Shown here in pieces: positions 1 through 33,274 of a stretch of 33,274 nucleotides of DNA; within the stretch, counting starts at the first letter, position 1; each line of letters opens with the position of its first letter. The stretch is from positions 1 to 33,274 of the forward strand of contig CANQPX010000020.1 in assembly GCA_947625915.1 (NCBI GenBank), in the 5' to 3' direction. Origin of the DNA: an uncultured Clostridia bacterium (lineage in GTDB: Bacteria; Bacillota; Clostridia; Oscillospirales; Ruminococcaceae). The notes below the pieces were generated by a model. That model was not told the DNA's origin. It ran no database searches and was given only the letters and a program-made list of their open reading frames with translations. Both the position numbers and the translations under genes were made by a program.

Positions 1-234
1 CGTTCTACTATTAGATGAAAATTAAAGAAGAATAGAACTATAAACAGTGTTGAGGGTTGAGAGTTAAGAGTTGAGATACTGACGTAACTTTTAAAAATAC
101 TTTTCTAAACGCTTGAGAATAAAAAAAGAAATTTTATTGTTTAGAACTCTATTTTGCGTCCCTTATAGTCTAAGTTCAGAGCGCAGCTATAAAGATAAGC
201 TAAACTAACGGTTACTGTTAATTTCACAAACTAT

Positions 235-266
235 GTTCACGCAAACTTTGATATTTATTCTATAAT
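235..266 (+). promoter_or_regulatory. Promoter-like core of repeat R1
   Basis: GTTCAC, 20 bases, then TATAAT at 261-266. The same GTTCA(A/C)-N20-TATAAT arrangement occurs in R4 (4771-4802) and inverted in R3 (4517-4548), although the 20-base spacer differs in sequence. Constant spacing with a variable spacer suggests a functional promoter firing into the hairpin region. A canonical -35 hexamer 17 bases upstream is not evident, so activity is inferred. Confidence 0.45.
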
Positions 267-321
267 ATAAACTTTAGTATAGCGAGCGTGGAAGGGGAAA
301 GGTTGAAGGAAAATGGGGAGC

Positions 322-414
322 GCGAGGGGAGAAAACCTAAGGGAAGGGGAAAACCGGCGAGCGTCCATAGGGACGCTCGGGTTTCCCCGTCCCTTATGGT
401 TGTCTGCCCCTCGC
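322..414 (+). other. Long imperfect hairpin in repeat R1
   Basis: Nested inverted repeats are visible. The outer stem is GCGAGGGG (322-329) with CCCCTCGC (407-414). The middle stems are TAAGGGA (338-344) with TCCCTTA (390-396), and GGGGAAA (346-352) with TTTCCCC (382-388). The apical stem is CGAGCGTCC (358-366) with GGACGCTCG (371-379) around ATAG. Equivalent hairpins in R4 and R3 keep pairing with some two-sided substitutions. It could be a structured RNA or a DNA cruciform; there is no U-tract that would make it a normal terminator. Confidence 0.7.
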
Positions 415-615
415 ACAAGAAACAAAAATAATTTTGCTATGCTTTTGTTAAAAGCACCCACGTTCGGGTTCTCCCTTCCCGGAAGGTTCTGTCCCCCGAA
501 AACTCAAAAAGAGAGTTATAAACAAAATAAAAAATCAAGAAAAGCGAACTAAAGAACCCCACCAACCGCCCCCACCTGCTAAAAAATTACAAAATAAAGG
601 AGAATCGGATCCGTT

Positions 616-1398
616 ATGAAAAAATTGAAATTTTCTTTTTCAACAAAATTGACCTTCGACAACTACGTCCATGACCATTCGTTTGCTCTGAGATTTACCC
701 CCGTTGAAAGCCCCGCTCAGCATATTACAGCTTTCAGCACGGAGATCTCACCTTTTACATCAACACATAATACTACAGACGCTTTCGGAAATACCGTTAC
801 AAGCGGCTTTTTGCAAAAAGAACACCGCTTTCTGGATTTTGAAATAAACGGTATCGCGGAAATAGATGTCTCTAAACCCAAAACCGATCTTATGCCTTGC
901 TATCGCTATCAGACACATTTTACAAAGCCTGATGTCGCTTTAAGTGAGTTCCATCGCTTTTCGGCGGAAAAATGTTCATGCTCAGACCCTTGCGGAAGAG
1001 CTATGTTCTATTCAGAAAAAATTTCCGAACAGATGCGCTACGAAAAAGGCGTAACAACGATCAAAACTACCGCTGCGGAAGCTTTTTCTCTGAAAGCGGG
1101 AGTTTGTCAGGACTACGCGCATATACTTCTTTCCATGCTGCGAATGGACGGGATAGCGTGCCGATATTCGGCGGGACTTGCTTGCTGCGACGGCGAAACT
1201 CACGGCTGGACAGAAGTCTGGGACGGCGAAAAATGGGTCGGTATCGATCCCGCAAATGACCGTCTGTCAAACGATGATTACATTATCCTTTCACAAGGTC
1301 GGGATTTCGGCGACTGCGCTATAGACAGGGGAGTAATGTTCGGCGCATATACAAAGCAGTTACAGCTTATTTCTTCAAAAATCGAACAGATAGCATAA
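616..1398 (+). CDS. Transglutaminase-like (papain-fold) protein
   Basis: A 260-residue protein of the bacterial transglutaminase-like superfamily. The N-terminal part (about 1-100) resembles the beta-rich domain that often precedes this fold. The catalytic triad is visible in order: Cys164 in AGVCQDYAHI, His196 in THGWTEVW and Asp211 in GIDPAND. No signal peptide or membrane helix is seen, so it is probably cytoplasmic. Family members act as cysteine proteases or amide-bond hydrolases as often as cross-linkers, so the substrate cannot be named. AAAGGAG at 596-602 lies 13 bases before the ATG, longer than usual. It is followed after 12 bases by two AstE-like genes on the same strand, suggesting one transcript and a shared peptide or amide substrate (inference). 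Repeat R1 ends just upstream, so its promoter may lie in the repeat. Confidence 0.85.
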   Translation: MKKLKFSFSTKLTFDNYVHDHSFALRFTPVESPAQHITAFSTEISPFTSTHNTTDAFGNTVTSGFLQKEHRFLDFEINGIAEIDVSKPKTDLMPCYRYQTHFTKPDVALSEFHRFSAEKCSCSDPCGRAMFYSEKISEQMRYEKGVTTIKTTAAEAFSLKAGVCQDYAHILLSMLRMDGIACRYSAGLACCDGETHGWTEVWDGEKWVGIDPANDRLSNDDYIILSQGRDFGDCAIDRGVMFGAYTKQLQLISSKIEQIA

Positions 1399-1410
1399 GG
1401 AGATATTTTT

Positions 1411-2361
1411 ATGATAAAAACCGTAGCACAAGCTGCCCTTGCGGTAAATGAAAAACTGAATATCCGCAAAAACAGCATCAAAAACGGCAGCGGTAAGACC
1501 CGTCTGAGCATTGTCACGGGTATCCACGGCGATGAACTGGAAGGTCAGTATCTTGCATATCTTATCGGCAGCCATATTCAGGAAAATATAGAATTTCTTG
1601 ACGGAACGGTGGATATTTACCCCGCTCTAAACCCTTTGGGCATTGACTCGATAACACGCGGGATACCGTTGTTCGATCTGGATATGAACAGGGTCTTTCC
1701 CGGGTCGAAAGAGGGAACTATGCCGGAAACTGTTGCCGCTGCGATAATCAATGATCTGCACGGTTCGGATATTTGCATAGACGTTCATTCGAGCAATATT
1801 TTTCTGAAAGAGATACCGCAGATAAGGATAAGCGTTCCTACGGCGGAAACACTTATCCCTTACGCAAAAATGCTGAACGTTGATTTTATATGGGTACACG
1901 AATCCGCCACAGTCCTTGAATCCACACTTGCACATACACTTAATTCAATGGGAACGAAAACTCTTGTTGTGGAAATGGGCGTGGGTATGCGAATAACAAA
2001 AGAGTACTGCTTTCAACTGTTTGACGGGATATTCAATCTTATGAAAAATATCGGTATGTGGAGCGGCGAAACAGTTCCCGTCCGCGAACCGACAGTTTCC
2101 CTAAATCGTTCGGTGGGATTTGTGAATTCCGATGCGGCGGGGATATTTGTTCCCTGTGCGGAATTCGGCGATCATGTTCAAAAAGGGCAGCTCATAGGTC
2201 AGGTACTTGATCCGCTGACGGGAAAACCTGCCGCAGACATAAAAGCTGTCTGCGACGGAATGATATTCACTCTGCGTGAATATCCCGTTGTTTACGGCGG
2301 ATCGCTGCTGGCAAGGATATTGCAGCCCGAAGAGAAAAACAGAACGGAGGCGGAAATATGA
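1411..2361 (+). CDS. AstE/aspartoacylase-like M14 zinc carboxypeptidase-family protein (catalytic-type)
   Basis: A 316-residue member of the succinylglutamate desuccinylase/aspartoacylase branch of the M14 metallopeptidases. The zinc site appears intact: His39 and Glu42 in GIHGDELEG and His126 in CIDVHSSN. DMNR (91-94) matches the substrate-carboxylate Asn-Arg pair, and Glu188 in LVVEMG fits the general base. The C-terminal third (about 230-316) has the beta-barrel pattern with a DAAGIF motif typical of the family. Expected chemistry is hydrolysis of an N-acyl or amide bond on an amino acid or small peptide; the exact substrate is unknown. AAGGAG sits 7 bases before the ATG. The stop overlaps the start of the next, paralogous gene by four bases (ATGA), implying translational coupling and possibly a heteromeric enzyme. 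Confidence 0.85.
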   Translation: MIKTVAQAALAVNEKLNIRKNSIKNGSGKTRLSIVTGIHGDELEGQYLAYLIGSHIQENIEFLDGTVDIYPALNPLGIDSITRGIPLFDLDMNRVFPGSKEGTMPETVAAAIINDLHGSDICIDVHSSNIFLKEIPQIRISVPTAETLIPYAKMLNVDFIWVHESATVLESTLAHTLNSMGTKTLVVEMGVGMRITKEYCFQLFDGIFNLMKNIGMWSGETVPVREPTVSLNRSVGFVNSDAAGIFVPCAEFGDHVQKGQLIGQVLDPLTGKPAADIKAVCDGMIFTLREYPVVYGGSLLARILQPEEKNRTEAEI

Positions 2362-3281
2362 CAAAGGAAATAATTTACACTTTAAGATCACCATACCGTG
2401 AAAATCTTGACGTTACCGCTTTCCGCTTCGGGAAAGGCAAAAAGTCTGCGGCGATCGTGGGTGCGCTCCGCGGAAATGAGGTACAGCAGATGTATGTTTG
2501 CTCACAGCTTATCCGCGAATTAAAAAAACTTGAAGAAAAGGGGCAGATATCTCCAGACAGGGAAATAACCGTTATCCCATGCGTGAATTACTATTCAATG
2601 AATATCGGGAAACGTTTCTGGACCATGGACAACACCGACATAAACAGAATGTTCCCCGGCTACGATATGGGTGAGACCACACAGCGTATTGCGGACGGAG
2701 TATTCTCACATTTACAGGGTTACGAATACGGCATACAGCTTGCAAGCTTTTATCAGCCGGGAAATTTTCTTGCTCATGTAAAAATGATGGAGACTGGTTT
2801 TACCGACAAGGAACTTATGAAGCTGTTTGGTATGGAGTACGGGATCGTCAGAAATCCGCGTCCTTATGACACGACAACTCTTAATTACAACTGGCAGGTA
2901 TGGGAAACAAAAGCATTTTCGGTCTATGCTTCGGCAACGGATTCAATCGATGCAAAAGCGGCTGATACTGCTGTTGAAGCGATACTGCGTTTCCTTTACA
3001 ACACAGGCATCATCACAAAAAAAGTGCGTTTCGGTTATCAGACAGAGATCGTTTCTGAGTCAAATATCGTTCAGATACATTCTGACGCGGGAGGTATATT
3101 CGTCAGCATGACCGAGATCGGAGCTGCAGTAAATGAAAATGATGTTATCGGGAAGATCACCGATCCTCTTGACGGAGAAACGATATCGCTTATACATACC
3201 GATTTTTCGGGGATAGTTTATTTTGAATATAACGCTCCGCTGATAAATGAGAACACAGTCTGCTTTAAGATAATCAAATAA
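2358..3281 (+). CDS. AstE-like M14 paralogue lacking zinc ligands (probable pseudoenzyme)
   Basis: A 307-residue paralogue of the preceding gene. It keeps the fold landmarks, including DINRMFPG (94-101) and the C-terminal DAGGIF/GxxV barrel motifs. The active site has changed: the HGDE motif is GALRGNE (Arg38 in place of the zinc His, Glu41 kept), the second His region reads GIQLAS (Leu128 at the His position), and the general-base Glu aligns with Tyr190. Two of three zinc ligands and the base are therefore missing, so metallo-hydrolase activity is unlikely. Because it overlaps the active copy by ATGA, a role as a regulatory or structural partner is plausible (inference). It ends at a bidirectional terminator shared with convergent queH. 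Confidence 0.8.
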   Translation: MTKEIIYTLRSPYRENLDVTAFRFGKGKKSAAIVGALRGNEVQQMYVCSQLIRELKKLEEKGQISPDREITVIPCVNYYSMNIGKRFWTMDNTDINRMFPGYDMGETTQRIADGVFSHLQGYEYGIQLASFYQPGNFLAHVKMMETGFTDKELMKLFGMEYGIVRNPRPYDTTTLNYNWQVWETKAFSVYASATDSIDAKAADTAVEAILRFLYNTGIITKKVRFGYQTEIVSESNIVQIHSDAGGIFVSMTEIGAAVNENDVIGKITDPLDGETISLIHTDFSGIVYFEYNAPLINENTVCFKIIK

Positions 3282-3286
3282 AACGA

Positions 3287-3319
3287 AAAGATCCGAAATT
3301 CAAAAATTTTCGGATCTTT
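3287..3319. terminator. Bidirectional Rho-independent terminator
   Basis: AAAGATCCGAAA (3287-3298) pairs with TTTCGGATCTTT (3308-3319) around a 9-base loop, with A-rich and T-rich flanks serving both strands. It lies just after the second M14 gene and overlaps the last codons of convergent queH (stop at 3300-3302). Confidence 0.8.
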
Positions 3320-3920
3320 CTTTCTGTGAAAATATGCAGCCGCAGTAATTCTGGCGGTAAAGCCCGTATTTTGCGGAAAGTTCAATACTTCGCTTGTAGC
3401 CGTCTTTCTTTTTGAAATCGGAGGGAAGGTGTTTCACACCGTATTTTGAGGAAAGTTCCTCGCCGATCTCGTTGAGTTTAGCGGCGTTTTTGTAAGGGCT
3501 TACCGAAAGCGTTGTTGTAAAGTAGTCAAATTTAAGTTCCGCTGCAAGTTTTGCAGTTTCTTCAAGCCGCAAACGATAGCAGGCGAAACAGCGTTCACCG
3601 CCCTCGCGGATATTTTCCAGACCTTTCACAGCTTGGTAAAAGCGTTCCGACTGCCAACCGTGCTCGATAAATCCCACGGGATATTTGCAGGAAAGTTCGG
3701 AAATAAGGCGTTTCTGCTCGGAGATCCTGTGCATGAACTCTTCCTCCGGGAAAATGTTAGGGTTAAAGTAGAAAACGGTTATTTTAAAATATTCAGTAAG
3801 ATATTCCAGCACCGCGCTCGAACATGGTGCGCAGCAGCTATGGAGCAGCAGGGCAGGGGGAGTTTCAAGAGTTTTTATGATCTTTTCCTGTTCAAGGCGG
3901 AAATTTCTTTTTTGTTCCAT
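3300..3920 (-). CDS. queH: Epoxyqueuosine reductase QueH
   Basis: A 206-residue QueH-family (former DUF208) protein. QueH is the cobalamin-independent enzyme that reduces epoxyqueuosine to queuosine in tRNA, the last step of queuosine synthesis. The diagnostic cysteines are all present: HSCCAPCSS with Cys29, Cys30 and Cys33, ERCFACYRLRLE with Cys111 and Cys114, and NYCGC with Cys193 and Cys195. These are expected to hold iron-sulfur and metal centres. The length is normal for the family. It starts about 14 bases after the stop of the small Cys-rich FeoB-associated frame on the same strand, with a weak AGGACGGTG ribosome site, so the two probably share a transcript. No other queuosine genes are in the window. 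Confidence 0.9.
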   Translation of the reverse strand: MEQKRNFRLEQEKIIKTLETPPALLLHSCCAPCSSAVLEYLTEYFKITVFYFNPNIFPEEEFMHRISEQKRLISELSCKYPVGFIEHGWQSERFYQAVKGLENIREGGERCFACYRLRLEETAKLAAELKFDYFTTTLSVSPYKNAAKLNEIGEELSSKYGVKHLPSDFKKKDGYKRSIELSAKYGLYRQNYCGCIFSQKERSENF

Positions 3921-3934
3921 GGGGGTTCACCGTC

Positions 3935-4129
3935 CTATTTTTCGTCTTTTTCTTTTTCACATTTTCCCGCATACGGGCAGCCTGAACAGCCGCCGCAAGT
4001 TCCGCAGCCGCCTTTTTTCTTCCTTTTTTTATAATATACCGCCGCCGCGAATATCAGCAAAGCGATTACCCCAAGGGCGATATAGTCGGCAATGCCGAAA
4101 GAAGAAATTATTTCCCGCGTAAAGATCAG
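3935..4129 (-). CDS. FeoB-associated Cys-rich membrane protein; no standard start codon
   Basis: An open frame on the minus strand encodes one hydrophobic helix (DYIALGVIALLIFAAAVYY), a basic KKRKKK stretch and a Cys-rich tail with the pattern CGTCGGCSGCPYAGKC, then an acidic-basic end. This is the layout of the small FeoB-associated Cys-rich proteins that accompany ferrous iron transporters. The in-frame stop upstream is at 4172-4174, and no ATG, GTG or TTG lies between it and the helix. The 5' limit given is an arbitrary CTG at 4129; an ATT at 4108 is another option. An AAAGG-like sequence sits around 4130-4136. The frame stops being gene-like near where repeat R2 begins (about 4197), so the original start may have been lost on element insertion. 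It could be a pseudogene or use a rare start. No feoA or feoB is nearby. Confidence 0.55.
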   Translation of the reverse strand: MIFTREIISSFGIADYIALGVIALLIFAAAVYYKKRKKKGGCGTCGGCSGCPYAGKCEKEKDEK

Positions 4130-4152
4130 GACCTTTCTTAAATAGTGTTGAG

Positions 4153-4172
4153 TGGCAGGCTGAGCCTGCGCC
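4153..4172. repeat. Short perfect palindrome at the gene/repeat junction
   Basis: GCAGGCT-G-AGCCTGC is a 7-base inverted repeat with a 1-base centre. It lies between the start-less FeoB-associated frame and repeat R2, at the point where coding-like sequence ends. Role unknown. Confidence 0.5.
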
Positions 4173-4196
4173 TAAAGTTTTGATGTTCTTTTCACC

Positions 4197-4290
4197 GGTG
4201 GGGTTCTTTAATTAGCTGTTCTTAACTTTTTACTTTTCTTATAACCCTTTTTGCCTAATCGTTCGGGGGGGAATGACACTTCAGGAAAGG
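4197..4290 (-). repeat. Partial repeat element R2 (inverted)
   Basis: On the minus strand this matches only the far end of the element. GGTGGGGTTCTTTAATT corresponds to the AAAGAACCCCACC end of R1 (about 552-565). The run of G followed by AATGACACTTCAGGAAAGG (4264-4290) recurs at 4375-4399 inside R3. The core hairpin and promoter-like part are absent, so it is a truncated copy lying next to R3. Confidence 0.65.
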
Positions 4291-4315
4291 CATAGGGTGG
4301 GTGACGGTCGGTGAG

Positions 4316-4598
4316 GTTTTTTAGTTTGCTTTTCTTAACTTTTATTTTGCATAAATTCCTTAGTTTTAATCTTTCGGGGGGATGACACTTCAGGAAAGGG
4401 AGAACCCGAACGCGCCTTTAGGCGCTCGCCGGGTTCTCCCTTTCCCTGCGTTTCTCCCCCCGCGCCCCTCTTTTCCTAACCCTATCCCTCTCCGCGCTCG
4501 CTATCCTAAAGTTGATATTATAGAAAAGATTTTTTAGAACTCTTGAACGTAGAAAGCGATGGCTACGGGTTCCTTGGTTTAGCTTATCTTAGTACGAG
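4316..4598 (-). repeat. Repeat element R3 (inverted, internally deleted)
   Basis: The reverse complement follows the order of R1 and R4: AGATAAGCTAAAC, then GTTCAA-N20-TATAAT (4548 down to 4517), then AGCGAGCG, G-rich purine tracts and the hairpin. Compared with R1 it lacks the stretch between the two GGGTTCTCC-type motifs, so first and second hairpin are fused into one stem. Its promoter-proximal end abuts R4 at 4598/4599, giving a back-to-back, divergent arrangement. Confidence 0.75.
4392..4447 (-). other. Near-perfect long hairpin in R3
   Basis: AGGAAAGGGAGAACCCG (4392-4408) pairs with CGGGTTCTCCCTTTCCT (4430-4446), with an inner GCGCC/GGCGC stem around a TTTA loop. Compared with the R1 stem, the GGGGAAA/TTTCCCC pairing reads GGGAGAA/TTCTCCC, meaning two adjacent base pairs have changed on both sides. 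Confidence 0.75.
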
Positions 4599-4770
4599 CG
4601 TTCTACTATTAGATGAAAATTAAAGAAGAATAGTATTTCTAAACAATAGATTTTCTTTTTGTGGAGTCCTTTCCCGTTTAGAACTCTATAATTGTTGAAT
4701 ATCAAACTAACAGTAGAACTCTCGTACCAAGAAAAGAATTCTAAGGGGCTCCGTTTATTTCACAAACTAA

Positions 4771-4802
4771 GTTCAAGAACATTATGAAATTTCTTCTATA
4801 AT
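4771..4802 (+). promoter_or_regulatory. Promoter-like core of repeat R4
   Basis: GTTCAA (4771-4776), 20 bases, TATAAT (4797-4802). The spacing equals that in R1 and R3. Transcription from here would enter the 4858-4951 hairpin. Function is inferred from conservation between copies only. Confidence 0.45.
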
Positions 4803-4857
4803 TTCAACTATAGGATAGCGAGCGTGGAAGGGGAAAGGTTGAAGGAAAGTGGGGAGC

Positions 4858-4951
4858 GCGAGGGGAGAAAAACTAAGGGAAGGGGAAAACCGTGCGAGCG
4901 CCCATAGGGGCGGTCGGGTTTCCCCTTCCCTTATGGTTGTCTGCCCCTCGC
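4858..4951 (+). other. Long imperfect hairpin in repeat R4
   Basis: The outer stem is GCGAGGGG/CCCCTCGC (4858-4865, 4944-4951), with TAAGGGA and GGGGAAA arms paired as in R1. The apical stem is CGAGCGCCC/GGGCGGTCG: relative to R1 one T-A pair is now C-G, and one pair is now a G-G mismatch. The A-G mismatch between the middle stems in R1 is an A-T pair here. Confidence 0.7.
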
Positions 4952-5076
4952 ATGATAGGGTAAAAAAAGTTATAAGATAAGCAAAAGATAAGAACAGCGT
5001 TCTTAAATGTCCCGTTCGGGTTCTCCCTTCCCGGAAGGTTCTGCCCCCCGAAAACTCCAAAAGAGGGTTATTATTC

Positions 5077-5103
5077 AAAATAAAAGATAAGAACAGCGTT
5101 CTT
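5077..5103 (-). terminator. Possible terminator after the isomerase gene
   Basis: On the minus strand AAGAAC-GCT-GTTCTT is followed by ATCTTTTATTTT. The stem is short (6 bp) and lies in the repeated 25-base unit, so termination is only possible. Confidence 0.35.
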
Positions 5104-5124
5104 AAAAGCCCCGCCGGTATACTC

Positions 5125-6612
5125 TCAATTAAAGGGGTTTTCCGTTTTGTAAAACATTCCTTTCGGCTGATTGAAGCCTATCTCCGTGACTCCGAGATAA
5201 CGGAATACATTGAATAACGCCTTTCCGCAGTGAGCAAAAGCTACCGCTCCATGATGAGGATATCTTCCTTCAATAAGTACATGACGGTAAAATCTTCCCA
5301 TTTCTTTGATGGCAAAGATCCCTATGCCGCCAAAACTGCAAGTCGCAACGGGAAGTATCTCTCCCTCCGCAACATATGCCCGCAGAATTCCGTCGGACGT
5401 GCTTTGCAGACGGAAAAATGTTATCTCGGAAGGCGCAATATCTCCTTCGAGAGTTCCGCGCGTGATGTCGGGTTCTTTGTCGGGTTCAAGACCGCGGTGC
5501 ATGATGAGCTGATATTTCATAGTTCTGCTTGAAAGCTTGCAGGCAGCGGTGTTTCCGCAGTGGAAGCCCATGAACGTGTCAGTATGAGCGTAGTCGAATT
5601 TGCCCTTTATGTCTTTTTCGTACATATCCGCGGGAACGCTGTTGTTGATGTCAAGAAGCGTTACAACATCGTCCGATACGCACTGCCCGATAAATTCGCT
5701 GAGCGCGCCGTAAATGTCCACTTCACAGGCAACGGGTATGCCCTTTGAAGCAAGTCGGCTGTTCACATAGCATGGAACGAAACCGAACTGCGTCTGGAAC
5801 GCGGGCCAGCACTTGTTTGCAAATACGACATATTCGCGGCTGCCTTTGTGTTCTTCCGCCCAGTCAAGGAGAGTAACTTCGTACTGTGCAAGTTTCGGAA
5901 GTATGCCGGACATTTTGTTGCCGTCGCCGAGTTCTTTTTCCATGTCTGCGATAACCTCGGGGATACGTTTGTCTCCCGCGTGTTTGTTATATGCTTCAAA
6001 AAGGTCAAGTTCGGAATTTTCCTCGATCTCCGCGCCAACATTGTAAAGCTGTGCGATGGGCGCGTTGCAGGCAAGGAAATCCTGCGGACGGGGACCGAAA
6101 GAAATTATTTTCAGATCCGCAAGTCCAAGGAGAGTTCTTGCAACGGGAATGAAATCTTTAATTTTTTCCGCTGTCTCTGCGGCTGTTCCGACGGGATATT
6201 CGGGGATATACGCTTTTACTCCGCGAAGCCCGAGGTTGTAGCTTGCGTTCAACATTCCGCAGTATGCGTCGCCGCGTCCGTCAACAAGTTTATCCGCGCC
6301 TTCTTCCGCAGCGGCTGTTAACATTACAGGCGCGCGGAAATTCTTTGCAAGAAGAGTTTCGGCAGTTTCGGGACCGAAATTTCCAAGATATACAACAAGC
6401 GCGTTAACGCCTGCTTTTTTCAGATCGTCAATTGCTGAAAGCATATGTTTTTCGTTCTCGACCGTGACAGGACATTCATAGATCTCAATTCCTGCGGCTT
6501 TGCAGGCTTTTACAACATCGGAACGTCTCCTTGCGGAAAGTTCCATGGGGAAACAGTCGCGGCTCACCGCGCAGATACCGAGTTTTACCGTTGGCATATT
6601 TTTTGTGGTCAT
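5125..6612 (-). CDS. L-fucose/L-arabinose isomerase-family protein
   Basis: A 495-residue cytoplasmic sugar isomerase-like protein of the FucI/AraA fold, an aldose-ketose isomerase family using Mn2+. The start is set at the ATG at 6612 because AAAAGGAG lies 8 bases upstream; a 14-codon longer frame has no ribosome site. Expected metal and active-site residues are visible: Glu297 in ACEVDIYGAL, Asp321 in LLDINNS, His351 in HCGNTA and His461 in FAHCGK. The substrate cannot be assigned. It is shorter than E. coli FucI (about 590 aa) and close to AraA length, but the motifs HCGNTA and LDINNS are typical of the uncharacterised 'fucose isomerase' group in clostridia. No kinase, aldolase or transporter is adjacent. 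A lipoprotein gene lies 90 bases upstream on the same strand. Confidence 0.75.
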   Translation of the reverse strand: MTTKNMPTVKLGICAVSRDCFPMELSARRRSDVVKACKAAGIEIYECPVTVENEKHMLSAIDDLKKAGVNALVVYLGNFGPETAETLLAKNFRAPVMLTAAAEEGADKLVDGRGDAYCGMLNASYNLGLRGVKAYIPEYPVGTAAETAEKIKDFIPVARTLLGLADLKIISFGPRPQDFLACNAPIAQLYNVGAEIEENSELDLFEAYNKHAGDKRIPEVIADMEKELGDGNKMSGILPKLAQYEVTLLDWAEEHKGSREYVVFANKCWPAFQTQFGFVPCYVNSRLASKGIPVACEVDIYGALSEFIGQCVSDDVVTLLDINNSVPADMYEKDIKGKFDYAHTDTFMGFHCGNTAACKLSSRTMKYQLIMHRGLEPDKEPDITRGTLEGDIAPSEITFFRLQSTSDGILRAYVAEGEILPVATCSFGGIGIFAIKEMGRFYRHVLIEGRYPHHGAVAFAHCGKALFNVFRYLGVTEIGFNQPKGMFYKTENPFN

Positions 6613-6647
6613 AGTGATGCTCCTTTTTTGATTTAATATAACAATTC

Positions 6648-6671
6648 CGCGCAAAGCAAATGCTCTGCGCG
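6648..6671 (-). other. Hairpin between lipoprotein and isomerase genes
   Basis: CGCGCA-A-AGCA-AA-TGCT-C-TGCGCG is a 10-bp stem with one internal mismatch. On the minus strand it is followed by GAATTGTTATATT rather than a clean U-tract, so it may be a weak terminator or processing site rather than a strong stop. Confidence 0.4.
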
Positions 6672-6702
6672 AAATCCGACTTCCTGTAAAATTTATGGTA
6701 CG

Positions 6703-7368
6703 TTATTCTTTTGAATCCGAACCTTCTACATTATTGACGATCTCTTCCTTAACTTCCTTTTCGGTTATTTCTATGGCAAAATGCGTGCCGTAATAACCTT
6801 CAACGCTGTCAACCGTGTCATAAGTTTCCGTCATAGAGAAAACGACGGTATATGACGGGCAGTCGAAAGTTTCTTTATAAATAAGATCCATGTCGATATC
6901 TTCGATGCCTGTAACGGTACCGGTATGTTCGCCGTGTTTATTTTCAAGTTCGAGGGTCTTGGAGGCGAAATAGTTTTCGGCTGTCTCGCGGTCGATAAGG
7001 CAGCTTATCTCCTGCATATAGCCGTTGAGGTAGATCTCATCATCGCCCTTTACCGTCCTGAAATTGTATGTAATAATAGAGTCGTCGGCGTAATAATACT
7101 CGCTGTTCTCAGGGATAAGAGATGCGATCTCACGGAGTTCGGTATCGTTGTTTATGCTCCAGATCTGGGTATCTGTCTCATAGTACAGTTCAACGCCGTC
7201 AGGCTGGAGAGTAACGATCTTTGTAAGGGGCATACCGAGTTTGACTCTGGTAAGTATGCCGGAGTATGCGGTCTCGGAAGCGGTGCCTTCCTTATCGCCG
7301 CAGGCTGTGAAGCAAGCGAGGGAAAGTGCGGCTGCAAGTATTGCAGAGACGAATTTTCTGAATTTCAT
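6703..7368 (-). CDS. Small secreted lipoprotein of unknown function
   Basis: A 221-residue protein with a type II signal peptide: a basic MKFRKF start, a hydrophobic run to about residue 18 and a lipobox FTAC-G with Cys22. It should be anchored on the outer face of the cell membrane. The mature part is acidic and Tyr-rich, has no recognised domain, and ends in a charged EVKEEIVNNVEGSDSKE tail. A VKLGMPLTKIVTLQPDG segment near residues 42-58 resembles the start of small outer-surface domains but is not enough for a family call. AAAGGA lies 12 bases before the ATG. A promoter matches at 7447-7419. It may be cotranscribed with the isomerase downstream. Confidence 0.75.
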   Translation of the reverse strand: MKFRKFVSAILAAALSLACFTACGDKEGTASETAYSGILTRVKLGMPLTKIVTLQPDGVELYYETDTQIWSINNDTELREIASLIPENSEYYYADDSIITYNFRTVKGDDEIYLNGYMQEISCLIDRETAENYFASKTLELENKHGEHTGTVTGIEDIDMDLIYKETFDCPSYTVVFSMTETYDTVDSVEGYYGTHFAIEITEKEVKEEIVNNVEGSDSKE

Positions 7369-7418
7369 TTTATCATCATTCCTTTTAATAATATGCTGTA
7401 AAACGCCCGGTTAATAAT

Positions 7419-7447
7419 ATAATAATACAAAATCGTCAAAAAGTCAA
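7419..7447 (-). promoter_or_regulatory. Promoter of the lipoprotein gene
   Basis: On the minus strand TTGACT (7447-7442), a 17-base spacer, then TATTAT (7424-7419), about 50 bases before the lipoprotein ATG. Confidence 0.6.
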
Positions 7448-7591
7448 CGCCTAAACTATTCTTTTTGAAAAAATATTTTTAATTTCCAGAAAAAGTAAAT
7501 GTGTGAGTCTCAAAACAAGTCAGGAAACTTTTTTGGTGAAAGTTGCACAAAATACGGCTGCCTTTTTGTACAGGAAGGTTTTGGATAGCTA

Positions 7592-7620
7592 TTGACAAAA
7601 CAAGCAAAATACTATATACT
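7592..7620 (+). promoter_or_regulatory. Promoter of nrdDG
   Basis: TTGACA (7592-7597), a 17-base spacer and TATACT (7615-7620): a near-perfect housekeeping promoter. The region 7450-7590 upstream is AT-rich and holds no gene. Confidence 0.8.
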
Positions 7621-7656
7621 TGTATCTTGTAAAGTTAAAACCACAAGATGTTGTGT
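7609..7656 (+). promoter_or_regulatory. Candidate tandem NrdR boxes
   Basis: CCACAAGATGTTGTGT (7641-7656) is a good match to the NrdR box (about ACACAATATATTGTGT) and contains the inverted repeat CACAA/TTGTG. A weaker 16-base match (7609-7624) overlaps the -10 region. The centres are 32 bp apart, the three-helical-turn spacing typical of paired NrdR sites. Repression of ribonucleotide reductase by NrdR when (d)ATP is abundant would fit. Confidence 0.65.
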
Positions 7657-7682
7657 CCGAGATAGATCAGGAGGCTGTTATT

Positions 7683-10001
7683 ATGATCACACAGATAAGA
7701 AAAAGAGACGGCAGGATAGTTACATTCAATATCGAAAAGATCGCACAGGCTATATTCAAGGCTGCTCAGTCTGTGGGCGGAAGCGATTACAATACTTCCC
7801 TCGAACTGGCGGATAAAGTATGCGACGCCGTTGAGATAAAGTACGGAAAATGTATCCCTACCGTTGAACAAGTACAGGATATGGTGGAAAAAGTCCTCAT
7901 GGAGGATGGTCACGCAAAAACTGCTAAATCTTACATTCTCTATCGCTCCGAACGTACAAGAGCAAGAGAAATGAACACCAAACTGATGAAAATATATGAG
8001 GATCTTACCTTCAAGCCCGCTAAGGACAGCGACATCAAGCGCGAAAACGCCAATATAAACGCCGATACAGCCATGGGTACGATGCTCAAATACGGTTCTG
8101 AAGGCGCAAAACAGTTCTATGAGATGTATGTTCTCGACCCTAAACACGCAAAAGCTCATAAAAACGGCGATATTCATATCCATGACCTTGACTACCTGAC
8201 GCTTACCACTACTTGCTGTCAGATAGACCTTATAAAACTGTTCAAGAACGGTTTTTCCACGGGTCACGGATTTCTCCGCGAACCTAACGACATCTACAGC
8301 TATTCCGCTCTTGCCTGCATCGCTATCCAGTCCGACCAGAACGATCAGCACGGCGGTCAGAGCATACCTAATTTCGAGTACGCTATGGCGGAAGGCGTCA
8401 AAAAAACATACCGCAGACAATATGCGTATAACATTGCCCGCTGCCTCGAAATGATCGCAAAGATCGACGACGGTCAGGAGATCAGCGATAAGATCGCCAA
8501 TGAGATATACGAAGAAAAAGGGATCTATCCTATCCTTGACAATAATAACGGCTATAAGGAAATAGAATTTGAAAAGCTTTGCGGCTATGTAGATCAGGAT
8601 ACCGCAAGACGCATACAGGAGTATACCGTCAGAAATACTACAAAAGAAGTAGACAGAAGAACTTATCAGGCTATGGAAGCGCTTATCCATAACCTGAATA
8701 CCATGAACAGCCGTGCAGGCGCACAAGTTCCGTTCAGTTCGATAAACTACGGACTGGACACTTCCACAGAGGGAAGAATGGTCATAAAGAACGTTCTGCT
8801 CGCTCATGAAGCAGGTCTCGGTAACGGTGAGACTCCTATCTTCCCGATACATATTTTCAAGATAAAAGAAGGCATAAACTATAACCCCGAAGACCCCAAC
8901 TACGATATGTTCAAACTTGCCTGCCGCGTTTCGGCAAAGAGACTTTTCCCGAATTTCTCTTTCATAGACGCTCCCTTCAACCTTAAATATTATAAGCCCG
9001 GCGACTATAACACCGAAGTCGCATACATGGGCTGCCGTACAAGAGTTATCGGAAACGCATACGATCCCACAAGAGAAATCGTTACAGGCAGGGGAAACCT
9101 CAGCTTTACTTCGGTAAATCTGCCCCGCCTTGCCATAAATGCTAACCACAATGTCGGCGCGTTCTTTGACAGCCTTGATGAACTTATGGATCTTGTGTGC
9201 GAACAGCTTATGGCTCGTTATAAGATACAGGCTGAAAAAACCGTAAGAAACTTCCCGTTCCTTATGGGACAGGGAATATGGATAGATTCCGACAAGCTCG
9301 GTCCAAACGACAAGGTAGGCGAAGTCCTGAAACACGGTACTCTTTCCATGGGATTTATCGGTCTTGCGGAATGCCTTAAAGCCCTTATCGGCAAACACCA
9401 CGGCGAGGACGAGGAAGCACGCAAACTCGGTCTTGAGATCGTTACCCGTATGCGTAACCGTATGGACGAAGAAACAAAGCGTTCCGGCATGAACTATACT
9501 CTTCTCGCAACTCCCGCAGAGGGATTGTCAGGAAGATTTGTCCGCATAGACAAAAAGCTTTACGGTGAAATAAAGGGAGTTACCGACAGGGATTATTATA
9601 CCAACTCTTTCCATGTTCCCGTATACTACCACATCAACGCTTTTGACAAGATAAAGATAGAAGCGCCTTACCATGAACTTACAAATGCAGGACATATAAG
9701 CTACGTCGAACTTGACGGCGATCCGCTCAATAACCTTTCCGCATTTGAAAAGATAGTCCGCTGCATGAAAGAATCGGGCATCGGCTACGGTTCTATAAAC
9801 CACCCTGTTGACAGAGACCCTTGCTGCGGTTATACGGGGATCATCGGCGATACCTGTCCTAAATGCGGACGTCATGAGGGCGACAACGGTTACGGCTTCG
9901 AGCGTATAAGAAGGATCACAGGTTATCTTGTGGGAACTCTTGACCGCTTTAACGACGCAAAACTTGCGGAAGTAAATGACAGAGTAAAGCACAGCGTCTG
10001 A
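7683..10001 (+). CDS. nrdD: Anaerobic ribonucleoside-triphosphate reductase
   Basis: A 772-residue class III ribonucleotide reductase, which makes deoxyribonucleotides without oxygen using a glycyl radical. The start is the ATG at 7683, 9 bases after AGGAGG; the frame extends upstream to a TTG at 7620 but that lies inside the promoter. The N-terminus is an ATP-cone (KRDGRIVTFNIEKIAQAI, about 8-25), the allosteric domain sensing ATP/dATP. Near the C-terminus the Cys pairs CCGY (714-715) and CPKC (725-728) form the zinc site, and RRITGYLVG carries the radical Gly747. The length is normal. nrdG follows after 11 bases, giving the complete enzyme-activase pair. It supports an anaerobic lifestyle. 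Confidence 0.97.
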   Translation: MITQIRKRDGRIVTFNIEKIAQAIFKAAQSVGGSDYNTSLELADKVCDAVEIKYGKCIPTVEQVQDMVEKVLMEDGHAKTAKSYILYRSERTRAREMNTKLMKIYEDLTFKPAKDSDIKRENANINADTAMGTMLKYGSEGAKQFYEMYVLDPKHAKAHKNGDIHIHDLDYLTLTTTCCQIDLIKLFKNGFSTGHGFLREPNDIYSYSALACIAIQSDQNDQHGGQSIPNFEYAMAEGVKKTYRRQYAYNIARCLEMIAKIDDGQEISDKIANEIYEEKGIYPILDNNNGYKEIEFEKLCGYVDQDTARRIQEYTVRNTTKEVDRRTYQAMEALIHNLNTMNSRAGAQVPFSSINYGLDTSTEGRMVIKNVLLAHEAGLGNGETPIFPIHIFKIKEGINYNPEDPNYDMFKLACRVSAKRLFPNFSFIDAPFNLKYYKPGDYNTEVAYMGCRTRVIGNAYDPTREIVTGRGNLSFTSVNLPRLAINANHNVGAFFDSLDELMDLVCEQLMARYKIQAEKTVRNFPFLMGQGIWIDSDKLGPNDKVGEVLKHGTLSMGFIGLAECLKALIGKHHGEDEEARKLGLEIVTRMRNRMDEETKRSGMNYTLLATPAEGLSGRFVRIDKKLYGEIKGVTDRDYYTNSFHVPVYYHINAFDKIKIEAPYHELTNAGHISYVELDGDPLNNLSAFEKIVRCMKESGIGYGSINHPVDRDPCCGYTGIIGDTCPKCGRHEGDNGYGFERIRRITGYLVGTLDRFNDAKLAEVNDRVKHSV

Positions 10002-10012
10002 GAGGTGCGGAA

Positions 10013-10525
10013 ATGCTTTCGGATAAATTAAGAATAGCCGGAACTATCAACGATTCCATAGTTGACGGTCCGGGAATAAGATTTACGATCTTTACGCAGG
10101 GCTGTCCTCACAGATGCGAAGGCTGCCATAATCCCCAGACCCACGATTTTAACGGCGGGGAAGATGTTACTCTCGATAGCCTTCTGGAAAAAATAAAGGA
10201 AAATCCGCTGCTTGACGGCGTTACATACAGCGGCGGGGAACCTTTCTGTCAAGCGAAGCAGCTTTACGAACTCGGCTTAGAAATCAAAAAGCTGGGAATG
10301 GATATAGTTACATATACAGGTTATACTTTTGAATATCTTACGGAACATTCCGATGATGAGAATTGTTACGGAAAACTCCTTTCGGTAACGGATCACCTGA
10401 TAGACGGTCCGTTTGAACTTGATAAGAGAAATATCCTTCTCAAATTCCGCGGAAGTTCAAATCAGCGGATAATAGACGTCCAAAAGAGCCTTCAGCAAAA
10501 AAAAGCTGTGGAAACCGATATTTAG
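10013..10525 (+). CDS. nrdG: Anaerobic ribonucleotide reductase-activating radical SAM protein
   Basis: A 170-residue radical SAM activase that abstracts hydrogen from the NrdD glycine using S-adenosylmethionine. The cluster motif is C-x3-C-x2-C at Cys31, Cys35 and Cys38 (CPHRCEGC). IDGPGIRF-like sequence precedes it (VDGPGIRFTIF, 17-27), and TYSGGEPF near residue 72 is the SAM-binding GGE motif. AGAGGTG lies just upstream of the ATG. It is the second gene of the nrd operon, 11 bases after nrdD. Confidence 0.95.
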   Translation: MLSDKLRIAGTINDSIVDGPGIRFTIFTQGCPHRCEGCHNPQTHDFNGGEDVTLDSLLEKIKENPLLDGVTYSGGEPFCQAKQLYELGLEIKKLGMDIVTYTGYTFEYLTEHSDDENCYGKLLSVTDHLIDGPFELDKRNILLKFRGSSNQRIIDVQKSLQQKKAVETDI

Positions 10526-10528
10526 CTC

Positions 10529-10557
10529 TTGAAATGTTGTGAAAAAAATGCTATATT
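10529..10557 (+). promoter_or_regulatory. Promoter of the substrate-binding protein gene
   Basis: TTGAAA (10529-10534), a 17-base spacer, TATATT (10552-10557). It starts right after the nrdG stop, so the next gene can be expressed separately from nrdDG. Confidence 0.65.
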
Positions 10558-10588
10558 AAGTATAAGAACTTGCAAAGGAGATATTACT

Positions 10589-12202
10589 TTGAAGCGGCTT
10601 ATACGAAATATAGCATTTGCTTTTTTGATGACAGCTGTCCTGCTGCTGCCGTCCTGCAAAGAGGACGACGGTTCGGGACATACCTTTAAGATAAATATCG
10701 AGAACGATCCGTCCAATCTTGACCCGCAAATGGCTGCGGATAAAGAGTCCAAGATGATAATTTCCAATATGATGGAGGGATTGGTAAAAATTTCTCCAAG
10801 CGGAGGGATAGTTCCCGCGGCTGCGGAAAGGTTTGAAATGTCGGAAGACGGTCTGAGGTATACTTTCTATCTGAGAAATGACCGTATGTGGGAAAGCGAA
10901 GCGGAATTTTCCGAGCAGATGACAGCCGAAGATTTTGTTTTTGCGTTCCACAGGATATTTGATCCGGATACAAGATCTCCGTACGGCAGCGATTACTTAT
11001 GCATAAAAAATGCAAAAGATGTGCTTAACGGTTCAATGCCGCTCGAAAGTCTCGGAGTAAAGGCAATTGACGATCTTACGGTAGAATTTACGCTTGAATA
11101 TCCGTATTTTGATTTTCTTACACTGTTGACAAAAACGGCGGCTATGCCGTGCAGTAAGGATTTTTTTGAATATACAAAGGGAAGATACGGCATGGCTGCG
11201 GACGCTTCTGCGTCAAACGGTGCGTTTTACCTTAAAGAATGGAACTATGACCCGTATTGGGATAACAATTATTTGATAATGAGGAGAAATGTTTCCTATT
11301 CCGAAAGCAGCTATGTTTATCCGTATAGTCTGAATTTTTTTATAACGGGAGACACTTCGCTTGATGAGGAAACATTTTTGAATGAAGATACCGATTGTTT
11401 CATCACTGAAAATGCAGACGAAAAACTGCTTTCCGAAAACGGTTATGCGGCGGCAAATGTAAAAACGGCAGGGCTTGTGTTCAATCCAAATTCCAAATAT
11501 TTCGGCAGCAAAATATTTCGCGAGGCTCTGGCAAAAAGCATAAACAGGGAAGCGTATGCGCATGATCTTCCGGACGGATATGATCTTGCGTTCGGTATAA
11601 TTCCCGGCGGGATCACCGTACAAGGCAAATGCTACAGGGATATAATCCCGGACAGAACGTTCTCGGTGTATGATGCGGGAGCCGCACAGATCTGGGAAAA
11701 TGCGCTGAAAGCTGCAAATACCGATTCTGTTGATAACATAAAAATAACTGTCTCGGAAAACTTTGCCGCAAGCGATATAATATATGACATGACCGACCGC
11801 TGGCGGAATGAAATGCTTTTTGACTGTATGGTGGAAATAGTTTCTCAGAACGAGTACGAGTCCAAGCTTGAAGAGGGGAATTATGATATTGCCCTTATAG
11901 AAGTCGGCTGCGATGAAAATTCGGCATATAAATTTCTTAAAAATTTTTGCGGTGACAGTATGTTTACGAAATATTCGGGAGGAGCGCTTTCTGAGGCTGT
12001 GGACGGCATAAAAACTGCCGAAAGTCTTTCGGACGGAGCGGACAAAATAAAAAATGCGGAATTTGTGTTAATAAACGACTACACATTCATTCCGCTTTGT
12101 TATGAAAAAGAATATTTTATTTATTCGTCTGACGCGTCGGATATAGCATATTATCCGTTTATTTCATCTGTATATTTCGGAGAAGCAAAATATTTCGATT
12201 AA
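10589..12202 (+). CDS. Peptide-type ABC transporter substrate-binding lipoprotein
   Basis: A 537-residue member of the family 5 extracellular solute-binding proteins (OppA/DppA type). The start chosen is the TTG at 10589, 8 bases after AAAGGAG; this gives a clean lipoprotein signal (MKRLIRNIAFAFLMTAVLLL then PSC, lipidated Cys23). The mature N-terminus has the typical NDPSNLDPQMA and GLVKISPSGGIVPAAAERFEMSEDGL-type segments, followed by YTFYLRNDRMW. It should sit outside the membrane and bind a peptide or similar ligand for import or sensing. No permease or ATPase genes are adjacent, so it is an orphan that either serves a remote transporter or acts as a receptor. It ends at a strong terminator. 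Confidence 0.88.
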   Translation: MKRLIRNIAFAFLMTAVLLLPSCKEDDGSGHTFKINIENDPSNLDPQMAADKESKMIISNMMEGLVKISPSGGIVPAAAERFEMSEDGLRYTFYLRNDRMWESEAEFSEQMTAEDFVFAFHRIFDPDTRSPYGSDYLCIKNAKDVLNGSMPLESLGVKAIDDLTVEFTLEYPYFDFLTLLTKTAAMPCSKDFFEYTKGRYGMAADASASNGAFYLKEWNYDPYWDNNYLIMRRNVSYSESSYVYPYSLNFFITGDTSLDEETFLNEDTDCFITENADEKLLSENGYAAANVKTAGLVFNPNSKYFGSKIFREALAKSINREAYAHDLPDGYDLAFGIIPGGITVQGKCYRDIIPDRTFSVYDAGAAQIWENALKAANTDSVDNIKITVSENFAASDIIYDMTDRWRNEMLFDCMVEIVSQNEYESKLEEGNYDIALIEVGCDENSAYKFLKNFCGDSMFTKYSGGALSEAVDGIKTAESLSDGADKIKNAEFVLINDYTFIPLCYEKEYFIYSSDASDIAYYPFISSVYFGEAKYFD

Positions 12203-12213
12203 AGCATATAAAA

Positions 12214-12250
12214 AGCGGTACCAACGCGTTCTTGCGTTGATACCGTTAAT
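12214..12250. terminator. Bidirectional terminator
   Basis: CGGTACCAACGC (12216-12227) pairs with GCGTTGATACCG (12234-12245) around a 6-base loop. TTAATTTT follows on the plus strand and CTTTTTAT on the minus strand. It separates the binding-protein gene from the convergent Rpn-tail ORF. Confidence 0.85.
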
Positions 12251-12252
12251 TT

Positions 12253-12429
12253 TCAGACGGGCATTAAGTTGTAGTCTTTTGCCAGTTCTGTCACTTCTTC
12301 AACGGTAAGATTACAGCATTCAGCAATCTCATCAAAAGAAAACTTGCCTTTTTTTAACATATTTAATGCTATTACAGCATCTTCCATTTTTCGGGTTTCG
12401 ATCATGGCTTCTTCCATAGATTTACACAT
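12253..12429 (-). CDS. Free-standing 58-aa duplicate of the Rpn C-terminal tail (putative antitoxin-like)
   Basis: A short ORF that duplicates the 3' part of the upstream Rpn-type gene. The last 36 residues match that protein's end at 26 positions, both finishing in NLMPV. It starts MCKSMEEAM, where the large gene has MCKVMEDAM. GGAG lies 8 bases before the ATG, the same distance as the internal ribosome site in the large gene. The reading frame has stayed open with mostly conservative changes, arguing that it is translated. The sequence LKKGKFSFDEIAECCNLTVEEVTELAK looks like a small helix-turn-helix-like or dimerisation module. It begins 25 bases after the large gene's stop and ends at the bidirectional terminator. 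An antitoxin role is inferred from E. coli Rpn biology; a decaying duplication is the alternative. Confidence 0.6.
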   Translation of the reverse strand: MCKSMEEAMIETRKMEDAVIALNMLKKGKFSFDEIAECCNLTVEEVTELAKDYNLMPV

Positions 12430-12454
12430 TTCGGATTCTCCATTAGGTGTTTTT

Positions 12455-12643
12455 TCAGACAGGCATTAAGTTGTTCTCTTTTGCTACTTCTGTAACTTCT
12501 TCAAGAGTTAAACCACTGTCTTCTGCAATCTCGTCAAAAGTCAGTTTTCCTCTTTTTAACATATTTTTAGCAACATTATAAGCTTTTATCATCTCAGCCG
12601 TTTTTGCTGCTTCATTCATAGCGTCTTCCATAACTTTGCACAT
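12455..12643 (-). CDS. Candidate internal in-frame gene: C-terminal 62 aa of the Rpn protein
   Basis: Inside the Rpn gene, AAAGGAG (minus strand, 12658-12652) is followed after exactly 8 bases by an in-frame ATG at 12643. This is a much better start signal than that of the full-length gene. Translation from here would give a 62-residue protein beginning MCKVMEDAMNEA and ending NLMPV, lacking the nuclease core. In E. coli, rpn genes make a short C-terminal protein from an internal start that inhibits the full-length toxin; the layout here is the same. Expression is inferred, not shown. Confidence 0.5.
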   Translation of the reverse strand: MCKVMEDAMNEAAKTAEMIKAYNVAKNMLKRGKLTFDEIAEDSGLTLEEVTEVAKENNLMPV

Positions 12644-13285
12644 TTCAGATTCTCCTTTCGGTGTTTCTTTCAAATATCGTGTTTTCTCTGCAAGACGTTC
12701 GTTGTGCATATCCGCAGCATTGCTGCACATAAAGTCCTGCATTAATCTTCCGATTTCCGTATCGCCTTTGAACGCTCCGTTTACATACAATATGTGTTCA
12801 TCATCGTCAAAGGGCATATTCATTGCAACGTTTATACGTTCTATGGGGTATACCTCTTTGTTTCCGCCGAATACGTCGTTTTCGGTAATGAAAATAGTGT
12901 ATGTAACGGGAAGTTCTTCAAATTCCTGTCCTGCTTTCAGGTTTTCAATGTCCATGGCAGAGGAATGATACCTTGCGCGTTTCGGTGCTGCGCCGTTATC
13001 GGCTTTCTGGACTTCTATGTCGTACTTTACTCCATTGCTGTCGGTGGCATAAACGTCCAGACACAATGACCTTGCCCCTGCAAGACGTTTCATATCATAC
13101 TGAGGTTGCTCGGAAAGAAGAATTAAATCATCTTTCTGTAAGATTATGCGAAGTATCTCCTGCGCAAGGGGGAGATCGTCCTTTAACAGTACCCGCATGA
13201 AATCATCATCAATAGGGCGGAAGTTTGCCAGACGTATCAGATCTTCCTTATGCTGTTGTTCCTTGCTTTTTATGATTATCGCCAT
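12455..13285 (-). CDS. Rpn/PD-(D/E)XK nuclease-family protein (transposase-like)
   Basis: A 276-residue protein of the Rpn/PDDEXK_2 family, often annotated as 'PD-(D/E)XK nuclease family transposase'. Rpn proteins are DNA endonucleases associated with recombination and phage defence. The catalytic core is visible as Asp77 in LCLDVYA and the Glu91-x-Gln93 motif in YDIEVQKA, about 13 residues apart. The N-terminal ANFRPIDDDFMRVLL and the FITENDVFG segment are typical. The ATG at 13285 is chosen over a GTG three codons upstream; the ribosome site is weak (AAGAAAG). The C-terminal 62 residues follow an internal strong ribosome site and ATG (12643) and are duplicated downstream. A good promoter lies at 13345-13317. 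No transposon ends are seen, so 'transposase' is probably a misnomer here. Confidence 0.82.
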   Translation of the reverse strand: MAIIIKSKEQQHKEDLIRLANFRPIDDDFMRVLLKDDLPLAQEILRIILQKDDLILLSEQPQYDMKRLAGARSLCLDVYATDSNGVKYDIEVQKADNGAAPKRARYHSSAMDIENLKAGQEFEELPVTYTIFITENDVFGGNKEVYPIERINVAMNMPFDDDEHILYVNGAFKGDTEIGRLMQDFMCSNAADMHNERLAEKTRYLKETPKGESEMCKVMEDAMNEAAKTAEMIKAYNVAKNMLKRGKLTFDEIAEDSGLTLEEVTEVAKENNLMPV

Positions 13286-13316
13286 CGGTATCACTGCTTT
13301 CTTAGCTGTTATCTAC

Positions 13317-13345
13317 ATTTTACCACAAGTCTGCAAAGAAATCAA
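13317..13345 (-). promoter_or_regulatory. Promoter of the Rpn-family gene
   Basis: On the minus strand TTGATT (13345-13340), a 17-base spacer, TAAAAT (13322-13317), about 30 bases before the ATG. Confidence 0.6.
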
Positions 13346-13391
13346 GATGTCTTACAAAATTTTTGAGATATTCACAGCGCTGCCTGTAAAC

Positions 13392-13432
13392 AAAAAAGCT
13401 TGAAGACGATCATACATCTTCAAGCTTTTTTT
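13392..13432 (-). terminator. Terminator of the tRNA-Ser gene
   Basis: AAAAAGCTTGAAGA pairs with TCTTCAAGCTTTTTT across a loop of about 10 bases, giving a stem of about 14 bp that directly abuts the tRNA 3' end. T-runs occur on both strands, so it also shields the Rpn promoter. Confidence 0.85.
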
Positions 13433-13524
13433 GGCGGAGAAGGAGGGATTCGAACCCTCGATGAGCTATCAACCCATACACGAGTTCCAGTCGTGCGCCA
13501 TAAACCGGGCTAGGCGACTTCTCC
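13432..13524 (-). tRNA. tRNA-Ser (anticodon GGA)
   Basis: A 93-base tRNA including an encoded CCA. The acceptor arms GGAGAAG and CTTCTCC pair. The anticodon stem CACGA/TCGTG encloses CTGGAAC, giving anticodon GGA for UCC/UCU serine codons. There is a long class II variable arm (about 15 bases) and a GGTTCGAATCC T-arm. All features agree with serine identity. Confidence 0.95.
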
Positions 13525-13540
13525 ATGCCGTTTTATTGCT

Positions 13541-13557
13541 GTCATTTTTCAAATGAC
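13541..13557. repeat. Small palindrome upstream of tRNA-Ser
   Basis: GTCATTT-TTC-AAATGAC is a perfect 7-bp inverted repeat between the tRNA promoter and the tRNA 5' end. It may be part of the leader or a processing hairpin. Confidence 0.4.
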
Positions 13558-13563
13558 TTGATT

Positions 13564-13592
13564 ATTATAACACTTATTTCCTGACTTGTCAA
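13564..13592 (-). promoter_or_regulatory. Consensus promoter of tRNA-Ser
   Basis: On the minus strand TTGACA (13592-13587), a 17-base spacer, TATAAT (13569-13564): a perfect consensus, as expected for a stable RNA gene. Confidence 0.9.
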
Positions 13593-13695
13593 GACTTTTT
13601 TCAAAAATATTTTGATTTTTTCTATGCAAAGGGAGAATTACCATTTTTTTGTAAAATAAAGATGGGCTTTTTTATAATTTTTTTCAAAATTGCTC

Positions 13696-13724
13696 TTTAC
13701 ATATTGCCAAAAATGTTGTAAAAT
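13696..13724 (+). promoter_or_regulatory. Promoter of the pyrH-polC operon
   Basis: TTTACA (13696-13701), a 17-base spacer, TAAAAT (13719-13724), some 47 bases before the pyrH ATG. The region 13593-13695 is AT-rich and otherwise featureless. Confidence 0.65.
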
Positions 13725-13771
13725 ATATTAGATACCTTTTTATTTATAATGCGAAAGGATTGATCTTGTAT

Positions 13772-14488
13772 ATGCCCGAACAGCCGGTTTATAAAAGGAT
13801 CTTGCTAAAACTCAGCGGCGAAGCCCTCGCCGGAGATAAGAAGATCGGTCTCGATTATTCCGTTATCGGCAGGATATGCGAAAGTATCAAGAAATGCGCC
13901 GACGCAGGCGTTCAGGTCGGTATCGTCGTCGGCGGAGGAAACTTCTGGAGAGGCCGCTCCAGCGGCGCTATGGACAGATCCCGCGCCGATCATATCGGTA
14001 TGCTCGCCACAACTATGAACGCTCTCGCTGTCGCTGATGTCCTTGAATCAATGGGTGCGGACGTCCGCGTCCAGACCGCTATCGCTATGCATCAGGTCGC
14101 CGAACCTTACATCAGGAACAAGGCTATAAGACACCTTGAAAAAGGCAGGATCGTTATTTTCGGCTGCGGAACGGGAAATCCTTTCTTTTCCACTGATACG
14201 GCTTCAACTCTCCGCGCCGCGGAGATAGAAGCGGATATCGTCCTAAAAGCTACAATGGTAGACGGCGTTTACGATAAAGACCCCAATAAATACGCCGATG
14301 CAGTTAAGTTCGATGAACTCAGCTTCAATGATATCCTTGTGAAAAACCTTGCGGTAATGGACAGCACTGCCGCTTCAATGTGCAAGGACAACAATATACC
14401 TATCCTTGTGTTCGACCTTAAACGTCCCGATAACATCTACGACGCTTGCTTCGGAAAAAAAGTCGGAACGCTCGTTATCGACAGATGA
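13772..14488 (+). CDS. pyrH: UMP kinase
   Basis: A 238-residue bacterial UMP kinase of the amino-acid-kinase fold, which phosphorylates UMP to UDP with ATP. The glycine-rich [11 protein letters not shown] segment near the N-terminus, [12 protein letters not shown] (UMP/ATP site) and the later [12 protein letters not shown]-like [15 protein letters not shown] and [13 protein letters not shown] motifs are diagnostic. Length is standard. The start is taken as the ATG at 13772; AAAGGA lies 12 bases upstream, and an in-frame TTG at 13766 with closer spacing is possible. It is the first gene of a conserved Gram-positive cluster and lies behind its own promoter. Confidence 0.96.
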
Positions 14489-14577
14489 TTGCTTTTTATC
14501 CTTTCCGTAACGCGGTCTCGGCGTGCCGCGCAGATCGGTGAACTATAAATCTTTGCGCCGAGAACAGGAGAATTTTT

Positions 14578-15132
14578 ATGAATGAACAGATCTCTAACGC
14601 ACAAAGCAAAATGGAAAAATGTATCAAAAGCCTTGAACATGAGTTCTCGACCGTAAGAGCGGGACGCGCAAATCCTGCCGTCCTCGACAGGGTGCTCGTG
14701 GATTATTACGGAACTCCCACTCCTATACAGCAGATGGCTGCGATATCCGTTGCGGAAGCAAGGATCCTCGTTGTTCAGCCTTGGGACAAGACCCAGCTAA
14801 AACCTATCGAAAAAGCTATACTTGCTTCGGATATCGGCATCACTCCGACAAACGACGGCTCTGTACTGAGACTTGCTTTCCCGCAGCCTACGGAGGACCG
14901 CCGCAAGGAACTCGTTAAACAGATAAAAAAATACGGCGAAGAAGCAAAGGTTACTATCCGCAACGTCAGACGCGATACAATGGAAAAATTCAAGACTATG
15001 AAGAAAAACAGCGAGATCACCGAGGACGATATGAAAAACCTCGAAAAAGATATACAGAAACTTACCGATAAGTTCGTTGACAACGTTGACGCGGCTATCG
15101 CCGACAAGGAAAAGGAGATAATGTCTATCTGA
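14578..15132 (+). CDS. frr: Ribosome recycling factor
   Basis: A 184-residue ribosome recycling factor, which with EF-G splits post-termination ribosomes. The family signature KCIKSLEHEFSTVRAGRANPAVLDRV opens the protein, and YYGTPTPIQQMA and RKELVKQIKKYGEEAKVTIRNVRRD are textbook segments of the helical and hinge domains. Full length. AGGAG lies 7 bases before the ATG. The 89-base gap after pyrH contains no gene; it holds an inverted pair resembling GGTCTCGGCG and CGCCGAGAAC (about 14514-14560) that could form a hairpin in the message. Confidence 0.97.
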   Translation: MNEQISNAQSKMEKCIKSLEHEFSTVRAGRANPAVLDRVLVDYYGTPTPIQQMAAISVAEARILVVQPWDKTQLKPIEKAILASDIGITPTNDGSVLRLAFPQPTEDRRKELVKQIKKYGEEAKVTIRNVRRDTMEKFKTMKKNSEITEDDMKNLEKDIQKLTDKFVDNVDAAIADKEKEIMSI

Positions 15133-15152
15133 CGGGAAGGAGAACACCGGAT

Positions 15153-15863
15153 ATGATAACGGATAAATCCGATCTTCCGTCTCATACAGCCTTTATTATG
15201 GACGGCAACGGCAGATGGGCTGTAAAACGCGGTCTCCCACGCAAAATGGGTCACAGAGAAGGCGCAAAAACTTTCAGAAAAATTGCAAGGCACTGTAAGG
15301 ATATCGGCATAAAATATGTCACGTTCTATGCGTTTTCCACGGAAAACTGGAAACGTCCGAAGGAAGAAGTCGATGAGATAATGCGGCTGTTCGGCGAATA
15401 TCTTGAAGAAGCCGAGGATTTCCGCAAAGATAAGACAAGACTTATCTTCCTTGGCGACAGATCGGTCTTTGACGAAAAACTCCGCGGCAAAATGACCGAA
15501 CTTGAACAGGCGTCCTCTGAATTTGACGAAATGACTCTTATGCTCGCCATGAATTACGGCGGAAGAAGCGAGATAGTCCATGCGGCAAAGTCAGCTGCGG
15601 AAATGATCTCAAATAAGGAGATCGAAGTTAAAGATATCGACGAAAGTTTGTTTTCAAGCCTTCTTTATACCGGCGGAGCGCCGGATACGGATCTGCTGAT
15701 ACGTCCCGGCGGGGAACAGAGGATCTCAAACTTCCTGATATGGCAGTCTGCTTATGCGGAATTTTATTTTACGGATACTTTATGGCCCGATTTTACTCCG
15801 AAGGAACTGGATAAGGCTCTGGAAGAATATGCTTCCAGAAACAGGCGCTTCGGCGGAGTGTGA
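15153..15863 (+). CDS. uppS: Isoprenyl transferase (undecaprenyl diphosphate synthase)
   Basis: A 236-residue cis-prenyltransferase that extends farnesyl diphosphate to the C55 lipid carrier for cell-wall synthesis. The catalytic MDGNGRWAVKRG motif (Asp17 binds Mg2+, Arg21 and neighbours bind diphosphate) is intact, with GHREGAKTF following. FSTENWKRP and LLIRPGGEQRISNFLIWQSAYAEFYF are the other conserved regions. Cytoplasmic, membrane-associated. It starts 20 bases after frr with GGAAGGAG upstream and is followed by cdsA. Confidence 0.96.
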   Translation: MITDKSDLPSHTAFIMDGNGRWAVKRGLPRKMGHREGAKTFRKIARHCKDIGIKYVTFYAFSTENWKRPKEEVDEIMRLFGEYLEEAEDFRKDKTRLIFLGDRSVFDEKLRGKMTELEQASSEFDEMTLMLAMNYGGRSEIVHAAKSAAEMISNKEIEVKDIDESLFSSLLYTGGAPDTDLLIRPGGEQRISNFLIWQSAYAEFYFTDTLWPDFTPKELDKALEEYASRNRRFGGV

Positions 15864-15900
15864 AGCTCGGGACATATGATCTCAAAAGGAATGTTATTTG

Positions 15901-16734
15901 ATGGTAACTCGTATTATTTCGGCGGCAGTTGGGATAGTTGTTGCAATATTAGTGCTTTTTCTTTCCAATACCCCTGTTTATGATCTTGCTGTGGCAGCGA
16001 TCTCGCTGATATTGATGTACGAACTTTTTGCGGCGGGAGACTGCCTGAAAAATAAGTTCCACAGCATTATATGCTTTGCTTTTGCCGGCATAATGCCTTT
16101 TTTGGTGGAATATACTGAATCAATGGAATTTATATGGATAGTTTCCGGATTTTGTACATTACTGATGTTCATAGGATTTATTGCAAAGCATAAAAGCATA
16201 ACTTACGAAAAACTCAGTTATATGATAACATCGGCGATATTTTCCACGCTGCCGATGTGCTGCCTTGTTTCATTGAAAAACGTGGACGATCTGCACGGCA
16301 TATGCTACGTTATACTTTGCCTCGCGGGAGCATGGCTGGGCGACTCGGGAGCATATTTTGTGGGAACTTTTAGGGGCAAAAAGAAGCTTTGCCCGGAGAT
16401 CTCACCGAAAAAGACCGTGGAAGGCGCTGTAGGCGGCGTTGTAACGGTGGGGATAGTTTTTGCGGTGTATGCGTTCTTCTACCGCATTGTACAGGTGCAG
16501 AGAGGATATGAATTTGAAGTAAATTATGTTTTCCTCGTTATAATGGGTCTGATATGCGGCGTGCTGGGAATTGTCGGCGACCTTTCCGCATCGCTGATAA
16601 AAAGACAGTACGGCATAAAGGATTTCGGAAACATAATGCCGGGACACGGCGGATTGATGGACAGATTTGACAGTGTTTTGTTCGTGGCACCGTTCATGCT
16701 GTTCGTGCTCAGCCATTTCCCGCCTTTTAAATAA
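15901..16734 (+). CDS. cdsA: Phosphatidate cytidylyltransferase
   Basis: A 277-residue integral membrane enzyme that makes CDP-diacylglycerol from phosphatidate and CTP. Several hydrophobic helices are evident. The C-terminal CDS signature SLIKRQYGIKDFGNIMPGHG-GLMDRFDS contains the expected Lys-Asp and Asp residues. Earlier, LGDSGAYFVGTFRGKKKL with SPKKTVEG is also typical. The ATG at 15901 is preceded by AAAAGGA about 10 bases upstream; an adjacent TTG at 15898 is less likely. It sits between uppS and a small kinase gene that begins one base after its stop. Confidence 0.94.
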   Translation: MVTRIISAAVGIVVAILVLFLSNTPVYDLAVAAISLILMYELFAAGDCLKNKFHSIICFAFAGIMPFLVEYTESMEFIWIVSGFCTLLMFIGFIAKHKSITYEKLSYMITSAIFSTLPMCCLVSLKNVDDLHGICYVILCLAGAWLGDSGAYFVGTFRGKKKLCPEISPKKTVEGAVGGVVTVGIVFAVYAFFYRIVQVQRGYEFEVNYVFLVIMGLICGVLGIVGDLSASLIKRQYGIKDFGNIMPGHGGLMDRFDSVLFVAPFMLFVLSHFPPFK

Positions 16735-16735
16735 T

Positions 16736-17215
16736 ATGGCAAAGGTGATAATGACCTGCGGAAAACTTTGCGCGGGTAAATCAACATATGCGGAAAAAAT
16801 TTGCAAAGAACGAAACGCCGTCTTGCTTTCCATAGACGAATTCATGCTGGCAATTTTCGGACAAGATGCGGGCGAAAAGCATGACGAATATGCTTCGGCA
16901 ATAGAAAAACTCCTGCTTGAAAAGTCTGCGGAAATAGTTTCGGCAGGAGTAAATGTCGTCCTTGACTGGGGTTTCTGGACAAGGGAAAAGCGGCGGTATG
17001 CAAGGGAATTTTACGGCTCACGGGGAATTGACAGTGAACTTCATTATATCGACATAAGCGGCGATGTCAGGAAACGCCGTATCGAATGCAGGAACGCTTC
17101 GATATCGGCAGGAAAACTCGGCGCTTATTATGTTGATGAAGGTCTGATGAAAAAGTGCGACGATCTGTTTGAACCGCCAGAAAGCGGTGAGATAAACGTT
17201 CACATAAAGGAATGA
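16736..17215 (+). CDS. Small P-loop kinase/ATPase (AAA_33 / zeta-toxin-like)
   Basis: A 159-residue P-loop protein with Walker A GKLCAGKST (residues 9-17), and a LSIDEFM segment after the second strand that fits the DE-type substrate-binding motif of AAA_33 kinases. VVLDWGFWTREKRR (about 74-87) resembles the D-x-x-F-W-x-x-x-x-R stretch seen in these kinases. Members phosphorylate small molecules (for example aminoglycosides, chloramphenicol or nucleotide sugars), so the substrate is open. The ATG is one base after the cdsA stop and the gene overlaps dxr, so it is translationally embedded in the operon. It is not normally part of this conserved cluster, which makes it a lineage-specific insertion. 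Confidence 0.75.
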   Translation: MAKVIMTCGKLCAGKSTYAEKICKERNAVLLSIDEFMLAIFGQDAGEKHDEYASAIEKLLLEKSAEIVSAGVNVVLDWGFWTREKRRYAREFYGSRGIDSELHYIDISGDVRKRRIECRNASISAGKLGAYYVDEGLMKKCDDLFEPPESGEINVHIKE

Positions 17216-17220
17216 TGCGT

Positions 17221-18360
17221 TTGAAAACAATATCCCTGATAGGTTCCACAGGCTCGATCGGGCAGCAGACTCTTGATGTTTGCCGTAAACATAAAATTTG
17301 CGTCAACGCTCTTGCCGCAAAAAGCAATGTTTCGCTTCTGGAAAAACAGGCAAGGGAATTTTCTCCCGAAACGGTCTGCATTTTCGACGAAAAACATTAT
17401 GATGAACTGAAAAAACAGCTTGCGGACACAAATATAAAAGTCCTCTGCGGAATGGAAGGACTTTGCAGGATAGCAGGTTCAAAAAAACACGATCTGTTCG
17501 TAAATTCCGTGGTGGGAATGGTCGGTCTCCTGCCTACGCTCACGGCGATAGATGCGGGAACGGATATCGCTCTTGCCAATAAGGAAACTCTCGTTGCGGG
17601 CGGAGAACTTGTAATGTCCTCGGCAGAGAAAAAAGGCGTGAGGATATTCCCCATAGACAGCGAACATTCGGCAATTTTCCAGTGTTTGCAAGGAAACAGG
17701 CGGGAACAGCTGCGAAAGATAATTCTCACAGCATCGGGAGGACCGTTTTTCGGAAAGAAAAAACCCGAACTGGAAAATGTTACTTTTGAACAGGCTCTGG
17801 CTCACCCGAACTGGAGCATGGGGAACAAAATAACGATAGATTCCGCAACGCTTATGAATAAGGGTCTGGAATTCATTGAAGCGCATCGGCTTTTCGGAGT
17901 TCCGCCGGAGAATATCGAGATAGTGGTCAACAGAGAAAGCGTTCTGCATTCGGCGGTGGAATTTGCCGATCATTCTGTTATAGGACAGTTGGGCGTTCCG
18001 GATATGAAGATACCCATACAGTATGCACTGCTTTTTCCCGAACGTTTTGAATGTGATGTAAAGCCTCTTTCGCTTACAGACTATGGAACGCTTACTTTTG
18101 CAAAGCCTGACTTTGAGACTTTCGATTGTCTGAGAGCCTGCATAGAAGCTGTCAAGCGCGGCGGAGCATATCCGTGCATCGTAAATGCGGCAAATGAAGA
18201 AGCGGTGGAACTTTTCTTAAAAAGAAAAATATCTTTCCTTGAAATAGGGAATACCGTTCTCGAAGCTTTGGAAAGTTTCGGTGAAATGCCTGCGGAAAGC
18301 TATGAGGACATCATCAGAGCCGAAAAAGCGGCAAGAGATCTCGTAAAACAAAAATTCTGA
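17221..18360 (+). CDS. dxr: 1-deoxy-D-xylulose 5-phosphate reductoisomerase
   Basis: A 379-residue enzyme of the MEP isoprenoid pathway that converts DXP to MEP with NADPH. The N-terminal nucleotide motif is IGSTGSIGQQTLDV. ALANKETLVAGGEL, PIDSEHSAIFQCL (metal ligand region) and MGNKITIDSATLMNKGLEFIEAHRLFG are all present. The start is set at the TTG at 17221, about 8 bases after AAAGGA, which gives the usual MKTISLIGSTGS opening; ATGs at 17212 and 17215 are too close to that ribosome site. The upstream kinase stop overlaps ATG 17212. It supplies precursors for the UppS product. Confidence 0.96.
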   Translation: MKTISLIGSTGSIGQQTLDVCRKHKICVNALAAKSNVSLLEKQAREFSPETVCIFDEKHYDELKKQLADTNIKVLCGMEGLCRIAGSKKHDLFVNSVVGMVGLLPTLTAIDAGTDIALANKETLVAGGELVMSSAEKKGVRIFPIDSEHSAIFQCLQGNRREQLRKIILTASGGPFFGKKKPELENVTFEQALAHPNWSMGNKITIDSATLMNKGLEFIEAHRLFGVPPENIEIVVNRESVLHSAVEFADHSVIGQLGVPDMKIPIQYALLFPERFECDVKPLSLTDYGTLTFAKPDFETFDCLRACIEAVKRGGAYPCIVNAANEEAVELFLKRKISFLEIGNTVLEALESFGEMPAESYEDIIRAEKAARDLVKQKF

Positions 18361-18365
18361 CCGTT

Positions 18366-18408
18366 GGGAACACACGGTGCGGCTACTTTTGTTCCGCACG
18401 GTGTTTCC
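18366..18408 (+). other. Hairpin between dxr and rseP
   Basis: GGAACACACGGTGCGG pairs with CCGCACGGTGTTTCC with one or two mismatches around CTACTTTTGTT, followed by TTTATTTTG. It may be an attenuating or partial terminator that lowers expression of rseP-ispG-polC relative to the upstream genes. Confidence 0.5.
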
Positions 18409-18426
18409 TTTATTTTGTGAGGTATT

Positions 18427-19539
18427 ATGGATAGTTTTATTTTGTTAAGGACAGCGGAAAAAACAGTTTCCGAAGCTGCGGAAAGAACGGATATTTCGGG
18501 TACGGTACTTTCAATTTTACTGGCGGCGTTCTTTTTCTGCCTTATAATTGTAGTACACGAGTTCGGACATTTTATCACCGCAAAGATCTGCGGGATAAAA
18601 GTTGACGAATTTGCAATAGGAATGGGTCCTGCCATTTACAAAAAGCAAGGCAGAGAAACACTTTTTACGGTTCGGCTGCTGCCTATAGGCGGTTTTTGCT
18701 CGATGGGTGAGGACATTGATGATGACGATCCGGATTCGTTCAGGAAAAAGCCAGTACTTTCCAGAATGCTGGTAATCGCTGCGGGTGCGGTAATGAATTT
18801 GATACTGGGATTTGTCCTTTCTGTGATCCTGCTTATGACGGACGGTTACGGCGTATCGACAAGGATAGTTTATTTTTCGGAAGACGCGGTAAGTACACAG
18901 TACGGCTTGCAGATGAACGATGTTATAACCGAGATAAACGGTGTTAAAATTTTCTCCGTAAAGGACATCACCTATCAGCTCGGCAACGATGAGGACGGGA
19001 TAATCGATTTTGTTGTAAAACGCGATGGGCAGAAAGTAAGACTCGATAATGTTCACTTTGCAATGTCGGAAAACGAAGAAACAGGCAAAAGAACTCTTAT
19101 CTATGATTTCAAGGTCGGAAGAGAAGATCTTACGATAGGAAATATTATCCCGTATGCTTTTAAAAATACGATCTATTACGGCAGGATAGTCCTTATGTCA
19201 TTAGCTGACATTATCCGCGGAAAATACGGCATAAACGATCTCCAAGGACCTGTGGGCATAGTAACGGTCATAGGCGACGCCGCAAAGGAAACAGGTTTCG
19301 ATATAAGCTTTCTGCTTGATATCGCAACGCTGGTGACGATAAATATAGGGATCTTCAATCTGCTGCCTATCCCCGCACTTGACGGCGGACGACTTGTTTT
19401 TCTGATAATAGAAGCTTTCCGACGAAAGTCACTGAAAGCGGAAACAGAGGGAATGATACATTTTGTGGGACTTGCGCTGCTGATGACGCTTATGGTCGTG
19501 GTAACTTTCAACGATGTGAAAAATATTTTTGTGAAATAA
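18427..19539 (+). CDS. rseP: RseP-type site-2 zinc metalloprotease
   Basis: A 370-residue intramembrane protease of family M50. The zinc motif HEFGH is at residues 44-48 in the first membrane helix, and the third ligand lies in NLLPIPALDGGRLVF (LDG at 318-320). A single PDZ-like domain occupies about 140-210 (QYGLQMNDVITEINGVKI). Helices flank the catalytic parts, and the last one runs near 346-362. It cleaves membrane-bound anti-sigma factors or remnant signal peptides in related bacteria. A GAGG precedes the ATG. It is in the usual place between dxr and ispG. Confidence 0.94.
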   Translation: MDSFILLRTAEKTVSEAAERTDISGTVLSILLAAFFFCLIIVVHEFGHFITAKICGIKVDEFAIGMGPAIYKKQGRETLFTVRLLPIGGFCSMGEDIDDDDPDSFRKKPVLSRMLVIAAGAVMNLILGFVLSVILLMTDGYGVSTRIVYFSEDAVSTQYGLQMNDVITEINGVKIFSVKDITYQLGNDEDGIIDFVVKRDGQKVRLDNVHFAMSENEETGKRTLIYDFKVGREDLTIGNIIPYAFKNTIYYGRIVLMSLADIIRGKYGINDLQGPVGIVTVIGDAAKETGFDISFLLDIATLVTINIGIFNLLPIPALDGGRLVFLIIEAFRRKSLKAETEGMIHFVGLALLMTLMVVVTFNDVKNIFVK

Positions 19540-19563
19540 ATTCTCCGAAAGGAAAGTGACAAA

Positions 19564-20601
19564 ATGAGAAAACTGCATACCGTAAAGGTCGGGAACTGCA
19601 CTCTTGACGGAAAACATATCTATATACAATCCATGCTGAATGTTCCCGCAGCGGACATCGAGGGCAGCGTAAAGCAGGCTCTCGCTCTGGAAAAAGCAGG
19701 CTGCGAGATCATACGCGCGGCGATCCCCGATGAAAATGCCGTTAAACTTATCCCTGCAATAAAAGAAGCGGTAAATATCCCGCTGGTGGCGGATATACAT
19801 TTTAACTATAAACTTGCACTGGAAAGCACTGCGGCGGGTGTTGACAAAATAAGGATAAATCCCGGGAATATAGGAAGTTTCGAGAATGTAAAGCTTGTTG
19901 CCAAGACCTGTACGGAAAGAAATATCCCCATACGCATAGGCGTTAATTCGGGATCGCTTGAAAAGGATATCCTTGAAAAATACGGCTCTCCGACGGCAGA
20001 AGCTCTTGCGGAAAGCGCACTGCGCCATGCCGCACTTCTGGAACGCTGCGATTTCGGGGATATTGTTATTTCAATAAAATCTTCGGACGTTCCAACGATG
20101 ATAAAAGCTTACAGGATAATTGCAGAAAAGACAAATTACCCGCTCCATCTGGGCGTTACGGAGGCGGGAACGAAACGAATGGGCATCATTAAATCCGCCG
20201 TGGGGATAGGTTCGCTTCTGGCGGATGGGATAGGCGAAACGATAAGAGTTTCACTTACGGCAGATCCATGTGAGGAAATTTACGCGGCAAAAGATATACT
20301 TTCGGCTGTGGGAAAGGGAAACGGAGTAAAATTTGTTTCCTGTCCTACCTGCGGACGTACAAAGATCGACCTGATATCACTTGCTGAAAAAGTCGAAGCC
20401 GCTTTGAAGGATATCCGCAAAGACATTACCGTGGCGGTAATGGGCTGCGCCGTAAACGGTCCGGGAGAAGCACGGGAAGCGGATATAGGTATTGCGGGAG
20501 GAGACGGCTGCGCGGTGCTTTTCAAAAAGGGAGAGATAATAAGGAAAGTTCCCGAAAATGAAATTTTCTCCGCGCTTCTGGACGAGATAGAAAAACTTTA
20601 G
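19564..20601 (+). CDS. ispG: 4-hydroxy-3-methylbut-2-en-1-yl diphosphate synthase
   Basis: A 345-residue IspG (GcpE), the penultimate enzyme of the MEP pathway, using a 4Fe-4S cluster and reduced ferredoxin or flavodoxin. The N-terminal TIM-barrel opening QSMLNVPAADIEGSVKQ, the central DIHFNYKLAL and RINPGNIG, and the C-terminal cluster motifs CPTCGRTKID and GCAVNGPGEA (three Cys plus Glu) are all present. AAAGGAAAG lies upstream of the ATG. It and dxr together give two MEP steps in this operon. Confidence 0.97.
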   Translation: MRKLHTVKVGNCTLDGKHIYIQSMLNVPAADIEGSVKQALALEKAGCEIIRAAIPDENAVKLIPAIKEAVNIPLVADIHFNYKLALESTAAGVDKIRINPGNIGSFENVKLVAKTCTERNIPIRIGVNSGSLEKDILEKYGSPTAEALAESALRHAALLERCDFGDIVISIKSSDVPTMIKAYRIIAEKTNYPLHLGVTEAGTKRMGIIKSAVGIGSLLADGIGETIRVSLTADPCEEIYAAKDILSAVGKGNGVKFVSCPTCGRTKIDLISLAEKVEAALKDIRKDITVAVMGCAVNGPGEAREADIGIAGGDGCAVLFKKGEIIRKVPENEIFSALLDEIEKL

Positions 20602-20613
20602 GAATGGTGTAAA

Positions 20614-23600
20614 ATGCTTATAAAAGAACTGTTTTCGGAATACATAGCGGATATACCGAATTCCGTGGGAAAAGGCGAACTGCTGAAACTTACCTGTAAT
20701 GAGGCAGCAAGAGAACTGCGCGTATATGCTTCTTTTGACAGGGTACAGCAGCATGAATATATACTTGACTTCGAGAACGCTATGAAAAAAGCTCTGGAAC
20801 TGAACGGATTTACGCTGGAATGCAGATATGCGCCGACGCTTTTCAATGAAAAATGTATGCCGGATATCGTTTTGCTGCTCAAAAAGAAAATGTACGTCAT
20901 AAACGGACATTTTGAAGGAGCGACGTATTCTTTTTCTGACAACACGTTAACTGTGGATCTTAACGGTCCGGGATACTCGATACTTAAAAAAGCAAATGTT
21001 GAAGCGGAACTTGAAAAGCTTATAAGAGAATTATTTACAGCAAATGTAAAAGTTATTATCAAAGGAGAGGACAATGCTTCTTCGGAAAACGATTATGAAA
21101 AACAGATCGCAGAACTTATCTCTTCAATGCCCGCTCCCGCAGATATACCGCCTGAAAACGGTCAGTATCCGGCTTTTGCGGAAGATGACAGAAGAGAAGA
21201 TACACTAAAAGCAGCGGTCTATACGGTGGATCTTAAAGATCTTCCGATACTTTCCGACGGCGCAAAACTTATCAAAGGACGGACTATAGATTCCCCCATA
21301 ACAAATATTGCAGATATAAACGGCAAGGCGGGCAACGTTACGGTATGGGGCGATGTTTTCACATATGCGGATAAGACGATTCGCACCAAAAACGGCGAAA
21401 AAAGAGTCGTTACGGTGGGTATAACGGACTACACAAGCTCGATATCGGTAAAGGATTTCGAGAACGCAAACGAAGAAAGCTGTTTCGCGGCGTTCAAAAA
21501 AGGCGGAACACTGATGATAAAGGGCAAAGTCGATTTTGATACCTTCGAGAATGAATTTGTTCTGAAGCCGAACGATATCATGCAGGTCATGAAAAAAGAA
21601 CGCATGGATACTGCCGAAGAAAAACGCGTTGAACTGCATCTGCATACGAATATGTCGGCAATGGACGCGGTAACTCCTGCGTCAAAACTCGTTGAACGCG
21701 CTTTTTCATGGGGACATCAGGCGATAGCAATAACGGATCACGGCGTTGCACAGGCTTTCCCGGAAGCTGCGGACACGGTGAAGAAAATACGCAAAAACGG
21801 CGGGAATTTCAAGATAATATACGGCTGCGAAGCTTACTCGGTAAATGACTGCGGAAAAGCGGTATCGGTCTTTAAAGATAAGAAGATCAACGATGAAATG
21901 ATAGTTTTCGATATTGAAACTACAGGTTTCAGTCCTAAGTCGGAAAGGATAATCGAAATAGGTGCGGTAAAAGTTAAAGATCTTGAGATAGGGGAAACTT
22001 TTCAGACTTTTCTTGACCCGCAGAAGCCTATCCCTCAGAGGATAACAGATCTTACGGGCATAACAGATGATATGGTAAAAGGTGCGCCGAGCCAAGAGGA
22101 AGCTTTGAAAAGCTTTATTGAGTTCTGCGGGGACGCACCTGTGCTGATCGCGCATAACGCGGGATTTGATACGTCATTTATCCGTGCGGGCTGCGAAAGA
22201 TACGGCATAGATTTCGATTTCTCGGTAATAGATACGGTGGTAATGGCAAGAAGTATGCTGCCGAATATTAAAAAGCATAAGCTGGATAACGTTGCAAAGG
22301 AACTCGGTCTCGGCGAATTCAACCACCACCGTGCGGACGATGACGCAAAGATGCTCGCAAGGATATATGCCGTTCTTGCGGGAAGGCTCATAGAGGAAAA
22401 CAATATTGACCGCATAAGCGAAATAAATGAATGTGTAAAAAGAGTCGATCCACGTTCGCTGCATACTTACCACCAGATAATACTTGTGAAAAATGCCATA
22501 GGCTTGAAAAACCTGTATAAACTCATTTCGTACGGAAATATAAAATATTACAAGAGGAACCCGAGGGTCCCCATGTCGGAACTTATGGCGCACAGAGACG
22601 GTCTCATCGTGGGCAGCGCCTGCGAAGCGGGGGAACTTTTCTCGGCGGTAAAGGACGGTCAGTCATGGGAAACTCTTAAAGATATCGCAAAATTTTACGA
22701 TTATCTGGAGATACAGCCTGTGTCAAACAATATGTTCCTTATACATGACGAGGATTACCCCGATATAAACACTGTTGAGGACTTGCAGGAACTTAACAGG
22801 AAAGTCGTTCAGCTTGGCGACGAACTTGGGATACCCGTTGTGGCAACCTGCGATGTGCATTTCATGGACAAGTCCGACGCGATATTCAGAAAAATACTTA
22901 CATATCAGAAATTCAAGAATTCCGGAGACGATTCGCCCCTTTATTTCAGAACGACAGATGAGATGCTGGAAGAATTTTCTTATCTTGGAAAGGAAAAAGC
23001 CTACGAAGTCGTTGTAACAAATACAAACAAGATCGCTGACATGATAGATCCCAACGTTGTCCCTATCCCACCGGGAACGTTCACGCCTGAGATACCCGGT
23101 TCGGAGGAAGATCTGCAAAGGATCTCGTGGGAACGCTGCAGGTCAATATACGGCGATCCCGTTCCGGAACTTGTGGCAAAGCGTCTTGAAAGAGAACTGG
23201 ATTCAATTATAAAACACGGTTTTGCGGTACTTTATATGATAGCGCAGAAACTTGTGAAAAATTCCAACGATCACGGATATCAGGTAGGTTCGAGAGGATC
23301 GGTAGGTTCATCGTTCGTTGCGTCGATGGCGGGAATTTCCGAGGTAAATCCGCTGCCGCCCCACTATGTATGCCCGAAATGCAAACACAGTGAGTTCATA
23401 ACGGATGGTTCGGTAGGTTCGGGATATGATCTTCCGCCGAAAAACTGCGAAAATTGCGGAACGCCTTACAACCGTGACGGACATGATATCCCGTTTGAAA
23501 CTTTCCTCGGATTTGACGGAGACAAAGCGCCTGATATCGACCTTAACTTTTCGGGCGAATATCAGACTTTTGCACATAAGTATACGGAAGAACTTTTCGG

Positions 23601-24957
23601 CAGCGACAACGTTTTCAAAGCAGGGACCATCGGCACTGTCGCAGACAAAACAGCTTACGGTTATGTGAAAGGATATCTCGAGGACGAGGGAAAGACCGTT
23701 TCAAGCGCGGAAATGACAAGGCTTTCCATAGGCTGCACAGGCGTAAAGCGTACTACGAGCCAGCACCCCGGCGGAATGGTGGTAGTTCCGTCAAAATTTG
23801 AGGTTTATGATTTTACTCCTATACAGCATCCTGCGGAGGATCCGAATTCAATATTTACAACAACGCACTTCGACTTCCATTCACTGCATGACACGATACT
23901 TAAACTCGATGAACTGGGACATGATGTCCCTACGCTTTATAAACACCTTGAAGATATGACGGGAATAAAAACAAGCGATATTTTTCCGGGTGATGAAAAG
24001 GTCATAAGCCTTTGCACATCTCCGTCAGCACTGGGAGTCACTCCGGAGGATATCGACTGCGAAACGGGAACACTTGCGATCCCCGAAATGGGAACGAACT
24101 TTGTCCGCAGGATGCTTATAGAAACTCAGCCGAAAAAATTCTCCGATCTGCTCCAAGTCTCGGGACTTTCCCACGGAACGGACGTATGGACGGGAAATGC
24201 TCAGGAACTGATAAAGAACGGCACCTGCACGATATCGGAAGTTATCGGAACTCGTGACAGCATCATGACTTATCTTATCTATCACGGGCTTGACCCGAAG
24301 CTGTCCTTTAAGATCATGGAGATAACCCGTAAGGGAAATGCTCCTAAACTTCTTACGGAGGAAATGAAGCAGGATATGCTGGCACATGATGTTCCGCAGT
24401 GGTACATAGACAGCTGTCTGAAAATAAAGTATATGTTCCCGAAAGCTCACGCGGCGGCATATGTTACAGCGGCAATGAAACTCGGCTGGTATAAAGTCTA
24501 TGAACCGCTTGCATTCTACGCAACGGTGTTCACCGTCCGCGGTGAGGATTTTGACGCGGAAGTCGTAATGAAAGGACGGAACGGGGTAAAGGCAAAAATC
24601 GCCGAACTGAAAAATATGGAGAAACGTTCCGCAAAAGATGACGGCGTGCTTGAAACACTTGCTCTTGTGAATGAAATGATGGCAAGGGGATTTGAGTTCC
24701 TACCCATAGACATTTACAAGTCTGATGCAAGCAAATATATCATCGAGGACGGCAAGCTGCGTATGCCGTATGTTGCGGCAAAAGGCGTAGGAGAAAATGC
24801 GGCAAGATATGTTTACGAAGCTGCACACAGCGGGGAACTGCTTTCGATAGAAGAATTGCAGGAAAAAAGCAAAGCCCCCACATCTATAATCGAAGCCCTC
24901 GAAAGCGTTGGCGCGCTGGACGCTTTGCCGAAAACTACGCAAATATCTTTTTTTTAG
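20614..24957 (+). CDS. polC: DNA polymerase III PolC-type alpha subunit
   Basis: A 1447-residue replicative polymerase of Gram-positive type, full length for PolC. Domains in order are an N-terminal domain (1-220), an OB fold around 230-325, and a PHP domain starting near 337 ([14 protein letters not shown]). A DEDD proofreading exonuclease is inserted in the PHP domain from about residue 430 ([20 protein letters not shown]). The PHP domain then resumes, followed by the polymerase core. The zinc-finger Cys pairs CPKC and CENC lie near 919-945. The catalytic [12 protein letters not shown] is near 973-984. [12 protein letters not shown] and [11 protein letters not shown] are conserved thumb/palm motifs. 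It is the last gene of the pyrH operon and ends in a T-run without an obvious hairpin. Confidence 0.97.
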
Positions 24958-24965
24958 AAAAATGC

Positions 24966-24994
24966 TTGACATCAGCAAAATAATATGTTATCAT
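24966..24994 (+). promoter_or_regulatory. Promoter of the histidine operon
   Basis: TTGACA (24966-24971), a 17-base spacer, TATCAT (24989-24994), starting 8 bases after the polC stop. Confidence 0.8.
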
Positions 24995-25019
24995 AATACT
25001 AAGATACTATGATACTATT
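24989..25019 (+). promoter_or_regulatory. Candidate operator in the his promoter
   Basis: TATCATA (24989-24995) and TATGATA (25008-25014) form a perfect inverted repeat overlapping the -10. Three tandem 8-mers, ATACTAAG, ATACTATG and ATACTATT, fill 24996-25019. The leader to hisZ is only about 50 bases, too short for a T-box, so repressor control is more likely. A TrpR-like HisR/YerC regulator is one possibility (inference). Confidence 0.5.
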
Positions 25020-25053
25020 TTACCACGTTAAAGTAAGGAGAACTGCAAATATC

Positions 25054-26253
25054 ATGAAAAGATACGACCTGCTTACCCCCGAAGGCACTAAAGACCTGCT
25101 TTTTGAGGACTGTGCCGTGAGAAGGAGCCTTGAAGAACGGCTTTCAAGGATATTCAAATCAATGGGCTACTGCGAGATAGTTACACCGGGACTGGAATTC
25201 TTTGACGTTTTTGACCTGAATTCCGTGTATTTCCCGCAGGAAAGTATGTATAAGCTCACCGACAACAAGGGAAGGATCCTCGTTGTGCGCCCCGATTCAA
25301 CAATGCCTATAGCAAGAGTCGCGGCAACAAGGCTCAGAGATGCGGAACTTCCGCTGCGGCTTTTCTACCGCCAGAACGTTTACCGCAACAAACCCGCTAT
25401 GCGCGGAAGAAGCGATGAGATACACCAGATGGGCATAGAACTTATCGGTTCGGATTCACGGCGCGCCGATCTGGAAGTCCTTGCGGGTGCTATAGAAGTA
25501 CTTTCTTCGCTGGAAAACGACAGTTTCCGACTGGAAATAGGGGATATAGGCTACTTCAAAGCGTTGGTGGCACGCCTCGGCACGGACGAGGAAACAACGG
25601 AACAGATACGCGGACTTATCGAAGTAAAGAATTACCCCGCTTTGAACGATCTGTTGGACAGTATCGGTCAGAACGAGATAACGAGCGCACTGAAACAGCT
25701 CCCCAGACTTTTCGGCGGGGAAGAAGTCTTTGAAAAAGCCGAAAAACTTTTTGACGGCGGAAAAGATATCATCGCAGAACTTCGGGGCATTTACAACAGC
25801 CTTACCGCTCTCGGATACAACGGAAAAATTACCGTTGATCTCGGTCTTGTCAACAAAATGGACTACTACACGGGCGTTGTCATAAAAGGCTATCTGGAAG
25901 GCTACGGCGACGCGGTGCTTTCGGGCGGACGGTACAACAAGCTGCTTGCGGAGTTCGGATATGATGTTCCCGCAACGGGCTTTGCGGTGAATATAGACGC
26001 CGCGGCAAAGGTGATAAGACAATCGGTGGGATATTCCACACCTGTGCCGGACGTTATAGTTTTCGGCGAGGACGGCTTCGAGATATCGGCTGTGGAACAG
26101 GCGGGAAAATTCCGCAAAGACGGACTTACAGCGGAACTGTCGGTATTTTCCACATTTGAGGAGACAGTTTCTTACGCCAAAAAGAAAAATATTCCTAAAG
26201 CGGTATGCGTGGGAAGCGTCGTCCGCGAAGAATTTGCGGGAGGCAGTAAATAA
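25054..26253 (+). CDS. hisZ: ATP phosphoribosyltransferase regulatory subunit
   Basis: A 399-residue HisZ, a catalytically inactive paralogue of histidyl-tRNA synthetase that activates short-form HisG. Class II synthetase motifs are recognisable: LTPEGTKDLLFEDC, a motif 2-like LFYRQNVYRNKPAMRGRSDEIHQMGIELIG and motif 3-like VLSGGRYNKLLAEFG. The start is the ATG at 25054; AAGGAG is 13 bases upstream, somewhat far. The frame extends 15 codons further into the operator. It is first in the his operon and its stop overlaps the hisG start by one base, fitting the obligate HisZ-HisG complex. Confidence 0.94.
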   Translation: MKRYDLLTPEGTKDLLFEDCAVRRSLEERLSRIFKSMGYCEIVTPGLEFFDVFDLNSVYFPQESMYKLTDNKGRILVVRPDSTMPIARVAATRLRDAELPLRLFYRQNVYRNKPAMRGRSDEIHQMGIELIGSDSRRADLEVLAGAIEVLSSLENDSFRLEIGDIGYFKALVARLGTDEETTEQIRGLIEVKNYPALNDLLDSIGQNEITSALKQLPRLFGGEEVFEKAEKLFDGGKDIIAELRGIYNSLTALGYNGKITVDLGLVNKMDYYTGVVIKGYLEGYGDAVLSGGRYNKLLAEFGYDVPATGFAVNIDAAAKVIRQSVGYSTPVPDVIVFGEDGFEISAVEQAGKFRKDGLTAELSVFSTFEETVSYAKKKNIPKAVCVGSVVREEFAGGSK

Positions 26254-26888
26254 TGGAGATAAAGAACAGACCCCTGCGCATTGCGCTGACAAAGGGCAGA
26301 CTCGAAAAAGATACGGTCGCTCTGCTTGAAAAAACAGGTTACGACTGCTCGGCTGTCCATGATAAGGGCAGAAAACTTATCCTTCCGGTGGGAGATTCCA
26401 TCGAAGTGGTTCTCGCAAAAGCGGCGGACGTTATTACATACGTTGAAAACGGCGTCTGCGATATGGGCGTTGTGGGAAAAGACACGATCATGGAAATGAA
26501 CGGCAAATTTTTCGAGATAGCCGATCTCGGCTTCGGAAGATGCAAATTTGCTCTTGCGGGGAAAAAAGGCACGGATTTTTACGGCGGCTATGATGTAAAG
26601 ACCATCGCCACAAAATATCCAAACGTTTCAAGAACATTCTTTGAAAAGAAAGGCATGGACGTTGATATCGTAAAGATCGAAGGAAGCGTTGAACTTGCTC
26701 CGCTGTTGGGGCTTGCGGACGCGATAGTGGATATTGTTGAAACAGGAACGACTCTGCGGGAGAACGGTCTTGAAGTTTTTGAGGATATTTCCCCCATATC
26801 CGCAAGGCTCATAGTCAATATGGTAAGCCTTAAAATGCGCCAGCAGGAGATAGAGTCGCTAATTAAACTTATAGAAGATAACCTGTAA
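26253..26888 (+). CDS. hisG: ATP phosphoribosyltransferase, short form
   Basis: A 211-residue catalytic subunit that condenses ATP with PRPP in the first committed step of histidine synthesis. LRIALTKGRLEKDT opens the protein, DMGVVGKDT and the PRPP loop IVDIVETGTTLRENGLE are present. The C-terminal ACT-like regulatory domain of long HisG is absent, which explains the need for HisZ directly upstream (TAATG overlap). Confidence 0.96.
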   Translation: MEIKNRPLRIALTKGRLEKDTVALLEKTGYDCSAVHDKGRKLILPVGDSIEVVLAKAADVITYVENGVCDMGVVGKDTIMEMNGKFFEIADLGFGRCKFALAGKKGTDFYGGYDVKTIATKYPNVSRTFFEKKGMDVDIVKIEGSVELAPLLGLADAIVDIVETGTTLRENGLEVFEDISPISARLIVNMVSLKMRQQEIESLIKLIEDNL

Positions 26889-26905
26889 TTACGGAGGGCA
26901 TATAA

Positions 26906-28192
26906 ATGATAAGAAAAATTATTGCAGACGGAAAGGCGGAAGCCGCTTTTCTCAAAGAAGTCGAAAAACGCAACGGTGAAACAGATAAGAAAATTTCCGA
27001 AATAGTTTCCGAGATAATCGAAAACGTCCGCGAAAACGGCGATAAGGCTGTTAATGACTATACTCTGAAATTTGACGGAAAACTTCCCCAGTATTATGAA
27101 GTTCCCCTTGATGTTATCCATGACGCCCTTGACGAGGCGGACGAGGATTTTGTAAACGCACTTCTTGACGCTATGGAAAATATCGCAGCGTTCCACCACA
27201 GACAGAAAGAGCAGGGATTTATCGACCCTCACGATAACGGCGTTATTTTAGGACAGCGCGTGCGCGGTCTGGAAAGAGTTGGTCTGTATGTTCCCGGGGG
27301 AACGGCAGCGTATCCTTCTTCCGTGCTGATGAACGCCATTCCCGCGAAAATTGCGGGCGTTAAAGAGATAATAATGGTAACTCCGCCCCTTAAAGACGGC
27401 ACTCCGAACAAAGATATACTTGTTGCAGCTTCGATCTGCGGAGTTGACAGAGTGTTCCTTGCGGGAGGAGCACAGGCTGTTGCGGCTCTTGCTTACGGAA
27501 CGGAAACTATCCCGAAAGTTGACAAGATAGTGGGACCGGGAAATATTTTTGTTGCAACGGCAAAGAAACTTCTTTACGGAAAAGTTGATATCGACATGAT
27601 AGCGGGACCAAGCGAGATACTTGTTGTTGCGGACGAAACGGCAGAGCCGAAATATCTTGCGGCGGATCTCATGTCACAGGCGGAGCATGACAAACTCGCT
27701 TCGGCAATTCTTATCACAACAAGCGAAAAGATCGCGGACGAGACAATTTCAGAGCTTGAAAGACAAGTGAAAAACCTTTCCAGAAAAGATATAATAGAAA
27801 AATCGCTTTCGGATTACGGCGCGATAATCGTTGCGGACTGCATAGACTGCGCGATCGAGATCGCCAACGAACTTGCTCCCGAACATCTTGAACTTCAGGT
27901 GGAAAATCCGCTTATGTACATCGGAAAGATAGACAACGCGGGATCGGTATTCCTCGGGAAATATGCTCCGGAACCGCTTGGAGATTATTTTGCAGGTCCT
28001 AACCACGTTCTTCCCACAAGCGGAACGGCAAGGTTCTTCTCACCGCTGTCGGTGAACAGCTTTACAAAGCGTTCAAGCTTCATTTACTACACCGAACAGG
28101 CACTTCTTGACGCCAAGAACGACATTGTATGCATTGCGGAAAAAGAGGGACTGACCGCTCACGCAAACGCCATAAAGGTCAGATTTGAATGA
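26906..28192 (+). CDS. hisD: Histidinol dehydrogenase
   Basis: A 428-residue zinc enzyme that oxidises L-histidinol to L-histidine in two NAD-dependent steps. GLYVPGGTAAYPSSVLMNAIPAKIAGV, VGPGNIFVATAKKLL, the zinc-region MSQAEHD, and NHVLPTSGTARFFSPLSV are the family's hallmark stretches. Full length. GGAGG lies about 10 bases before the ATG, 17 bases after hisG. Confidence 0.97.
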   Translation: MIRKIIADGKAEAAFLKEVEKRNGETDKKISEIVSEIIENVRENGDKAVNDYTLKFDGKLPQYYEVPLDVIHDALDEADEDFVNALLDAMENIAAFHHRQKEQGFIDPHDNGVILGQRVRGLERVGLYVPGGTAAYPSSVLMNAIPAKIAGVKEIIMVTPPLKDGTPNKDILVAASICGVDRVFLAGGAQAVAALAYGTETIPKVDKIVGPGNIFVATAKKLLYGKVDIDMIAGPSEILVVADETAEPKYLAADLMSQAEHDKLASAILITTSEKIADETISELERQVKNLSRKDIIEKSLSDYGAIIVADCIDCAIEIANELAPEHLELQVENPLMYIGKIDNAGSVFLGKYAPEPLGDYFAGPNHVLPTSGTARFFSPLSVNSFTKRSSFIYYTEQALLDAKNDIVCIAEKEGLTAHANAIKVRFE

Positions 28193-28204
28193 AAGGAAAA
28201 TTCT

Positions 28205-29269
28205 ATGTACGAACTTAACTCAAAGTTAAAAAAAGTCGAGCCTTACGATCCCGTTGAGGGAAACTACAAAATAAGACTTGACGCAAACGAATCCTACTAC
28301 AATATCAACAATGAACTGGGAGATAAGATCGCCGAGGAAATAAAGAAAATTTCCCTTAACCGCTATCCCGATCCAATGGCATCGGGAGCGGTAAAAGCTT
28401 TCGCGGAGTATTATGATATCCCCGAGAAATTTATTACCGCGGGGAACGGTTCGGACGAACTTATAAGCATAATCGCCGGCTGCTTTCTTGAAAAGGGAGA
28501 CAAAATTTTAACGCTTTCTCCCGATTTTTCAATGTATGCGTTTTACGGCAGCCTTTACGAACTGAACGTTGAAGCCATGCAGAAAGAACCCAATTTGCAG
28601 ATAAGCGTTCCGAAAGTCATTTCTTACTGCAAGGAAAACAAAATAAAAGCGGTGATCTTCTCAAATCCCTGTAATCCCACTTCTCTCGGACTGCCTAAGA
28701 CTGAAATTATCAGACTGTTAAAAAATGTTTCCTGTCTGGTGATAATCGACGAAGCGTATATGGATTTCTGGGATCAGAGTATTCTGGACGAAGTCCCGAA
28801 TTACGACAATCTGATAATTTTAAAAACTTGCTCAAAAGCAATGGGTCTGGCAGGCATACGCTTGGGATTTGCGGTTGCGGGAGAAACCATCACTACCGCT
28901 TTGCGGAGCGTAAAATCTCCATATAATACGGATACCATTTCACAGACTATATGCAAGACAGTTCTTTCCGAAAAAGCTGCTCTTGAAAAGCTTTGCGGAG
29001 ACATTGTGGAAAGCAGGAAGTATCTGCACGAAAAATTTCTGGAACTTGCGGAGAAACATTCACGGATAGAAAAAGTTTTTGATTCGGTGACAAATTTTGT
29101 ATTTATAAAAACTTCCTGCGGAAAGGAAATTTGCGATAAACTTCTGGAACACTCGATCGCAATACGCTATCTGGGAAGTTATATACGCGTTACTGCGGGA
29201 AGTCCCGAAGAAAATAATGCGGTAATTTCGGCAATTGACGAGATCCTTACCGAACTTGAGGAGGAATAA
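28205..29269 (+). CDS. hisC: Histidinol-phosphate aminotransferase
   Basis: A 354-residue PLP-dependent aminotransferase (fold type I) that transfers an amino group to imidazole acetol phosphate. KIRLDANES near the start, the SNPCNPTSLGLP turn, DEAYMDFW, and the PLP-binding Lys211 in CSKAMGLAGIRLGFA are visible. AAAGGAAAA precedes the ATG. It begins 12 bases after hisD and ends three bases before hisB. Confidence 0.94.
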   Translation: MYELNSKLKKVEPYDPVEGNYKIRLDANESYYNINNELGDKIAEEIKKISLNRYPDPMASGAVKAFAEYYDIPEKFITAGNGSDELISIIAGCFLEKGDKILTLSPDFSMYAFYGSLYELNVEAMQKEPNLQISVPKVISYCKENKIKAVIFSNPCNPTSLGLPKTEIIRLLKNVSCLVIIDEAYMDFWDQSILDEVPNYDNLIILKTCSKAMGLAGIRLGFAVAGETITTALRSVKSPYNTDTISQTICKTVLSEKAALEKLCGDIVESRKYLHEKFLELAEKHSRIEKVFDSVTNFVFIKTSCGKEICDKLLEHSIAIRYLGSYIRVTAGSPEENNAVISAIDEILTELEEE

Positions 29270-29272
29270 GCT

Positions 29273-29851
29273 TTGAGAAACGCTGAGATCACAAGAAAGA
29301 CCAAGGAGACCGATATTACCGTAAAGCTTGAACTTGACGGCAGCGGGAAAACGGATATTTCCACGGGGATAGGCTTTTTCGATCATATGCTGACGGCGTT
29401 TGCCGTTCACGGCGGAATGGATCTTACCGTGAAAGTAAACGGCGATCTGTTTGTTGACGGACATCATTCCGTTGAAGATACGGGCATAGTTCTGGGAAAG
29501 GCTTTTGCGCAGGCTATAGGCGATATGAAAGGCATAAAGCGTTACGGAACGGCGTTCATTCCCATGGACGAAGCACTGGGCTTTGCAAGTCTTGATATAA
29601 GCGGACGTCCGTACCTTGTTTTTGATGCAAATTTCGGTGATGACAGGATAGGCGAGTTCGATACCTGTCTTGCGGAGGAATTTTTCCGCGCGTTCGCTTT
29701 CAATGCGGGGATAACGCTCCATATGAAATGCGAATACGGAAAGAACGATCACCACATTGCCGAAGCACTTTTCAAGGCTGCCGCTCATGCGCTTAAAGAC
29801 GCAAAGGAAATTTCGGGAAATGAGATACTTTCCACAAAGGGAGTGTTATAA
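29273..29851 (+). CDS. hisB: Imidazoleglycerol-phosphate dehydratase
   Basis: A 192-residue monofunctional dehydratase without the phosphatase domain found in enterobacterial HisB. Metal-binding histidine motifs are DGHHSVEDTG and DHHIAEALFKA, and GIGFFDHMLTAFAVHGG is conserved. It uses a TTG start (29273) backed by GAGGAGG a few bases upstream, overlapping the end of hisC. Its TAA stop overlaps the hisH ATG by one base. A separate histidinol phosphatase is not in the window. Confidence 0.96.
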   Translation: MRNAEITRKTKETDITVKLELDGSGKTDISTGIGFFDHMLTAFAVHGGMDLTVKVNGDLFVDGHHSVEDTGIVLGKAFAQAIGDMKGIKRYGTAFIPMDEALGFASLDISGRPYLVFDANFGDDRIGEFDTCLAEEFFRAFAFNAGITLHMKCEYGKNDHHIAEALFKAAAHALKDAKEISGNEILSTKGVL

Positions 29852-30465
29852 TGATCGCGGTAATTGATTACGGCGCGGGAAATATTTTCAGTGTGAAAAA
29901 CGCTCTCGATCATCTGGGATATGAAAATATTCTCACCAAGTCGGAAACCGACATAAAAAACGCCGATGCGGTGATCCTGCCCGGCGTCGGCGCGTTCCCT
30001 TGGGCAATGAAAATGCTCTCGGAAAGCGGACTTGTTGACACAATAAAAACAGAAGCAAGGAAAAAGCCGTTCCTTGGGATATGTCTGGGAATGCAGCTGC
30101 TTTTCGACAAAGGTTTTGAATTTGAGGAATGTGCGGGTCTGGGACTTATAAAAGGTCATGTTGACAGGATAGAAGAAACCGATCTTGTTATACCGCACAT
30201 GGGTTGGAACAAACTGGAGATAAACCATGACTGCCCGCTTTTCAACGGACTTTCCGAGGACGAATATGTTTACTTCGTTCATTCTTACAAGGCGTTTTGT
30301 GATGATGAAAACCTGTATGCTTACTGCGAATACGGTCACAAAGTTCCCGCACTTGTTTCGGACGGAAAAACTGTTTTTGGCGCACAGTTCCACCCGGAAA
30401 AGAGCGGAAAAACCGGCCTGAAGATCCTTGAAAATTTCGTTATGCTGTCAAGGGAGGGAAAGTAA
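29851..30465 (+). CDS. hisH: Imidazole glycerol phosphate synthase, glutaminase subunit
   Basis: A 204-residue class I glutamine amidotransferase feeding ammonia to HisF. The catalytic Cys78 lies in GICLGMQLLF, and His181 and Glu183 in QFHPEKSG. The opening IAVIDYGAGNIFSV is typical. The next gene, hisF, starts immediately after its stop, instead of the usual hisA in between. Confidence 0.96.
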   Translation: MIAVIDYGAGNIFSVKNALDHLGYENILTKSETDIKNADAVILPGVGAFPWAMKMLSESGLVDTIKTEARKKPFLGICLGMQLLFDKGFEFEECAGLGLIKGHVDRIEETDLVIPHMGWNKLEINHDCPLFNGLSEDEYVYFVHSYKAFCDDENLYAYCEYGHKVPALVSDGKTVFGAQFHPEKSGKTGLKILENFVMLSREGK

Positions 30466-31221
30466 ATGCTTGCAAAAAGAATAATACCCTGTCTTGACGT
30501 TCGCGACGGAAAAGTTGTAAAGGGCGTGAATTTCCAAGGTATAAAAGAAGTTGGCGATCCCGTTGAATGTGCTTATGAATACAATTTACAGGGCGCGGAC
30601 GAGATAGTTTTCTATGATATAACCGCTTCCCACGAGGGGCGGGGGGTAATGCTGGACGTTGTCCGCAATACCGCTAAAAAGGTTTTCGTTCCCCTTACCG
30701 TGGGCGGCGGGATAAAAACGGTCGACGACATTCGGGAAACGCTTCGTGCGGGTGCGGATAAGGTCTCCGTTAACTCCCAAGCGGTGCGGGATCCCATGCT
30801 TATAAAAGAGGGCGCGGATATTTTCGGTTCGCAGTGTATCTGCGTGGGTATCGACGCGAAAAAGGTTTCCGACGGCAAATGGACGGTCTATATCAACGGC
30901 GGGCGTATCGACATGAAGCTTGATCTTATCGACTGGGTAAAGCAGGTCGAACAGCTTGGCGCGGGGGAGATATGTCTCAATTCAATTGATACCGACGGCG
31001 TTCGGGAGGGCTTTGACATTCCCATGCTGGACGCGGTATGCAAGGCGGTGAAAATTCCCGTAATAGCCAGCGGCGGCGCGGGAAAGCTTGGGGATTTTGC
31101 GGACGCGTTTCTGAAAACCGACTGTTCGGCGGCTCTGGCGGCGTCTCTTTTCCACTTTAAGGAACTGACCGTTGAACAGGTAAAAGACGATTGCCGCGCT
31201 AAGGGAATAAGGATAAGGTAA
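30466..31221 (+). CDS. hisF: Imidazole glycerol phosphate synthase, cyclase subunit
   Basis: A 251-residue TIM-barrel cyclase that makes IGP and AICAR. The two catalytic aspartates are in place: Asp11 in [14 protein letters not shown] and Asp130 in [19 protein letters not shown] and [12 protein letters not shown] are the phosphate-binding loops. It is HisF and not HisA, because CLDV(R)DG(K/R)VVKGVNF is the HisF pattern. Full length. Its stop overlaps the start of an ATPase gene (TAATG). Confidence 0.96.
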
Positions 31222-31976
31222 TGGAGGACAGGTACGTTCGGAAACTTTTTCTTGTGGGAAATGTTCCAAGAAATTCCTACCTTTTGGAACTTCCGTGTGT
31301 AAAATATTTGAAGCAACATGAGGACGGTATTGAATTTTCCGATAATGTGACCTTTTTCGTTGGTGAAAACGGCACCGGAAAGTCTACGCTTCTCGAAGCC
31401 GCAGCAGTGAATTTCGGCTTTAACGCCGAGGGTGGGACGTTGAATTTTTCCTTTTCCACTTTTGATTCACATTCGGAACTGCATAGATATATCCGTCTTG
31501 AAAAGGGAGCTCACCGTCCGAAAGATGGATTTTTCCTGCGTGCGGAAAGTTTTTACAACGCTGCAAGCTACATTAACAAGCTTGATGAAATTCCCGCGCC
31601 TACTCCCAAAATAAGCGACAGCTACGGCGGAAAGTCCCTGCATGAGCAGTCCCACGGGGAAAGCTTTTTCGCGCTTGTAAAGAACCGTTTCGGCGGGAAA
31701 GGTTTGTATATTCTTGACGAACCCGAGGCTGCGCTTTTTCCCATGAGACAGATGTCCCTGCTTTCACTTATCCATGAAATTGTGAAAAATGATTCGCAAT
31801 TTATAATAGCCACACATTCGCCGATACTGCTTGCGTATCCTGACGCGGCGATATATGAATTTTCCGAAAGCGGAATAAGGCGCGTTAAATACAAGGAAAC
31901 GCAGACTTATTCTGTAATGAAAATGTTTATGGACGCTCCGGAAAAGATGACGGCGCGCTTATTTGATGAAACTTAA
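31221..31976 (+). CDS. AAA/ABC-type ATPase (COG3910-like), embedded in the his operon
   Basis: A 251-residue soluble ATPase with an ABC/SMC-type fold. Walker A is GENGTGKST (48-56), a signature-like LHEQSHGESFF lies near 135-145, Walker B is LYILDEPEAALF, and ATHSP is the H-loop. FNAEGGTLNFSFSTFDSHSELH and KDGFFLRAESFYN are typical of the stand-alone 'predicted ATPase' family COG3910, whose role is unknown. It has no membrane partner. One-base overlaps with hisF and the following acetyltransferase frame show it is translated as part of the histidine operon, although it has no known role in histidine synthesis. Confidence 0.8.
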   Translation: MEDRYVRKLFLVGNVPRNSYLLELPCVKYLKQHEDGIEFSDNVTFFVGENGTGKSTLLEAAAVNFGFNAEGGTLNFSFSTFDSHSELHRYIRLEKGAHRPKDGFFLRAESFYNAASYINKLDEIPAPTPKISDSYGGKSLHEQSHGESFFALVKNRFGGKGLYILDEPEAALFPMRQMSLLSLIHEIVKNDSQFIIATHSPILLAYPDAAIYEFSESGIRRVKYKETQTYSVMKMFMDAPEKMTARLFDET

Positions 31977-31987
31977 TGGAGAAATAT

Positions 31988-32392
31988 ATGGAAATTATTT
32001 ATAAAGATATACATGATTTTACGGAGGAACAGCTTAAAGACCTGTTTTTGTCCGTTGAATGGTCGTCGGGGCATTATCCCGATAAGCTTGTAACGGCAAT
32101 GAAAAATTTTGAAACGGTTTTTTCTGCTTGGGACGGAGACAAGCTTGTGGGAATGATCTGCGCTATGGACGACGGCGTTATGAATGCGTATGTTCACTAT
32201 CTGCTTGTAAGACCGGAATATCAGGACAGGAAGATAGGACGTGAACTTGTTGAAATGATCAAGAAAAAATATGCGGATTATCTGCGGGTCATAGTTATTG
32301 CATATAATACGGAACTGAAATTCTATGAACGGTGCGGATTTGAAAAGTCCGATGTTTCATCGCCAATGTTTATTACATCCTTGTGGACTTAA
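31988..32392 (+). CDS. GNAT-family N-acetyltransferase
   Basis: A 134-residue GNAT protein. Motif A is recognisable in [25 protein letters not shown] (the Q/RxxGxG/A acetyl-CoA loop appears as QDRKIG), and YERCGF is the usual C-terminal motif B. Substrate unknown. The ATG at 31988 has GGAG 6 bases before it; an ATG at 31976 overlapping the ATPase stop is possible but lacks a ribosome site. It lies between the ATPase and hisI in the his operon. Confidence 0.8.
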
Positions 32393-32403
32393 CAGGAGGA
32401 ATT

Positions 32404-32757
32404 ATGTTAAAAATCGACATTAACGACTTAGATAAATATTTTGTGAAATCGGAACTTATCCCCGCGATAGCTTTCGATGTGGATACGAAAACCGTACTTA
32501 TGCTTGCTTATATGAACCGCGAGAGCCTGAAAAAAACTTTGGAAACAGGTTACACATGGTACTGGAGCCGTTCCCGTCAGGAACTGTGGAACAAGGGGGC
32601 GACTTCAGGACATTTGCAGGAAGTTGTTTCGATCTACAGCGACTGCGACAATGATACCTTGCTTCTGAATGTTAAACAAACTGGTGTTGCCTGTCACACG
32701 GGTTCATACAGCTGCTTTTTCAATGAAATGTACAATAAAGGGGAGATCGTAAAATGA
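32404..32757 (+). CDS. hisI: Phosphoribosyl-AMP cyclohydrolase
   Basis: A 117-residue monofunctional PRA-CH, third step of histidine synthesis. [20 protein letters not shown], the DCDNDTLLL magnesium site and the zinc cysteines in [12 protein letters not shown] are visible. The start is the ATG at 32404 with AGGAGG 6 bases upstream; a longer frame from 32383 overlaps the acetyltransferase. It overlaps hisE by four bases (ATGA), keeping the two activities as separate proteins where many bacteria have a HisIE fusion. Confidence 0.95.
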
Positions 32758-33092
32758 CAGTTTACCACGAAATTTTTGAAGTTATAAAAGCCAGAAAGGC
32801 AGCGTTCGACAAGGGAGAAGCTCCAGAAAAGTCCTACACCTGCTATCTTTTTGAAAAGGGCGTTGACAAAATTTGCAAAAAGGTCGGCGAAGAAGCCTCC
32901 GAAACTATAATTGCCGCCAAAAACGGCGATAATGACGAGCTTATGAACGAAATAAACGACCTGCTTTATCATATAATGGTACTGGCGGTAAATCAGGGAC
33001 TTGAATGGACAGACGTTGAAAAGGTTCTTGACGAGCGCAACGAGAAGATAGGAAACCTTAAAGAGTTCCACCAGACAGATAAAAACACATAA
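32754..33092 (+). CDS. hisE: Phosphoribosyl-ATP pyrophosphatase
   Basis: A 112-residue all-alpha MazG-like pyrophosphatase, second step of histidine synthesis. [30 protein letters not shown] and [13 protein letters not shown] carry the Glu/Asp metal-binding motifs. It is the last recognisable his gene, translationally coupled to hisI. No clear terminator hairpin follows before the next promoter-like sequence. Confidence 0.95.
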
Positions 33093-33103
33093 CTTTGTAA
33101 CTT

Positions 33104-33131
33104 TTTACCGCTCCTGTGAATAGTATATATT
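33104..33131 (+). promoter_or_regulatory. Possible promoter of the gene at 33171
   Basis: TTTACC (33104-33109), 16 bases, TATATT (33126-33131). A palindrome ATTGAA-GT-TTCAAT (33129-33142) overlaps the -10 and could be an operator. Moderate match only. Confidence 0.4.
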
Positions 33132-33170
33132 GAAGTTTCAATACTTTAATTTATTCATAGGAGGATCTAT

Positions 33171-33274
33171 ATGAGCGATAAAAACAACTGCTTCAAGGAA
33201 GCGGTTTGCATAGAGGTTCAGCGCATCTTTGACAGCTGCTCTGACCGCGACTGCATCTATGAGCTTCCGGTCAC
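33171..33274 (+). CDS. Start of a Cys-rich protein of unknown function (cut by window end)
   Basis: The first 34 codons are present, read from an ATG with AGGAGG 7 bases upstream. The sequence begins MSDKNNCFKEAVCIEVQRIF and continues with DSCSDRDCIYELPV. The VCIE...IFDSCSDRDC pattern resembles the start of an uncharacterised clostridial protein group, but too little is visible to be sure and no function can be given. Intracellular: no signal peptide. Confidence 0.7.
   Translation, partial: MSDKNNCFKEAVCIEVQRIFDSCSDRDCIYELPV

Follow-up and report, generated by a model that had tools for sequence, protein, structure and literature searches.

The intragenic products of the rpn genes of Escherichia coli (RpnS), which arise by internal initiation, are reported to be antitoxins (Zhong et al. 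2023, PMC10327210). Free-standing rpnS genes have also been published in this species, as rpnE-ypaA (the small gene being rpnES) and rpnC-rpnCS, with the YpaA protein detected and the downstream copies described as clustering with their own upstream tails (PMC10327210). In E. coli K-12, we found that ypaA starts 12 nt after rpnE, has an identical ribosome site and matches the RpnE tail, from which YpaA differs in being longer by four residues within the helix-1 stretch and by one close to its end; the main sections of PMC10327210 contain no mention that we could find of this length difference. The RefSeq annotation treats ypaA (L183, 4817-5002) as a pseudogene, yet the ORF is intact, with a ribosome site and a published protein product.

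In the window analysed here, a stretch of 33,274 nucleotides of DNA from a genome of 2.1 Mb and 89% completeness (G000), an rpn gene is likewise followed by a small ORF that has its own start and whose homology to the upstream gene begins at the internal ribosome site, as in rpnE-ypaA and rpnC-rpnCS. The features of the locus are listed below in window coordinates, T1 denoting the tail fused to Rpn and T2 the free-standing tail.

12455-13294, minus strand: Rpn-family nuclease gene, 279 aa, GTG start, fused tail class T1, recognised by TIGR01784 and PF12784
12455-12643, minus strand: RpnS-type ORF internal to Rpn, 62 aa, with tail T1; its ATG, at 12641-12643, has GGAG 8 nt upstream
12652-12658, minus strand: putative internal ribosome site AAAGGAG (GGAG at 12652-12655), from the window sequence and the linker-codon comparison
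12430-12454, minus strand: gap of 25 nt between the Rpn stop (12455-12457) and the small-ORF ATG, with GGAG at 12438-12441
12253-12429, minus strand: free-standing tail ORF, 58 aa, ATG start, tail T2, from its translation and its homology to the Rpn tail
12216-12245, minus strand: predicted intrinsic terminator 3' of the small ORF, 12-bp stem and T run (-20.3 kcal/mol, z -5.1)
13317-13345, minus strand: weak promoter-like site 5' of Rpn, TTGATT-17-TAAAAT, with TG preceding the second hexamer

The Rpn protein of the window scored 53.6 bits against TIGR01784 and 51.5 bits against PF12784, above the curated cut-offs of 52.1 and 27.4, respectively, and an ATG at 13285 is a possible alternative start. 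Residues D80, D85, and E94, which we take to be the putative catalytic acidic core of the nuclease, were invariant in 22 of 22 aligned proteins. The Rpn proteins of E. coli presumably represent the PF04754 branch, with which a search control agreed, and that of the window the PF12784 branch; a profile search of the window's genome found no PF04754 match. A PADLOC defence-system search returned no match, the two proteins of the window matched only a transposase-named family in PHROGs, and no entry named Rpn was among the matches of PDB sequence searches. The small ORF and Rpn are predicted to share one transcription unit, since no terminator was called between them and one was called 3' of the small ORF. 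Promoter-like sites in the whole stretch numbered 2, against 3.0 expected in shuffles.

Homology and the internal ribosome site

In a search of its own genome, the small-ORF stretch matched Rpn residues 209-279 with 63% identity and an E value of 6.6e-18, so the likeness is not a product of chance; at the DNA level, T2 and T1 were identical at 134 of 177 positions over the ORF (75.7%). The initial annotation had pointed to a 58-aa ORF with a ribosome site at the same distance as in the larger gene and to a common C-terminal end, and both hold: GGAG lies 8 nt before both ATGs, and the translations share the end NLMPV and agree at 26 of the last 36 residues. T2 corresponds to the C-terminal domain of Rpn by sequence comparison, and at the sequence level its ribosome site and start match those of the internal start. 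Like ypaA, it is a separate ORF on the same strand, directly downstream, carrying the ribosome site of the internal start. The proposal that the small ORF has the same extent as the internal RpnS-type gene was likewise borne out, as downstream copies start at the internal ribosome site in the window and at six more Rpn loci of this genome. Like the intragenic RpnS, the locus has a C-terminal helical tail that varies in length by four residues at a time, together with a putative ribosome site and start inside the gene; unlike it, the locus possesses an additional free gene, predicted to be translated.

Codon usage in the fused genes lends support to a probable internal RpnS-type start in the PF12784 branch. 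The codon of the linker glycine was GGA or GGG in 59 of 60 fused genes, compared with 302 of 571 glycine codons of the N-domain, and an exact GGAG occurred at this glycine in 46 of the 60, these being the fused tails, out of 81, that passed a filter for a linker glycine and an internal Met at the expected places. The associated p value of 2e-14 is too small because the genes are related; the skew itself is large. Among the tail ORFs adjacent to Rpn genes, 18 of 21 had a ribosome-site motif 6-11 nt before the start, the exceptions being L072, with none before the listed ATG, L073, with one only at 13-14 nt, and L182, in which both the ribosome site and the ATG have been lost. For 12 of the 21, chosen by hand, we compared the leaders with their fused counterparts: upstream linker columns agreed in 5 to 8 of 12, ribosome-site columns in 10 or 11 (one column in 6), and the spacer columns up to the ATG in 8 to 11. 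Because the spacer is likewise conserved, this contrast mostly marks where homology starts, and selection on the site itself is not singled out by it.

Origin and length of the free tail

The small ORF had been described as a diverged copy of the tail of this very gene, a description that the wider comparison does not bear out, since its own upstream tail ranked only 9th of 93 fused tails by protein score. By DNA, T2 was 84-85% identical to the fused tails of L028, L031, and L051, compared with 75.7% for T1, which was joint last of the eight best of the 13 tails compared with T2. T1, in turn, shared 95.6% DNA identity, over 228 aligned bases starting at the linker, with a tail that occupies a different site in the sister genome G019, and no tail ORF was found downstream of that G019 tail. 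A straightforward tandem duplication, in place, of the tail that Rpn now carries, as the annotation implied, is at odds with these DNA identities and with the protein rank and was rejected; T2 looks instead like a displaced or exchanged older tail. It differs in this respect from rpnES, because by identities and ranks it does not appear to derive from its own upstream tail, which is not its nearest relative, whereas the E. coli copies are reported to cluster with theirs (PMC10327210). A tree of 14 tails was weakly resolved and is not used as proof of order. In an AU test, the grouping of T1, the G019 tail, and T2 was not rejected (p-AU 0.449), and the test of T1 and T2 alone (p 1e-6) tells nothing, the G019 tail being nested with T1. 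As to the origin of the copy, it is also conceivable that T2 is the remnant of a second full Rpn gene: tandem Rpn genes are present at L030, but an N-terminal Rpn remnant would not fit into the 25 nt upstream of T2.

The surrounding genes allowed the site to be followed within the genus. A binding-protein gene like that of the window was present in 15 of 21 genomes and was followed by pyrH in six of those loci, the window included; of these six, the window and contig C21 of sister genome G015 carry Rpn at the syntenic site and the other four do not. G015:C21 has just one fused tail, and the terminator behind it matches the one 3' of T2, which suggests that T2 holds the ancestral tail-end position; T1 looks inserted before T2, either through displacement or through a duplication with later conversion. 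Between the Rpn stop and the end of the ribosome site, the T2 leader is identical to the last free-tail leader of G015:C36 and close to that in L030, which argues that the junction is older than one genome. The presence of the identical junction leader in G015:C36 also makes an assembly artefact at the T1-T2 junction appear unlikely.

We assigned the length-variable stretch to helix 1 following PMC10327210. It comprises 38 residues in T1 and 34 in T2, exactly four fewer, and both T2 and YpaA are one four-residue step away from their upstream tails. Tail lengths follow the four-residue steps of the RpnS type, with the length from the start Met to the conserved Ile being 2 mod 4 in 77 of 80 fused tails and 26 of 29 free tails. 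For 17 of the 21 adjacent free tails, helix length could be measured against that of their own upstream tail, and it differed by a non-zero multiple of four residues in 10 and was equal in 7. The own upstream tail was the best match for 11 of the 19 adjacent free tails that were ranked, another tail being best for 8. A length mismatch is therefore not the rule. A cognate antitoxin would have a repeat number equal to that of its target tail; T2 does not have that of the adjacent Rpn (34 and 38 residues), and in E. coli RpnC a mismatch of one added repeat is reported to have abolished neutralisation (Zhong et al. 2023, PMC10327210).

Recurrence in the same genome and in relatives

A PF12784 search of the window's own genome recovered 13 full-length Rpn genes, that of the window and 12 more, the Rpn-bearing contigs being C1, C3, C8, C10, C12, C20, C31, C52, C55, and C58. 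Six of the 12 are followed by a downstream tail copy (C12:29400, C8:49082, C31:462, C10:19464, C10:22335, and C1:2516), five have none in the downstream frames inspected, and C8:54954 ends at the contig edge. Each of the six starts with the internal ribosome site and lies 0-4 nt past the Rpn stop codon. The clearest is that of C12, with 267 of 282 aligned bases identical and one 12-base insertion in the repeat region, the protein being otherwise identical from the start Met. The copy at C10:22335 is chimeric, its front coming from the tail of another Rpn subfamily, and those at C31 and C10:19464 are truncated or frameshifted and have lost the tail end. In four pairs of a copy and its own tail, the first 55 codons differed at 38 bases but at only one amino acid. 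Two of the four pairs involve truncated copies, so this ratio is in part a trace of recent conversion from fused tails under constraint. With seven loci of Rpn and free tail in one genome, five intact and two truncated, both gene birth and decay can be observed. Contig C38 of the same genome also carries two tandem tail ORFs with differing C-terminal ends (L204, 99-721), with only 98 bp before the first of them, so that an Rpn gene further upstream is possible.

It had been suggested that T2 might act against a paralogous Rpn elsewhere in the genome. Such paralogues do exist, in the 12 further full-length genes, but they belong to other subfamilies, and those of their tails that were inspected look unlike T2, which makes them doubtful targets. 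No further Rpn of the window's subfamily was found in this genome (89% complete), and the search therefore yielded no resident target of the T2 class.

The search of related genomes for Rpn genes followed by short tail ORFs, which the initial annotation had called for, confirmed that the layout recurs: in a set of 104 Rpn genes, 14 further loci have it. Searches with an alignment of 22 Rpn proteins gave matches at E up to 1e-3 in 38 of 197 family genomes and at E up to 1e-6 in 26 of 297 genomes from the order; with the window Rpn as the query, 7 of 21 genomes of the genus gave matches. The 104 genes are a subset of these matches, each with at least 300 bp downstream. A tail ORF lay within 300 bp behind 17 of them, leaving 15 loci, the window included, once L126 (one frameshifted tail) and L182 (a near copy of L181) had been dropped. 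Tail-only matches at contig ends (four of G199, G145:C51, and G130:C8) were set aside. Further tail ORFs were found behind contig-truncated Rpn genes (L167 and L168) and, of another class, at L143. Eleven more were solitary, and in 10 of these 11 no N-domain remnant of the window Rpn's subfamily was found in up to 1,500 bp of upstream sequence. Three scans of viral contigs returned only L181 and L182 (IMG/VR), each an Rpn gene with a tail ORF of a different class, and solitary tails borne by phages were rejected on this result. The flanks of L181 (3356-4456) contain two long ORFs that by eye resemble serine recombinases.

Selection and the proposed role of the free tail

Most likely, T2 is translated into a free protein of the RpnS type and has its best partner in an Rpn other than the adjacent one. 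On balance we favour the reading that it is a free rpnS-type gene bearing an older or foreign tail derived by recombination, and that its best partner is probably an Rpn of matching tail class. The antitoxin role itself is one that we infer by analogy, from the likeness of layout and sequence pattern to E. coli. T2 would encode a small helical tail of the kind that serves Rpn dimerisation, the separately translated form of which would keep the nuclease inactive, and would be expressed from its own ribosome site within the predicted transcription unit of Rpn. An RpnS-type antitoxin would be a three-helix bundle dimer. The recombination that would have left this tail behind the current one is placed at the linker and the internal ribosome site. 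T2 would then bind better to an Rpn of matching tail class, either an earlier resident or a related newcomer, than to the adjacent Rpn, a preference expected because its helix 1 is one four-residue step shorter than that of the fused tail.

A possible but rather less probable reading, compatible with the one that we favour, is that free tails are retained mainly as donors for switching of the fused tail, through deletion or conversion between the repeated linkers. In its favour are the tandem genes of L030, in which the N-domains are more alike than the tails (96.5% and 72.7% identity), the arrays of two free tails at L029 and L167, and the chimeric tail ORF behind C10:22335. A mere donor, however, would have no use for a ribosome site, and one is retained in 18 of the 21 adjacent tail ORFs; no switching event was directly observed.

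Neutral turnover, in which recombination between Rpn genes leaves decaying tail fragments, is a serious rival to a functional T2 that we nevertheless regard as unlikely. Decay is present in two of the six sibling copies of the genome, in the mobile-element copy L182 with neither ribosome site nor start, in the absent or distant ribosome sites of L072 and L073, and in the internally deleted and split Rpn genes of L051, L057, and L047. Against it, tail-only ORFs away from locus edges numbered 37, including five split or frameshifted Rpn tails (L047, L057, L087, L114, and L126), compared with about 4 to 6 loci with N-terminal fragments lacking a tail, as judged from the 24 N-only entries, the majority being full-length genes whose tails went unmatched. 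The retained ribosome-site motifs (18 of 21) also speak against it. In neutral simulations, the window ORF alone stayed open with a chance of 0.48-0.69, and all 13 simulated tail ORFs, which are not a blind sample, stayed open with a chance of 4e-4 to 1e-6. In some Rpn genes that are internally deleted, stopped, or frameshifted (L051, 384-836; L057; L047; L048), the tail is still open.

The dN/dS between tails, proposed earlier as a check, spoke less clearly. A low ratio was indeed obtained, 0.30 when the tail ORFs and their nearest fused tails were pooled (13 pairs), but the two truncated sibling copies were equally low, so that the ratio is partly inherited from the time spent as a fused tail. 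For T2 against five fused tails, pN/pS was 0.20-0.41, and between fused tails of the genus it was 0.22-0.61.

The initial annotation's selection for extra dose, in which T2 would be a second copy of the cognate antitoxin inhibiting the adjacent Rpn, is improbable: T2 and Rpn do share a predicted transcription unit and ribosome site, and adjacent tail ORFs elsewhere are often nearest to their own upstream tail (11 of 19) or equal to it in helix length (7 of 17), but here the own tail ranks 9th of 93 and helix 1 is four residues short, a one-repeat mismatch of the kind reported to destroy recognition in E. coli RpnC (PMC10327210).

If T2 is indeed a free antitoxin for an Rpn of matching tail class, a broader picture may be sketched, which we offer tentatively and hold to be well short of probable. 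Rpn loci might be arrays of tail cassettes, with the internal ribosome site as a fixed boundary at which tails undergo duplication, exchange, and displacement, and with the free tails as a memory of earlier specificities that would protect against former or incoming Rpn variants and supply later switches. Orphan immunity genes and displaced C-terminal tips are known from the Rhs and CdiA toxins. By analogy, our loci resemble them in having variable C-terminal modules behind a conserved core and leftover modules downstream; unlike Rpn, Rhs and CdiA are secreted contact toxins with separate immunity genes. With free-standing rpnS genes already known, the window case is a variant, set apart by tail exchange, arrays, and length mismatch. 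Were the picture to hold, Rpn defence nucleases would diversify through exchange of antitoxin-tail cassettes, and a cell could carry antitoxins against Rpn variants that it has already lost. Pairs of fused and free tails differing by whole four-residue steps offer a natural test set for how tail length relates to Rpn specificity. The sister genomes G015 and G019 contain 40 and 27 PF12784 matches, respectively, with more tail-only matches behind some of them.
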